In this document: positions 1 through 64,000 of the stretch, piece by piece
How positions within the stretch are numbered: position 1 is the stretch's first letter
Layout of the letters: every line of letters starts with the position of its first letter
NCBI GenBank assembly: GCA_019306065.1
Contig: JAFDMF010000002.1
Span: 118,297-182,296, forward strand
Direction of reading: 5' to 3'
Length of the DNA: 64,000 nt
Source: Deltaproteobacteria bacterium
GTDB taxonomy: Bacteria; Desulfobacterota; Desulfobacteria; Desulfobacterales; JAFDMD01
The notes under the pieces: model-generated
Databases searched by the model: none
What the model was told of the DNA's origin: nothing
What the model saw: only the letters and a program-made list of their open reading frames with translations
Made by a program: the position numbers and the translations under genes

Positions 1-1
1 A

Positions 2-2236
2 CAACCATTCGGACTTACATTTGAATTCTACTTTAAGGGAATGTTGGACGGCTTCCCCTCCGTTATTGCTTATACCTTCTTGCTTATGGGATTAATCGGT
101 ATTATATCCAACTTTAACGGTAAAAAAGATTTTAGATGGTTTGGCTTTTGGAGCGGGTTATCTTTTGCGACGGCTATATTTATGAGGCCAAATATTGCTT
201 TAATTATAGGCATATTCTTGTTGTTGACCGGGGTAAAATTATTAAAGAGCAAACGTTTGATCGATTTGGCTGCAATTTCCGTCGGATTTTCGACCGTGTT
301 ATTAATACCTTTTCATAATTGGTATTTCGGCGATAAAATCGTGCTATTAACATCTTCCGCATTTATTCCCACAAATTACATTTCGTCGCCTTCTATATAT
401 TTGACAGCCATAAAAGATCTATTAACTTTTAACGTTTCCGCTCCCGCCGTATTGCATGCTTTAGAACATATAACATTATGGTTGGAAGGCAGAACATTCT
501 TTATGCATGTTACAAGTAATGTTAATTCGAAGGCAAAAATATTAATGCATGCCTTGGCGCTATTGCCTGTAATATTTATAGCTATTTCTAAAAAATATTA
601 TATTAACTCAAAATCAATTTGGATATTATCCGTTTCAGCGCTTTCCCAACATCTAACATTGCTATTTTGGCACCCCGCTTATCGTTATTCGGCAATAGTT
701 TGGTTTATAACTTTCATAATAGCCCTTACATTTTTTTTTGAAAAAGTCGGTAAAATATATAAAAAAATAACCGTAAAAAAAATAACCGAATCAACCGAAT
801 TAGAAGATAAAATAATAAATAGCGCCATGCCTTTGGTCGTAGGTTTAAACGGAACCCTTATTAAAACCAATCTGTTATTTGAATCCTTACTAAAACTCAT
901 TAAAATAAAACCGTTTTTTATATTCATAGTTCCATTTTGGGTCTTTAAACAAACGGCTTATTTAAAATCCGAAATCGCAAAACTTGTTCTACTTGACGTT
1001 AATCTCCTTCCATACCGCAACTCTTTGATTGATTTTCTTATTCAAAAAAAAAAAGAAGGAAGAAAATTGGTTTTAGCCACATCTTCGGATTATAATTACG
1101 CGGAACAAATCGCAAATCGTCTTGACATATTCGACGAATTTTTTATCTGTAATAGCAGAACTTCAAATAAGGCAAATATGCTTAAAAAAAAATACGGCGC
1201 AAAAGGATTCGATTATATAGGCGGAAATAAAAAGGACATTGTAATATTAAGTATAGCCAATTCGGGAATATTTCTATCTCATAATAAAAGACTGCTTAAA
1301 AAAGCGAACAATATATGCCGCCTTGACAATTCCGCTTTAACTATCGAAAATAAAAAAATCAATCATTATCTTAATTCATTAAGAATTCATCAATGGGTAA
1401 AAAACGCTCTGATTTTTGCGCCTTTGTTTTTAGCTCACAAATACTACGATTATACATTAGATATTAGAATTATATTAGCCTTTGTCTCATTTTGTTTATG
1501 CGCGTCAAGCGGGTATTTGTTAAACGATTTATTTGATTTGGATAACGACAGACAGCATAAAGTTAAAAGTAAAAGACCCGTGGCTTCCGGCGAAATTTCC
1601 ATACAATACAGTATCATAATGATATTTGTATTGCTATTATCAAGTATAATCATAGGCTCGTTAATATCGGCGGGATTTATCTATATACTTTTACTCTATT
1701 ATTTATCAAGCGCATTCTATTCTATTTATTTAAAGCGAATAGCCTTAATAGATACATTAACGCTATCTTGCTTATACACTCTGCGTATTGCCGCCGGAAT
1801 TTATGTTTGCAGGCTTACTCCGTCCTTTTGGCTCTTATGTTTTTCCATTTTTCTATTCTTCAGCCTTGCAATATTAAAACGTTTTACGGAATTATATTCA
1901 TTGAAGCGGGATAACAAATTCATTATCGTAGGTCGCGGATACAATACAAACGATCTTGATTTTCTCCGTTCCGCAGGATTAGCCGCTGGATATTTATCAG
2001 CGCTTATTATAGCGTTATACATTAACAGCGAAGCCTCTTTGATAGCTTATTCCAGCCCGTTCCTGCTTTGGATATTATCTCCTCTATTATTACACTGGAT
2101 AACCAGCCTATGGTTTAAGGCTCATCAAGGACTTATGGACGATGACCCTATAAAATTTGCTCTTTCCGACAAAACAAGTTTAATATTCGCCCTTCTATTT
2201 TTTATTATCATTTTATTAGCTCGGCATATAAGGTAA
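2..2236 (+). CDS. Membrane glycosyltransferase-like (GT39/ArnT-type) + HAD-like + UbiA-family prenyltransferase fusion; 5' end lies outside the window
   Basis: Frame is open upstream of the ORF-track ATG at 41 to the window edge (QPFGLTFEFYFKGMLDGFPSVIAYT...). Hydrophobic N-terminal half, central HAD-like segment, C-terminal UbiA signature (LRIHQWVKNALIFAPLF...GYLLNDLFDLDNDRQHKVKSKRPVASG). Confidence 0.75.
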   Translation, partial: QPFGLTFEFYFKGMLDGFPSVIAYTFLLMGLIGIISNFNGKKDFRWFGFWSGLSFATAIFMRPNIALIIGIFLLLTGVKLLKSKRLIDLAAISVGFSTVLLIPFHNWYFGDKIVLLTSSAFIPTNYISSPSIYLTAIKDLLTFNVSAPAVLHALEHITLWLEGRTFFMHVTSNVNSKAKILMHALALLPVIFIAISKKYYINSKSIWILSVSALSQHLTLLFWHPAYRYSAIVWFITFIIALTFFFEKVGKIYKKITVKKITESTELEDKIINSAMPLVVGLNGTLIKTNLLFESLLKLIKIKPFFIFIVPFWVFKQTAYLKSEIAKLVLLDVNLLPYRNSLIDFLIQKKKEGRKLVLATSSDYNYAEQIANRLDIFDEFFICNSRTSNKANMLKKKYGAKGFDYIGGNKKDIVILSIANSGIFLSHNKRLLKKANNICRLDNSALTIENKKINHYLNSLRIHQWVKNALIFAPLFLAHKYYDYTLDIRIILAFVSFCLCASSGYLLNDLFDLDNDRQHKVKSKRPVASGEISIQYSIIMIFVLLLSSIIIGSLISAGFIYILLLYYLSSAFYSIYLKRIALIDTLTLSCLYTLRIAAGIYVCRLTPSFWLLCFSIFLFFSLAILKRFTELYSLKRDNKFIIVGRGYNTNDLDFLRSAGLAAGYLSALIIALYINSEASLIAYSSPFLLWILSPLLLHWITSLWFKAHQGLMDDDPIKFALSDKTSLIFALLFFIIILLARHIR

Positions 2237-2358
2237 CAGACAATATTCTATCGGATCGGTTGATTTTTTAGATTGCTATCAAAAACCATATGTCTTATAA
2301 ACCGTTTTATTATGACAAATTACGATCAACCGATAATTTTATAATCCGGTAAAATATT

Positions 2359-3336
2359 ATGCTTCCTATTCACGATGCAAATGCCTCGAAAAATAAACCG
2401 GTCGTAAATAACGTGATTATCATCATAAATATAATCGTATTTGTAGCAGGACTGTTTTCGACTTACGAACAGGAATATTTATATATATACGGACTTATTC
2501 CCGCAAAATATTCAACCCATTCTTATTTTTACAATATCAGCTTAATCAAAAAAACAATCCCCTTCTTTACATTCATGTTTTTACACGGCGGATTTTGGCA
2601 TCTTTTGGCTAACATGTGGTCCCTTTATATTTTCGGAGACAACATAGAAGACTGTCTCGGACATAAAAAATACCTTCTATTTTACCTCTTATGCGGAATA
2701 ATTTCCGGAATAACCCATATAATATTTAATCTTAATTCAGACATTCCTGTAATAGGAGCAAGCGGCGCTATAGCCGGAGTAATGGGTGCATACTTCATAC
2801 TATACCCCAGAGCTAAAATCCTTACCCTTTTTCCTATTATCTTCATACCATTTCAGGCGCCGGCTTATCTTTTTTTCGGGATATGGTTTGCTTACCAGTT
2901 TATTAATGCCGCCTCTACCCAAAGCGGAGTCGACTCAATAGCATGGTGGGCGCATATCGGAGGATTTCTTGCAGGAGTTCTTATACTCAAATTCTTTAAA
3001 GGCGTCTCATTTACCGACTTTGTCAAAGAAATTAAAACAAAACCGTTAAAAAGCGAAAGCAGCGGGATTAATCTAATAAAAACATTCGGAACAACAGAAG
3101 ATCCGAATCTATACGGCATATTAAATATAACCTCATTTGAAGCCTTTGTAGGAGCTCAAAAAACGGTAAATGTGCCATGGGGTTTTTATAACAGAGTATA
3201 TAAAGTAATAATTCCTAACGGAGTATCAAACGGACAGATATTAAGACTTAAAGGACTGGGCAAAGCCCAAAACAACGGAATGAGAGGAGATTTAATGTTA
3301 AAAATAAGGACAGCCCAAATAAGCGATACACGGTAG
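2359..3336 (+). CDS. Rhomboid family intramembrane serine protease with DnaJ C-terminal-like extension
   Basis: HGGFWHLLANMWSLYIFG, GASGAIAGVMGAYF (GxSG) and WWAHIGGFLAG motifs. C-terminal FEAFVGAQKTVNVP...YKVIIPNGVSNGQILRLKGLG...RGDLMLKIR resembles DnaJ/CbpA C-terminal domain. Confidence 0.85.
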   Translation: MLPIHDANASKNKPVVNNVIIIINIIVFVAGLFSTYEQEYLYIYGLIPAKYSTHSYFYNISLIKKTIPFFTFMFLHGGFWHLLANMWSLYIFGDNIEDCLGHKKYLLFYLLCGIISGITHIIFNLNSDIPVIGASGAIAGVMGAYFILYPRAKILTLFPIIFIPFQAPAYLFFGIWFAYQFINAASTQSGVDSIAWWAHIGGFLAGVLILKFFKGVSFTDFVKEIKTKPLKSESSGINLIKTFGTTEDPNLYGILNITSFEAFVGAQKTVNVPWGFYNRVYKVIIPNGVSNGQILRLKGLGKAQNNGMRGDLMLKIRTAQISDTR

Positions 3337-3452
3337 TTTCCACAGAAACAGGTTTTATTTTACTTGATTTCGACATTGGATAAAAATTTTAAACGCAAAA
3401 AAGGAATTATTAGAAAGGAGATGACAATCTCCGAAAAATTACATATAAAGAT

Positions 3453-4277
3453 ATGAATAAAATAGCGGGTAAAAAAGCTCTGGTTCTCGGAGGAATAAAA
3501 GGAATAGGCAAAAAAATCGCCATCGCGCTTGCAAAACAAAAAGTAAAAGTGGCGATAAATTATTATGATTGGGAAGAATCCCTTGACGCATTAAAAAAGG
3601 ACATAAATCAAGTATCCAATCAGCATCTTATATTAAAAACAGACCTTCGTAAAACCGAAAATATTCCGGCTTTAATAAAAAAAGTAATATCCAATTTCGG
3701 AGGACTTGATATACTTATAAACAATATAGAACGGGGAGGATGGCCCATAGTTCACGGCGACTATACGCAAAACCAATGGGACATGGAGTTTGAAACAACA
3801 GTTCGGGCAAAACAATGGATATTTAAAGAGGCGCTTCCTCATTTAAAAGCTTCAGGAGACGGCGCTGTGATAAATTTTTCCTCCATAGCGGGTATAATAG
3901 GCAGAACAGGTCCCGCAAGCTTAATATTCAATGATGGATATGCCGCGGCAAACAGGGGAATATCCATTTTAACCGAAACATGGGCAAAACTGGGTGCGCC
4001 GGAAGTAAAAGTAAATGAAATAATGCTCGGTTTTTTTGAAACAAGACACGGAGAAAAAACAAGAGGCTGGGAGCTTTTAACCGAAAAACAGAAACAGGAT
4101 ATAAAAGAGCATACCTTGTTAAAACGATACGGCAAAATAAAAGATATTGTAAAAACAGTTCTTTTTTTTATAAAAGATGCTCCATTTATAACAGGAAGCA
4201 TCATTAAATTAGACGGCGGCTATACTATAGGAGGAGAAAAAATCTATCCTATGCCAACCTCTCAATATAACATATAA
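3453..4277 (+). CDS. SDR family oxidoreductase (FabG-like)
   Basis: GGIKGIGKKIA nucleotide-binding motif, INFSSIAG, YAAANRG, C-terminal GSIIKLDGGYTIGG. Confidence 0.85.
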   Translation: MNKIAGKKALVLGGIKGIGKKIAIALAKQKVKVAINYYDWEESLDALKKDINQVSNQHLILKTDLRKTENIPALIKKVISNFGGLDILINNIERGGWPIVHGDYTQNQWDMEFETTVRAKQWIFKEALPHLKASGDGAVINFSSIAGIIGRTGPASLIFNDGYAAANRGISILTETWAKLGAPEVKVNEIMLGFFETRHGEKTRGWELLTEKQKQDIKEHTLLKRYGKIKDIVKTVLFFIKDAPFITGSIIKLDGGYTIGGEKIYPMPTSQYNI

Positions 4278-4338
4278 AAGAGGAAACGCCCATAATTATA
4301 TTATAGACAAAAAAAAATTATTATAAAAGGAGACTATT

Positions 4339-4941
4339 ATGGAAAACAAAATAATCTTTTTGGTATTATCATTAATAACATTAATCGCATTAATTCCGAT
4401 CCCATGTTTTGCTGAAGATAATAAACCCGCCGAAAATATTAAAGTAAATATCAAAACAGGCTACGGAGATATAATATTAAGCCTAAACCGACAAGCCGCG
4501 CCTAAAACAGTTGATAATTTCATTGCTTACGTTAAAGCAGGTTTTTATGACGGAACCATTTTTCACAGAGTGATCAAAGGATTTATGATACAAGGCGGGG
4601 GATTGACCGAAAACCTTAAAGAAAAACAAGGAGGCTTTGCCCCAACTCAAAACGAAGCGAATAACGGACTTAAAAACCTGCGCGGCACAATAGCTATGGC
4701 GCGTACAAACGATCCGCATTCCGCAACATCCCAGTTTTTTATAAATACGGTTGATAATGATTCTCTCAATTATAAAAACAAAACAATACAGGAATGGGGA
4801 TACTGCGTATTCGGCACAGTAGAAAAAGGACTTGATATCGTAGATAAAATTGAGGCGGTTGCCACCACAACCTACGGTCATTATCAGGATGTTCCGGCTG
4901 TTCCGGTAAAAATAGAAAAAGTTACTATAGCAAAGGAATAA
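4339..4941 (+). CDS. Cyclophilin-type peptidyl-prolyl cis-trans isomerase with signal peptide
   Basis: TVDNFIAYVKAGFYDGTIFHRVIKGFMIQGGG ... IAMARTNDPHSATSQFFINTVDN; hydrophobic N-terminus; RBS AAAAGGAG. Confidence 0.93.
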   Translation: MENKIIFLVLSLITLIALIPIPCFAEDNKPAENIKVNIKTGYGDIILSLNRQAAPKTVDNFIAYVKAGFYDGTIFHRVIKGFMIQGGGLTENLKEKQGGFAPTQNEANNGLKNLRGTIAMARTNDPHSATSQFFINTVDNDSLNYKNKTIQEWGYCVFGTVEKGLDIVDKIEAVATTTYGHYQDVPAVPVKIEKVTIAKE

Positions 4942-4943
4942 GT

Positions 4944-5189
4944 ATGCCGAAACATACCCATAATTTCGTAGAAGAATATAACGGATTGGTAGGTTTCGGA
5001 CTTAACAGAGAAACAGACGAAAAAACCGTTATATACTATCTTCAAAAGTTCTCAGACGATAAAATGATGAATAAAATAATAGGCAGACTTACAGACAAAG
5101 AGCTTGAAGAGATATTTTTATTTATAAATACAATACTAAAAAAACATCTTATAGAAGAAGAGTATCATAAACTTTTTTTAAAAGATTAA
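4944..5189 (+). CDS. Small conserved hypothetical (cytoplasmic) protein
   Basis: ORF immediately downstream of the cyclophilin gene, hydrophilic and helical; no family recognised with certainty. Confidence 0.6.
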
Positions 5190-5200
5190 TTTACAAAATA

Positions 5201-6244
5201 ATGAGCAATAAATTGAACAAGATAATGATTACGGGAGCCGCTGGTTTTATAGGTTTTCATCTTGCAAAAAAATTATTACAAAAAGGGTTTCGCGTTACAG
5301 GCATAGATAACCTAAACGATTATTATGACGTCCGCCTTAAAAAAGCCAGACTTAACCTGCTGTTGCCTGAAAAAAATTTTAATTTTAAAAAAATTGATAT
5401 GGCGGATAATCGGCAGATTGCGGAAACATTTAAACAAGAGACTTATGACGTAGTAATAAACCTTGCAGCTCAGGCAGGAGTTAGATATTCTTTAACAAAC
5501 CCCCACTCCTACGTTAATTCAAACCTTGCAGGTTTTATAAACATACTGGAAGGATGCAGGCATTGCCGCGTCCAACATCTTGTATTTGCTTCTTCAAGTT
5601 CCGTGTATGGCGCAAATACCAAAATGCCCTTTTCCGCTAGTCATAATACAGATCATCCTGTATCCCTTTATGCCGCGACAAAAAAAGCAAACGAATTAAT
5701 GGCTCATTCTTACAGCCATCTTTATAGGCTTCCATGCACAGGATTAAGATTCTTTACGGTTTACGGACCATGGGGGCGACCCGATATGGCGCTATTTTTA
5801 TTTACAAAGGCAATATTAGAAAAAAAACCGATAAAAGTGTTTAATTATGGAAAAATGCGGCGTGATTTCACATATATAGACGATATAGTGGAAGGGGTTA
5901 TCCGTGTTATGAAAAAAATACCCGAAAAAAATAAAAAATGGGATTCAAACGCGCCGGATCCGTCTTCCTCTTTTGCTCCTTACAGACTTTACAACATAGG
6001 AAACAATAACCCGATAACCTTATCCGAATTCATAAAAACAATAGAAGATGCTATCGGCATAAAAGCAAAAAAAGAATTCATAGAAATTCAGGACGGAGAC
6101 GTTCCTGCAACCTATGCCGACATAGACAGCCTAATAAAAGAAACCGGTTTTTCGCCTAAAACATTACTAAAAGACGGAATTAAAAACTTTATAACATGGT
6201 ATAAATCCTACTATAAAACGGAGAACGGCTACAAAAAATTTTAA
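5201..6244 (+). CDS. NAD-dependent epimerase, UDP-glucuronate 4-epimerase-like
   Basis: [77 protein letters not shown]. Confidence 0.9.
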
Positions 6245-6278
6245 CGGGCATTAAATAAAATTATGTAAGAAAGCTTCG

Positions 6279-6464
6279 CTAAGTCCCGAGAATTTTCAAT
6301 TCTTCGATTCTTACAATACATTTTCCGCATACTTTTTTTTCGCCGCAAAGAGCCTCTATATCAACCCCTAAAATCTGGAAGCCTCCATTATTGTTATTCC
6401 TTTTTTCTACATCCCCTCTTCTGCCAGAAGGCTAAAATATTATCATCGCTTTATTGTTATCCAT
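6279..6464 (-). pseudogene. Remnant of a 2Fe-2S ferredoxin domain (N-terminal part of a DUF4445/RACo-like corrinoid reductive activator-type protein)
   Basis: Reverse strand reads MDNNKAMIIF*PSGRRGDVEKRNNNNGGFQILGVDIEALCGEKKVCGKCIVRIEELKILGT*. PSGRRGDV and CGxxxVCGKC are typical of these 2Fe-2S domains. Early in-frame TAG, then truncation. Confidence 0.55.
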
Positions 6465-6491
6465 AAATAACCTCTTTTGTAAAAGCCTTGT

Positions 6492-6710
6492 ATAACTTCT
6501 CCTTTTGCCCATTTCCTACGTTACGCGGCAGCGCCTTTTTTGCTTGGTTTTAAGCGGGAGATAGGTTATAGTAGCGAAGAATCCGAAACTTTTAAACTTG
6601 CCGCAAAATTTTCTCTCCATCCTGCATATCCTGTTCTCGCCGGCATTATAAAAACTATGGAGGTGGAAAGCGGGCTTGCTTTACTTATGAATGCGGGTAT
6701 TAAATTTTAA
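6492..6710 (+). pseudogene. Unidentified C-terminal coding remnant without a usable start
   Basis: Open frame ...FAHFLRYAAAPFLLGFKREIGYSSEESETFKLAAKFSLHPAYPVLAGIIKTMEVESGLALLMNAGIKF* with protein-like composition; preceded by an in-frame stop and no early ATG. Confidence 0.35.
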
Positions 6711-6728
6711 CTTTTTAAGAGGTTTTGC

Positions 6729-6757
6729 TTGACATATATTATTATTTTGAATAAATA
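6729..6757 (+). promoter_or_regulatory. Possible sigma70-type promoter upstream of the tRNA gene
   Basis: TTGACA (6729-6734), 17-nt spacer, weak -10 TAAATA, about 28 nt before the tRNA. Confidence 0.35.
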
Positions 6758-6784
6758 AGCCGATTAAAAATTCTCTTCTTAAAC

Positions 6785-6860
6785 GGGGCTGTAGCTCAGC
6801 CGGGAGAGCGCATGACTGGCAGTCATGAGGTCAGGGGTTCGATCCCCCTCAGCTCCACCA
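6785..6860 (+). tRNA. tRNA-Ala (anticodon GGC)
   Basis: GGGGCTG...CAGCTCC acceptor stem, anticodon arm CATGA-CTGGCAG-TCATG, T-arm AGGGGTTCGATCCCCCT, encoded CCA. Confidence 0.97.
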
Positions 6861-6929
6861 CTTTTTTTATCGCGTCATTTCGACAAGCGCGGCGAAAAAA
6901 AATCTCATAAAATATAAACAGAGGAACTT

Positions 6930-7319
6930 ATGAACGATTTTAACTTACAAATAAAAGAGGAAGTTTTAAAAAAATCAAAAAATAAAAAACTCCCCTGCGC
7001 AATAGCTTTTGAAATAGCCGCAAATAATCAAAAAAAACCTTTTGTTATAGGAAAATTAGCAGATAAGCTTGATATTAAGCTTTGTAAATGCCAGCTTGGA
7101 CTTTTCGGATACAAGCCGAAAGAAAAACCTGTAAAACCTGCAAAAAATATTAACCCAGACATCCACGATAAGATTATAAAATATGTAAAAGACAGACGGA
7201 TTTCCTGCAAAGATTTATGGAGCGCGGCAAAAGAGATGGATATTACAAAAATGGGCGCGGCAAATATTTGCGAAGCTTTAAACATTAAAATTGTCTCTTG
7301 CCAATTGGAGGCTTTTTAA
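6930..7319 (+). CDS. Hypothetical protein with internal duplication
   Basis: Two related halves ending ...LDIKLCKCQLGLF and ...LNIKIVSCQLEAF. Confidence 0.7.
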   Translation: MNDFNLQIKEEVLKKSKNKKLPCAIAFEIAANNQKKPFVIGKLADKLDIKLCKCQLGLFGYKPKEKPVKPAKNINPDIHDKIIKYVKDRRISCKDLWSAAKEMDITKMGAANICEALNIKIVSCQLEAF

Positions 7320-7324
7320 TCTGC

Positions 7325-10300
7325 CTAAATCATTCTTTCTATCTCTTTGATTTTAGAATGAAGCATTTTTGCAGATATGACTGTTTTTCTTTTTATCTCT
7401 TGAGCAAATATAAAAATCTTATATTCTTCAAGCATCCAAAAAAAAATTTCTATCTCTTTACGTTTTTCTTTTGTAGTTAATTCAGCCAATTCGGCTATAA
7501 AAGTATTGAGCTTTTTTTTATATTCTATTATTTTTTCCTCTTTTTCCAAATAATTGTAAAAATTTTCAACTCCGCGCAAAGAGCGTCCTTCTATTGTTTT
7601 TACATAACATAAAAGCTCTTTTATTTTTTTGTTATCGTATAAAAAAAGAAAATTTTTAGGCATAAGACTATAAAGCTCTTTTTTTAATCCGCTTAAAAAA
7701 TTAAGTATTTCATAAGAATTATATCTTTGTTCAAAATTTAATATTTGTATATTGGCATTATAAAAAGCCCGTATCAGCAAAAGGGCAAAATTAAGTTTTT
7801 CTACTCCTTTGATAATAATATCTTTCTTTAACTCCTGTAGATAAATAAAAAACTCCTCTTTTTTTCTTATGTTTTTATAAAAAAGTCGTTTTATAACGCT
7901 TTCGTATATATTTTTTTCAAACTCTTTTTGCCCCCCGAAATAAAATGTAATTTTTTCTATATCTTTATCTTTTAAAATAATGCTTTTTTTTAAAAATTTT
8001 AAATCCTGTGCGAGATGTATTTCATAAAGAGATGCTATTCCTTTTTTATGATTTTTTATACTTATATTTTTATCCGAATAAAGAAAAAGCTTTAAATCTT
8101 TTTTGTTATTATTCGAAGCTGTTAAAGCGGGATAAAATACTCGGCTGCTACCGTTTTTTTTTGCAAGGGTTATTTTTTCCGAAATATCTTCAAAACCTAA
8201 CTCATTGATAAGGTTTTTATTATGTAAATCCTCCCATTTTTCTTTAGGATAAAAAAAGTTATCCGCTTTATCCGCTTTTTTAAAGGTTTTGTTTAATGCG
8301 GATTTGTCTCTTGTCGCAACTATTTCTTTTCCTTTTTCATCTATTACGGATACCCGCATCTTTAAATAATCCGGCAAATCGGCTTCTGACCATTCGGAGG
8401 CGGGAATATCTACATTAAAGCGTTTATAAATAAAATCTGACAAAGCGGTAGCCAAAGGTCTGCCGTCTTTTTTAATCTCTTCGGTTATTATTTTTGCAAA
8501 AGAGGATATAGGAATAAGCTCTTTTCTGTATTTTTTCGGAAGTCTTTTTATCATAGCCTCAATTTTTTCGGTAAAAAACCCAGGAACAATCCAATCTATT
8601 CTATTTATATTTAAAAAATTGGCTTTATTTGCGGGAATTTGAAGAGTGACTCCGTCATCCTCTTTTTTAACATTAAAATTGTATCTGTATTTAAGACTTT
8701 TTCCGTCTAATTGCAGCCAGTTAGGAAATTTGGCAAGCTCTTCGGACAAAGGCTGTTTTTCTTGTATATCCTCCTGCTTCATATACAAAAAAGCATCTCC
8801 GCCTTCTAATTTTATAAACCTTTTAAAACTTTTTATATCGTATATATTGCCTATCTTTTTGCTGTAAAAATCATATATGCTTTCTTCCGATACCATTATA
8901 TCTTTTCGCCGGAGCCTGTTTTCTATCTCTATTATATTATTTTCTAATTTCTTATTATGCTCAAGAAACCCAAAAGTATCCTGTATATCTTTTTCCATAA
9001 GAGCGCTTCTTATAAATATTTCGGAAGATTCCGCAGAATTTATTCTTCCGTAAGAAACGCTTCTTCCTTCCGCTATAACAAGCCCGTTTAAAATTACCTT
9101 TTCAAAAGCTACTACTTCGCCTCTTTTTTTCTCCCAATGAGAAGAATAATATAAGTATTTACATTTATCCGCAAAAAGATCTTCAAGCCATTTTGGGTCT
9201 ATGTTTCCGTTAATTCTTGCAAACAAAGCGGATGTTTTGACAAATTCAGCAGATACGACCCATTCTTTTGCCTTATTAAATAAAGCCGAACCCGGAAAAA
9301 TCATAACCTCTTTATCCCCTGCGGCTTTATATATATTTTTCTCTTTTTTAACAGCTATGTTGGATAAAAAACCGCTTAACAAAGCCTTATGAATCGCTTG
9401 ATATTTATCGGAAAAATTCTTATCTTTTTTATTACCTTGCTTGTAATCTTTAGTTTTTATTCTAATTCTATTTTCTTTTATCATCTCTTTGATTTGAAAA
9501 TGAACATTTTCCCATTCAAGCATTCTTTTAAAGGAAAAAAAATTTGCCTTGCAAAACTTCTCCTTTGCTTTTCTTATCTGGGTTTTAGACTTTCCATTTT
9601 CAAAAGCCTCATTGTATCTTTTCCATATATTTAAATAAGATATAAAATCGGAATCGGTATCCGCAAATTTTTTATGAGCTATATCTGACTGTTCGGTTTT
9701 TTCCAAAGGTCTTTCTTTCGGGTCTCGTCCGCTTAATGCAGATACTATTATTAATATTTCGGTTTCGCTTTTTGTTTTAAAAGATTCTATTAATATTGCC
9801 GCAAGTCTGGCGTCTATAGGCATTTTTGCCATAAACGCGCCTTTTTCGGTAAGTATATTTTTTTTATTCTCCTGTTTTATTGCCCCGAGATCGCTTAAAA
9901 GCTTCAATCCATCTCTTATTCTTTTGGGATCAGGCGCGTCTATAAAAAAAAATTTGTAAATATCTCCGAGCCTTAAAAAGAGCATTTTTAATATAACATC
10001 CGCAAGGTTTGATCTTAATATTTCTGGAAGCGTATATAACGGACGGCTGTTATAATCCTCTTCGGAATAAAGCCTTATGCAGATGCCGTTTTCAACCCTT
10101 CCGCATCTGCCTTTTCTTTGCTTCGCACTGCTTTTTGATATGCGGTCTATAGGCAAAGAGGATATTCCTGCTGCGGGATTATATTTTAAAATTCTTGCAA
10201 AACCAGTATCTATTACATATTTAATGCCCTCTATGGTAATTGAAGTCTCGGCAATATTGGTTGCCACTATTATTTTTCTTTTATCAAAACGCTCAAATAT

Positions 10301-11167
10301 ACTAGCCTGCTTTGCCCCTGTAAGCCTTGCATAAAGCGGCAGGATAAAATTTGTTTCCGATTTCTTTTCAAGTTTTTCGCAAGTCTCTTTTATATCCGCT
10401 TCTGTGGGCATAAATATAAGTATATCCCCAAATCGGCTTTCCCGCTCGATTCTATTTACCGCTTTTACCGCCATATCCACATAATCAGCGTTATCCTCTT
10501 TTGCGGAAGGCATATATCTTGTTTCTACAGGAAAGGTTGTGCCTGATACCTCTATTACAGGAGCATTATCAAAGGCTTTTGAAAATTTTTGGGTGTCTAT
10601 GGTGGCGGAGGTTATAATAACCTTTAAATCTTTTCTTTTTTTTAATAAGGTTTTTAAAATTCCGAGAGTAAAATCTATATTTAAACTTCTTTCGTGAGCT
10701 TCGTCTACTATTATTGTATCGTATTGATAAAGATTTTTATCCGTTTGAAGTTCGGTAAGAAGTATGCCGTCTGTCATAACCTTTATATAGGTATTTTTAT
10801 CGGTTTTATCCGAAAATCTTATTTTATAACCTACGGCTTCACCTATATTCGTTTTTAATTCCAAAGCGATTCTTTTAGCCACATAAACTGCGGCAATTCG
10901 TCTTGGCTGGGTGCAGCCTATAATTCCGTTTATTCCCCTTTTTGCCGCAAGACAAAACTGCGGTATCTGAGTTGTTTTGCCAGAGCCTGTTTCTCCTGCG
11001 ATAATTAAAACTCTGTTTCTTAATATAGAAGAGATTATCTCATCTTTTTTTAAAAATATAGGCAAGTTTTTATTAAAATGCGGAATTGGAAGATTTGCTT
11101 TTCGTCTTTTTGTGCGGTTGTATGCTGCATCTTTTAAAAGCGGTTTTTTATATTTTTTATTTTCCAT
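7325..11167 (-). CDS. hrpA: ATP-dependent RNA helicase HrpA (DEAH box)
   Basis: [68 protein letters not shown]; long HrpA-type C-terminus. Confidence 0.97.
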   Translation of the reverse strand: [1280 protein letters not shown]

Positions 11168-11329
11168 TTCATCTGTTTATATTTAGATTTTAAGGGATTA
11201 AATATTTATAGAAAAAAATCCTTCGCGCCGTTAGGTACAAAATATCGTAACAATCATCCTTTTTTGGATCTATAATATAGTCATGAAAGTTTCCTATGTA
11301 AAATTTTATAAAAAAATAGGTTAAGTATA

Positions 11330-12589
11330 TTAATAATTACACTGGGTTATAACTTTAGATATATTAAATGCCGCTCCTTTGTTAGAATTTAAAACGTCAT
11401 TATTAGCCTTTCCCATTGTTTCGTTTTTTTTTGGATCTTTTAAAATAGATAAGGCTTTTTTATAAAAATCTTCGGCATCAAAAACCGTTTTTGTTCCTTC
11501 TGATTTTATAAGTGTTTCGTATAGCCGTTTAAAATCGTTTGTATAAACTCCTGTTAAAACCGGCTTTGAATATGCGGCTGGCTCAAGCGGATTATGCCCT
11601 CCCTCATTTATCAGACTCCCGCCCACAAAGGCAAGATCGCATATAGCGTAAAATTTTTTCAATATCCCGATTTTATCAATTATTATTACATCTTTGGAAT
11701 CTGTTATCTTTTTTGTTTTGCTTAACAATGCCGTATTAAAATTTTTAAACAGTTTTAACAGTTCATATCCTCGGAGCGGATTTCTCGGAGCTATAATTAA
11801 GACTAAATCTTTTATTTCCGTTTTTAACTTAAAAAAAGCCTCTTTTATTATTACTTCTTCTCCTTTATGAGTGCTTCCGGCTGTTATGATTTTTTGATTG
11901 GTATTTATTCCGATCTCCGCTTTAAGCGCTTCTATTCGCTTTAAATCGAATAAAGGCGCGTTGAAATCGAATTTGGTATTGCCGGTTATTACAAGCCGTT
12001 CTTCCGGATAACCTAATAATTGAAAAAATTTTTTATGCTTTTTACTTTCAACGCATATAACATCAAAATTTAAAAAAAGTTTTTTAAAAAAAAATTTAAA
12101 TTTAAAAAAAGTTCTTGAAAGTTTGGCATTTATAAGAATAATTGAAATCCCTTTTTTTTTTACAATTGATAAAAAATTAGGCCAAATATCGGTTTCGTTT
12201 ATAACTATCAATGCGGGATTAATTTTTTTTAAAACCTGCTTTACCGAAAAGATAAGATCAAACGGAAAAAAAAACACGCAGCCCACCTTTTTTTTCAAAA
12301 GATTATTAGCTACTACATACCCTGTTTTTGTGGTAACCGAAACTACTATCTCATTTTTGCCGTAAAAATTTCTTAATTGATCAATTAACGGAACAACTGC
12401 CGTAAGCTCTCCTACCGAAAGAGCGTGTATCCAGACGGGGCTTATATTTTTATCCGTTTTAATACCGGTTAACCCAAGCCTTTTTAATACAGTCCTTCTT
12501 CTTTTTGCAAACGCCGAAAAAAAAGGTAAAACCAGTATAAAAAATACCGTAATTAATATATTATATAAAATAATAATAATAGATTCCAT
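11330..12589 (-). CDS. waaA: 3-deoxy-D-manno-octulosonic acid (Kdo) transferase
   Basis: WIHALSVGELTAVVPLI, INETDIWPNFL, ITGNTKFD, AGSTHKGEE, APRNPLRG, GGSLINEGGHNPLEPAAYSKPVLTG. Confidence 0.95.
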   Translation of the reverse strand: MESIIIILYNILITVFFILVLPFFSAFAKRRRTVLKRLGLTGIKTDKNISPVWIHALSVGELTAVVPLIDQLRNFYGKNEIVVSVTTKTGYVVANNLLKKKVGCVFFFPFDLIFSVKQVLKKINPALIVINETDIWPNFLSIVKKKGISIILINAKLSRTFFKFKFFFKKLFLNFDVICVESKKHKKFFQLLGYPEERLVITGNTKFDFNAPLFDLKRIEALKAEIGINTNQKIITAGSTHKGEEVIIKEAFFKLKTEIKDLVLIIAPRNPLRGYELLKLFKNFNTALLSKTKKITDSKDVIIIDKIGILKKFYAICDLAFVGGSLINEGGHNPLEPAAYSKPVLTGVYTNDFKRLYETLIKSEGTKTVFDAEDFYKKALSILKDPKKNETMGKANNDVLNSNKGAAFNISKVITQCNY

Positions 12590-12902
12590 TATTATATCTT
12601 TACAACACCGTTAATTTTCACTACAAAACCGATTTTACGTCCGAAGTTTATCCGTTAAAAAATATGAGTAATTTTTTTTATGGATCGCCTTAAAAATTTA
12701 TCTTTATTAAAGATAGTTAAACACAAAAAAAAATAATTATGAAAGGAGACGTTCAAAATTTTTTGTAAGAAGCCGGTAAAGACGTTACATGCAACGTCTC
12801 CGCTTTGCAACTCTGTATCTTTATAAACAGAGGCAACTTAATGTTTATCGGTATAACGTCAATCAGTTTGTTAAATTTTGGATATAACATATAAAGGAGA
12901 AA

Positions 12903-14663
12903 ATGGAAAAAAAAAAATCCGAATCAAAAAAAAAAAAAAACCTTCCCCGTATAATACCTCTGATAAAGGCTCATAAGATAAAATTTTTTTGGGCTGTTTC
13001 ATGTATGCTGCTTGTTGCCGGAACATCCGCGGCATTGGCATGGATAGTCAAACCCGTATTAGACGATATTTTTATAAAAAAAGATATAGATAAGCTTTAC
13101 TTAATATCTGTTAGTATTATTACTATCTTTTTTATAAAAGGATTTGCCTCTTTTATGCATGTATATCTTATGACTTATATAGGACAAAATATTGTAAAAG
13201 CTTTAAGAGACAGGCTTTATAACGCTATAATAAAACTTCCTTTGTCTTTTTTCCATAAAGAGACTACAGGAGTGTTAATGTCGAGAATCACTTATGACGT
13301 TAATATAGTAAAAGATATGTTATCTACTGCGGTTACCAATATAGGTAGAGATTTCTTTACTATTATCTGCCTTACCATATTAATATTTTACCGAGATTGG
13401 AAAATGGCTTTGATAGCCATAATAGTTTTGCCGATAGCATTTTTTCCGGTTTTTGTATTCGGAAAATGGGTTCGTAAAATAAGCGCTATGGTTCAGACTG
13501 CTATGGGAAAGTTAAATATATTTTTACATGAAACCTTTGCCGGAAATAAAATAGTAAAAGCATTCGGGACAGAAGCTTTTGAAAAGGAACGTTTTTTTAA
13601 AAAAAGCGCCGAGCTTTTAAAAATGGAGATGAAAGCGGTTATTCCAGATAAAGGGGGCTCCTGTATAATAGAATTTTTTACAGGACTTGGCATCGCTGTT
13701 GTAATCTTTTATGGGGGACTTCGCGTTATAAAAAGCGAAATAACGCCGGGAACATTCTTTTCTTTTATTATGGCAGTCGGACTTCTTTATGATCCAATAA
13801 GGCGGATAGCCCCTTTAAACAGCATAGTTCAGCGCGGACTTACGGCGGTTGAAAGAATATTTGATATTATAGAAAGAAAAACCGACATTAAAGAAGCGCC
13901 AAATCCGGTTACAATCGGAAATAAAATCAATAATATTATATTTAAAAATGTCTCCTTCGGATATAACGACAAAGAAAATGTATTACACGATATAGATATT
14001 GAGGTTAAAGCCGGCGAAATTTTAGCTTTGGCAGGAACCAGCGGAGGCGGTAAAACCTCGTTTGTAAATCTAATTCCCAGATTTTACGATGCGACCAAAG
14101 GAATCCTTTTAATTGACGGAATTAATATAAAAAAGTTTACTTTAAAATCGCTCAGAAAAAATATAGCTATAGTAACTCAAGAGCCTATACTTTTTAACGA
14201 TACCATAAAAAACAATATATCTTACGGCAAGCCGGATGCCTCCGATAAAGAGATAGAAAATGCGACAAAAGCAGCCTTTGCTTTTGATTTTATTAAAGAA
14301 TTTCCGAAAGGATTCGAGACGAATATAGGAGAGCTCGGCGGCAGACTTTCCGGGGGCGAAAAACAGCGTATATGTATAGCAAGAGCATTGCTAAAAAATG
14401 CGCCCGTATTGATTTTAGACGAAGCCACATCCTCTCTTGACGCAAATGCCGAAATGTTAGTGCAAGAGGCGCTTGAAAATTTAATGAAAGGAAGAACTAC
14501 CTTTATAATTGCTCACAGACTTTCTACCATAAGACATGCGGATAGAATTTTAGTTTTTGAAAAAGGAAGAATATTCGAACAAGGAAATCATAATCAGCTT
14601 ATTAAAAAACAGGGGGTATATTATAAACTTTATAACATGCAGATGAATTTACAAACCGATTAA
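12903..14663 (+). CDS. msbA: Lipid A export ABC transporter MsbA (permease/ATPase)
   Basis: Six-TM N-terminus plus NBD: ALAGTSGGGKTSFVNLIPRFYD, LSGGEKQRICIARALLKNAPVLILDEATSSLD. Confidence 0.92.
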   Translation: MEKKKSESKKKKNLPRIIPLIKAHKIKFFWAVSCMLLVAGTSAALAWIVKPVLDDIFIKKDIDKLYLISVSIITIFFIKGFASFMHVYLMTYIGQNIVKALRDRLYNAIIKLPLSFFHKETTGVLMSRITYDVNIVKDMLSTAVTNIGRDFFTIICLTILIFYRDWKMALIAIIVLPIAFFPVFVFGKWVRKISAMVQTAMGKLNIFLHETFAGNKIVKAFGTEAFEKERFFKKSAELLKMEMKAVIPDKGGSCIIEFFTGLGIAVVIFYGGLRVIKSEITPGTFFSFIMAVGLLYDPIRRIAPLNSIVQRGLTAVERIFDIIERKTDIKEAPNPVTIGNKINNIIFKNVSFGYNDKENVLHDIDIEVKAGEILALAGTSGGGKTSFVNLIPRFYDATKGILLIDGINIKKFTLKSLRKNIAIVTQEPILFNDTIKNNISYGKPDASDKEIENATKAAFAFDFIKEFPKGFETNIGELGGRLSGGEKQRICIARALLKNAPVLILDEATSSLDANAEMLVQEALENLMKGRTTFIIAHRLSTIRHADRILVFEKGRIFEQGNHNQLIKKQGVYYKLYNMQMNLQTD

Positions 14664-14782
14664 GCTTGTAATTACAGAACGTTATTATTGACATGTGCTT
14701 GCTAATAGCTTACCTTTGTATCAGGATGAATTTATAAAATATAACTTTGAATTTTATAAAATTAATTTAAAGAGATAAAAAT

Positions 14783-14932
14783 ATGTATGATGGTTTATGG
14801 ACGGTAGAATTTGTTGCCACGATTCATCGATATGGAAACGGCGTATTGGTATTCAACCAAAACAGGCTTTTAGGGGGAGACGCTGGTTATTATTATTCCG
14901 GAAAGTACAACATTGATGATAAAAAAATCTAG
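14783..14932 (+). pseudogene. Truncated GrlR-like (T3SS negative regulator-like) domain fragment
   Basis: MYDGLWTVEFVATIHRYGNGVLVFNQNRLLGGDAGYYYSGKYNIDDKKI*: start and GGDxxYYYxGxY motif present, truncated at 49 aa. Confidence 0.5.
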
Positions 14933-15173
14933 AAAACTACAAATACCTTACAGAACACATTAATTATTTATTAAAAGAAAAAATAAAAAAAACAGCCCAA
15001 TCCCCGAAGAAATGAAACGTGATTTTTATGCGTTAAGCGGTCTTTTTTATGTTGCAGATACCCATTTTTCTTTATTAAAGCAGAAACAATCAGAACAGAT
15101 TCTAATTAAGTCATAATAAAAATATTAATATATCATCATAGAAAAAACTGCTTTATGTCTGAATATCTAAAGT

Positions 15174-15431
15174 TTGCCAACCCCCTTTCTTGAAAATAAA
15201 AAACGTTTTAAGCCAAAGCTTACAATAAACCAAATAGCAAAATTATGTATAAAAGGAGAAGATATACCCAAGAAGATAACAATCCGAATTGGTGAAACCG
15301 CCCCTTTTTATTCGATAAAACATGCTCAATCTATCAAATCCGCCCCCTTATGTGCAGGGTTCAAATATCGGAACATAACTGTAAAAAAATGGTTATTCCC
15401 TTATAGATCCTTTTATTCTTACGATAAATAA
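15174..15431 (+). CDS. Hypothetical ORF in a decayed region
   Basis: 85-aa ORF with no recognisable motif, flanked by short broken frames. Confidence 0.25.
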   Translation: MPTPFLENKKRFKPKLTINQIAKLCIKGEDIPKKITIRIGETAPFYSIKHAQSIKSAPLCAGFKYRNITVKKWLFPYRSFYSYDK

Positions 15432-15630
15432 CATCTTTTTACAATACATAGAACATATTGACTTTAAAGGGTATTTCGGAAATCTTGCGGATATGCGTAT
15501 CATCCTTTCAAAAAAGGATAATACGGTAAAAAAAATTTGTTATATGTTGCAAAAAAAAGATAAAAATAGTAATGAATTTCAGACTTTTACTAACACAGAA
15601 AAATATATAACTATTCGGATATAATTAATA

Positions 15631-16503
15631 ATGTATAATAAAACTAATCAAAAAACAATAGCTAACGCTATTGTATGTAAAGGAATAGGACTCCATTCCG
15701 GCGAGGATGTTTTTATAAAAATAAAGCCTGCTCCGGTTAATCACGGAATAAGATTTATCAGAAAAGATTTGCCGAATTATCCCGAAATATCCTCTCATTT
15801 TAATATGGTGATAGATACCACTTTAGCAACTGTTTTGGGAAACGGAAACGGCGCTATTGTTTCTACTATTGAGCATTTAATGGCTTGCTTTTCCGGTTTG
15901 GGGATAGATAATGCAGTCGTAGAAACCAACCGGTATGAAATTCCTATTATGGACGGAAGCGCCGCGCCTTTTGTAGAAGCTATAACGAAAGCCGAAATTG
16001 TAGAACAGAATAAACCGAAAATTTTTTTTATAGTCAACAAACCTATAATTCTTCAAAAAAATCAACAATATGCCGCTATTTATCCGAATTCCTCATTTAA
16101 AATAACATGTTCGATTCAATTTGACCATCCATTAATAAAAAATCAGTCTTATTCTCTTGAAGTTACGCCGGAAAATTTTATAAATTATATAGCAAAAGCA
16201 AGAACTTTCGGATTTCTTAATAATATTCAATACATGAAACAAAACGGGCTGGCAAAAGGAGGCTCGCTTGACAATGCCGTAGTAATTGACGAAAACGGAA
16301 TACTTAATAAAGAAGGCCTCCGTTTTAAAGATGAATTCGTAAGGCATAAAATATTGGATTGTTTGGGAGATTTTTCTTTAATAGGAATGCCTATTATAGG
16401 ACATATAAAAGTGCATAAATCAGGACATGCTTTTAATCATCTGTTTTTAAAAAAAATTTTTGAAGAAAAAAAGTCATGGGAAACAAAATCAGCCCCCGTC
16501 TGA
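15631..16503 (+). CDS. lpxC: UDP-3-O-acyl-N-acetylglucosamine deacetylase LpxC
   Basis: GIGLHSGEDVFIKIKPA, EHLMACFSGLGIDNAVVE, RHKILDCLGDFSLIG, GHIKVHKSGHAFNHLFLKKIFE. Confidence 0.95.
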   Translation: MYNKTNQKTIANAIVCKGIGLHSGEDVFIKIKPAPVNHGIRFIRKDLPNYPEISSHFNMVIDTTLATVLGNGNGAIVSTIEHLMACFSGLGIDNAVVETNRYEIPIMDGSAAPFVEAITKAEIVEQNKPKIFFIVNKPIILQKNQQYAAIYPNSSFKITCSIQFDHPLIKNQSYSLEVTPENFINYIAKARTFGFLNNIQYMKQNGLAKGGSLDNAVVIDENGILNKEGLRFKDEFVRHKILDCLGDFSLIGMPIIGHIKVHKSGHAFNHLFLKKIFEEKKSWETKSAPV

Positions 16504-16642
16504 TGAAAGAAGTATGTTTATGGGGTTGCAGACGGAGGCTTTTGGCAGGGAAAACCCGAAAGGCATTCCCCCGACTCCATTTTAATATATAACCGTAAAC
16601 GGCTTGCAGGTCAAATTATAAAGATTATATCAATTAGGAGAA

Positions 16643-18229
16643 GTGAAATTGAAAAAGCGCCAAAGAATATATTTATATCTTTTTTTATGTTTAATATTAT
16701 TTCCATATACCGCATTATGCGATAATTCTATATCCGATATTGAAGAAAGTATCAAAAAAGCCCTTGAGATAAGCAAAAGCATAGATGATGAAATAAATAA
16801 CTATCTTAAAATAGAAAACCTAAAAGATAAAAGCGCCGCGGATATTCAAAATAAGATTAAAAATACCGAAAAAATAGATAAAAGCATAAAAAAAACGGAT
16901 AATGCCAAAAGACATAAAGAGGCTGAACTACCGAAAAAAACTTTTGTAAAAAATCCGAAAATATCTCAAACCGATAAAATCAATACGGATAAAGAGCGGA
17001 TAATAAAAAACGATATTAATGCAAGCGCTACGCTGAACTTAGACCATGTGATAAAAAAAACGATAGAAGCCAGTCTTAAAATAAAATCGGCTCAAGAAGA
17101 AACAAAAGCGGCAGACGCTGTATTGTTTTCTCAAAAAACAAAATTTTTGCCTTCCGTATCCGGAGGTTATAAATATACCTATAATGACGAAGCGCGGGCA
17201 GGGGAAAATTTAAAGGAACAATCTACTTTATCCGCTACTGTTTCACAGCCTATATTGACAGGCTTTTTGCTTAAAAATCAGCATAGGATAGCGGATTATG
17301 CTTTAAAAAACACCGAGTTTAATTTACAGCTTATAAGAGAGGAGGTTGTCTTAGATGCAAAAGAGAAATATTTTTCTATATTAAAAGCCGAAAAACTTTA
17401 TTCTGTAGCAAAAGATACTGTGGAACAGATAACCTCCCATAAAAACGTAAGTGAAAACTTTTATAATGTAGGGATGGTTCCTTTAAACTATTTTTTAAAA
17501 GCGGAAGTTCGCCTTGCCAATGCAAAACAGATGTTGATAAGCGTGGAAAATAATCTTGAAATTGCAAAAATCGCTTTTAATACTCTTCTGCGCAGACCTG
17601 TAGATACGCCTGTAATTCTATCGGACGTAGAAAATTATACCCCTTTTGACCGAAATTTTGATTCTTGCTTAAAAAGCGCGAAAAAAAATAGAATCGAACT
17701 AAAAATTGCCGATATAGGCATAAGAATAGCCGAATCGTCAGTAAGACTTGCAGAAGGGGGGGGATATCCGTCTGTGTCTATTAACGGAAATTTCTATAAA
17801 ATCGGCAAAGATTGGAATGCGCGGCAGGCTGCCGGAATAGATCCTAACAGATGGGACATAACCGCTTTGGCGTCTTGGGAATTATTTGACTGGGGCAAAA
17901 CATATTTTGAAAGAAAAGAAAAAAAACATTATGTTAAGATAGCGAAAAATCAGAAAGAGGAGTTGGAAGATCAGATATTAATTGAGGTAAAATCCTATTT
18001 TTTGAAAGTTAAGGAGGCTGAAATTAATATAAAAACCTCTGGTAAAGCCGTAGAGCAGGCAAAAGAAAATTTTAGAATAAATAAAGAGCAGTATAAAGAG
18101 CAAATGGCTACCTCCACGGATGTGCTTGACGCTCAGACCCTTTTAACCGAAACAATGACAAACTATTATAATGCTCTTTATAATTTTAGCATATCAAAAT
18201 CCCGTTTGGAAAAAGCTATGGGATTATAG
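16643..18229 (+). CDS. TolC family outer membrane efflux protein (GTG start)
   Basis: Signal peptide; repeated OEP domain (KFLPSVSGGYKYTYND..., ASWELFDWGKTYFERKEKKH..., KEQMATSTDVLDAQTLLTETMTNYYNALYNFSISKSRLEKAMG). Confidence 0.92.
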   Translation: MKLKKRQRIYLYLFLCLILFPYTALCDNSISDIEESIKKALEISKSIDDEINNYLKIENLKDKSAADIQNKIKNTEKIDKSIKKTDNAKRHKEAELPKKTFVKNPKISQTDKINTDKERIIKNDINASATLNLDHVIKKTIEASLKIKSAQEETKAADAVLFSQKTKFLPSVSGGYKYTYNDEARAGENLKEQSTLSATVSQPILTGFLLKNQHRIADYALKNTEFNLQLIREEVVLDAKEKYFSILKAEKLYSVAKDTVEQITSHKNVSENFYNVGMVPLNYFLKAEVRLANAKQMLISVENNLEIAKIAFNTLLRRPVDTPVILSDVENYTPFDRNFDSCLKSAKKNRIELKIADIGIRIAESSVRLAEGGGYPSVSINGNFYKIGKDWNARQAAGIDPNRWDITALASWELFDWGKTYFERKEKKHYVKIAKNQKEELEDQILIEVKSYFLKVKEAEINIKTSGKAVEQAKENFRINKEQYKEQMATSTDVLDAQTLLTETMTNYYNALYNFSISKSRLEKAMGL

Positions 18230-18239
18230 GATGTAAAAA

Positions 18240-18929
18240 ATGATAACGGAAAATTTCAAAGGCGCCATAATTAATATGTTTCGCATCCATAAAAGATACG
18301 GAGCAAAATATGCGCTTAAAGATATTAATCTTGAAATCAAAAGAAACGAATTTGTTTATATAACAGGACCTTCTGGCGCGGGTAAAACCACTCTTTTAAA
18401 ACTTCTCTATTTAAAAGAGCAGGTTTCAGAAGGGCATATTTTAATAGACGGTATGAATCTGGCAAGAATGAATCGTAAGCAGATAACCGGGTTAAGAAGA
18501 AAAATAGGAATTATCTTTCAGGATTTCAAACTTATACCTACAAGCACCATCTTTGATAATGTATCTTTAGTTCTTAGAGCCTCGGGAATGAATAAAAGCC
18601 TAATTAATAAAAAAGTAAAATTTTTACTGAGAATTGTAGGCTTGAGAGATAAAAATTCGGCGTATCCGTTAAGCCTTTCCGGAGGAGAACAGCAAAGAGC
18701 GGCGGTAGCGAGAGCCGTAGCGGCAAATCCTGCAATTATCATAGCGGACGAGCCTACGGGAAGCCTCGATGAAAATTCGGCAGCATTGATACTTAAGCTT
18801 TTGAACGAATTTAATGCAAGAGGCGCGGCTGTTATTCTTGCTACCCACGATAAAGGCATAATAAAAGGCGGTGATAAAAACAGAAGACGCATACATCTTG
18901 AAAACGGACAAATAACAGCCGATCAATAA
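18240..18929 (+). CDS. ftsE: Cell division ABC transporter ATP-binding protein FtsE-like
   Basis: ITGPSGAGKTTLLKLLYLKE, LRRKIGIIFQDFKLIPTSTIFDNV, LSGGEQQRAAVARAVAANPAIIIADEPTGSLD. Confidence 0.85.
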   Translation: MITENFKGAIINMFRIHKRYGAKYALKDINLEIKRNEFVYITGPSGAGKTTLLKLLYLKEQVSEGHILIDGMNLARMNRKQITGLRRKIGIIFQDFKLIPTSTIFDNVSLVLRASGMNKSLINKKVKFLLRIVGLRDKNSAYPLSLSGGEQQRAAVARAVAANPAIIIADEPTGSLDENSAALILKLLNEFNARGAAVILATHDKGIIKGGDKNRRRIHLENGQITADQ

Positions 18930-18965
18930 ACTGTTAATCACAAGCATAATAAAATAAAAACTGTC

Positions 18966-18994
18966 TTGACAATATCTTATAATTTTATTATTTT
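18966..18994 (+). promoter_or_regulatory. Possible sigma70-type promoter for the secreted-paralog genes
   Basis: TTGACA (18966-18971), 17-nt spacer, TATTTT; about 75 nt before the ATG at 19068. Confidence 0.35.
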
Positions 18995-19067
18995 TTAATA
19001 ATATATGTTACATAATTCTCAATTTATAAGACAGGCTGTATCTTCGAAATAAAAAAGGCTCAGTTAA

Positions 19068-20357
19068 ATGAAGATTAAAAAAATAATATATATTTTGACT
19101 ATGGTTATTTTGCTCGTTTATCTTAATCAAAAATATATGTATTGCTTTGAAACCAACAAAAAGATCACATTCCAATCAAGCGTAGAAATCGGACCAGAAG
19201 GACAAAGTTATATTTTGCCTAATAAAAAAGGGTTTCCGGGGGAAACCCTTCAAATGAGTGGTAATAATCAGAAAATGATATGGGCGGCGCTGCCGCCGCT
19301 TAATCCCGCAACTACGCCGTTTGATATTTCCGAACCGTTTTTAAGAACAAAAGATAAATGCCCATCAGATACTCTATTTCTACCCATTTTACTATCCGAT
19401 TTTGATGGATCGGTAAGAGATATATTGACTGGAGAAATATTATCTGAAGGCGAAACAAGCTCAACAGAAAACAACGAAACAAACGTGCGAGGTTATTGTA
19501 TAGTAACCGATAATGGAAAATGGGGGGAGGACGAGAATGGAAAAGGAGTTTTATCGGACTGGGTTTGGGAACCCGAATCCTCTTTTTATTGCCTTGAAAA
19601 GTATCAGGCGTATAATATGCCGCTTACTTTTATATGGCCCCGCTTATATCCGGTGATTGACGGTAGAGAGGATCTGGACTTAGACGGAGATGAAAAGCGC
19701 GGGTATATTGGACATTTTTCGTGGAAGGATATACAAACTATAGAAAATTTTTTTCACGCCATAGAATTAAAAATGCTTTATTCTAACATGATAGACACAT
19801 ATTATTCAGCAACACAGAAAGGCTATATCTTTTGGGATAAGAATTCGCGCGAGAGCAGCAGCGGCAATACAGCATATTTCACGCAATACCCTCCCATGAA
19901 AGCGATGTTTATGGTTACTTCGCGATGGGAATGGAAAGATGACTTTGATGGCTTTAATGAAACTGTTAATGAGTATGCTAAAAATCATATGAACCCGAAT
20001 CAGTATTTCTTAGCCTCAGACGTAAGAACAGACGCAAACGCTACCTTTTTTAATACCTACGTGCATGGCCCTTATGCGAATACCCTTTATTATTATGACA
20101 CAGGTGATCATAGTTCCGAGCAGTTCGCAGTAAATAAGTGTAGAATTATACACGCGACTATAATAGCGCCATTTTACTCTCCGGAAAAACACGAGGACAT
20201 AAAATTTACACGTATCGGCACGAAGTTTTGTAATGTTTTCTACAATCAAAGTGTGGAAAATTGCTTATATGCCTCTTGCGACAATACCTCTTGCGACAAG
20301 ACGAAAGCAAGCGCGTTTTTCGGTTGGGCGTCGGCTAAGGTACTATGTTTCAGATAA
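19068..20357 (+). CDS. Secreted hypothetical protein (paralog A)
   Basis: N-terminal signal/TM segment, several Cys. N-terminal block (FETNKKITFQSSVEIGPEGQSYILP...G.PG) and C-terminal KVLCFR are shared with the next gene. Confidence 0.75.
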   Translation: MKIKKIIYILTMVILLVYLNQKYMYCFETNKKITFQSSVEIGPEGQSYILPNKKGFPGETLQMSGNNQKMIWAALPPLNPATTPFDISEPFLRTKDKCPSDTLFLPILLSDFDGSVRDILTGEILSEGETSSTENNETNVRGYCIVTDNGKWGEDENGKGVLSDWVWEPESSFYCLEKYQAYNMPLTFIWPRLYPVIDGREDLDLDGDEKRGYIGHFSWKDIQTIENFFHAIELKMLYSNMIDTYYSATQKGYIFWDKNSRESSSGNTAYFTQYPPMKAMFMVTSRWEWKDDFDGFNETVNEYAKNHMNPNQYFLASDVRTDANATFFNTYVHGPYANTLYYYDTGDHSSEQFAVNKCRIIHATIIAPFYSPEKHEDIKFTRIGTKFCNVFYNQSVENCLYASCDNTSCDKTKASAFFGWASAKVLCFR

Positions 20358-20429
20358 ACATGTTTTTACGCAAAAATTAGAATATAATAAATTTAAGGCA
20401 TAAAAAAGGACAATTATAGTTGTAATTAA

Positions 20430-21374
20430 ATGAAGTTATTAAAAAAAATAATATGTTTATCGGTTATGATTTTATTTATTATTCAGATATATAACAGCAT
20501 AATATACGGGTTTGAAACAAACAATAAAATAATTACTTCTCAAACAGTAGAAATAGGAACCGATGGAGAAAGCTATATCCTACCCGCGTCTATAGGAAAC
20601 CCGGGGCAGGTGTTAATACTTAATCAAAACGGGGAATTGGAATGGCGCGATTTGCCAGCGCCTCCTAATCTTCCTGCCGGTGATGTAGTTGTTTATCCAT
20701 ATTTAAAAACAGAAAACGAATGTCCGCCCAACACCTGTTTTTTACCTACAAGACGTAGAGAAGGCAAGATAGCAAAAGGCTATTGTATGGCGACAAACGT
20801 TCCTAATACAGATCCGCTTCACTGCACCGATGACCAATGGGCTGGCGTATTCTCCGATGGATTAACATTAGTAGACAGCCTATTTTATTGTGAAAAAACC
20901 TACGGAGAAGGCGCAGTTATGCCCACTACTAATTTTTTGTGGCCGGATCTCGCTTACCTGTTAGAGCCTCCTCGAGTTGTAAAAGGTATTAGTAAATACT
21001 TGGAGCATTTTACCGAGGACGATAACAATTCCATTCAAAAGTTTGAAAAAAATTTAAGACTTGATATCTCTTACGTAAACAAGGATGGTATGCGCTTGCG
21101 TAATGATAGAGATTTCGATGCCAGCCAGATGCATAAAGGAATATTAACCAGAGAGCTCAATACTTATCTTCAGGGTTGTCTTTTCGCTACGGTTTTACTA
21201 CATCCATATTATCCAGATGCAAACCTTTCAGACATAAGCTTTTATCTTCACCACTCACGCGAGCCTACCCCATATATTCTAGGCCATATCCCTGTAAATA
21301 CGAAGCATGGCGTTGTAAGTGATGAGCGAGGGACAAGGAATATGAGCCGATTTAGAATATTATGTATAAGATAA
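20430..21374 (+). CDS. Secreted hypothetical protein (paralog B)
   Basis: FETNNKIITSQTVEIGTDGESYILPASIGNPGQVL...LEWRDLP; C-terminal RILCIR; same architecture as 19068-20357. Confidence 0.75.
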   Translation: MKLLKKIICLSVMILFIIQIYNSIIYGFETNNKIITSQTVEIGTDGESYILPASIGNPGQVLILNQNGELEWRDLPAPPNLPAGDVVVYPYLKTENECPPNTCFLPTRRREGKIAKGYCMATNVPNTDPLHCTDDQWAGVFSDGLTLVDSLFYCEKTYGEGAVMPTTNFLWPDLAYLLEPPRVVKGISKYLEHFTEDDNNSIQKFEKNLRLDISYVNKDGMRLRNDRDFDASQMHKGILTRELNTYLQGCLFATVLLHPYYPDANLSDISFYLHHSREPTPYILGHIPVNTKHGVVSDERGTRNMSRFRILCIR

Positions 21375-21377
21375 AAA

Positions 21378-21540
21378 AAAGCTAAGGCGTTTTATAACTT
21401 AATAGGGAATTCCGTTAAAATCGGATACGGGCCCCCCGCTGTAAGCGTGGACCAACGCTGTAATATGCCACTGTCTTTTTGACGGGAAGGCGCAGCCGAC
21501 CGGGATGATACGCAAGTCAGAAGACCTGCCTAAAAGCTTT
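21378..21540 (+). promoter_or_regulatory. Cobalamin (B12) riboswitch
   Basis: AATAGGGAA, GGGCCCCCCGCTGTAA, ATGCCACTGTC, GACGGGAAGGCGC, GGGATGATACGCAAGTCAGAAGACCTGCC in canonical order; candidate P1 AAAGCT/AGCTTT; upstream of a TonB-dependent receptor. Confidence 0.95.
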
Positions 21541-21569
21541 AATATATACAATTTTGAAGATAAAAAGGG

Positions 21570-21605
21570 AAGCTTCGAATTGGTTATGCGGTTCGAAGCT
21601 TTTTT
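21570..21605 (+). terminator. Intrinsic terminator in the riboswitch expression platform
   Basis: AAGCTTCGAA-ttggttatgcgg-TTCGAAGCTT perfect 10-bp stem followed by TTTT. Confidence 0.85.
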
Positions 21606-21648
21606 AGCTATTATCGAACCGAACAATCTTTTTGATTAGGAGGTTTGA

Positions 21649-23631
21649 ATGAAAAAAAAATATTATATTTCAATCTGCTTTTTTTTATCCCTTTTGCCTT
21701 TATCCCATTCCAATGCTCAAGAAAAAATCCTAATGGATGAAATAACGGTTACCGCGGCAAGAGATAAAGAATCAATACATAAAATACCTGCAAACATTAC
21801 GCTAATAACCCAAGAACAGATCAAAAAATCATCCGAAACTACAATTCCTGATATACTAAAACGGTATGCGGGCATCCATTTCAGATCATATTCCGGCAAT
21901 TCCTCTCAGGCGCAGATAGACCTACGCGGTTTCGGAGGGGATAACCCTTTTGGGAAAACCCTTATACTTTTAAACGGCAAAAGATTAAACAGACCCGATA
22001 TGTCTTTCGTTAACTGGCTTCAAATACCGGTCCAGCAAATACAACGCATAGAAGTTGTAAGAGGCGGAGCATCCGTTTTATACGGAGATTCGGCTATTGC
22101 CGGAGTAATCAACATCATAACAAAAAAAGGAGATAAAAATCTAAAAACCGAACTGGCTTTAACCGTAGGCTCCGATAATACCCACATTGAAAAAGCAGGA
22201 ATAACAGGCTCTGCCGGAAACCTTTCTTTTGCCGCGAATGCTCAAAACTATGATACCGACGGATGGCGAAACAGAAGCGCATTCTCTTTAATAGGCGGAG
22301 GCTTAAATCTAACATACAACTTCGACACGGTTACCGCATCAACAGACATTTCTTACTCTCAAACCGAATACGAAATGCCAGGTCCCCTTACAAAAGCCGA
22401 AATAGAGGCAAATCCGAGACAATATGGCAATCCCGAAGACAGCGCGACCGATGAATCCTTAAACTTAGATGCCTCGCTTCAAAAAATAACCGAACAATAC
22501 GGAGACATAGAATTAAAACTTGTATATAATTACAATCTAATCACTGCGGATATGGCATCTTATTTATCTTTTAATAAAAAAAGAATAGACACAATAGGAA
22601 TACTTCCCAAATATGTCCTTGATAAAAAAATATTCGGATTTCAAAATAAATTCGTTACGGGCTTTGATATTTATTATACTACTTTATCTCAAAATAAATA
22701 TGCCGATAAAGAACGGACAAACAAAACCCATAAAGCCAAACTGGAGAAAAAAAGTTTGGGCTGGTATTTTAAAAACGATCTGAACATAAAAAAAGACCTC
22801 ATATTAGGATTCGGCTTTAGAACCGAAAAAGCCTCTGTAAAAGGAAAAGAGATCGAGCTTACTTCTGATACACAAATATTTAACGGCAAAACAGATCATC
22901 ATTCCAACCTGTTTGATATAAGCATAACAAAACTTTTCGGAGCAAAAACAAAGCTTTTTGGAAAATTTTCAACCCTATACAGATACCCTTTTTTAGACGA
23001 ACAAGCCTTTTATTACGGCTTTCAAGGCAGCGATAAATTTCTTACGGAATTAAAACCTGAAAAAGGAGAAAGCTATGAAATAGGCGGCTCTTATTCTGTA
23101 TTTCAAAAACTTAATACCGGAATTACTCTGTTTAACATAAACATGGAAGACGAAATTTTTTACGACAAGACGAGCTATGAAAATAAAAACGCCGGCAAGA
23201 CAAAACATAAAGGAATAGAATTATTTATTTCATACGATATAAACAAAAAGCTTAAATTTTATTCCAACTGGACATACCATAAAGCTACTTATGAAAATGG
23301 AAAAAATAAAGGAAAAGAGCTTCCTATGGTTCCGAATTATAAAGGCAATGCCGCAATCGAAATAAAACTTCCTTACAATATACATTTGACGCCTCAAGTA
23401 GAATATACGGGAAGTTCATACACAGACTCTGTTACTAATACCAAACTACTTGATAGTTATACAATATACGGCATATCTTTAAGATACGAACCACAGGATA
23501 AAAATCTAACCGCATTTATAAACATAGAAAACATATTTGATAAAAGATATTCTACTATGGGTTATGGGAAAAACAGTTTTTATCCCGGCGCAGGACGCGG
23601 AGTTAATGCGGGAATCACCTTTAACTTTTAA
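21649..23631 (+). CDS. btuB: TonB-dependent receptor, BtuB-like (cobalamin)
   Basis: Signal peptide, TonB box-like MDEITVTAAR, plug domain (RIEVVRGGASVLYGDSAIAGVINIITKKG), C-terminal beta-barrel; riboswitch upstream. Confidence 0.92.
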   Translation: MKKKYYISICFFLSLLPLSHSNAQEKILMDEITVTAARDKESIHKIPANITLITQEQIKKSSETTIPDILKRYAGIHFRSYSGNSSQAQIDLRGFGGDNPFGKTLILLNGKRLNRPDMSFVNWLQIPVQQIQRIEVVRGGASVLYGDSAIAGVINIITKKGDKNLKTELALTVGSDNTHIEKAGITGSAGNLSFAANAQNYDTDGWRNRSAFSLIGGGLNLTYNFDTVTASTDISYSQTEYEMPGPLTKAEIEANPRQYGNPEDSATDESLNLDASLQKITEQYGDIELKLVYNYNLITADMASYLSFNKKRIDTIGILPKYVLDKKIFGFQNKFVTGFDIYYTTLSQNKYADKERTNKTHKAKLEKKSLGWYFKNDLNIKKDLILGFGFRTEKASVKGKEIELTSDTQIFNGKTDHHSNLFDISITKLFGAKTKLFGKFSTLYRYPFLDEQAFYYGFQGSDKFLTELKPEKGESYEIGGSYSVFQKLNTGITLFNINMEDEIFYDKTSYENKNAGKTKHKGIELFISYDINKKLKFYSNWTYHKATYENGKNKGKELPMVPNYKGNAAIEIKLPYNIHLTPQVEYTGSSYTDSVTNTKLLDSYTIYGISLRYEPQDKNLTAFINIENIFDKRYSTMGYGKNSFYPGAGRGVNAGITFNF

Positions 23632-23647
23632 CGGGTAAAATGGGAAA

Positions 23648-24253
23648 ATGATGCTAACTATAATAAAACAAAGCGGAATAATAATATATCCGCTTATACT
23701 TTGCTCCGTAATATCTCTTACCGTAATAATAGAGCGGGTATTCTTTTGGATAAGCCTAAAAAAAAAACAAGACCCGATTTTAAGAGACCAAATATTTCAA
23801 TCTTGCAAAAAACGAGATTGGGATAATATAAAAAAAACAACAACAAGCAAAGATCATGTAATAAGAATACTCATATCCGGTATAGTTCATAAAAATTTTT
23901 CCTTATCCAAAGCAATGGAAGCGGCTACCGCCGAAGAAATAAAAAAAATGCGCAAATATATGAATATAGTAGATACAATAATTACGGCAGCCCCCCTGCT
24001 CGGCATACTCGGAACAGTTACAGGCATAATAGCATCCTTTAGCGCGATAAGCTCGGCGGGCATAGACCGCCCCGATGTTGTAAGCGCCGGCATAGCTCAG
24101 GCATTAATCACAACCGCAACCGGACTTGTTATAGCGCTATTTTCTCTGTTTTTTTACAATTTTTTTAATACCCAAATAGAAAATGCAGTATCAAACATAG
24201 AAAGCTATACTACAAGTTTAGAAGTTCTGTTTGAAAAAGAAAAAATAGTATAA
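23648..24253 (+). CDS. exbB: MotA/TolQ/ExbB proton channel family protein
   Basis: IITAAPLLGILGTVTGIIASFSAISSAG...VSAGIAQALITTATGLVIALFSLFFYNFF. Confidence 0.95.
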   Translation: MMLTIIKQSGIIIYPLILCSVISLTVIIERVFFWISLKKKQDPILRDQIFQSCKKRDWDNIKKTTTSKDHVIRILISGIVHKNFSLSKAMEAATAEEIKKMRKYMNIVDTIITAAPLLGILGTVTGIIASFSAISSAGIDRPDVVSAGIAQALITTATGLVIALFSLFFYNFFNTQIENAVSNIESYTTSLEVLFEKEKIV

Positions 24254-24311
24254 AATACCCGTAATTACAATTAGATATAACAAGATAGGATTATAAAAAG
24301 TCAAACTAAAT

Positions 24312-24435
24312 AATAAAAGGATTGCTCGCTTTGCTCGACAGGACAAGCTTTTTATTTTGGCAGACGTTTTTTGCCAACGAATGCCTTTTTTACCGTGCAA
24401 TTTCGACAAGCGCGGCGAGGAAAAATTACATAATT
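24312..24435. repeat. Dispersed repeat family G copy (hairpin-forming)
   Basis: AAAGGATTGCTCGCTTTGCTCGACAGG ... AATTTCGACAAGCGCGGCGAGGAAAAATTACATAA; ends are inverted repeats. Confidence 0.75.
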
Positions 24436-24444
24436 GTCTGACCT

Positions 24445-24472
24445 GTAGAGACGTTGCATGCAACGTCTCTAC
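24445..24472. repeat. 28-bp perfect palindrome (family A)
   Basis: GTAGAGACGTTGCATGCAACGTCTCTAC, identical to the copy at 26688-26715. Confidence 0.95.
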
Positions 24473-24500
24473 TTTGTATCTTCAATAAAATATAAAAAAT

Positions 24501-24908
24501 ATGAGAATCAAGTTAAATAATACAAAAAAAGCAAGAATTGATATAATACCTTTAATAGACGTTATATTCCTTCTGTTAATATTTTTTATATATACAATGC
24601 TTTCAATGTCCGTTCATAAAGGAATTGAATTAAACCTTCCGAAATCTGCCTTTACTCAGTCGGTTGAAAAAGAGAACATATCCATATCAATAAAAAGCGA
24701 TGATACGGTTTATATAAATAAAAAAAAAATCAAATTTACGGAGCTGAAGCGTATATTATCTGAAAAAATAAAAGCGGATAAAGATGCAACAGCCCTTTTA
24801 TTTGCGGATAAAGAGGTAAAATACAGGCTTCTTTTTCAGGTAATAGACAAAATAAAAGAAGCCGGAATAAAAAAAATCTCTCTTCAGGCGGAAGAAAAGG
24901 GAGAATAA
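24501..24908 (+). CDS. exbD: Biopolymer transporter ExbD/TolR
   Basis: IDIIPLIDVIFLLLIFFIYTMLSM; periplasmic domain with LLFADKEVKYRLLFQVIDKIKEAGIKKISL. Confidence 0.93.
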   Translation: MRIKLNNTKKARIDIIPLIDVIFLLLIFFIYTMLSMSVHKGIELNLPKSAFTQSVEKENISISIKSDDTVYINKKKIKFTELKRILSEKIKADKDATALLFADKEVKYRLLFQVIDKIKEAGIKKISLQAEEKGE

Positions 24909-25561
24909 TGAAAATCTTTTTGGCAGGAACCGCCTCCGTAATAATCCATATAATAATATTAACTCTGTTTTTAAAATTATATTACATTCCTAACAAACAT
25001 CTTATAAATAAAAAAAGCAGGATACAAAAAAGTCTGTTACTACTAAATTCCGAATACATTCAAAAAACAAAAATACAAAAAAAAATTGAAAAACCAAAGC
25101 CAAAACCGGAACCTGTAAAACAAAAACTCATAAAAACAGAAAAAAAAAAGCCGAATAATAACTTCAACAATATAAAACCGCCGTCTCAAACTACATATAA
25201 AGCCGAAAATTTTTATTCGGAAAACAGCGGGCAGAAAATAAAAAATACCGCTGCAGATACCGCAGCGGATAACAAAAAAAAATTGAAACAAACCCCGCCT
25301 GTTTATAAAAATACTCCTCCGCCAACTTATCCAAAGCTTGCAAAAAAAAGAGGACATAAAGGGACAACAATTATAGACGCGCTTATAGGCATTAACGGAA
25401 AAATAAAAGAGATAAAAACAAACAACTCTTCGGGATACGAAATATTGGATAACGCAGCGGTTGAAGCGGTAAAAAAATGGCTTTTTATTCCCGCATCCGT
25501 AGGGGATAAAAAAATAGAAATGCGGGTAACAATTCCTATAAAATTTGAGATTACAGATTGA
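24908..25561 (+). CDS. tonB: TonB energy transducer
   Basis: N-terminal TM, Lys/Pro-rich linker, C-terminal TYPKLAKKRGHKGTTIIDALIGINGKIKEIKTNNSSGYEILDNAAVEAVKKWLFIPA. Confidence 0.9.
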   Translation: MKIFLAGTASVIIHIIILTLFLKLYYIPNKHLINKKSRIQKSLLLLNSEYIQKTKIQKKIEKPKPKPEPVKQKLIKTEKKKPNNNFNNIKPPSQTTYKAENFYSENSGQKIKNTAADTAADNKKKLKQTPPVYKNTPPPTYPKLAKKRGHKGTTIIDALIGINGKIKEIKTNNSSGYEILDNAAVEAVKKWLFIPASVGDKKIEMRVTIPIKFEITD

Positions 25562-25726
25562 TAAACCCTAAACTTATAATTAAAAATTTGATTTTACCAA
25601 ACAATTTGAGTATGTAATAAAACCTTGACAAAAATTACGGACAAAATATAAGTCCAGACAAATTTAACATAAATAATAATTTGATTATCTTTTATTTATC
25701 TTTGTTATTATTTTAAATTTTATATT

Positions 25727-26611
25727 ATGATAAAAAAAATATCCATATTTCAAATCATAATAACTTTGCTTTTTGGAAGCCTTGCATACCCAAAAACGGT
25801 TATTGACCAAACAGGCAGAAAATTAACAATACCGGATAATCCGCAAAAAATAATCTCTCTTGCCCCCAGCGTAACCGAAATAATATTTGCAATAAAAGGG
25901 GAAAAACGGCTTATAGCTGCAACAACGCACAGCGATTATCCGCCTGATGCGGATAAGCTTTCTAAAATAGGCTCTTATGTCAGGTTTGATATAGAAAAAA
26001 TCATAAGTTTAAAACCGGATCTTTGCATAGGAATAAAAGAGGGAAACCCCAAAAACAGCATCAACAGACTTGCCGAGTTTAATATTCCCGTATATGCGGT
26101 AAATCCTAAAAACTTAGATTCGGTTATTTCTTCGGTAATTGAAATAGGCGCTTTGCTTAACGCGGAAAAAACCGCGGCGCGTATAGCAGAAAAAATGAAA
26201 AAAAAAATCAATAAGATTAAAGAATCCGCTTTAAAAAATAAAAACAGACCTACTCTGTTTTTTCAGATAGATACAAACAGATTCTTTTCCGCCGGCGCAG
26301 ATACATTTATACATCAGCTTATAACTACCGCTGGAGGAAAAAATGCCGCTGAAAAAAAAAGAGGGTATCCGAAATTTAATAAAGAACAAATCGTAACGCT
26401 ATCGCCAGATATAATAGTTATAGCATCTATGAAGCAAAACAAATCTTTTAAACAAGCGGAATTAAAATGGGGGGAGTTTAAAAGCATTCCTGCGGTTGCG
26501 GCAAATCGAATATTTTTTGTAAATGCAGATCTTTTTAACCGTCCCGCTCCCCGAATAATAGAAGGACTGCAAAAGCTTGCCGAAATAATAAAAGAATTTA
26601 ATAAACCTTAA
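25727..26611 (+). CDS. btuF: Periplasmic B12/iron-siderophore-type binding protein (BtuF-like)
   Basis: Signal peptide; IISLAPSVTEIIFAIKGEKRLIAATTHSDYPPDA; LSPDIIVIAS; IFFVNADLFNRPAPRIIEGLQKL. Confidence 0.88.
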   Translation: MIKKISIFQIIITLLFGSLAYPKTVIDQTGRKLTIPDNPQKIISLAPSVTEIIFAIKGEKRLIAATTHSDYPPDADKLSKIGSYVRFDIEKIISLKPDLCIGIKEGNPKNSINRLAEFNIPVYAVNPKNLDSVISSVIEIGALLNAEKTAARIAEKMKKKINKIKESALKNKNRPTLFFQIDTNRFFSAGADTFIHQLITTAGGKNAAEKKRGYPKFNKEQIVTLSPDIIVIASMKQNKSFKQAELKWGEFKSIPAVAANRIFFVNADLFNRPAPRIIEGLQKLAEIIKEFNKP

Positions 26612-26687
26612 TAAAACCTTCATTGCTATGTTATAGACACAAAAAAGAATGATTATATCCCTCTCAATTGAAAAAGGAAAGAAATCC

Positions 26688-26715
26688 GTAGAGACGTTGC
26701 ATGCAACGTCTCTAC
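26688..26715. repeat. 28-bp perfect palindrome (family A)
   Basis: GTAGAGACGTTGCATGCAACGTCTCTAC, identical to 24445-24472. Confidence 0.95.
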
Positions 26716-26737
26716 TTTGTATCTTAATTATAAATAT

Positions 26738-27754
26738 ATGACGACAAATAAAAACGTAGTCGGAAAAATCATAATTACTACCGCTGTTTTTTCCTTAATA
26801 CTTTTAATCTGCATTATATTCGGAATAATAACGGGAAGCGCAGATATAAATATAAAAAAAATTTTAATCGGTTTATTTACAAACCGATACGACATAACAA
26901 ATACGGACATTGCAATAATACTTAAAATAAGACTGCCACGCGTTATAACCGCAGCCTTGTCCGGCGCGGTTTTATCGTTAGGCGGGCTTATATTTCAAGC
27001 TATGCTCAGAAATCCGCTTGCAGAACCTTATATACTCGGCGTTTCCGGCGGATCGGCAATAGGCGCTATAATAGGAATTGCGCTTGGTTTCTCTTATTTT
27101 CCAGGAGTGGGGCTTACCGCTTTTGCGGGAAGTATGGCGTCTGTTGCCGCTTTAATACTAATCAACTCTAAAAATTCCTCCTTTAAAAAAGATTCTCTTA
27201 TTTTATCCGGAGTAATATTAAATTCTTTTTTTTCCGCTATAATAATGTTTTTAATATCCGTTTCAAACAGCGCTGAATTAAAAGGGATACTGTTTTGGCT
27301 AATGGGAGATTTTTCTATAATAAATATGAAAGAAGTAAAAATACTTGCGGCATTAATATTTCCAGCTTTTATTTTCTTCTTTTTTATATCTTCCAAAATG
27401 AATCTGCTTGCTCTCGGAAAAAATATGGCAAAAAGTATGGGAGTTAATATAAAAGCGGTAGTTTTAAGTATGCTGATAGTCTCATCCTTTATGGTAAGCA
27501 TATCCGTAGCATGCTCCGGGCTGCTCGGATTTGTGGGGCTTGTGATTCCCCATCTGTTAAGACTAATAATAGGCGCAGATCATAGAATACTTGTTCCGGC
27601 TTCAATATTAGGCGGTGGCGCATATATGGTTTTATGCGATATTTTGGCAAGAACCATTCCGAGCGCAGGCGGCGAAATACCCGTAGGAGTAATAACCGCC
27701 TTAATAGGCGCGCCATTGTTTATTCTTCTTTTAAAACGAAATCCCGCAGGATAA
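26738..27754 (+). CDS. btuC: FecCD/BtuC family ABC permease
   Basis: RLPRVITAALSGAVLSLGGLIFQAMLRNPLAEPYILGVSGGSAIGA; VGLVIPHLLRLIIGADHRILVPAS; GEIPVGVITALIGAPLFILLL. The ORF-track TTG start at 26717 lies in repeat tail; ATG at 26738 preferred. Confidence 0.92.
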   Translation: MTTNKNVVGKIIITTAVFSLILLICIIFGIITGSADINIKKILIGLFTNRYDITNTDIAIILKIRLPRVITAALSGAVLSLGGLIFQAMLRNPLAEPYILGVSGGSAIGAIIGIALGFSYFPGVGLTAFAGSMASVAALILINSKNSSFKKDSLILSGVILNSFFSAIIMFLISVSNSAELKGILFWLMGDFSIINMKEVKILAALIFPAFIFFFFISSKMNLLALGKNMAKSMGVNIKAVVLSMLIVSSFMVSISVACSGLLGFVGLVIPHLLRLIIGADHRILVPASILGGGAYMVLCDILARTIPSAGGEIPVGVITALIGAPLFILLLKRNPAG

Positions 27755-27872
27755 CTTTGTATTTTGCCCGTTTTCTGCGTTATGCTTCAAATTTTAATAC
27801 TCGGCTTATTTTAATAAGCCTGCGTTTAAAATTTTTGCAAGCCTTGTAAACAAACAAACTACAAAGTTATCC
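27749..27872. repeat. Dispersed palindromic element family H with 13-bp terminal inverted repeats
   Basis: GGATAACTTTGTA ... TACAAAGTTATCC, with inner ATTTTAA...TTAAAAT arms; related elements at 41136-41263, 46282-46365, 62192-62345. Confidence 0.8.
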
Positions 27873-27939
27873 GACAGAGTTTGATAGAATTATAAACAGA
27901 GAAAACTTCCATTATTAAAAACATTTAATCACAAAAAAA

Positions 27940-28070
27940 AATAATTATTCGAAATAATAAAGGAATTTCTCGCTTCAACAGAAAGGAAGTTTTTTTGTCC
28001 TGTCCTTTTGACTGGCTGTTATTTTTGCCATGTCATTTCGACGAGCGCAGCGAGGAGAAATCTCATAATT
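27940..28070. repeat. Dispersed repeat families E+G composite
   Basis: ACAAAAAAAAATAATTATTC...AATAAAGGAATTTCTCGCTTC...GTCATTTCGACGAGCGCAGCGAGGAGAAATCTCATAA. Confidence 0.75.
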
Positions 28071-28137
28071 AAAACGTTAAACGGATGAAATTCGTTTAAC
28101 GTTTATCTGACTGAAAGTAAAATTGACACAACTTAAA

Positions 28138-28171
28138 ATAAAAAAAAGAAGCGGGGGTTTTAACCCGCCTC
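28138..28171 (-). terminator. Intrinsic terminator of the two-component/transporter operon
   Basis: Minus strand GAGGCGGG-TTAAAACC-CCCGCTTC stem (8 bp, one G-T) followed by TTTTTTTT. Confidence 0.8.
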
Positions 28172-28229
28172 TTATGCCGATTTTGATCGGAGAATGATTT
28201 ACGAATTTTTTTTTAAAAAAAACCGGATT

Positions 28230-28712
28230 TTATTCGCTGTCTATCTCTTTTAATCTTCTTAATATTTCCCATGGCGACGCTTCTATATTTAATATTTCTT
28301 TTATTTTTTCCGCATCCACTTTTTTTCTGTTCATTAACCTTGTTTTATATGCTTTTACAAGAGTTTCTAATAATATATCAAGTTCGCATGGCTTTTGCAA
28401 AAAAGAATATGCGCCTCCCTCTTTGCAGCTAAGAGCAGATTCTATTGTTCCGTGCCCTGTTAATATTACAACTTCCATCCATTGGTTTTCTTTTTTTAAA
28501 GCCAAAAGGGTTTCTTCTCCGTTCATACCCGGCATTTTGAGATCTACCAAGGCAATGTCTATCAGATTTTCGCGCGCTGCAGTAATGGCTTTTTCGCCTC
28601 TGTTTACCGCTATTACGTTAAAATCTCTTACCTCGAGGCTTTTGGAAATCGATTTTAAAAAATCTTCTTCGTCGTCAACTATTAATATGTTTATTTTTTC
28701 TTTTTTACTCAT
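28230..28712 (-). CDS. Response regulator receiver protein (no recognised DNA-binding domain)
   Basis: ILIVDDEEDFL, ALVDLKMPGMNG, ILTGHG, LQKPCELD; short helical C-terminal tail. Confidence 0.93.
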   Translation of the reverse strand: MSKKEKINILIVDDEEDFLKSISKSLEVRDFNVIAVNRGEKAITAARENLIDIALVDLKMPGMNGEETLLALKKENQWMEVVILTGHGTIESALSCKEGGAYSFLQKPCELDILLETLVKAYKTRLMNRKKVDAEKIKEILNIEASPWEILRRLKEIDSE

Positions 28713-28887
28713 TTTTTTCTTCTCCTTATATATTTTCTGTTTATAATTAAAATACAGAGTTACAAAGTAGAGGCTTTACATAATATCTCTACGCATTATA
28801 GACTATTATTTATAAATTACAGTTCAGGCAATCATGTCGTTTCTAGCGAGAAATCCCTTTATTATTTCCTTTTAACCCGTCTCCGTT

Positions 28888-30954
28888 TTATAACCACTGC
28901 CAGTATCCGTAAAATACCCACACACATAAGACGATCATGCTTAATAAAAATACCATGCTTCCGTGTATGAAAAAATCTTTCATTGTAACTAACTGCTCGC
29001 CTGTTTCGGGATCTCTTGCAAGGCTATATACTATGGCATTATTCGGAGTTCCTATTATTAATATGTGGGCAAAGGAAGACGAAAAAGCCGTGGCAAGCCC
29101 TACCATAACGGGAGATGTGTCTGAGAGGGCAGCCATCGGAATGGTTATAGGACCTACCGCCGCAACCGTTGCTCCATCGCTCATGAAATTTGTAAGTATG
29201 CCGGTTATAATGCTTGCAGATACGCAAAGTCCGGTTCCTTTCATAAGAAAATCCGGTAAAAACGAAATCAAAAAATTCGCAAGCCAAAGAGCGGCTCCCG
29301 TAATCGCAAGTCCATATCCGATTCCGCTTGCAGCGGCATATAAAGCTACTACGTCCCAATGAATTCCGCTTATATCTTTCCATCTGAGTATTCCGAGAAT
29401 GTTTAAGGCTACGAGAGCGGCTATAACAGGCCCGCCCATACCGAATTTATCGGATAAAGTAATCCATAATACAATTAAGACTACTAATACTATAGCCGAT
29501 TTGTATTCGTCTTTTGTCATTTTGCCTATTCGTTTTGTCTCTTTTTTAACCTCTCGGGCTATATTGATGGTTTTAAAGTTAATTTTTTTTCTAAATCTTA
29601 AAAGAAAATAAGAAGCTACTATAACAGCCATTACAGGAACAAAAGGAAGTCCCATTTTTACCCATTGCCCGAAACTAATACTTATGTTGTAATCGGATAA
29701 GATTCCAATCATTACGGCATTTCTTCCTCCTGCCGCAGGAGAACCGGGGCCTCCTATGTTTGCGACAAAGGTAAGCATAAGCATAAAAAAGACTATAAGA
29801 TTTTTGTCTTTTTTAAGCCCCGCTGTTTTGATTACACTAAGATATACTATCATTAATATGGGAGCTATAAAGGCTACAAGAGCATGTTCCGATAAAAAGC
29901 TTGCGGATACGGCAAGAAGCGGAGCAAAAATTAACCCGAATTTGATTAGAGTGCTGCTTGTTCCCAAAAGTATTATTCCTATTCTTCTATCCAAGCCGGT
30001 TTTGCTTAACGCCGCGGCAAACGCCAAAACTCCGAATATAAAAACAACCGAATCTTTTGCATAAGATTTTGCCACAAGCGTCGGAGGCAGGATTCCGAAA
30101 AAATAAATTAAAGCGGCTGCAAGCATAGCGGTTATTCCTATAGGTATTGCGCCGGTAGCCCAGAAAAAGGCGGAAATAACTAATATACCGATCATAGCTT
30201 TTGCGCGCAGCTCTATTTTTTCAATGTTTGGCAGCGCTTTTTCGACTTTGCCGTCCGGATGTGTTATTTTTTTATACAGTTTGGCTTTTTTTGCATAATA
30301 ATGAGCGACTGTCTCCCCTTTTTCTAATTTTTTATAGTCTGCATAGCCTAATATTGCATCTGCTCCTTCTCCTGTTTTCGGAGTTGTTAAAAAAAAGCTG
30401 AGCTTTTGGGGCGTAGGCATAAACGTAATTAGTAAAAAAATGATAGCTCCTGTAAGTATTATGCCCGGTCTTGCATTTTGAACTCCGAAAAACCATTCTT
30501 TAAAGCTGCTTTTTTTAACTTCCGGAATTTCATGCCTTGCCATAGCATTTATTCGTTCTTCCTTTGCCGCGTTGATTGTTTTTATAAGCTCTTTAAGCTC
30601 GCATGGCTTTTCTATGTATGCAAAAAGATCATGTTTTCCGGTAATCATAGCGGATTCCAAGCATCCATGCCCTGTGTGCATTATTACTTGAACTTCGGGT
30701 CTTATTTTTTTTATCTCTTTTAAAGTCTGTATTCCGTCCATATTCGGCATTTTTTGATCAAGCATTACAACTTCTGGGTTTTCATGCCGAACAATTTTTA
30801 TGGAATCTTCTCCGTTATTTGTATGGAATACTTTAAATCCTCTGTTTTCCAATTGACTCGCTAACGCTATTCTGAATCTGTCTTCGTCGTCTATAATCAG
30901 AATTTTAGTAACCGCTTCTTTTTCTTTGTTTTTATCTGCATTATTAACTTCCAT
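28888..30954 (-). CDS. CheY-like receiver domain fused to a DASS/SLC13-type anion symporter
   Basis: N-terminal ILIIDDEDRF...VVMLDQKMPNMDG...MHTGHG...YIEKPCEL, then multi-TM region with FWATGAIPIGITAMLAAALIYFFGILPP, NIGGPGSPAAGGRNAVMIG and IIGTPNNAIVYSLA. Confidence 0.9.
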   Translation of the reverse strand: MEVNNADKNKEKEAVTKILIIDDEDRFRIALASQLENRGFKVFHTNNGEDSIKIVRHENPEVVMLDQKMPNMDGIQTLKEIKKIRPEVQVIMHTGHGCLESAMITGKHDLFAYIEKPCELKELIKTINAAKEERINAMARHEIPEVKKSSFKEWFFGVQNARPGIILTGAIIFLLITFMPTPQKLSFFLTTPKTGEGADAILGYADYKKLEKGETVAHYYAKKAKLYKKITHPDGKVEKALPNIEKIELRAKAMIGILVISAFFWATGAIPIGITAMLAAALIYFFGILPPTLVAKSYAKDSVVFIFGVLAFAAALSKTGLDRRIGIILLGTSSTLIKFGLIFAPLLAVSASFLSEHALVAFIAPILMIVYLSVIKTAGLKKDKNLIVFFMLMLTFVANIGGPGSPAAGGRNAVMIGILSDYNISISFGQWVKMGLPFVPVMAVIVASYFLLRFRKKINFKTINIAREVKKETKRIGKMTKDEYKSAIVLVVLIVLWITLSDKFGMGGPVIAALVALNILGILRWKDISGIHWDVVALYAAASGIGYGLAITGAALWLANFLISFLPDFLMKGTGLCVSASIITGILTNFMSDGATVAAVGPITIPMAALSDTSPVMVGLATAFSSSFAHILIIGTPNNAIVYSLARDPETGEQLVTMKDFFIHGSMVFLLSMIVLCVWVFYGYWQWL

Positions 30955-32683
30955 GGTTGTCTCCTTCTTCCGTTGTAGAAATAGGCAGGGTAACCGTAAA
31001 TGAACTTCCCCTTCCGGAAATGCTTTGGACCGTAATTTCTCCTCCCATTGATTTTACTATATTTTGAGACACGCTCAAACCGAGTCCGGTTCCTTTTCCA
31101 ACCTCCTTTGTGGTAAAGAACGGCTCGAATATATTATTTATTTGTTCCCGAGTCATGCCCGCGCCGGTATCCATTACCGTTATTCTTACCGCTTTATCGT
31201 CATGCTCGGTGGTTATGGTTATGCTGCCCGGCGATTCTATTGCCTGTTCCGCGTTGTTTATAAAATTTAAAAACACTTGCCTTATCTGATCAGGATCAAC
31301 CTCTATATACGGTAAATTTTTATCGAACTCCTTTTTCAATTCAATGTTTTCGATTTTAAGCTCCCGCTCTTTTAAACCGCTTACGGTTTCTTCCAATAGT
31401 TTGTTTATATTGGTTAGTTTAACGGAAGGCTTACTTTTTCTTCCGTAATCAAGAAGTTGCCCTGTAATTCCTTTTGCTCTTAAAGCCGCGTTATCTATAA
31501 CTTGAAGCTCTTCCAACATTTTTTGAGGGCTGGCGTCCATTTTAAATTCCGGATTTAACATATCTTTTATTACGCCGCTTGTAGCCACGATTATAGCCAA
31601 TGGATTATTAATTTCATGAGCTATGCCTGTGGAAAGGGTTCCCAAAGAAGCAAGCTTTGAAGCATGACGCAGCTGCTCCCATAACTCGCCGCTTTTTTTT
31701 GCGTTTTTGTAAGCCCGCTCCATAAGTTTTTTGACGGCAAACCAAATCACAATTGATATGGTTGTTATAAGTAATAATGATATGCAGATAATAATGTTTC
31801 TTGTTCCATACATTTGCCTGTAAACTTTAGCGAGCGGCTGTTTTAAGACTAACGTCCATGGCACTTCGCTTAGTTTTGAATATGATATAAAGTAATCCTC
31901 CTTATCTATTTTAATTAAATCCGTTCCTATTATATTGTTTTTAGGCGGAATATAGTCTGATTTTTCAAGCAGGCTTCCGGCGTTAGGATCTACTACCTGA
32001 TATATTCCCGCATTATTGATAATTACCGCTTCAACCGATTTCCCTTTGCTTATTGTTCTTAAATAGACATAAAATTTATCAGGATCAAGGGTAGAGCGTA
32101 TAATATAGGCTTTACCGTTTATATCCTGTTTTACGGCTATGGTAAAATGGGGCTTGTTTCTGAAGCCGAGATATATATCGCTTACATAATAGTTTTTTTC
32201 GCTTGTTATTAGGGCGTTAAACCATTTTTCTTTGCTGTAATCTTTATTTTGCAAATCACTGTATGGACCTACATACTCTTTTTGTATGCCCTCTTCGGTT
32301 AAAAAGCCGATATCTATAAATGAATCGTTGATTCGTCTTAGATTATCAAGATAATATCCAAGGCTATTTGTAGCCGGCGGGGTATTGCATTTACCGCTGT
32401 AAAATAGTCTGAAAAGGTTAACGACTCTTTCTTGTAAAAAAAGTTCTATTGTATTCATTTTACTTTTTGTAAGAGCCTCGAGGTTTATTTTTCCGGTATT
32501 TATAAAAGATTTGCTAAACTGTATATGAAAATATATGGAAAGAAAAAAATACGGTGCTATAAATACGAATAAAAGCCCTATTGTGAGCCTTATTCTTAAG
32601 TTTTTAAAATGGATAAAAATGTTTTTTTCTTTTGTATTTTCCGCATCATTATAAACGATTATATTTTTATCGGTATTTTTCAT
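30944..32683 (-). CDS. Cache-type membrane sensor histidine kinase
   Basis: Two TM segments flanking an extracytoplasmic dCache-like region; HisKA LASLGTLSTGIAHEINNPLAII; HATPase NNAEQAIES, DTGAGMTREQINNIFEPFFTTKEVGKGTGLGLSVS. Overlaps the downstream gene start by 11 nt. Confidence 0.93.
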   Translation of the reverse strand: MKNTDKNIIVYNDAENTKEKNIFIHFKNLRIRLTIGLLFVFIAPYFFLSIYFHIQFSKSFINTGKINLEALTKSKMNTIELFLQERVVNLFRLFYSGKCNTPPATNSLGYYLDNLRRINDSFIDIGFLTEEGIQKEYVGPYSDLQNKDYSKEKWFNALITSEKNYYVSDIYLGFRNKPHFTIAVKQDINGKAYIIRSTLDPDKFYVYLRTISKGKSVEAVIINNAGIYQVVDPNAGSLLEKSDYIPPKNNIIGTDLIKIDKEDYFISYSKLSEVPWTLVLKQPLAKVYRQMYGTRNIIICISLLLITTISIVIWFAVKKLMERAYKNAKKSGELWEQLRHASKLASLGTLSTGIAHEINNPLAIIVATSGVIKDMLNPEFKMDASPQKMLEELQVIDNAALRAKGITGQLLDYGRKSKPSVKLTNINKLLEETVSGLKERELKIENIELKKEFDKNLPYIEVDPDQIRQVFLNFINNAEQAIESPGSITITTEHDDKAVRITVMDTGAGMTREQINNIFEPFFTTKEVGKGTGLGLSVSQNIVKSMGGEITVQSISGRGSSFTVTLPISTTEEGDNHGS

Positions 32684-32810
32684 AATTTTTAACCATAGCT
32701 TATTATTTTAATCATACGGGTCATTGTCCGGGCAATGTTGTAAGATACGCCGCGACACTAAATAACTGCTTTACGCCGTTGCCTGTTTTCCCTCTGTTCA
32801 TATTTTTATT

Positions 32811-32965
32811 ATACAATTTCCCCTCGCTTTGTTCGTCGAAATAATACGGAAAAAAACGTTCTTCATGCCCTGTCGAGCAAAGCGAGAAATTCCTTTATTA
32901 TTTTTATAATCATTCTTTTTTGTGTCTATAACATAGTGATGAAGGTTTTCTATTGAGATTGTTTT
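32811..32965. repeat. Dispersed repeat families E+G composite (inverse orientation)
   Basis: CCCCTCGCTTTGTTCGTCGAAAT...CCTGTCGAGCAAAGCGAGAAATTCCTTTATTATTTTTATAATCATTCTTTTTTGTGTCTATAACATAGTGATG. Confidence 0.8.
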
Positions 32966-33184
32966 TTCTTTTTTAATATCAATAAAAGAAGAATTAGAAG
33001 AGAAAGTATGGATTGACGCTGCCTGCGGCATATTTATATTTTTTTTAAATTTCAGGCAGTTATTCGATATGTCAAGAGATGATTGTATATTGTTATTCTT
33101 ATTTAAGAATTCTATAATATAAAAGTTGGAATTTGCTGTTAATATAGCTTTAACTTTTTTTGCATTCACGATTGTCTATCTTTG

Positions 33185-33895
33185 TTATGGAAATATCTCT
33201 CTTTTATCAGTCTTATGATCAATTATATAAAAAAGAGTTGTTTTCTCTTTTATTTTTTCGGTAATGTCTTCTATTCTTGTTCGATCAATATTGTAAACAT
33301 GTATATAAACTCTACGAAAACCTTTTAGAACTTTTTCATAAGAAGTTAGTATACTTACTATTCTGCCGTTATACTCTCTTATTATATCTGCAATATCTTT
33401 GATGCTCCCAGGACGATCTTCAATTTGAAAAGCAAATGAAATCCCTCTGTTTTTTATTCCGGAAATAGATATTAATACTTTGAATATATCGGATTGAGTA
33501 ATAATTCCTATAAGTTTTTTATTATGATCTACTACCGGAAGTCCTGATATTTTTTTCTCCAGCAGTATTTCCGCAGCTTCTTGAACCGTGTAATCAAAGG
33601 GTACTACAATAGGATATTTTGTCATAATATCTTTAATTTTAATGCGGGACATAAGATATAAAATCTCATGTATATCCAAGCCGTTGGCATCCGAAGCCGA
33701 GGCTTTAAGCAGATCTTTATCCGTAACAATTCCTACAAGAGATCCTTTTTTCATAATAGGAAGTCTGCGTATATTATTCTCTTTTAATAAATTTATGGCA
33801 TCCTGCATAGAAGCGTTTATGTCTGCCGTAATAATTTCTCGGTTCATCCAATATTTTACTATCATCGTTGCTTCTCCCGTTAAAATAGTTCCCAT
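33185..33895 (-). CDS. CBS-domain pair plus ACT-like domain protein (AcuB-like)
   Basis: Two CBS motifs (IRRLPIMKKGSLVGIVTDKDLL; ISGLPVVDHNKKLIGIITQSDIF) and ACT-like FAFQIEDRPGSIKDIADIIREY. Start probably the inner ATG of MIVKYWMNREI. Confidence 0.88.
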   Translation of the reverse strand: MGTILTGEATMIVKYWMNREIITADINASMQDAINLLKENNIRRLPIMKKGSLVGIVTDKDLLKASASDANGLDIHEILYLMSRIKIKDIMTKYPIVVPFDYTVQEAAEILLEKKISGLPVVDHNKKLIGIITQSDIFKVLISISGIKNRGISFAFQIEDRPGSIKDIADIIREYNGRIVSILTSYEKVLKGFRRVYIHVYNIDRTRIEDITEKIKEKTTLFYIIDHKTDKREIFP

Positions 33896-34137
33896 AGAAA
33901 AAAAATTTATTTCTTTTGTTTCTTAATAATATTAATTTGTTATCTTATTCTAATTCGTTTTTTGTTATTATTATTATTTTTTTGCCGCAAATAATTTTTT
34001 GACATATCCAAACCAAATATAAACGGATAAAAAAGCGATTATAAAATTTGTTGCCCATCTTATTAACGGATGATAAGGAAAGTGGATTAAAAAGGCTGAA
34101 GCAATCTTTAAAACCTTTACAACAGGATACAAACATA

Positions 34138-34926
34138 ATGAAAAAAAAACTGTTTCTTGGCATAGATGCAGGCTCCTCAAGAACAAAAGCGGTTCTTACA
34201 GACGAAAATAAAAAAATAGCAGGATATGCGGTTAAAAAATCCGGCGTAAATTTTTCAAAGGCTGCAAATCTATGTTTAACACAGGCTTTAAGTAATGCGG
34301 CGGCAAGTGTTTCCGATATTAAATCTGCGGTTTTTACAGGATACGGAAGAAATAATATCTTTATTGAAGTTCCAAAAGCCGTAAAAACCGAGATAAGCTG
34401 TCATGCAAAAGGATGTTACGCCTATTTTCCTTACGAAATAACCGTAATAGATATTGGAGGGCAGGATAATAAGCTTATTAAGATAAATAAAAACTCAAAA
34501 ATCGAAAGTTTTAAAATGAATCGCAAATGTGCGGCAGGGACAGGGGCTTTTTTGGAAGAAATGGCATTAAGACTTGATATTCCTGTCAGCGAACTTAACA
34601 ATCTTGCCGAAAAATCAGAAAATATGGTAAAGCTGGGAAGTTTTTGCACGGTTTTTTCGGCTACAGAAGTGTTAGAGAATATTCAAAAAGGAGTTAAAAT
34701 TTTTGATATTGCAAAAGGTATTTTTCATTCCGTTATAAAAAGAGTATTTGAGATGGATTCTCTTACAAAAACCATAGTTATAACGGGAGGAGTTGTAGCT
34801 CATAATCCTTTTATTATTAAAATGGCGACGGGAGCCGCGCCGGACAAAAAAATTTTAACTCCGGCGCTGCCTCAGTTTACCGGGGCTTTCGGGGCTGCCC
34901 TATATGCCTCAAATTCAACTGCATAA
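34138..34926 (+). CDS. CoA-substrate-specific enzyme activase (2-hydroxyacyl-CoA dehydratase activator, BadF/HgdC family)
   Basis: FLGIDAGSSRTKAVL, TVIDIGGQDNKLI, NRKCAAGTGAFLEEMA, ITGGVVAHNPF. The ORF-track start at 34048 adds 30 dubious residues. Confidence 0.93.
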   Translation: MKKKLFLGIDAGSSRTKAVLTDENKKIAGYAVKKSGVNFSKAANLCLTQALSNAAASVSDIKSAVFTGYGRNNIFIEVPKAVKTEISCHAKGCYAYFPYEITVIDIGGQDNKLIKINKNSKIESFKMNRKCAAGTGAFLEEMALRLDIPVSELNNLAEKSENMVKLGSFCTVFSATEVLENIQKGVKIFDIAKGIFHSVIKRVFEMDSLTKTIVITGGVVAHNPFIIKMATGAAPDKKILTPALPQFTGAFGAALYASNSTA

Positions 34927-35099
34927 CTCCTGTTTTCTGCGTTAAAAACGAACAAACTACTTTGTTATACAACAGAATTTAAATATAACAAACGCCCATT
35001 ACTATGTTATAAATACAAAAAAGAATGATTATAAAACGGGGACCGGAGGCGGGTTAAAAAGCATATGTCATGCTTTAAAAAAATAACCTGTTAATAAAA

Positions 35100-35777
35100 A
35101 TGGACGGAGACGGTCAAATGAATCCCGAATACCTCGACAAGCTGATTATGCCGATTATAGAAAAAAAGGCGGATTATGCCAAAGGCAACCGCTTCTACGA
35201 CTTTAATGCGTTACAATCAATGCCAAAAATAAGATTAATAGGCAACGGCATCCTCTCCTTTTTTACAAAAGCCGCTTCAGTGTATTGGAATATTACAGAC
35301 GTTGTAAACGGTTATACGGCTATAAGCGGAAACGTTTTAAAAAATCTTAATCTATCAAAGTTAAACGAAGGTTATTTTTTTGAAATAAACATACTAATAC
35401 AAATCGGAATAGCGGGCTATGTAGTATATGATATTCCCATACCGGCAGTTTATCGCGACGAAACAAGCAACATGAGAATTATGCAAATACTGGCAGCCTT
35501 TCCTTTTTTATTATTTATCGAATTATGTAAACGAATATTTTACAGATACTTTATTTATGATTTCAACATGGCTTCCATATACATAATGCTCGGTCTGCCC
35601 ATGACTACATGGGGAATAGCATTCGGAATATATAGATGGAGCGTTGGAATAGCAACCGGAATACCAAACAGCGCCGGCACAACCTTTCTTTCGGTTCTGC
35701 CCTTAATATTAGGGGTTCAATTTTTACTACAGGCAATTAATATAGATATTGCAAACATACCTTTTAAAAACCAATAA
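35100..35777 (+). pseudogene. 5'-truncated family 2 glycosyltransferase (dolichyl-phosphate mannosyltransferase-like) with C-terminal TM segments
   Basis: Begins at the catalytic DxD region (MDGDGQMNPEYL); in-frame stop 7 codons upstream; the N-terminal nucleotide-binding half is missing. Confidence 0.7.
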
Positions 35778-35792
35778 AAAACGGAGTATTAA

Positions 35793-36158
35793 ATGTATAA
35801 AACCGTCATAATTATGATCTGCGTATCGATTCTGCTAGTTACCTCCAACCTACTATTAAAATCGACGGTTATCCATTTTAAAACCGGAATTCAACTAACC
35901 TCTATACTTAAATTTATATCCGATTACAAATTTTGGGGAAGTATATTATTTACGGGACTGGCTTTAATATTATGGCTATACATCTTAACCTATGAGCATA
36001 TATCAGTAGTATATCCGCTTATTAGTATAAGCTACATCTTTATGACGCTTGCAGCTTATTATCTTTATGATGAAAAAATAACCTCAAACCAAATAATAGG
36101 CATAGGGTTAATCTGCTCCGGCATCTACTTTTTATTTAAAGAAACAATCAAGTTATGA
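35793..36158 (+). CDS. EamA/SMR-like small membrane transporter (ArnE/F-type)
   Basis: Four hydrophobic helices; YEHISVVYPLISISYIFMTLAAYYLYDEKITSNQIIGIGLICSGIYFLF. Confidence 0.8.
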   Translation: MYKTVIIMICVSILLVTSNLLLKSTVIHFKTGIQLTSILKFISDYKFWGSILFTGLALILWLYILTYEHISVVYPLISISYIFMTLAAYYLYDEKITSNQIIGIGLICSGIYFLFKETIKL

Positions 36159-37387
36159 CAAATATAACAAAAAAACCCTTCTTTTTATTATGCAAAAAAG
36201 TTGCCGAGCGCTTAAAATTACGGCACATTATAATCATAGGCTTCCTGTTTAGAATCGCCGCTTTAACAGCTATGCCAAACAACCAGTTTCCGGATTCCCA
36301 TACATACATAAAAGCGGGCGCGCAGCTATTTGAAAACGGCGTCATAGTCAAACATAATGTTATGCCCCTATATCCTATTTTATGCGGCATATTAAACAAT
36401 TTCTTACTTATAAAAATAGCGGACATACTCTTTTCCGTATTAACAATCTATATAATATATCAACTATCCTACATAATATTTAAAAAAAAAACATCCGCTT
36501 TGTTAAGCGCATTTATAGCGGCGGTTTATCCTTTTTTTAATTTTTATGCTACCGCAGCTTTAACCGAAACCAGTTATACCCTTTTATTAGTCTCCGCTTT
36601 TTATATGTTATACAGGCAAAAATTTATAATAGGCGCCATCCTTTTAATTCTATCAATTTTAGAAAGACCCACATTAGACTTTGCCGCTCCGCTTATAATA
36701 TTCATCTTTGCCTATTTTGTTCATAAGCGCTCATTATCCTACTCAATTAAAATCGTATCCTATTATATCGTCATCTACATCTTATTATTTTGCCCATGGT
36801 GGCTTCATCAATACAACAAATACGATAAATTCATCCGAATGAATCTCGCAGACGGAATAGCTTGGTACAGCGGAAACAATCCGCTGAATCAAAGCGGAAG
36901 CGGAGTAGCTTCGGATAACGGAAAACCCGCAGACGTTGATTTTTCGCTCTTTGCCAAAATAAAAGACCCTTATAAACAAAACCAAGCTATGAAAAAAGAG
37001 GCTTTTGACTTTATAATCAACAATCCGGATCGTTTTATAAAACTGGCGGCATTAAAATTTTGCAGATTATGGCGACTATATCCTTATGCCCCCGAATATG
37101 AAAAACCGCTTTATATAATCATCTCCGTAACCAGCTACGGCTCGGTTCTACTATTCTTTTTACTATCTACAGCCTCATTTATTTTTATCAAAAAAAACAG
37201 AGTGTTTTCAAAAAAACTGCTTCCCGTATTTTTTCTTATAACCTACTTTACCCTTGTTCACATGGTATTAATATCTTCTTTAAGATACAGATTTCCAATA
37301 GAGCCCTTTTTAATAATAATTGCCTCTTACGGCTTTATTTTTCTATTTAATAAAATTACAAAACATAATGACCAAAAAGCCGAATAA
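36155..37387 (+). CDS. GT39-like membrane glycosyltransferase
   Basis: Multi-TM; FPDSHTYIKAGAQLFENG, ALTETSYTLLLVSAFYML, ERPTLDFAAPLI; overlaps the preceding gene by 4 nt. Confidence 0.8.
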   Translation: MTNITKKPFFLLCKKVAERLKLRHIIIIGFLFRIAALTAMPNNQFPDSHTYIKAGAQLFENGVIVKHNVMPLYPILCGILNNFLLIKIADILFSVLTIYIIYQLSYIIFKKKTSALLSAFIAAVYPFFNFYATAALTETSYTLLLVSAFYMLYRQKFIIGAILLILSILERPTLDFAAPLIIFIFAYFVHKRSLSYSIKIVSYYIVIYILLFCPWWLHQYNKYDKFIRMNLADGIAWYSGNNPLNQSGSGVASDNGKPADVDFSLFAKIKDPYKQNQAMKKEAFDFIINNPDRFIKLAALKFCRLWRLYPYAPEYEKPLYIIISVTSYGSVLLFFLLSTASFIFIKKNRVFSKKLLPVFFLITYFTLVHMVLISSLRYRFPIEPFLIIIASYGFIFLFNKITKHNDQKAE

Positions 37388-37431
37388 TTAAAAAAAAAAA
37401 TTTAAACAATTATATAAAAGGAATATAACTT

Positions 37432-38286
37432 ATGAAAGCCTACATTTTTCCAGGACAAGGATCCCAACAAAAAGGTATGGGCGAAACCCTTTTTGACGAA
37501 TTTAAACATCTAACCGAAAAAGCGAATCAAATGCTTAATTACGACATAAAAAAGCTATGTATTGAAGATCCGCAAAACCTGCTTAATCAAACCAATTATA
37601 CCCAGCCTGCTTTATATATTGTAAATTCATTTACATGGCTTAAAAAAAAGGCGGCGGCGGAAAAACCGAATTATTTTGCAGGACACAGTTTAGGCGAATA
37701 CAACGCTTTGTTTGCCGCTCATGCTTTTGATTTTGAAACGGGATTAAAACTTGTTCAAGAGCGCGCAAGATTAATGGCTCTTGTAAAAGGAGGCGGAATG
37801 GCTGCGGTTATAGGTTTAAGCGAAGCCAAAATAGCCAAAATTTTGCAGGAAAACGATTTTTCAGAAATAAGCATGGCAAATTACAATTCTTACGATCAGA
37901 TCGTTATATCGGGAATAAAAAACCAGATAGAAAAAGCGGAAGCGCTCTTTAAAAAAGCCGGCGCAAAACTATATAGAATACTTCCGGTAAGCGGAGCGTT
38001 TCATTCCGAACAAATGATACAGGCAAAAAAAAAATTTGCCGAATTTATAGAAAAATTTCGGTTCAACCCGCTTCAAACTCCCGTAATATCAAATGTTACG
38101 GCTAAAGAATATGAAAATAAAAATATAAAAAAACTTTTATGCCAACAGATAATCTCTCCCGTAAAATGGAGCCATACCGTAGAATATCTTATAACAAAAG
38201 GGGAAATGCAGTTTGAAGAAATAGGGGTCGGCAAAGTTTTAACCAATCTTGTAAAAAGAATCAAAAATGCGCTTGCATCAAAATAG
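37432..38286 (+). CDS. fabD: Malonyl-CoA:ACP acyltransferase (FabD or trans-AT type)
   Basis: [65 protein letters not shown]. Confidence 0.9.
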   Translation: [284 protein letters not shown]

Positions 38287-38370
38287 AAAAAAGTTTTATC
38301 TTCTCTTTTAAATTCAGCCGATATATTATATAAATATCTATACCTGCGTTATGAAAAAAAAAATAACAAT

Positions 38371-38436
38371 GAAAGGATATAGTTTTTTTGCGAAGCGATA
38401 AGCAAGAAGCAAAGGGAACAAACTTGGACATCTCCC
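38371..38436 (+). repeat. Dispersed repeat family D copy
   Basis: GAAAGGATATAGTTTTTTTGCGAAGCGATAAGCAAGAAGC...ACAAACTTGGACATCTCCC; near-identical inverse copy at 49742-49818. Confidence 0.85.
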
Positions 38437-38456
38437 AAAACAGGAGCAAGTCAATT

Positions 38457-39860
38457 ATGAAATATAAAAAAAGATATATTATTATTTTTATGCTCCTTCT
38501 TTTTCAATTCTTCGTTTCTTTTAAATTCGGATACTGCCTTACCATAAAAGAAGAAGAAGAAATGGGGGAAGAATTTTTAAAACATATCAAAAAAAGCGTA
38601 ACATTTATAGAAAACCCTTTAATATTAAATTATATAAAAAAAGTCGGAGATAAAATAAGTTCAAACATAGATTCCAAACCTTTTGATTTTAACTTTTATA
38701 TCATAAAAAATTCCGGTTATAATGCATTTGCCGCCCCCGGAGGACACATTTTTTTAAACAGCGGACTTTTTGAAGCTATGGATACCGAAGAGGAGCTTGC
38801 AGGAATATTATCTCATGAAATAGCGCACGTTACATGCAGGCATATATCTCAAAGACTGATCAAACAAACAAAAATACAACTTGCCACATTAGCCGGTCTG
38901 GCTGCGGGAATACTTCTTGGCAGCACAGGAGATTCGGAAGCCGCGGCTGCAATAATGCAGGGGACTGCAGCAGCCGGAGCTTCGGCGGCTCTTGCATATA
39001 GCAGAGAAGATGAAAGACAAGCCGATCAAATAGGGCTTAAATATCTTGAAAACAGCGGTTATACAAGCGGCGGGCTTATAAGCTCTTTAAAAAAAATCAG
39101 AGAAAAGCAGTGGTTTACTCCCGATAAAGTTCCTACATACCTTATGACCCATCCCGGCATTGACGAAAGAATAATATATTTAAGTTCCGCAATAAAAGAT
39201 ACAAAACCGGTTTCAGATATAAAAAATAACGATTTTGAAATGGCTAACATCGGGATTAAAGCTATATACGGCAATAAAACTCAAGCGGAAAAAGAAATAA
39301 GCATAAAACTTCAAAAAAATCCGAATTCTCCTGCTGCAAATTACGGATATGCCATAATATTGGAAAGAAGCGGGAAAAAAAAGGATGCGGCAGCCTATTT
39401 TAAAAAAGCTTTGGCTCAAAAACCTTTTGACCCTTACATACTAAAAAAATACGGAATCCTGCTTTTCGACATGGGAAGTTATCGAGAAGCGGATAAAATA
39501 ATAGAAAATGTCAATTCAATAATACCAGAAGATCCGGACGGCTTATTTTATATGGGTAGGCTAAAGCTTATATTAAATAACGCCGAACAAGGAATAGACA
39601 TATTAAAAAAATTAACCGGCAAACATCCGGAATATAAACAGGCTCATTACTATCTTGCAAAAGGTTATACCGAAATCGGCAATATTGCGGATTCTCATTA
39701 TAATCTCGGAATCCATTCTAAAAACCAAAAAAACAAAAAAAATGCCGAGTTTCATTTTAAAAAAGCTTTGGAAGCGGAAAAGGATACAGATAAAAAAAAA
39801 AATATAGAAAAAATGATAGAAAGCCTTAATCCGCCTCCAACAATGATTATCAGACCTTAA
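38457..39860 (+). CDS. M48 family metalloprotease with TPR repeats (BepA/YfgC-like)
   Basis: Signal peptide, ILSHEIAHVTCRH zinc motif, YSREDERQADQIGLKYL, C-terminal TPRs. The 38388 start lies in repeat D. Confidence 0.92.
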   Translation: MKYKKRYIIIFMLLLFQFFVSFKFGYCLTIKEEEEMGEEFLKHIKKSVTFIENPLILNYIKKVGDKISSNIDSKPFDFNFYIIKNSGYNAFAAPGGHIFLNSGLFEAMDTEEELAGILSHEIAHVTCRHISQRLIKQTKIQLATLAGLAAGILLGSTGDSEAAAAIMQGTAAAGASAALAYSREDERQADQIGLKYLENSGYTSGGLISSLKKIREKQWFTPDKVPTYLMTHPGIDERIIYLSSAIKDTKPVSDIKNNDFEMANIGIKAIYGNKTQAEKEISIKLQKNPNSPAANYGYAIILERSGKKKDAAAYFKKALAQKPFDPYILKKYGILLFDMGSYREADKIIENVNSIIPEDPDGLFYMGRLKLILNNAEQGIDILKKLTGKHPEYKQAHYYLAKGYTEIGNIADSHYNLGIHSKNQKNKKNAEFHFKKALEAEKDTDKKKNIEKMIESLNPPPTMIIRP

Positions 39861-39864
39861 CTTT

Positions 39865-41130
39865 ATGGAATCGTCTAAAACAAAAGGGCTTAAAATTACC
39901 GTTAACAAACAGGGCAGCCCTTATTATTTAAAAGTAAGCTATCCTCTTCGCTTCGGAAAATTTACCGAAATCGAAACCGAAGATTATATCTTCTGTTTTG
40001 ACCTCAATAATCGCATCAAATTCATACAAGGAAAAAAAGAGACAATCGGCGAACAGTTTAAATTAAACTGCGCGGCAGATTGGATATACTATTGTGTGGC
40101 AGGATATAAAGGAGTTTATTCCTTTTTGGGAGAATATTATCTGCCCTGTTTCGGATATGCAAAAAATCCTTTATTTGATATTTACAGCTACAATACAAAG
40201 CTTTTTAAAAATATTTTCAACGCGTTTTTAAAATTAGTTCAACGCTTGGAATATATTATTAAATCCGATCCTTTAAACGAGATAAATCAAATCTTAAAAG
40301 CTATTATAACTGTAAATCATTCCGAAGCTATTAAAAAAAGAGTCGAAGAGTTTTATAAAATAACCTCCGGAGTTGTTACGGTTCTACCGCCGGACTGCCG
40401 ACATGTAGATTATGAGGTTATTCCCCTTAATATAACTTACGGCTGCCTTTATAATTGCGGTTTCTGCTCTGTTAAAAAAGGAATAAAATTTAAAACTCGA
40501 AGCATAACCGACATATTATACGATATAAAAAGATTCAAAACTTTTTATTCCGCAGATATTGCCAATTATAACTCTTTATTTCTCGGAGAACACGACGCTC
40601 TTAATGCTGAAAGCAAAATAATTATAGATGCTGCAAAAACTGCTTATAATAAACTCGGATTTCAATATTCATATATGAAAAATCCGATGCTGTTTCTTTT
40701 TGGAAGCGTTGACTCCCTTATTAACGCCAAAAAAGAATTGTTTGAAGCCTTAAACTCGCTTCCTTTTTATACTTATATTAATATAGGAATGGAATCCGCA
40801 GATAATACCACTTTTAGGCTTCTTAAAAAGCCCCTTGTTTCTAAAAAAATAAAAGAGGCTTTTGACAACATGCTGCTCATAAATCAAAAATATATGAATA
40901 TCGAAATAACCGCAAATTTTGTTATGGGAGATATGCTTTCAGACGAGCATTACCAATCAATAATTACTCTTTCAAAATCTGCAGGAAAATCTTTTTACGG
41001 CAAAGGAGCCTTTTACATATCTCCTCTTGAAAAAAGCGGCGCTCCATCCTCTTATGTACAAAAAAAATTCTTATGGCTTAAAAATTCCTGCGCTATGCCG
41101 ACTTATATATATATTATCCAACGCCTTTAA
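39865..41130 (+). CDS. Radical SAM protein
   Basis: NITYGCLYNCGFCSVKKGIKFKTRS (CxxxCxxC) with downstream TIM-barrel-like features. Confidence 0.88.
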   Translation: MESSKTKGLKITVNKQGSPYYLKVSYPLRFGKFTEIETEDYIFCFDLNNRIKFIQGKKETIGEQFKLNCAADWIYYCVAGYKGVYSFLGEYYLPCFGYAKNPLFDIYSYNTKLFKNIFNAFLKLVQRLEYIIKSDPLNEINQILKAIITVNHSEAIKKRVEEFYKITSGVVTVLPPDCRHVDYEVIPLNITYGCLYNCGFCSVKKGIKFKTRSITDILYDIKRFKTFYSADIANYNSLFLGEHDALNAESKIIIDAAKTAYNKLGFQYSYMKNPMLFLFGSVDSLINAKKELFEALNSLPFYTYINIGMESADNTTFRLLKKPLVSKKIKEAFDNMLLINQKYMNIEITANFVMGDMLSDEHYQSIITLSKSAGKSFYGKGAFYISPLEKSGAPSSYVQKKFLWLKNSCAMPTYIYIIQRL

Positions 41131-41135
41131 GCCTA

Positions 41136-41263
41136 CTGCATAGCTTCTAATTTTACCCATTTTCGGCGTTATGCTCAAATTTTAATCCTCTAAATACTTT
41201 AAGTATTCCTGCGGTCAAAATTTTCGCCTGCCTTGAGAATGAACAACATTATTTGCTATGCAG
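41136..41263. repeat. Dispersed palindromic element family H
   Basis: CTGCATAGC ... GCTATGCAG terminal inverted repeats; core GGCGTTATGCTCAAATTTTAATCCTCTAAATACTTTAAGTATTCCTGCGGTCAAAATTTTCGCC. Confidence 0.75.
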
Positions 41264-41451
41264 CAGTCTTATTTTCCATATCTATTTTCTCTTTTTCTCC
41301 CGAACGGACTTCTTTGAGTCTTTTTTTGTATAAATAATAAATAATGCACCCGGAACGAAATTTGCAGTAAAGATTAGGATCCCTGCAGGTTTCATCATCT
41401 ATTTCCATATTTTTTTTCATACAAAGCATTTATTTTAATTCCAATTTATAT

Positions 41452-41844
41452 TTACGGACTTTCGATTCCTTCCGATTTCAATAATTCTTGATACCAGCAT
41501 GAAAAATCATACATTCCTTGAAATTGCAGTTCTTCGTTAATAATGCCCAAACATATCTCAAAAGCGCCTCTTGCATAAGAATTATTATAATCTTTATTAT
41601 CCGCTTTACTTTGGAGAAACTCTCTTATCAGCATTTGAGAGGTTCTTTTTGTTTTATCTTTTCTTATATCTATCGGATCTTTCGGTTCTTGAAACGGATC
41701 CCATTTATCGTATCCTTTTTTTAATATGTATTTCTGCCTTTTTTCGGACATACTGTCAAAAAGAAATTTTTTCCTTTTCTCTTCTTCCGCTTTTTTATTT
41801 GTTTGATTCTCCAATTTGCTTTTCCTTTTTTTGCACAACTCCAA
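41452..41844 (-). CDS. Conserved hypothetical protein
   Basis: ORF in an operon with, and overlapping, the YkgJ-like gene; hydrophilic. Confidence 0.6.
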   Translation of the reverse strand: MELCKKRKSKLENQTNKKAEEEKRKKFLFDSMSEKRQKYILKKGYDKWDPFQEPKDPIDIRKDKTKRTSQMLIREFLQSKADNKDYNNSYARGAFEICLGIINEELQFQGMYDFSCWYQELLKSEGIESP

Positions 41845-42472
41845 GTGTTTCTTTATTATATTCCATAAGCAGAGCCATTGAAACAGGTATCAGCATTTGA
41901 AAAAGATCAGGATATTTCGAGTTAATATCTTTGGTAATTTTTGCTGAAAGTTCATAAAGTTTTTGCTGTAATATTTCTATTTTTATGGTCTTATATTCTT
42001 TTTTTTCTTCAAAACCTGTTCTACCGCAGGCATGGGTAATGCCTCCTATATGTGTCGGGATGCCGTAAAGCCTGCATGTTATAGGTCTGTATTCATACAA
42101 AGAGCAGAGTTTATCTTCGGTAAGAAGAGGACATTCAATTCTTTGAAAAGCCATTTTTGCTATTATTTCCTGTTCATCTTTTCCCTCTTGAACATCTTTA
42201 TAAGCCTGTTTTTTAAGTTTATAAACTTTTCTATCCGCTTTATTTGCTTTTGCTATAATAATATCTTTATTTGCTCCGCCTATTTTGTCGTTAAAATGCC
42301 GGTTGATATATAAAGCTTCAATTAGCCCTATATCAAATACGGCATGGCAGCAGTCTGCACAGTTTATTCTACAGCGCATACATTCCGAATATTCCTGTTT
42401 TACTTGTTCAAAAGCATTATCCGCCATTGCCGCTATTTTTTCATACTCTTTAAAATATTTTGTGAAATCCAA
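41795..42472 (-). CDS. YkgJ family cysteine cluster protein
   Basis: CMRCRINCADCCHAVFDIGLIEA, CPLLTEDKLCSLYEYRPITCRLYGIP. Confidence 0.9.
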   Translation of the reverse strand: MDFTKYFKEYEKIAAMADNAFEQVKQEYSECMRCRINCADCCHAVFDIGLIEALYINRHFNDKIGGANKDIIIAKANKADRKVYKLKKQAYKDVQEGKDEQEIIAKMAFQRIECPLLTEDKLCSLYEYRPITCRLYGIPTHIGGITHACGRTGFEEKKEYKTIKIEILQQKLYELSAKITKDINSKYPDLFQMLIPVSMALLMEYNKETLGVVQKKEKQIGESNK

Positions 42473-42510
42473 AAATCCTCCTTTATAATTATCACTTGTT
42501 GTGTCTGATA

Positions 42511-44232
42511 TTAGTCTGGGACGTCTTTATTTTTTTGTTTTATTAATTCTACTGAACAATTGTCTATTTTATAAACTTTTTGGCATTTGGCAATTGTGCT
42601 TAATCTGTGCGCTATAATTATTAATGTTTTATTTGCTGCAATATCATAGATTTCTTCCATTATTTTTGTTTCCATAGCATCGTCAAGCGCCGATGTCGCT
42701 TCGTCTAAAACCAGTATGGTAGGATTGGAATATAAGGCTCTTGCTATTGCTATTCTTTGTTTCTGCCCTCCGCTTAATTTGATTCCGTTTTCTCCTACTT
42801 GGGTGTTCATTCCGTTTTGTTCTTTTTGCAAAAAATCTAAAATTTTTGCCTGTTTTAAAACTTCTTTTACTCTTTCTTCGTCGTATATTTCTCCTAACGC
42901 AATATTTTCCGCTACTGTTCCGTCAAAAAGATATATGCTTTGCGGTATATAGCCTACCTGTTTTCTTAAAGCCGCTATGTTACTATCGGTTATTTTTATG
43001 TCGTCTGCAAAGATTTCCCCTTTTTGTGGTTTGTATAACCCTATTATAATATCTACTAAAGTGCTTTTACCGCTTCCGCTGCGTCCGGTAAAGGCTATTT
43101 TCTCTCCTTTTGTTATAATAAGGTTTACTTTGTTTAAAATCGGTTTGTTTTGCAGATAACCGAATGTTATGTTTTTTAATTTTATCTCTTTTTCAAATGT
43201 TATGGAGTTCCGTTTTAAATTTTCTTGCGGCTGATTTATTTCCGAAGATATTATATCAAATGTTTTATTATAAAACATAAGTTGATTATAGCTTGTCATT
43301 ATTCGGTTTGCAGAGGGTAAAAGTCTGTAAAGGGCTAATATAAACATTGATATTAAAGGCAGGATGCCGGATATATCTGTTTGGCTTTTATATATTACGA
43401 ACATAGTAACGGAAATGATTATACAAAAACCGAGTCCTTCCAAAAATAATCTCGGAACAGCGGATAAACCGGTATTCGTAACATTTGCTTTTTTAAAAGC
43501 ATTGCTTATTTTAAAAAATTTATCCGATATGCTTTCTATATTAGATTTAAGTTTTATGATTTTAAAATTGCCAAAAGAGCTATTGATCATTTCATAGATT
43601 TTTTTATGGAAGCTCGCTCTGTCGTCGCCGGATGTTTTTATTTTTTTTGAAATTGTTCCTATTAAAAGCAAACCGTTTAAACCAAGTACTAATGTTAATG
43701 CCAGCGATACCCGCCAGTTTACATAAAGCATAAGAGAATAGATAGATATTAATACGAATGCTTCGCTTAATATTAGCAAAACAGCCTGCAAAAACAGAGC
43801 AAAAAATAAGGTTTCGGTTGTAATGGTTTTGGTAAGATCGCCGCTGTTTTTATCTATGAAGTTTCTATACGGCATTTTCATATATTTATTAAACAAATTG
43901 GCGGATAAGCGGCAGGAAGCGCCGTAAGAAAACTTTGCCATAGCATAAGAATAAAAAACGTTGATAAGGCTTCTTAATGTATAAAAAGCAAGCAGGCAGA
44001 AACCGAAAGCAAGTATAAAATTGATTTTGTTTTCAAAATTAAAAAGCTTATAAAAATAATTATAATATTTATTTGTTTCTATAACCGTAAAATCGCTTGC
44101 CACCGCAACAAAAGGCATTATTAAAGATATGCCTACGGTTTCGATTAAAGATACTATTACGGAAAAAAAAACAAGATAACTAAAAAAAAGCTTATCTTTA
44201 AAGCTTAATATTTTTTTTAATTTGTTAATCAT
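42511..44232 (-). CDS. ABC transporter permease/ATPase (PglK/MsbA-like polysaccharide flippase type)
   Basis: IAFTGRSGSGKSTLVDIIIGLYKPQKG, VGYIPQSIYLFDGTVAENIALG, LSGGQKQRIAIARALYSNPTILVLDEATSALD. Confidence 0.92.
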   Translation of the reverse strand: MINKLKKILSFKDKLFFSYLVFFSVIVSLIETVGISLIMPFVAVASDFTVIETNKYYNYFYKLFNFENKINFILAFGFCLLAFYTLRSLINVFYSYAMAKFSYGASCRLSANLFNKYMKMPYRNFIDKNSGDLTKTITTETLFFALFLQAVLLILSEAFVLISIYSLMLYVNWRVSLALTLVLGLNGLLLIGTISKKIKTSGDDRASFHKKIYEMINSSFGNFKIIKLKSNIESISDKFFKISNAFKKANVTNTGLSAVPRLFLEGLGFCIIISVTMFVIYKSQTDISGILPLISMFILALYRLLPSANRIMTSYNQLMFYNKTFDIISSEINQPQENLKRNSITFEKEIKLKNITFGYLQNKPILNKVNLIITKGEKIAFTGRSGSGKSTLVDIIIGLYKPQKGEIFADDIKITDSNIAALRKQVGYIPQSIYLFDGTVAENIALGEIYDEERVKEVLKQAKILDFLQKEQNGMNTQVGENGIKLSGGQKQRIAIARALYSNPTILVLDEATSALDDAMETKIMEEIYDIAANKTLIIIAHRLSTIAKCQKVYKIDNCSVELIKQKNKDVPD

Positions 44233-44254
44233 TGTTTAAAAAAATTGCGGTAGA

Positions 44255-45715
44255 TTAAATATTTAAAGCCGTTTGATCCTCTTTATGGGTTTCAAATCTT
44301 TTGATATGCTCTTTTATATATTTTAAAAAATGTTTTATATTCTCTTTTTCCATAACATGCGGCACGAAAAACGGATCGTTTAACGTATAGGAGTATGAAA
44401 CATTATATATCTTGGCTATCTCTTCGATTTTTTCCTCAAGCGAAGGCGGCTTATATTCAAAAATCATTTTATATAAATCGTTTTTGAAATTGTGAAAATC
44501 GCTAAAAGAATAGCATAGGCGATTAAAAAAATTTTTACCGAAAAGCAAGCAGGGTTTATTTGCCAAATAACATTCCAAACCTATGGTTCCCGTAACCGAG
44601 CAGACTAATTTTGCTTTTTTAACCAATTTATTAGTAGAAACATTAGGATCAACTAACAAAACGCCCGGTTGTGCTCTCATTTTTTTATAAAAAGAAGCGG
44701 GCCTTTCCCCTTCCATTACCGGATGTTCTTTAACCAGCAGATAAAAATTGCTCGGCATATTAAGCAGTAGCAGCTCAATTGCTCTTTCCTGTTTAACAAA
44801 GTATGGTTCCAAAGTGTTTATAGAGGCTTCGGGAGTTTTTTGCAAAGCGTAGAGTATGAAATTTTCGGGTAAAATATCCTGATCCGTTTTTATATGAAAA
44901 AGGTTTTTATGATAAGAGTTATATATTATCTTTCTGTATTTATAAATAAAAGGAGTTAAATTTCTTTTAATCTGAAGCGGAATCGAATATATATCCAAAC
45001 ATTTATTTTCCCCTTTAACAAACCTGCAAAAAAGACTTTTGATTGTTCTTTTTAAAAACTTTTCTTTTTCTATCTTAACCTTATCCGTATTTGTCCATTC
45101 TTTTACGGTTTCAAAAGCGGCTATATTGCCTTGATAAAAATCATCAATAAATTTCTTTGCTTCTATAGTATCTTTTTCTTCAAACCCGCCGTAATAAACC
45201 GGTAAATCCTGATATACGGTAGTTCCAAATATCTGTTTTCCGAAAACTCTGGTATGATAGCAATATATAGGCTCTATACCCAACTCGTAGCATAAATTTA
45301 TCAATATAAAGCCGTCAACCGTTTCAAGAAGCGAAAAGACAATATAATCCGGTCTGTTTTTTAAAAGAAAATCTTTATATATAACGTAGGTTGTTTTTGC
45401 AATTTTAAGCTGTTTTTTAGAATCTACTTTTGTAAAGTTGTTTTTAGAGCTTTTTATTATTTTATAGATACTGTTTTCTTGGGTTTTAAATTCAAAATCA
45501 AAGCTGTCGGTTTTTTGATATATTTTATTAAAGTTTTCGTATAAATAGAGGATGTTTTTTTTTTTTACTATCTTATCAGCGCTTTTTTTATAAACCGCTT
45601 TCGGAAATATAAGTCCCCATTCTATATGCTCTTTTTTAAGCTGCGCTTCTTTTATAACTTCGTTAAAAAAAAGCGTTATATTTGTAAAAGCATAAAAGAA
45701 TATTTTCATAATCAT
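44255..45715 (-). CDS. Capsule/surface polysaccharide biosynthesis-type protein
   Basis: LLVKEHPVMEGERPASFYKKM...VLLVDPNVSTNKLVKKAKLVCSVTGTIGLECYLANKPCLLFG, as in capsule synthesis (KpsS-like) proteins. Confidence 0.65.
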   Translation of the reverse strand: MIMKIFFYAFTNITLFFNEVIKEAQLKKEHIEWGLIFPKAVYKKSADKIVKKKNILYLYENFNKIYQKTDSFDFEFKTQENSIYKIIKSSKNNFTKVDSKKQLKIAKTTYVIYKDFLLKNRPDYIVFSLLETVDGFILINLCYELGIEPIYCYHTRVFGKQIFGTTVYQDLPVYYGGFEEKDTIEAKKFIDDFYQGNIAAFETVKEWTNTDKVKIEKEKFLKRTIKSLFCRFVKGENKCLDIYSIPLQIKRNLTPFIYKYRKIIYNSYHKNLFHIKTDQDILPENFILYALQKTPEASINTLEPYFVKQERAIELLLLNMPSNFYLLVKEHPVMEGERPASFYKKMRAQPGVLLVDPNVSTNKLVKKAKLVCSVTGTIGLECYLANKPCLLFGKNFFNRLCYSFSDFHNFKNDLYKMIFEYKPPSLEEKIEEIAKIYNVSYSYTLNDPFFVPHVMEKENIKHFLKYIKEHIKRFETHKEDQTALNI

Positions 45716-46281
45716 TTCCCTTTTTATCCGTAATTAAAAGATAATTTTTTAATCATTTCCAATATAACATGTCAATTAAAATTTAAAATCGGATTATACT
45801 TTTCTCTGTTTGTATTTTAATTAAGAGATTTCTCCTCGCTGCGCATTACAAGTAACAATAACATCTGTCAAAATAGCATAGCAGAAATAAGAAGCCTGTT
45901 TTGTCAAGCAGAGCGAAAAATTTCTTTATTGTTCTTATAATTATCTTTTTTTTATCTTCTTTGCCTTTTTGAATTTCTGTATTTTTATTTTTTTTTGTAT
46001 TTTTGCTTCTTTAATGCTTATTTTATCAAATAAAATGTTTACCAAACAAATTTTAAAGATAAAATTCGTTATTAAAAGGCTTATTTATGTTGTTTGTAAT
46101 TGCAATTGGCAAAATATGATTACAAATATGTCATTTGTAACTGTAAACGGGTAATTTACAACGGATGTTTATTGAAAATAGGCAATATTCGGTTATTTTT
46201 TACAATTGCTGTTAATTTTTTTATATATATAGCGATTTTATTGATTTGTGCAGTATTTAAAAATTTTAAATCGGGTATAAA

Positions 46282-46365
46282 GTAATTTGTTTGTTTACAA
46301 GGCGAAAAATTTTTTCAACGCCGTAAACGGGCAAACCAAGAAGTTATCCGACGAAATTCAAACAA
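46282..46365. repeat. Dispersed element family H, short form
   Basis: AAGTAATTTGTTTGTTTACAAGGCGAAAAATTTTTTCAACGCCGTAAACGGGCAAACCAAGAAGTTATCCGACGAAATTC, shared with 62206-62345. Confidence 0.7.
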
Positions 46366-47032
46366 CCTCTTTGCCGCAATGTTTGCATATTTGGGCTCTT
46401 TGTTTGATTATTTCGGCGCAAAAGGGGCATTCTTTGGTAAAATATTTTTTATGTATTGCCGTAATTGAATCATCTACCTGTTTTTGTATGACTTTACTGC
46501 CGAATTTACAGCTTTTCATTGTATCGATTACTTCCGTAGCGCCTATATCTCCGAGCATTTCGGCGGCTTTTAATCTAACTCTTGAAGGCTGCGTTACGTC
46601 TGTAAGAATTTTTAAAGTTTCAAGCCAGTTTTTTTCGTTGTAGCATCCTGCAAGTATTAAAAATCCTTTTTTTATATTTTCTTTTAAAACTTCTTCCTGC
46701 GCCAGAGTTTTTTCGTCTATTATCTGCCCTTGTCCGCCTACGTTTGAAAATACAGGAATACATTCGTATTGTTCGGTTCCGGGATAGTTTATACATCTGT
46801 ATGAAGCGTTGTGGGCGTATTCTTCATTAACATGCTCCCACCCTTGTTTGTATAAAGAACATTCGTCGTTAAAGCACATAAAAAGATAGGGGGTTCCCCA
46901 TCCGAGTCCGTCTCCTACCGGCATTAGGGGAGTTTCCCATATTTTCATCTCTTGTTCGCAGTATTTACATTTCGGTTTTTTCTGGTTAAGTATTTTTTCC
47001 AAAACCTCTTCTTTTGTTTCCGAATAAAACAT
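46358..47032 (-). CDS. Zinc-ribbon protein, hypothetical
   Basis: CKYCEQEM...CFNDECSLY and C-terminal CPFCAEIIKQRAQICKHCGKEV. Confidence 0.8.
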   Translation of the reverse strand: MFYSETKEEVLEKILNQKKPKCKYCEQEMKIWETPLMPVGDGLGWGTPYLFMCFNDECSLYKQGWEHVNEEYAHNASYRCINYPGTEQYECIPVFSNVGGQGQIIDEKTLAQEEVLKENIKKGFLILAGCYNEKNWLETLKILTDVTQPSRVRLKAAEMLGDIGATEVIDTMKSCKFGSKVIQKQVDDSITAIHKKYFTKECPFCAEIIKQRAQICKHCGKEVV

Positions 47033-47038
47033 ATTTTT

Positions 47039-48238
47039 TCACCTCGTTTTTGAAAATAAAGATATTATAGTTTGCTGAAGCATTATTTTTGGGTTCGAAG
47101 ATCGACTTTTTAAATTAAAATCTAATCCCGTCAAATATTCAAAAGCCTTTATAAGCTCTTCTATGGTAAAATTATCCGATTTCATAAATATTTGATATGC
47201 AGGATAAGCTCTATTTTGCGCAATTGATAAAGAGCTTTTTTTTTTATCCTCTGTATTCGGATCTATTTGTAAAAAAGCCTGATAAAGCTTTTGGTCATAA
47301 TCTGTTATCGCTGGCATTACGCTTTTTTGAAATTGATTATAAGTTAATCCTGTTTTCCAAACGGTTTTGTTTTCTTGTATAAAGTTTTTTACAATAAGCA
47401 GTTTTCTTACCTGATTTATAATAGCCATAAGTATTTGAAGCGTATGAAAACCAGAATTTAAAAGAGAATCTATATAAAAAAGAGCGCTTTTTACATCTTT
47501 TTCAGATATTGCGTTTGTTAATTCGTATATAGGGTCTTTTTTTGTTCTGTTTACAAGCGCTTTAACGTCTGCAGCTGTTATTTCGGCCTTATCCGCCGTA
47601 AAAATTATAAGCTTTTTAAGATGATCCGAAAATGTGGCAAGATCAAATCCTGTTAAGCCGTATAAATTTTTATACGCCTCTTTGGTTAGTTTTTTGCCCA
47701 TGTTTGACAAAATATTATCCGCAACATCTAACAGGGTTTGGTCTTGAATCTTTTTGTCGGCATAATTTGTGCCTTTTGAAATAAAGCAGTCTATAATTAC
47801 CCCAGCATTATTTATTGCTTTAAAAAGCTTTTTTCTTTTATCTATTGTTTCCGCGGTAATTATAAAATGATTTCCTTTACAAAAACCTTTTGCTATAAAA
47901 TCTGTAAGAATCGATTCCGTATCCGAATCCTGTTTTATATCATTTTGACTTTCGCCTGCGCCAAGAAGATTTATCTCTCCCAATACGATTATCTTTTTTG
48001 CGCTAAACATTGAGTATGCAGACAACTTTGATATTACTTCAAATATATCAAACGGTTCCGAACAATTTATATGCTCGCAGCTTAATTCCTTGCCGTTTTC
48101 CGGAACAATTTTTTCAATAAGTTTATTCAAAGAACGTTTAAATAGTTGATTTTCACCGTAGATAAGATAAACAGGAGCATATTTATCGGTTGTAAGTTTT
48201 TTTAAATATTCTTCTAATTTTTTATAGTCTATAATCAT
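47039..48238 (-). CDS. holA: DNA polymerase III subunit delta
   Basis: APVYLIYGENQLFKRSLNKLIEKIVP; SAYSMFSAKKIIVLGE; FDLATFSDHLKKLIIFT; SALFYIDSLLNSGFHTLQILMAIINQVRKLLIVK. Confidence 0.88.
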   Translation of the reverse strand: MIIDYKKLEEYLKKLTTDKYAPVYLIYGENQLFKRSLNKLIEKIVPENGKELSCEHINCSEPFDIFEVISKLSAYSMFSAKKIIVLGEINLLGAGESQNDIKQDSDTESILTDFIAKGFCKGNHFIITAETIDKRKKLFKAINNAGVIIDCFISKGTNYADKKIQDQTLLDVADNILSNMGKKLTKEAYKNLYGLTGFDLATFSDHLKKLIIFTADKAEITAADVKALVNRTKKDPIYELTNAISEKDVKSALFYIDSLLNSGFHTLQILMAIINQVRKLLIVKNFIQENKTVWKTGLTYNQFQKSVMPAITDYDQKLYQAFLQIDPNTEDKKKSSLSIAQNRAYPAYQIFMKSDNFTIEELIKAFEYLTGLDFNLKSRSSNPKIMLQQTIISLFSKTR

Positions 48239-48250
48239 AAATCTAACATT

Positions 48251-48433
48251 ATGGATAATTCGATAATAATAAGAGATAAATTCGACTTTGAAGTCGGTTA
48301 TATTATAAAAAGCCCTTGCGCTAAATGCCTTAAAAAAGAGGAAACCTTTCCGCTATGTATTGATAAATGCAATTTGTTAGATAAAATTCAAACAATTCTT
48401 GCAGCCGGCATATCCTGTTCTAAGCAGAATTAA
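48251..48433 (+). CDS. Small Cys-rich hypothetical protein
   Basis: 60 aa: KSPCAKCLKKEETFPLCIDKCNLLDKIQTILAAGISCSKQN; divergent from holA. Confidence 0.5.
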   Translation: MDNSIIIRDKFDFEVGYIIKSPCAKCLKKEETFPLCIDKCNLLDKIQTILAAGISCSKQN

Positions 48434-48475
48434 ACGCATAAGGTCAGTTTCATTATTCAATTTGTATTACCGCCT

Positions 48476-49720
48476 TTAATCTTTATTATCCGTAATCCGT
48501 TTTAAAAAAAGCCAAAGAGCCGCAGTAGCAAAAATCTTTTTATTTGCCAGTCGTTCTTTAAAAGGAAAATTGTATCTTTTGCCTATTACGGTTTTTAAAT
48601 CCGCTATACCTATACATACTGTTCCTACAGGTTTTTCTTCGGTTCCTCCGGTAGGGCCGGCTATTCCGCTTACCGCTATAGCATAATCCGCTCCGGATAT
48701 TCTCTTTGTCCCCGCAGCCATCTCTTTTACGGTTTCTATGCTTACCGCTCCGTATTTGTTTATTGTTTCCGGCAAAACTTTCAATACTTTTATTTTGGAA
48801 TCGTTTGCATAAGTTACCCCGGAAAACAGAAAATATTCGGAACTTCCGGTAACGTCTGTTAATCTGCTTCCGATTAATCCTCCTGTGCAGCTTTCCGCAA
48901 TCGCAAGATAAGCCTTTTTTTTTACAAAAATTTCGGCTATGGTTTCCTCTATGCTTTTGCCGTCGGTTGAAAATACATATCTGCCTATTTTTTCAATTAC
49001 AAATTGTTCCCCTTTTTTTAATTCCTCTTCAATCTTTTCTTTATTATATCCGCTTCCGTATAGCTTAATATGTATTTCAGGAAAAACCGCTCTAAAACCG
49101 AGTTTTATATTTTTAAAATTGAAATCTTTTAAGGCTTCATTTACCAAAAATTCGGGCATTCCGAATGTTTTTATATTTATTGTTTTATTAAACATACCGG
49201 AGGCGGATAGATTTTTTTGAATATATTCGATTATCTGCGGCATCATCTTTTTCATTTCAAAAGGAACTCCAGGTAAAAAAAAGAAGAATGCTTTATTTAT
49301 TCTAAGAATAAAACCACTCGCTGTTCCAGCAAAATTATTTATAAGTATCGAATTTTCCGGCAGCAAAGCCTGTTTTGCATTTAAGGGGATTATTTTTTTA
49401 CCGCGTTGTTTTAAAAACTCTTTTATATGTTTTTGAGCAGTTATATTTAAAAAAAGCTTTACATTTGCAGCTTTTGCGGCAGCTTGAGCTGTAATATCAT
49501 CTTCGGTTGGACCCAACCCGCCTGTTACAATTACAATATCGGCTCTTGCAGATATTTCTTCCAATATTGAGGCAACGGCATTTATATCGTCTCCTACGCA
49601 GTTGTGTCTTGCAACACATACCTCTGCGTTTTGAAGAAGTTCGGCAATATATGCGGAATTTGTATCAACAACAGCGCCGGTTCTGATCTCTTCTCCTGTT
49701 GATAATATTTCGGCTATCAT
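48476..49720 (-). CDS. cinA: CinA family competence/damage-inducible / nicotinamide-nucleotide amidohydrolase
   Basis: AEILSTGEEIRTGAVVDTNSAYIAELL, VTGGLGPTEDDITAQAAAKA, LAIAESCTGGLIGSRLTDVTGSSEYF, GPTGGTEEKPVGTVCIG. Confidence 0.95.
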   Translation of the reverse strand: MIAEILSTGEEIRTGAVVDTNSAYIAELLQNAEVCVARHNCVGDDINAVASILEEISARADIVIVTGGLGPTEDDITAQAAAKAANVKLFLNITAQKHIKEFLKQRGKKIIPLNAKQALLPENSILINNFAGTASGFILRINKAFFFFLPGVPFEMKKMMPQIIEYIQKNLSASGMFNKTINIKTFGMPEFLVNEALKDFNFKNIKLGFRAVFPEIHIKLYGSGYNKEKIEEELKKGEQFVIEKIGRYVFSTDGKSIEETIAEIFVKKKAYLAIAESCTGGLIGSRLTDVTGSSEYFLFSGVTYANDSKIKVLKVLPETINKYGAVSIETVKEMAAGTKRISGADYAIAVSGIAGPTGGTEEKPVGTVCIGIADLKTVIGKRYNFPFKERLANKKIFATAALWLFLKRITDNKD

Positions 49721-49741
49721 TTTTAATCCGTTTACAACTCA

Positions 49742-49818
49742 ATTAGGAGATGTTCAAGTTTGTTTGCTCCGCTTCTTGCTTATCGCTTCGCAAAAAAACT
49801 TTATCTCCTTTCATAATT
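49742..49818 (-). repeat. Dispersed repeat family D copy
   Basis: Reverse complement ATGAAAGGAGATAAAGTTTTTTTGCGAAGCGATAAGCAAGAAGCGGAGCAAACAAACTTGAACATCTCCTAAT. Confidence 0.85.
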
Positions 49819-49932
49819 ATCTCTTATTGTATTTAAAACATAAAGCTATGCGTTTATTATGTTTGCATTGGCGTTCAGATACCTTTAAAATTTTTATCCG
49901 TCAAGCTTTATGCAAGGGTATTTGGGTTTTGG

Positions 49933-51054
49933 TTATAGCCGATTATAGATTGCAATCGTCTTTTCAACCACGCTTTCTATTTTAAAATCAGCCTCCGCTA
50001 TGCTCCGTCCCTCTTTTCCCATTTTAATTCTCATCTCTTTATCATTTATCAACCGCTCCATAGCGCTGGCAAGCGCGATATAATCTTTTGCGGGAACCAA
50101 CAAACCGTTTTTACCATGTTTTACTATTTCTTTACATCCCGAAACATCCGTAGTTATAATAGGTTTTCCGCATGAAGCCGCTTCTATCAAAACTTTCGGA
50201 AGCCCCTCTCTATAAGAAGGCAGACATACTACGTTAGACATTTCAAATATTTTTCGTATATCCTTTTTAAACCCAAGCCATTCCACTATATTTTTATCAT
50301 GCCATTTTTTAAGCTGTTTTTCGGAAACCGACGCAGGATTGCCCGAATCGGTATCTCCCGCCAAAAAAAATTTTGCGTAAACTCCTTTTTCTTTAAGATA
50401 TTCTGCAGCCGCAATAAATTCGCCTACTCCTTTATCCCATAACATTCTGGATGCCATTGTTATAACTGCCGGCTTTGTCTTCGGCTCAAAAGAGGGATAA
50501 AATTCGGACGTATCAACTCCAGAACCAAGAATCAGCTCCGCCTGATCCTTTTTTATAAGTTTTTTTTCAATAAACATATTAAGATCGTCCGGATTCTGAA
50601 ATATTACCTTTAAATTTTTATGGCTTAAAGCAATACGGTATATAAATATTATTAAAAAACGTCTTATATTTGCAAAAAAGCCTTTTGATATAAACACAAA
50701 ACCAAGCCCAGTTATCGCGCTTACAACGGCAGGTATTTTTGTTATCTTCGCAAGTATTCCGCCGTATAATACAGGTTTTATAGTTACATTATGAATAATA
50801 TCAGGGCGGATTTCTCTGTAAAGTTTGTATAACTCAATAATTGTTTTTAATTCTTCAAACAGATTAACTCCGCTTCTGCTTAATTTTACGGGATAAAATG
50901 CAAAGCCTTTTTCGGTTAAAATTTTTTCCGCATCCTTATTATAAGGCGCTGCTATCATAACTATATACCCGCGCTTTTTTGCTTCAAGCGCTATCGGAAG
51001 TCTGTGAGATATAAAAAAAAACGGATCGTTTATTATAAAGAGTAGTTTTTTCAT
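49933..51054 (-). CDS. Glycosyltransferase family 4
   Basis: LFIINDPFFFISHRLPIALEAKKRGYIVMIAAP; MASRMLWDKGVGEFIAAAEYLK; CLPSYREGLPKVLIEAASCGKPIITTDVSGCKEIV. Start moved to MKKLLF. Confidence 0.92.
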   Translation of the reverse strand: MKKLLFIINDPFFFISHRLPIALEAKKRGYIVMIAAPYNKDAEKILTEKGFAFYPVKLSRSGVNLFEELKTIIELYKLYREIRPDIIHNVTIKPVLYGGILAKITKIPAVVSAITGLGFVFISKGFFANIRRFLIIFIYRIALSHKNLKVIFQNPDDLNMFIEKKLIKKDQAELILGSGVDTSEFYPSFEPKTKPAVITMASRMLWDKGVGEFIAAAEYLKEKGVYAKFFLAGDTDSGNPASVSEKQLKKWHDKNIVEWLGFKKDIRKIFEMSNVVCLPSYREGLPKVLIEAASCGKPIITTDVSGCKEIVKHGKNGLLVPAKDYIALASAMERLINDKEMRIKMGKEGRSIAEADFKIESVVEKTIAIYNRL

Positions 51055-51495
51055 ATTGCTATAATTGAGATACAAAGCAAATTAGAATGATAGAAAATTT
51101 TTCTTAATTACTTATCAATAAAATCTTTTATTATAAAATTAATATAACCTTTTAATTTTGCGATATTAAATGTTTTATATTTAAAGTCAATTCCAAATCT
51201 TATCATTGACAATCATAAAATATCGGATATGGTTTTAATAAAATTAATCTTTAACGCAAACGCCCATTACTATGTTATAGACACAAAAAAGGATGATTAT
51301 AACCCTGATACAAAGTAACAAAAGGGTAAGGGGACAAAGGAACCGGTTTTAATTTTTTAATTGCAAGATATAAAGGACGCAAAAGACGTTGTAATGCAAC
51401 GTCTCTACATAATAGGTATAATCCGAATAAATCTGTGCGCAAACAATTAAAAGACAGGATAAAACTTTGTATCTCTGTATCTTAATCATAAAAAA

Positions 51496-52089
51496 ATGAA
51501 AAAAATTATTATAGGTATAACAGGAGCAAGCGGCGTTATTTATAGCATAAAGCTTCTTGAATTTTTTAAAAAAAACCGAATCAAAACCTATGTAATAGTA
51601 TCTGACGCCGCAAAAAAAATAATAGATATAGAAACCGAATATAAGTTTGAAACAATCGTTTCTTTGTCCGATTTTGTTTATAACAATAACGAGATGGAAG
51701 CAAAGATTGCAAGCGGCTCTTTTTTATCAGACGGTATGATAGTTATTCCGTGCAGTATAAAAACATTATCTGCCGTTGCAAATTCGTATAACAACAATCT
51801 TATAACAAGAGCTGCAGACGTAACTTTAAAAGAGGGAAGAAAACTTGTTATGATGATAAGAGAAACTCCGTTTCATAAAGGGCATCTTAAACTTATGTTA
51901 AAAGTCGCAGATAACGGGGCATGTATTTTGCCGGCAATTCCGGCTTTTTATCACCGCCCTAAAACCATAGAAGATATTATTAATCAGACATTAGGGAAAA
52001 TATGCGATTATTTACAGATAAATAATAATCTGTTTAAACGATGGAACGGAATTGATTTTAAAGCCGGTCAGCCAACCTTATTTGAATAA
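51496..52089 (+). CDS. ubiX: UbiX family flavin prenyltransferase
   Basis: IIGITGASGVIYSIKLLEFF, PCSIKTLSAVANSYNNNLITRAADVTLKEGRKLVMMIRETPFHKGHLKLML. Confidence 0.95.
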   Translation: MKKIIIGITGASGVIYSIKLLEFFKKNRIKTYVIVSDAAKKIIDIETEYKFETIVSLSDFVYNNNEMEAKIASGSFLSDGMIVIPCSIKTLSAVANSYNNNLITRAADVTLKEGRKLVMMIRETPFHKGHLKLMLKVADNGACILPAIPAFYHRPKTIEDIINQTLGKICDYLQINNNLFKRWNGIDFKAGQPTLFE

Positions 52090-52154
52090 ATCGGTTCTCA
52101 ATTAAGTCTTTATGATATAACATAACCGCATTTTTTAAATTTTGTAACGCTTCT

Positions 52155-52919
52155 TTATTCCCCTTTAAGCTTTTCGCTAATAATTGTTTCCGCTTTTTCT
52201 ATGTCGCAAGGCAGATCTATTTCAAAAGAATCGTAGTTTGTAACAACTATTTTGATTCTTAAACCGTATTCTAATGCTCTTAACTGTTCCAATCTCTCTC
52301 TTTTTTCAAGTTCTCCTTCAGGCAAAGATGTAAATTTTTCAAGAAATTCTTTAGTATAAGCATAAAAGCCGAGATGTTTATATTTATTATTAAGGGTTAA
52401 ACCGTCTCTGTCATAAGGGATTGAGGTTCTGGAAAAATAAAGCGCAAAACCGTTATTGTCAAAAACGGTTTTTACGTCTTTAGGATCGGTTATCTCTTCA
52501 GGCTTGGTTATTCTGCATACAAGAGTGCTCATTCCGTCAAAACCTGTTTTAAACGGAGTAAGGATTTCGTCAAGGCATCTGAAATCAAAAAGCGGCTGAT
52601 CTCCTTGAACATTTATTATTATATCCTCTTTTTTCAAACCTATTATATTTGTAGCTTCTGCCGCTCTGTCTGTGCCGGATTTATGCAGAGTTGAAGTAAT
52701 AATATATTTGCCGCCGAAACTCTCCGCCTCTTTTGCTATCCGCTCGTCATCTGTCGCTATAAAAACATCCTTTATATTGGGAGACTTTTGGGCATTTTCA
52801 TAAACTCTTCTTATCATAGATTTGCCGGAAATAAGGGCAAGAGGCTTGCCCGGAAATCTTGAGGAAGCATATCTTGCAGGTATAATTACGGTTGCTTTTA
52901 CATCGGTATCACAATTCAT
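52155..52919 (-). CDS. kdsB: 3-deoxy-manno-octulosonate cytidylyltransferase
   Basis: VIIPARYASSRFPGKPLALISGKSMIRRVYENA, ATDDERI, NVQGDQPL, YFSRTSIPYDRDG, KHLGFYAYTKEFLEKFTSL, LEQLRALEYG. Confidence 0.97.
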   Translation of the reverse strand: MNCDTDVKATVIIPARYASSRFPGKPLALISGKSMIRRVYENAQKSPNIKDVFIATDDERIAKEAESFGGKYIITSTLHKSGTDRAAEATNIIGLKKEDIIINVQGDQPLFDFRCLDEILTPFKTGFDGMSTLVCRITKPEEITDPKDVKTVFDNNGFALYFSRTSIPYDRDGLTLNNKYKHLGFYAYTKEFLEKFTSLPEGELEKRERLEQLRALEYGLRIKIVVTNYDSFEIDLPCDIEKAETIISEKLKGE

Positions 52920-53131
52920 CTTTATAATCGCTCTTTTTGGTGTCTATATTGTTTTATAAGATTTCTCCTTGCTGCGCTCGTCGAAATGACAAATAAAAAA
53001 ACATTCTTTAACATTACAAACAAAAAAATACTTCCTGTCATTTAGAGCAGGGCGAAAAATCCCTTCATTATTTCCTTTTAATCATTCTGCGTTCTCCTGT
53101 CTGTGTCCTCCGTTAGAATTCTTATATTTTT

Positions 53132-53908
53132 TTAATTATTATTCTGAGTTTGAAAATTTTGCCGAATATAATTTTGCATACTTATCTCAAAATCTCTAAT
53201 TAATGCAGACATCTTTTTATCTACATCCTTTTCTATCTCCTCTTTTGCATTTGCTATCAGATTTTCGGCATCTCCGGCTATGCGCAGAAGTTTAATTCTT
53301 ATATCCTTTTCAAAAACTCCTATTCTTTCTTCAAGGTCGTTTTTTGTAAGACTTTGGCTTAACGAAGCATGTATAGAGGTTTTACGCTCTTGCCGAAACT
53401 CTTCCAATATTTTTTTAAAATCTGCAGAGGTTATTTTATCTTCTAACGTGTTTGTAAAACCCTCTGATACTTTTTTCAATTCCTCTTTATCAGGCTTATT
53501 TTTTAAGGCTTTTTCAATCTCTTCAATTTTTTTAAGCTTATTGACTATCTTATTAAAATCTTTTTTAACGCTGTTTGCCTCTTTTGTAATCTCTTCGATT
53601 TTTTTTGCCGCATCCCCTTTAAAATCGGAATTCAAAGCGGTTAAAGTTGCTATTTTGGCGTCAATCTCTTTAGAAAAATTTTCTATTTTTAAGGCTCCGC
53701 CGTCTTTTACTTCAAGCATTACCTCTGTCAAATTAAAATAGAATAACGCGGCGGAAGCGCATATAAGAATAAATGTAAAAAAGGCAACATAATTGATTCT
53801 TTTTTTTAACTTTACTATCTCCTCCATCTTTGTCTCTTCAAAGAAGATGGAATTTGTATTATCTTCTTCAAAATCAATTTTAGGATCAGATATTTTTTCA
53901 TTCTCCAT
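53132..53908 (-). CDS. Membrane-anchored coiled-coil hypothetical protein
   Basis: Single TM (INYVAFFTFILICASAALFYFNL) followed by a long Lys/Glu-rich coiled coil. Confidence 0.7.
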   Translation of the reverse strand: MENEKISDPKIDFEEDNTNSIFFEETKMEEIVKLKKRINYVAFFTFILICASAALFYFNLTEVMLEVKDGGALKIENFSKEIDAKIATLTALNSDFKGDAAKKIEEITKEANSVKKDFNKIVNKLKKIEEIEKALKNKPDKEELKKVSEGFTNTLEDKITSADFKKILEEFRQERKTSIHASLSQSLTKNDLEERIGVFEKDIRIKLLRIAGDAENLIANAKEEIEKDVDKKMSALIRDFEISMQNYIRQNFQTQNNN

Positions 53909-53912
53909 TTTT

Positions 53913-55442
53913 TTACTCCCATTCTATAGTAGCGGGGGGTTTGGAGCTTATATCATATACAACCCTGTTGATTCCCGATACTTCATTGATAATTCTATTG
54001 GATATTCTACCCAAAAGTTTTTGCGGGAGCTTTGCCCAGTCTGCGGTCATAGCATCTTTACTGGTTACCGCTCTTATGGCGGCTATATTTTCATAAGTTC
54101 TGGAATCTCCCATTACTCCGACGCTTTTAACAGGCAAAAGAACCGCAAAAGACTGCCACAGTTTCTTATAATATCCAGCCGAATATATTTCTTCAAGAAG
54201 AATAGCGTCCGCCTCTCTTAATATTTCCAAACGTTCTTTTGTTATTTCTCCTATTACCCTTATTCCAAGCCCGGGGCCCGGAAACGGCTGTCTCCATATA
54301 AGCTGCGGGCTTATGCCTAATGTTTTGCCCAATTTTCGGACTTCATCTTTAAAAAAATATTTTAACGGCTCAATTAATTGCAGCTTCATATCTTTAGGAA
54401 GCCCGCCTACATTATGATGCGATTTTATAACCGCAGAAGGCCCTCCGAAAGCCGAAACCGATTCTATAACATCAGGGTATAATGTTCCTTGCGCAAGAAA
54501 CTTAACTCCTTTAATCTTTTTTGCTTCCTCTTGAAATATATCCGCAAATATCTTTCCTATTATTTTTCTCTTTTGTTCCGGATCCGTTACCTTTTTAAGC
54601 TTATCCAAAAATCTATTTTCCGCTTTAATAAATCTAACATTTATCTCAAGCTGCTCTTTAAATATCTTTTTTAAATTATAATCCTCATTTTTTCTTAACA
54701 AACCGTTGTCTATAAATATGGCGGTAAAATTCTTGTCCAAAGCTTTATTAAGCAGAATCGAAGTTACGGTAGAATCCACCCCGCCGCTTAATCCGAGTAT
54801 AACTTTATCATCCTTAACGCGCTCTTTAATTTCGCTTACGACTTTTTTTGCAAAAGATTTCATCGTCCAATTACGTTTACACCCGCTTATATTTATCACA
54901 AAATTTTCAAGCATTCTTTTCCCTTTTGGAGTATGGGCTACTTCGGGATGAAACTGAAAACCGTAAAGTTTTTTTTCTTCGTTTGCAACCGCCGCAAACT
55001 CGGTATTATCTGTAGAAGCAAGCCGACTAAAGCCTTCAGGAAGTCTATATATAGAATCTCCGTGGCTCATCCAGCATTTTGTTGTTTTATCCACTCCGTC
55101 AAACAACCTATGTTCGCTTTTTATATCCAAAGATGCAAAACCGTATTCTCTTTTTTCAGCTTTTTTTACGCCTCCGCTTAAAGCGTATATCATAAACTGC
55201 AATCCGTAACATATTCCGAGTATAGGTATATTAAGATCAAAAATTCTCTCATCTACTTCGGGACTGTTTCTATCATGAATGCTCATAGGTCCGCCGGATA
55301 AAATAATCCCTTTCGGAGCGATTGCTTTAATTTTACCTATTTCGATATTACAAGGTTCTATTTGGCAATATACTCTGCCTTCCCTTACTCTTCTTGCTAT
55401 AAGTTGGTTATATTGAGAACCGAAATCTATAACTAGTATCAT
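53913..55442 (-). CDS. guaA: GMP synthase (glutamine-hydrolysing)
   Basis: ILVIDFGSQYNQLIARRVRE, PILGICYGLQFM, FQFHPEVAHT, VILGLSGGVDSTVTSILL, RQPFPGPGLGIRVIGEIT, C-terminal KPPATIEWE. N-terminus trimmed because ORF-track residues 1-47 are translated repeat. Confidence 0.97.
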   Translation of the reverse strand: MILVIDFGSQYNQLIARRVREGRVYCQIEPCNIEIGKIKAIAPKGIILSGGPMSIHDRNSPEVDERIFDLNIPILGICYGLQFMIYALSGGVKKAEKREYGFASLDIKSEHRLFDGVDKTTKCWMSHGDSIYRLPEGFSRLASTDNTEFAAVANEEKKLYGFQFHPEVAHTPKGKRMLENFVINISGCKRNWTMKSFAKKVVSEIKERVKDDKVILGLSGGVDSTVTSILLNKALDKNFTAIFIDNGLLRKNEDYNLKKIFKEQLEINVRFIKAENRFLDKLKKVTDPEQKRKIIGKIFADIFQEEAKKIKGVKFLAQGTLYPDVIESVSAFGGPSAVIKSHHNVGGLPKDMKLQLIEPLKYFFKDEVRKLGKTLGISPQLIWRQPFPGPGLGIRVIGEITKERLEILREADAILLEEIYSAGYYKKLWQSFAVLLPVKSVGVMGDSRTYENIAAIRAVTSKDAMTADWAKLPQKLLGRISNRIINEVSGINRVVYDISSKPPATIEWE

Positions 55443-55464
55443 TGGTCTCCTATCTTTAATGTTT

Positions 55465-55570
55465 TTATTATGAGATTTCTCCTCACTTCGTTCGTCGAAA
55501 TGACATGGCAAAAAAACTTCCTTCCCGTCATTTAGAGCGAAGCAAAAAATCCCTTTATTATTCCTTTCAA
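55465..55570. repeat. Dispersed repeat family G copy
   Basis: TTATGAGATTTCTCCTCACTTCGTTCGTCGAAATGACATGG...GTCATTTAGAGCGAAGCAAAAAATCCCTTTATTATTCC. Confidence 0.8.
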
Positions 55571-55880
55571 TCCCCCTTTTCAAAAAGGACGCAGAAAGGG
55601 ATTGCCGGTTCTTTCCGCTTGCTGATTAAATCCGGCATATTAATTAATTTGAAATAGTTTTATACTACCCAAAAGTCAAGAAAGGAGAATTAAAATCTTC
55701 AAATCAAACAAAACAGGACTCTTTTATACGGCAGCTATATAATAAATTGACATAAATGCTTTATAATAATATTAGTATATAGCTTTCAGACCGTTATCGG
55801 AAAACCAATTTATATATTTAACTTAAAAAATAGAACCAACGGCTGAATATCTTCAAATCTTTATAAACAGGAGGTCAATT

Positions 55881-57059
55881 ATGAAAAAATTAAGTCTTAT
55901 TCTAACTGCTATTTTTTTCACTCTATTTGCCCTATCATCTTCCGGCTGGTGCTGGGGTAAAAAAAAAATAATTAAAATAGGCATTAATGCTCCTATTACC
56001 GGCGATATACCAAAAGTGGGAGAAAACACCAAAAATACCGCTAAAATGTGGCTGGAAGATATAGAAAAAGCCGGAGGAATAGAAATAGCCGGCAAAAAAT
56101 ATCCTGTGGAACTTGTAATAGAAGACAACGAAGCTCAAGCGGAATCCGCAGTTAAAGTTAATACAAAAATGATTACGGAAGACGAAGTTATAACAGTAAT
56201 AGGTCCCCAGTCTTCAAAACAGGCAATACCTGCAGGAGGCGTGGCAGACAGCTATGCAACTCCGATGATAAGCCCTTGGTCAACCAATCCGGATACTACA
56301 AAAGACAGACCTTATGTGTTCAGAGGATGTTTTCTTGATCCTTTCCAGGGACCAATGCTGGCAAATTTTGTAAAAGAGGAATTTGGTTTTACAAAAGCGG
56401 CGGTTCTTTATGACGTGGCAAGCGATTATCCAAAAGGGCTTGCCGAATACTTTAAACAGGCATGGGAAAAAAATAACGGCGAAGGTTCCGTAGTATCTTA
56501 TGAAAGCTTTACGACAAAAGATGCCGATTTTAGTTCTCAGCTTACCAAAATAATAAATTCCGGAGCCGAAGTTTTATTTGTTCCGCAGTATTACAACGAA
56601 GTTGCTCTAATAGTTAAACAGGCTCGCGAATTAGGATGGAAAAAACCTATACTCGGAAGCGACAGCTGGGGATCATCCGAGACAATTACCCTTTGCGGAA
56701 GCGACTGCTACGGCGCCTTTTTTAGCACCCATTATGCTTCTGCCGGAGCCGAAGGAATTACAAAAGAGTTTATAGACCGTTATAAAAAAAAATACAGTTA
56801 CGTGCCGGACGACGTATGCGCTTTAACTTGGGATTCTTTAAAACTTGCCCAAAAGGCAATAGAAGCTCTTGTCGAATTTAGCGGAGATATAAAAAAAGAC
56901 CGCGAAAACGTTAAAAAAAATCTTGCGGAAATAGCAAACTTTGAAGGGGTTACCGGAAACATGAGTTTTACTCCGGACGGAGACCCCGTAAAATGCGCTA
57001 TTATCGTTAAAATAAGCGACGCAGGCGAGTTTAGATTCTATAAATCAGTATGCCCGTAA
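55881..57059 (+). CDS. livK: Branched-chain amino acid ABC transporter substrate-binding protein
   Basis: Signal peptide; IKIGINAPITGDIPKVGENTKNTAKMWLEDIEKAGG; GPQSSKQAIPAGGVADSYATPMISPWSTNP. Confidence 0.93.
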   Translation: MKKLSLILTAIFFTLFALSSSGWCWGKKKIIKIGINAPITGDIPKVGENTKNTAKMWLEDIEKAGGIEIAGKKYPVELVIEDNEAQAESAVKVNTKMITEDEVITVIGPQSSKQAIPAGGVADSYATPMISPWSTNPDTTKDRPYVFRGCFLDPFQGPMLANFVKEEFGFTKAAVLYDVASDYPKGLAEYFKQAWEKNNGEGSVVSYESFTTKDADFSSQLTKIINSGAEVLFVPQYYNEVALIVKQARELGWKKPILGSDSWGSSETITLCGSDCYGAFFSTHYASAGAEGITKEFIDRYKKKYSYVPDDVCALTWDSLKLAQKAIEALVEFSGDIKKDRENVKKNLAEIANFEGVTGNMSFTPDGDPVKCAIIVKISDAGEFRFYKSVCP

Positions 57060-57095
57060 TGGAAAACGGAAACGCGAAATTTAAACACAAAAAAA

Positions 57096-57180
57096 AATTA
57101 TGATAAAAGGAGATGTTCAAAAATTTTTTGCGTAGAGGCTCTTATCGCCAAGGAAATAAACTTGAACATCTCCTAATGAA
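57096..57180 (+). repeat. Dispersed repeat family D copy
   Basis: AAAGGAGATGTTCAAAAATTTTTTGCG...AAACTTGAACATCTCCT; long inverted repeat. Confidence 0.8.
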
Positions 57181-57235
57181 TAAGAATAAAAAGACAAATA
57201 AAATATAAACAGAGAAAACCTAAAAACGAGATAAA

Positions 57236-58153
57236 ATGGAATACTTTCTCCAAAACTTCATCAACGCGTTGCAATGGGGAAGCTTTTACGCTCTTATAGC
57301 CCTCGGCTATTCTATGGTATATAGCATACTTATGCTCTTTAATTTTGCTCATGGCGATATTTTTATGAGCGGTGCATACATCGGTTTTTGTATAGCAAGC
57401 CTTTTTATTTTTTTATTCGGAGGCGTCGGAGCCCCCGGCTGGCTTGTGATGATTTTAACAATTATAGTCTCTATGTTTTTAACCTCATTTATAGGAGTAT
57501 TAATAGAAAAAATCGGGTACAGACCATTAAGAAATGCTCCGCGCGCATCCGCCGCAATTACCGGCTTGATGATAGGCATTATATTAGAAACCTCCAATAT
57601 AGCCATATTCGGCACAAAAAGAATCGCTTTTCCTCCGCTTGTGGAAACAGTTACCTACAATATTGCAGGAATCTTTATTACCAATAAAAAAATCATAATA
57701 GTGGCAATCTCACTTTTTTTAATGGCGGGGCTGCATTTTTTTATAGAAAAAACAAAATGGGGCATGGCTATGCGGGCTATGTCTTACGACTTTTTTATAG
57801 TTCCCCTTATGGGCGTATCTTTAAACGTAATAGCTCCGTTAACCTTTGCCATAGGCTCCGCGCTTGCGGCTGCCGCAGGCATACTTTACGGACTTGCATA
57901 TCCGGTATTAGACCCTTATATGGGAATACTTTTGGGATGGAAAGCCTTTGTAGCGGCAATATTAGGCGGCAGAGGCTCGATTTTGGGAGCGGCTTTGGCA
58001 GGATTTTTACTCGGATTTATAGAAATATTTACCGCTATGATATTTCCTTCCACATTAAGAGATCTGATAGCATATTCAATAATACTTATTATATTGACCA
58101 TCAGACCTCACGGATTTTTCGGCAAAGCTCACAGTTCAAGTTTAAGACTTTAA
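57236..58153 (+). CDS. livH: Branched-chain amino acid ABC permease LivH
   Basis: INALQWGSFYALIALGYSMVYSILMLFNFAHGDIFMSGAY; KAFVAAILGGRGSILGAALAGFLLGFIE. Confidence 0.95.
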   Translation: MEYFLQNFINALQWGSFYALIALGYSMVYSILMLFNFAHGDIFMSGAYIGFCIASLFIFLFGGVGAPGWLVMILTIIVSMFLTSFIGVLIEKIGYRPLRNAPRASAAITGLMIGIILETSNIAIFGTKRIAFPPLVETVTYNIAGIFITNKKIIIVAISLFLMAGLHFFIEKTKWGMAMRAMSYDFFIVPLMGVSLNVIAPLTFAIGSALAAAAGILYGLAYPVLDPYMGILLGWKAFVAAILGGRGSILGAALAGFLLGFIEIFTAMIFPSTLRDLIAYSIILIILTIRPHGFFGKAHSSSLRL

Positions 58154-58244
58154 AATAACAGAAAAAAACGACAGCCTTGACAAGACGGGAAGCAATTTTT
58201 CTCGGAGTATTCGATTAAATGAATATAAAGATTAACCCGAAAAA

Positions 58245-58262
58245 GAGGTTGCATGCAACCTC
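58245..58262. repeat. Family A palindrome variant
   Basis: GAGGTTGCATGCAACCTC followed by GCTACTTTGCAACTTTTTATCTTAATTATAAAAATATG. Confidence 0.85.
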
Positions 58263-58297
58263 GCTACTTTGCAACTTTTTATCTTAATTATAAAAAT

Positions 58298-59566
58298 ATG
58301 AAACGAATTATCGGATTTAAAAAAATTCTCGGATTTTTTTCCGCAATGCCCGCATTAGGCTGGCTCTTCGGATTTTTTTCTGCGGTTATTATCGAATACC
58401 TGATAGGCAATAACATAGCTTGGCTGCTCGGGCTTCCGAAGATACCGGTTCTTTTCGGCTTTCTTATAATGCTAAAAAAGCCGCTTTTAATACCTGGCGC
58501 TTTGGCTTACATAATTATAGTATATCTTTTACCTTTAACATTAACAGCGCGTTTTTTCTCTGGTAAAATAAACAAACTTGCGGCAAAACTTTATAAACTG
58601 CCCCCGCCTGTTTATACCGTTTTTTATCTGATATTTTTATATATAATAATAGATATATGGGCGGGTATGAGCGATTACAGAATAGTTACGCTAAAGCTTA
58701 CCTTTATAGCCATAATCTTAACTTTAAGCTTAAACGTCATAAACGGATACATGGGGGAATTCTCATGCTCTCATACCGGATTTATGGCGTTAGGCGCTTA
58801 CTTCGCATCAACCGTAACCCTTATTTTATTTACAAACGATAAACTTTTCGGAGAGGCTTTGCTTCCTTCCTATTTGGCGCCTTTTTTATTTCCGATAGCT
58901 CTTATAATAGGCGGAATAGCCGCCGCGCTCGGCTCCCTTTTGGTTGCAATACCATCCTTTAGAACCAGAGGAGATTATCTTGCCATAATATCGCTGGCTT
59001 TTATGTTTATAGTAAAAAGTCTAATAGAAAATCTTGAAGTTTTGGGCGGGGCAAGAGGAATGGGCGGGCAGCATCCTTTGGCTAACCTTCCTACAGTATT
59101 TATATGGACAATATTATCAATATGGATAATCAATAATTTTGTTACATCAATAATAGGAAAAGCTACAAATGCCGTCCGAGATAACGAAACTGCCGCAAAT
59201 GCAATGACAATTAATACAAGACGCACAAAAATAGTAACCTTTATGTTTGCGGCGTTCTGGGCTGGCGTAGCAGGAGGGCTTTTTGCTCATGTACTATGCT
59301 ATGTAAACCCCGGAACATTCGGCATTAAAAAACTTGCGGAGATATTTACTATGGTATATTTCGGCGGATTAAATTCCATAGTAGGCTCAATTATAGGCGC
59401 GGTAGCATTTAATCTGGCAAGCGAAGCTTTAAGACCTCTCGAGCTGTTCAAATGGATTATAATACCGGTTATTATGATATTAATAATGATATACAGACCT
59501 ACAGGGCTTGTTGCATTTAAAGAATTCGATATAAAAAAAATACTCGCTCCGAAAGGAGATAAATAA
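58298..59566 (+). CDS. livM: Branched-chain amino acid ABC permease LivM
   Basis: LKLTFIAIILTLSLNVINGYMGEFSCSHTGFMALGAYFAST; SFRTRGDYLAIISLAF; AVRDNETAANAMTINTRRTKIVTFMFAAFWAGVAGGLFAH. Start moved to the ATG after the repeat tail. Confidence 0.95.
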   Translation: MKRIIGFKKILGFFSAMPALGWLFGFFSAVIIEYLIGNNIAWLLGLPKIPVLFGFLIMLKKPLLIPGALAYIIIVYLLPLTLTARFFSGKINKLAAKLYKLPPPVYTVFYLIFLYIIIDIWAGMSDYRIVTLKLTFIAIILTLSLNVINGYMGEFSCSHTGFMALGAYFASTVTLILFTNDKLFGEALLPSYLAPFLFPIALIIGGIAAALGSLLVAIPSFRTRGDYLAIISLAFMFIVKSLIENLEVLGGARGMGGQHPLANLPTVFIWTILSIWIINNFVTSIIGKATNAVRDNETAANAMTINTRRTKIVTFMFAAFWAGVAGGLFAHVLCYVNPGTFGIKKLAEIFTMVYFGGLNSIVGSIIGAVAFNLASEALRPLELFKWIIIPVIMILIMIYRPTGLVAFKEFDIKKILAPKGDK

Positions 59567-59569
59567 ATA

Positions 59570-60343
59570 ATGACTCCGCTGCTTAAAGTAAAAAATATGA
59601 CCCATTTTTTCGGAGGATTAAGAGCAGTTTATAACTACAACCTTACTCTTGAAAAAAACAGAATACAAGGTTTAATAGGACCAAACGGAGCAGGAAAGAC
59701 AACCGTATTTAACCTTATAACCGGAATATTTAAACCTTCCAAAGGCAGCGTAAAGCTTGACAACGAAGAAATAGCCGGACTTTTTCCGTATCAAATCGCA
59801 TCTAAAGGGCTTGGCAGAACATTTCAAAACCTTTTGTTATGGAGACATTTAACGGTTTTCGATCATATAAAAATAGCTCATTATTCGCAGATTAGCTACG
59901 GACTTATCGGATCATTTTTCGGCACAAAAAAGCGACGCGAAGAGGAAGCAAAAATAAAAGAAAACTCTTATCGGCTTATGGAAATCTTCGATATATCCGA
60001 TTTTGCGGATATGCTTGCGGTTAATCTTCCTTACGGCGCGCAGCGAAGAGTGGAAATGGCAAGAGCTATGGCTATAAAGCCCAAAGCGCTTTTTTTAGAC
60101 GAGCCTACCGCAGGAATGACCCCCGAAGAATTAATCAGAATGATACAAATAATAAAAAACGTCCAAAAAAAATTTAACGTTGCAATATTTTTAATAGAAC
60201 ACAGACTCAAATTTGTAATGGAACTTTGCGAAACAATACAAACATTGGTATTCGGAGAGGTAATAGCCGAAGGAACCCCGGAGCAAATACAAAACAACCC
60301 GCAGGTTATAGAGGCGTATCTAGGCAAAGAGGATATAAGTTAA
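59570..60343 (+). CDS. livG: Branched-chain amino acid ABC ATPase LivG
   Basis: IQGLIGPNGAGKTTVFNLITGIFKPSKGSV; LGRTFQNLLLWRHLTVFDHIKIA; LPYGAQRRVEMARAMAIKPKALFLDEPTAGMTPEE. Confidence 0.96.
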   Translation: MTPLLKVKNMTHFFGGLRAVYNYNLTLEKNRIQGLIGPNGAGKTTVFNLITGIFKPSKGSVKLDNEEIAGLFPYQIASKGLGRTFQNLLLWRHLTVFDHIKIAHYSQISYGLIGSFFGTKKRREEEAKIKENSYRLMEIFDISDFADMLAVNLPYGAQRRVEMARAMAIKPKALFLDEPTAGMTPEELIRMIQIIKNVQKKFNVAIFLIEHRLKFVMELCETIQTLVFGEVIAEGTPEQIQNNPQVIEAYLGKEDIS

Positions 60344-60359
60344 AAGGAGATATACTATT

Positions 60360-61499
60360 ATGAAATATCAATCCTTAACAATTGAAAATTTCAGAGGAAT
60401 AAAAAAGCTTAAAATAGACGACCTGAAACGGGTGAATCTTTTGGTAGGACGCAATAATTGCGGTAAAACCTCGATACTCGAAGCGGTTTTTCTGCTTTCG
60501 GGAATGTCTAATTCCGATTTGCCTTTAAATATACAAACTCGGCGAGGACTAGCAGTTCTCAATGCGCAGGATATGTTATCTATATTCAAAAATTTAACTT
60601 TTGAAAATCAAATCATTTTAGAAGGAAAACTTGATAATAAAAAACGAAGTTTAAAAATTAATCCTCTTTATGCCGGCGATAGCTCCAATCACTTAAAAAA
60701 ACAGGAAGAGTTAATATCACTAAATCTTCTTGGCGGAATCATAGGAGACGATAAAGCTCAACGGTTAAAAAAACAGGAAGAATTAATATCTCCGAGATAT
60801 AGTTATACGGATTCTATCAAATCGAATCGTATTATAGAAGGTATAAAACTTGATTGCTATAATCATAAAAACAAACTGGTTCATAAAGGACAAATTAATC
60901 TCAGAAGGGGAATATTAAATTTACCGACTTTATCCTTATACAAAGAGAGTTTGACCTGCGCTTATATGCTTCCCGATAAGATTATGCTTGATATAATCCC
61001 CAAGTTGGAAAATCTAACAGTAGAAAAAAAACTTGATGCAATTATTTCGGTTTTGCAAAAACTTGAATCTAACGTTATTGATCTCAGAATAGGAGCAAAG
61101 GGAATTATTTATATTGATATTGGCGGAAACAACCTATTGCCTATTAATATAATGGGGGACGGAATGCGTAGAATCCTTGCATTCTTAACTACCCTTGCGG
61201 AAACAAAAAACGGAGTGGTTTTAATAGATGAAATAGAAAACGGCTTGCATTACTCTTCAATGAACATAGCTTGGAACGCTATTTTAACGGCTTGCAAAGC
61301 ATATGACATTCAATTAATAGCCACAACCCATTCTTACGAAGCCATTGAAGCCCTTTCAAACGCCTATACCGAAATTGAGCCGCAAGGAGACGATATACGT
61401 CTTTACAGATTAGATAAAGACGGCGAAAACCATAAAGCTTATTCCGCTTCCGCGCGGGAATTAAAAGCCGGTATCGAAAAAAATTTTGAGGCGCGCTAA
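60360..61499 (+). CDS. OLD-like AAA ATPase (AAA_15/AAA_21 type), possible defence component
   Basis: YQSLTIENFRGIKKLKIDDLKRVNLLVGRNNCGKTSILEAVFLLSG (Walker A); NGVVLIDEIENGLHYSSM (Walker B); LIATTHSYEAIEAL. Confidence 0.9.
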   Translation: MKYQSLTIENFRGIKKLKIDDLKRVNLLVGRNNCGKTSILEAVFLLSGMSNSDLPLNIQTRRGLAVLNAQDMLSIFKNLTFENQIILEGKLDNKKRSLKINPLYAGDSSNHLKKQEELISLNLLGGIIGDDKAQRLKKQEELISPRYSYTDSIKSNRIIEGIKLDCYNHKNKLVHKGQINLRRGILNLPTLSLYKESLTCAYMLPDKIMLDIIPKLENLTVEKKLDAIISVLQKLESNVIDLRIGAKGIIYIDIGGNNLLPINIMGDGMRRILAFLTTLAETKNGVVLIDEIENGLHYSSMNIAWNAILTACKAYDIQLIATTHSYEAIEALSNAYTEIEPQGDDIRLYRLDKDGENHKAYSASARELKAGIEKNFEAR

Positions 61500-62137
61500 T
61501 GGATAAAAGTTTTAAAATAACATCGGATAATCTTCTTGCGGTAGAAGGTAAGGATGAATGTAATTTTTTTAAAGCATTATTAGAATATTTGGATATAAAA
61601 AAGGTTCAGCTTGTAGATATAGGCGGCAAGGATAAATTTGCCGACGAATTCGGCTATCTTTACGGCAGGGCAGGTTTTAGCTCCGTAAAACAGATCGGCT
61701 TTGTTAGGGATGCCGAAGAAAAACCCGCTCAATCCGCATTTCAAAGTATTTGCGGCATATTAAAGAAAAAAGGATTGCCGGCGCCGGACAAACCGAATCA
61801 AGTTATAGAAAAACAGGGTTTAAAAATAGGCGTTTATATAATGCCGGATAACAAAGGAACGGGAATGCTTGAAAACCTGTGTTTACAAACCATTCAAGGT
61901 AAGCCTATAAACGACTGCATTCAAAATTATATCCAATGCTTTAAGGAGTATCAAACAGAGGAAGAGAAGAAAAAGTATAACGATCCGAAAGCTTGCGTTC
62001 AAACATACTTGGCGTCTCGTTCTCCTATAAAAAACTCTTTGGGGCTTGGAGCATTAAAAGGATATTGGAATTTTGAGCATCAATGTTTTGAAGATATAAA
62101 AAAATTTTTAAAACGACTTTTTGAAGATACAGAGTAA
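61499..62137 (+). CDS. DUF3226/TOPRIM-like protein, partner of the ATPase
   Basis: NLLAVEGKDECNFFKALLEYL, QLVDIGGKDKF, QIGFVRDAEEKPAQSAFQSICGIL, YIMPDNKGTGMLENLCLQTI; TAATG overlap with the ATPase gene. Confidence 0.8.
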   Translation: MDKSFKITSDNLLAVEGKDECNFFKALLEYLDIKKVQLVDIGGKDKFADEFGYLYGRAGFSSVKQIGFVRDAEEKPAQSAFQSICGILKKKGLPAPDKPNQVIEKQGLKIGVYIMPDNKGTGMLENLCLQTIQGKPINDCIQNYIQCFKEYQTEEEKKKYNDPKACVQTYLASRSPIKNSLGLGALKGYWNFEHQCFEDIKKFLKRLFEDTE

Positions 62138-62191
62138 CAAAGGGTTTTTAATTTTTTAACTGCAAAATATAAAAATTAAACGCCCGTTATT

Positions 62192-62345
62192 AAAATTTTT
62201 AATCTTAAAACATAATAACAAAGTAATTTGTTTGTTTTCAAGGCAATGCGAAAATTTTAATCCTCGAAATACTTCAGTATTCCTGCGGTTAAAATTTTCG
62301 CATAACGCAGCAAACGGGCAAATTAGGAAGTTATCCGACGAAATT
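62192..62345. repeat. Dispersed palindromic element family H
   Basis: TTTGTTTGTTTTCAAGGCAATGCGAAAATTTTAATCCTCGAAATACTTCAGTATTCCTGCGGTTAAAATTTTCGCATAACGCAGCAAACGGGCAAA. Confidence 0.8.
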
Positions 62346-62365
62346 TATAAGGATTATAACCCGCA

Positions 62366-63079
62366 ATGCAGATGATAATAAAAAACCTAAAAGTAGCTTA
62401 CGATAAAATAACGGCTTTGCACGGAATAGATTTTAATATAGAAAAAGGAGAGCGGGTCTGCATAATAGGAGCGAACGGAGCGGGAAAAAGCACAATTTTA
62501 CGGGCAATATCCCGTATGGTTCCCGCGCTGCCCGGAACGGTTATGGAGTTTGAAGGGGAAAACCTTCTTTTATTTCAGCCGGATAAAGTGGTTTCAAAAC
62601 TCGGCATATCTCACGTCCCTGAAGGAAGACGCCTTTTCGGTAATCTTACGGTAATGGAAAACCTTAAACTTGCCGCATTTGCGAGAAAAGATAAGGATAA
62701 TATAAAAAAAGACATAAAAACCGTATTCGGAATATTTCCGAGATTAGAAGAAAGAAAAAGTCAAATATCAGGCACATTAAGCGGCGGAGAGCAGCAAATG
62801 CTTGCCGTAGGCAGAGCTTTTGTAAGCGCAAGAAAAATTATGCTTTTAGACGAGCCTTCTATGGGATTGGCGCCTATTTTAATGCTTTCTATGTTTGAGG
62901 CTTTAAAAGAGATAAATAAGGCAGGAACAACTATACTTTTGGTAGAGCAAAACGCGAGACTTGCCTTAAAATTTACAAAACGCGGATATGTTATAGAAAA
63001 CGGGAGTCTTGTTTTGGAAGGAAAATCCGAAGATCTTTTATCCGACCCTGAAGTTAAAAAAGCTTATTTGGGCGGATGA
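62366..63079 (+). CDS. livF: Branched-chain amino acid ABC ATPase LivF
   Basis: VCIIGANGAGKSTILRAISRMVPALPG; ISHVPEGRRLFGNLTVMENLKLAA; LSGGEQQMLAVGRAFVSARKIMLLDEPSMGLAPIL. Confidence 0.96.
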   Translation: MQMIIKNLKVAYDKITALHGIDFNIEKGERVCIIGANGAGKSTILRAISRMVPALPGTVMEFEGENLLLFQPDKVVSKLGISHVPEGRRLFGNLTVMENLKLAAFARKDKDNIKKDIKTVFGIFPRLEERKSQISGTLSGGEQQMLAVGRAFVSARKIMLLDEPSMGLAPILMLSMFEALKEINKAGTTILLVEQNARLALKFTKRGYVIENGSLVLEGKSEDLLSDPEVKKAYLGG

Positions 63080-63125
63080 TTTTCGGATACTATCATAGTT
63101 CATTTAATAATTAAAGGAACCTGTT

Positions 63126-63446
63126 ATGATGTCAGGACTTTCTCCGACAGGAGTAATAAATAAAGTAGCGGCATCTCTTGTCGTCAAACGGAAATATTCA
63201 ACCGTAGAAGAAGCAATTTGGGAGCTGGCATTATCGTCTGTCCGAAGTAAAACAGCTTATTATCGCAGACGCATTCGAAAATTAGAAAAAAAATACGGGA
63301 CAAGCTTCGATAAGTTTACCGCTCAATTAAAAAGTCAGGCAACTCCTGCCGAAGAAGATGACTGGCTTGAATGGAAGTCAGCTCAAAGCATGCTAGACGA
63401 TTGGCAGAAAACCTATCGGAATTTGACTAATGAATCCCCTTGTTGA
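63126..63446 (+). CDS. Putative antitoxin of a TumA/TumE-like toxin-antitoxin pair
   Basis: 106-aa charged protein with 3' end overlapping the TumE-like gene by 17 nt. Confidence 0.55.
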   Translation: MMSGLSPTGVINKVAASLVVKRKYSTVEEAIWELALSSVRSKTAYYRRRIRKLEKKYGTSFDKFTAQLKSQATPAEEDDWLEWKSAQSMLDDWQKTYRNLTNESPC

Positions 63447-63774
63447 AAGCTTAATAGGAATACTTAAAAGGCATTCGGCGGTTCAAAGCATTCGTATTGT
63501 CAATTATGACGAAACGCCCGCAGGAAAACTCGAACTAAAGATACGTTGTAGTCTTGTCAAAAATTATAAGATGCAGATATGGCTACATCACGAACCGAAA
63601 TTTCAAGACTATGCTTACCAATTGTTTACGGATCATCCTATTTTACGTTGGGACAATGCGCCGCACTATCCCGATATTGCTACTGCGCCGCGCCATTTTC
63701 ACGATGCAAGTAATAATGTGAGCGAATCGTATCTAACGGGAACGGCGCAAAAAGATTTGAAAAAAGTATTGTAG
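63430..63774 (+). CDS. Putative TumE/DUF6516-like toxin
   Basis: YKMQIWLHHEPKFQDYAYQLFTDHPILRWDNAPHYPDIATAPRHFHD; the RWDNAPHxP(E/D)IxTxPxHxH pattern is typical of the TumE family. Confidence 0.6.
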   Translation: MNPLVESLIGILKRHSAVQSIRIVNYDETPAGKLELKIRCSLVKNYKMQIWLHHEPKFQDYAYQLFTDHPILRWDNAPHYPDIATAPRHFHDASNNVSESYLTGTAQKDLKKVL

Positions 63775-63886
63775 GAAATTGAAAAATGGCTGAAGTAAAA
63801 AATTTTATCCTGTTAAATTTTTTTATAATTTATATTATTCTATAAGTAATTTTTTTGAATATTAAGTTTCAAACACAGAGTAAAAC

Positions 63887-64000
63887 ATGACAAATCACAC
63901 ATACTATTCAATTAGGACAGGTTCAAATCCTGCAAAAGACGGTTTAACTTTAAATAATTTAAAAAAGTTATTTAAACTATTATACAATAATATGAAGCAA
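63887..64000 (+). CDS. Partial ORF running off the window, N-terminus of an unidentified protein
   Basis: MTNHTYYSIRTGSNPAKDGLTLNNLKKLFKLLYNNMKQ..., open to the window end. Confidence 0.45.
   Translation, partial: MTNHTYYSIRTGSNPAKDGLTLNNLKKLFKLLYNNMKQ

Follow-up and report, generated by a model that had tools for sequence, protein, structure and literature searches.

Between livG and livF, two genes of a branched-chain amino-acid (liv) transporter cluster, the window (the whole analysed stretch of DNA, 64,000 nucleotides long) carries two coupled genes, one for an ATPase and one for a small protein with TOPRIM-like motifs. Their position raises the question of whether they serve the transporter or form an anti-phage module that has come to rest among transport genes, and to which of the known ATPase/nuclease systems such a module would belong.

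Gene Order and Expression

All the genes concerned lie on the plus strand, as read from the ORFs and the sequence: livG, the upstream flank of the insertion (59570-60343); a gene encoding an OLD/RecF-type ABC ATPase of 379 aa (60360-61499); a gene encoding a DUF3226 TOPRIM nuclease-like protein of 212 aa (61499-62137); and livF, the downstream flank (62366-63079), 92% identical to its congeners. The ATPase and DUF3226 reading frames share one base in a TAATG overlap, confirming the coordinates and coupling proposed in the first-pass annotation.

The spacer between livG and the ATPase gene (60344-60359, plus strand; aaggagatatactatt) contains a Shine-Dalgarno-like aaggag and measures 16 nt, versus 273-286 nt in congeneric alleles with a known spacer. 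As this gap leaves little room for a separate promoter, the ATPase gene is probably co-transcribed with liv in the window's genome, which suggests expression of the pair from the liv promoter there. The spacer between the DUF3226 gene and livF holds a dispersed imperfect palindromic repeat (62215-62330, no strand assigned), for which 73 matches are listed in the window's genome with both strands counted. In the alleles of the congeners these spacers contain another repeat-like sequence, which in G002 flanks the pair on both sides.

Downstream of livF (63126-63774 of the window) lies a small module of two genes that resembles a TumE-type toxin-antitoxin pair, its products being a TumE-like toxin (Pfam TumE, 4.7e-12) and an unassigned protein of 106 aa. 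The same slot holds different genes in congeners (L044:2817-3980 and L045:6286-7697), namely a gene for a protein of ~276 aa (PADLOC PDC-S32 in G002, 9.6e-13), a DUF4160 gene in G001 and a DUF2442 gene in G002. The 3′ side of livF seems to be a place where small genes of defence or toxin type come and go.

The ATPase

The first protein matches Pfam AAA_15 (1.1e-25) and AAA_21 (8.2e-23), in agreement with its earlier description as an AAA ATPase with Walker A and Walker B motifs, both of which are present. Its PADLOC matches are PDC-M38A (1.5e-55, residues 4-367 of 379) and AbiLi (3e-55); the PDC-M38A score of 187 bits compares with 93 bits for AriA. Across 74 aligned homologues the catalytic motifs are invariant or almost so. 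Walker A (GRNNCGKTS, residues 30-38; 60447-60473, plus strand) retains G30 and K36 in 74/74; the ABC-signature-like motif MGDG (residues 265-268; 61152-61163, plus strand) retains G266 in 74/74 and G268 in 73/74; Walker B (VVLIDEIENGLH, residues 286-297; 61215-61250, plus strand) retains D290 and E291 in 74/74, and H324 is conserved to a similar degree.

The structure model (pLDDT 90) finds its best PDB fold matches among SMC and Rad50 heads, PtuA, GajA, retron Eco8 and OLD. By profile the protein is related to PtuA, OLD, GajA and AriA, with AriA no closer than PtuA or OLD. Residues 56-215 (60525-61004, plus strand) form a middle domain that varies strongly between alleles and that we propose as a sensor; this role is a guess, as model confidence is low around residues 110-160, within that domain. 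A 26-nt repeat (60693-60718 and 60765-60790) lies inside a middle-domain insertion that congeners lack.

The DUF3226 Protein

The second protein belongs to Pfam DUF3226 (8.9e-40), scoring 137 bits where the cut-off is 27, and the Pfam matches of both proteins lie far beyond chance. Its PADLOC match, PDC-M38B (7.3e-16, residues 3-209 of 212), is the only family whose models are hit at E values up to 1. No Pfam match to DUF4435 was found up to E 1, and no sequence match to AriB in the PDB; a profile match was obtained to PH0156, structural-genomics entry 2p62 (7.7e-7).

The Pfam OLD-like TOPRIM model matches this protein weakly (E 0.12); the TOPRIM fold was assigned from structure. A model built with 65 aligned sequences (pLDDT 96) gave OLD nuclease TOPRIM regions as the sole PDB matches below E 0.001 in Foldseek (probability 1.00, E 1.5e-4 to 5.5e-4, TM 0.39-0.52). 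The next match after these OLD domains was a weak one to the PARIS complex (AriB, E 6e-3). By its modelled fold, the protein is thus a predicted TOPRIM nuclease, and the first-pass suggestion of separate ATPase and TOPRIM/DUF3226 partners recalling PARIS and OLD is borne out.

Both TOPRIM-like elements named from the sequence, EGKDE and VRDAEE, are present. Motif 1 (EGKDE, residues 16-20; 61544-61558, plus strand) has E16 in 65/65 sequences and E/D at position 20 in 58/65. VRDAEE occupies residues 69-74 and contains motif 2, D71-A-E73 of the DxD/DxE type (61709-61717, plus strand), with D71 in 65/65 and D/E at position 73 in 64/65. The OLD nuclease of B. pseudomallei (BpOLD) binds metal through E400, E404, D455, D457 and E508 and has K562 as its catalytic lysine (PMC6755086). 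E16 and E20 match E400 and E404 in order and in their +4 spacing, and D71 and E73 follow in the order of D455 and D457; E125 (61871-61873, plus strand; 65/65) is the likely second-metal ligand, compare BpOLD E508, and K164 (61988-61990, plus strand; K in 64/65) the likely catalytic lysine, compare K562. Judged from order and conservation, the E, E, DxD, E, K active site of OLD appears to be kept in the same order.

An Insertion Foreign to the liv Cluster

Outside the genus, livG stands directly before livF in all of the 15 closest livF orthologues (L005-L019), which upholds the earlier claim that the pair is foreign to the cluster. Within the genus the pair occupies the liv site in 3/3 sampled genomes. 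This sample comprises three MAGs with four liv-site alleles, the sequence L058 being contained in a contig of G001; in G001 itself two contigs each carry an allele of the site and the listed contamination is 6%, so that a strain mixture is likely there.

A part for the two proteins as components or regulators of the liv transporter could be read from their constant position in the sampled genomes and from the probable co-transcription described above. The adjacency of livG and livF in relatives contradicts it, as does the placement of homologues elsewhere, which lie away from liv and between many different genes; we rejected this very improbable explanation. The first-pass annotation had also treated placement inside a nutrient-uptake operon as a distinctive arrangement. 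Embedding in operons is not enriched, close co-directional clusters holding 15/56 of the pairs versus 97/219 control gene pairs, and the liv location is a lineage-specific, incidental insertion and no hallmark of the family.

A Second Copy at purF

In G001 another, different pair is located directly before purF (L182:3693-5455) and is intact, with matches to PDC-M38A (5e-100) and PDC-M38B (1e-57). At the same site in the window's genome, G000, a stop interrupts the ATPase gene, and the interval from there to purF contains no DUF3226 gene (L187:2389-3519). The G002 site (L184:1205-1648) is likewise broken: of the ATPase only the first 22 residues are left, and of the DUF3226 protein residues 85-209, a remnant that lacks the positions corresponding to E16 and the DxD motif. 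The module is dispensable, and both decayed copies have lost the nuclease. Past purF in G001 (L182:6936-9351), and also in the window's genome, three genes in a row were recognised by eye, encoding a RecF-like ATPase, a protein of ~180 aa and one that is PIN-like, possibly another defence or toxin module.

Rapid Divergence at Shared Sites

Among the four liv-site alleles, livF and livG are 90-96% identical and the outer parts of the ATPase 83-91%, while ATPase residues 56-215 fall to 35-43% identity in five of the six allele pairs and 61% in the sixth. Synonymous differences, counted at codons with identical amino acids, are also higher in the middle domain in 6/6 pairs; between G001 and G002 they amount to 14/24 there, 21/137 in the C-terminal part of the ATPase and 28/215 in livF, a comparison that involves small codon numbers, uncertain alignment of the middle domain and non-independent pairs. 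The raised synonymous differences suggest that relaxed constraint is not the whole cause and that alleles have been exchanged or have persisted for a long time.

Four further shared sites show the same tendency, the pair being 39-70% identical and most neighbours 73-95%. The values are 41/39% for the pair versus 73-81% for neighbours at L119/L127; 55/60% versus mostly 75-87% at L097/L133, where one neighbour reaches 52%; 70% for the ATPase versus 95% at L117/L136; and 69/61% versus 93% at L055/L056. At every one of these four sites the ATPase middle has the lowest identity, 24-54%.

Distribution and Genomic Neighbourhoods

DUF3226 is patchy, occurring in 10/297 genomes of the phylum. An ATPase alignment was also searched against one genome per species, and the best 80 loci were taken; they come from many bacterial phyla, as well as from Methanophagales and Methanosarcinales. 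In 68 of the 78 best loci with a called ATPase a DUF3226-like ORF is adjacent, mostly overlapping, and two of the ten loci without such a neighbour end at a contig edge.

By eye, the flanking genes are mostly unrelated housekeeping genes (leuC/leuD, hisB, secF, proA/folB, leuS-lptE and others), and some pairs have restriction-modification neighbours. Two Desulfobacterota loci carry a gene for a chemoreceptor-like protein after the pair (L124:6089-7708 and L055:6256-7734); the L124 protein has Pfam MCPsignal, HAMP and CZB domains, and there the pair and the chemoreceptor gene lie between leuC and leuD. An expected abundance of defence genes around homologues was not borne out: in the same loci, nearest neighbours showed no clear excess of PADLOC matches over genes further out, both being low, although this is a weak test as the PADLOC tally gives per-family counts only.

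The many homologues between housekeeping genes, archaeal ones included, together with the RecF/Rad50-like ATPase, are what one might expect of an OLD-family ATPase-nuclease that processes host DNA or RNA, or acts in the cell cycle, and was spread by gene transfer. There is a precedent in archaeal OLD-family Cran1, which acts in the cell cycle and apparently not against viruses (PMC12796447). We nevertheless regard a host role as improbable in view of the patchy presence, the decay within one genus, the rapid divergence and the carriage on plasmids and prophages.

Carriage on Plasmids and Prophages

In a tblastn search, 116 plasmid records contained DUF3226 relatives; Klebsiella accounts for 110 of these, and most of the records listed are 4167 bp long. 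The one Klebsiella plasmid examined (L166, NZ_CP024435; ~4.2 kb, ColRNAI) has four annotated genes; rop and an HTH gene apart, it carries nothing but the pair. In E. coli, 96% identical copies reside on 4693-bp plasmids such as NZ_CP082125, and no copy was found on the chromosomes of 5426 genomes. A Plesiomonas plasmid carries the pair after phage tail genes.

Among viral sequences, the pair was found in 16/28 ATPase loci of IMG/VR, and no TOPRIM match was obtained among INPHARED phages. In the P2-like prophage L150 the pair is flanked by Phage_GPA (7e-127) and, at the gpQ position, by a phage portal gene (3.5e-12). L148 is arranged in the same way, and Pfam confirmed its Phage_GPA. The gpA-gpQ interval is a known hotspot, the site of P2 old and tin and of many anti-phage systems (PMC9122126). 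Further copies lie after lambda-P-type replication genes or near a Zot-family phage gene.

Small plasmids with almost no other cargo are also where an addiction module might be sought, in which a TOPRIM toxin is held by an ATPase antitoxin and the pair is retained mainly as its loss is toxic, stabilising plasmids or prophages, with phage defence secondary or absent. The PARIS pair has itself been described as a toxin-antitoxin system, and neither of the decayed purF copies retains a complete nuclease gene, one having lost it and the other keeping a truncated remnant. Strong diversification of the ATPase middle at shared sites better fits recognition of a changing partner, and the P2 gpA-gpQ placement also speaks for defence. 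We consider addiction as the main role unlikely; the two readings are not exclusive.

Proposed Function

An immune or addiction module is favoured over a housekeeping function by the conserved active site, the constant pairing of the two genes, carriage on plasmids and prophages, the hotspot placement, the patchy distribution, the decay at purF and the fast divergence. As neighbourhoods show no enrichment, the case for defence in particular rests on the plasmids, the prophage hotspots, the patchiness, the second-site decay and the divergence. We think it rather probable that the two genes make up a mobile immune module of the split-OLD kind, candidate PDC-M38, that acts by a PARIS-like mechanism and whose place between livG and livF goes back to a chance insertion in an ancestor of the genus. 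The lack of enrichment in operons or beside defence genes, the absence of INPHARED matches, the profile result that AriA is no closer to the ATPase than PtuA or OLD and the Cran1 precedent count against this immune reading.

If the pair works as PARIS does, its ABC ATPase would bind the small TOPRIM nuclease and keep it inactive. A phage product, recognised via the variable middle domain, would then alter this ATP-dependent complex. Once freed, the TOPRIM protein, with metal held by E16, E20, D71, E73 and E125 and with K164 as catalytic lysine, may cleave tRNA or DNA on which the cell or the phage depends, and infection would be aborted.

We further speculate that DUF3226 pairs could form a separate split OLD-type immunity class of bacteria and archaea, situated largely outside defence islands, in which the fast-changing ATPase middle senses phages, is renewed as alleles at fixed chromosomal sites recombine, and is coupled to a constant TOPRIM nuclease; this extension is possible, if doubtful. 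Since the middle varies and the remainder is constant, what triggers such systems can be tested directly, and natural alleles suited to work in laboratory E. coli are available from the E. coli plasmids of 4.7 kb, the Klebsiella plasmids of ~4.2 kb and the prophages of P2 type.

Comparison with Known Systems

Both proteins match a candidate listed in PADLOC-DB 2023, PDC-M38 (A and B), nearly over their full length and as products of adjacent genes. No defining difference from PDC-M38 was found, the liv-site B protein being a more distant member (7e-16). The first-pass proposal of an undescribed defence system therefore stands as regards defence candidacy and falls as regards novelty, since both proteins are already in PADLOC; the locus belongs to a listed, uncharacterised candidate. 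Neither PDC-M38 nor DUF3226 is named in the literature searched, which holds no published mechanism for them.

Several one-chain and multi-gene systems share parts of this design. OLD proteins of class 1/2 (P2 Old, GajA, BpOLD) likewise combine a RecF/Rad50-like ATPase, a TOPRIM fold and the E/E/DxD/E/K order, but have ATPase and TOPRIM in one chain, whereas here they are two proteins from two ORFs; GajA-type systems differ additionally, as no GajB-type helicase is found here. The ATPase matches AbiLi of AbiL (AbiLi/AbiLii) as well as it matches PDC-M38A; the second protein matches PDC-M38B models only in PADLOC, at E values up to 1. Septu resembles the pair in that PtuA is among the closest solved ATPase folds, but its nuclease partner is an HNH protein and here it is a TOPRIM protein.

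PARIS (AriA/AriB, class 4 OLD) is alike in having an AAA_15/AAA_21 ATPase and a TOPRIM protein encoded by a separate adjacent gene, and has likewise been found in P2/P4-type hotspots (PMC9122126). Its AriA hexamers hold AriB until a phage protein frees it, whereupon AriB dimers cut tRNA-Lys (PMC11455837, PMC12409363); a trigger such as Ocr and tRNA cleavage are features of PARIS. Membership of PARIS was rejected, as the partner here is DUF3226 instead of the DUF4435 of AriB. Of split ATPase/TOPRIM systems, the literature searched describes PARIS alone as an OLD class. Compared with characterised systems, the pair would be a distinct split OLD class, and a second widespread split family with a partner of its own, if confirmed, would make the split arrangement a common design.
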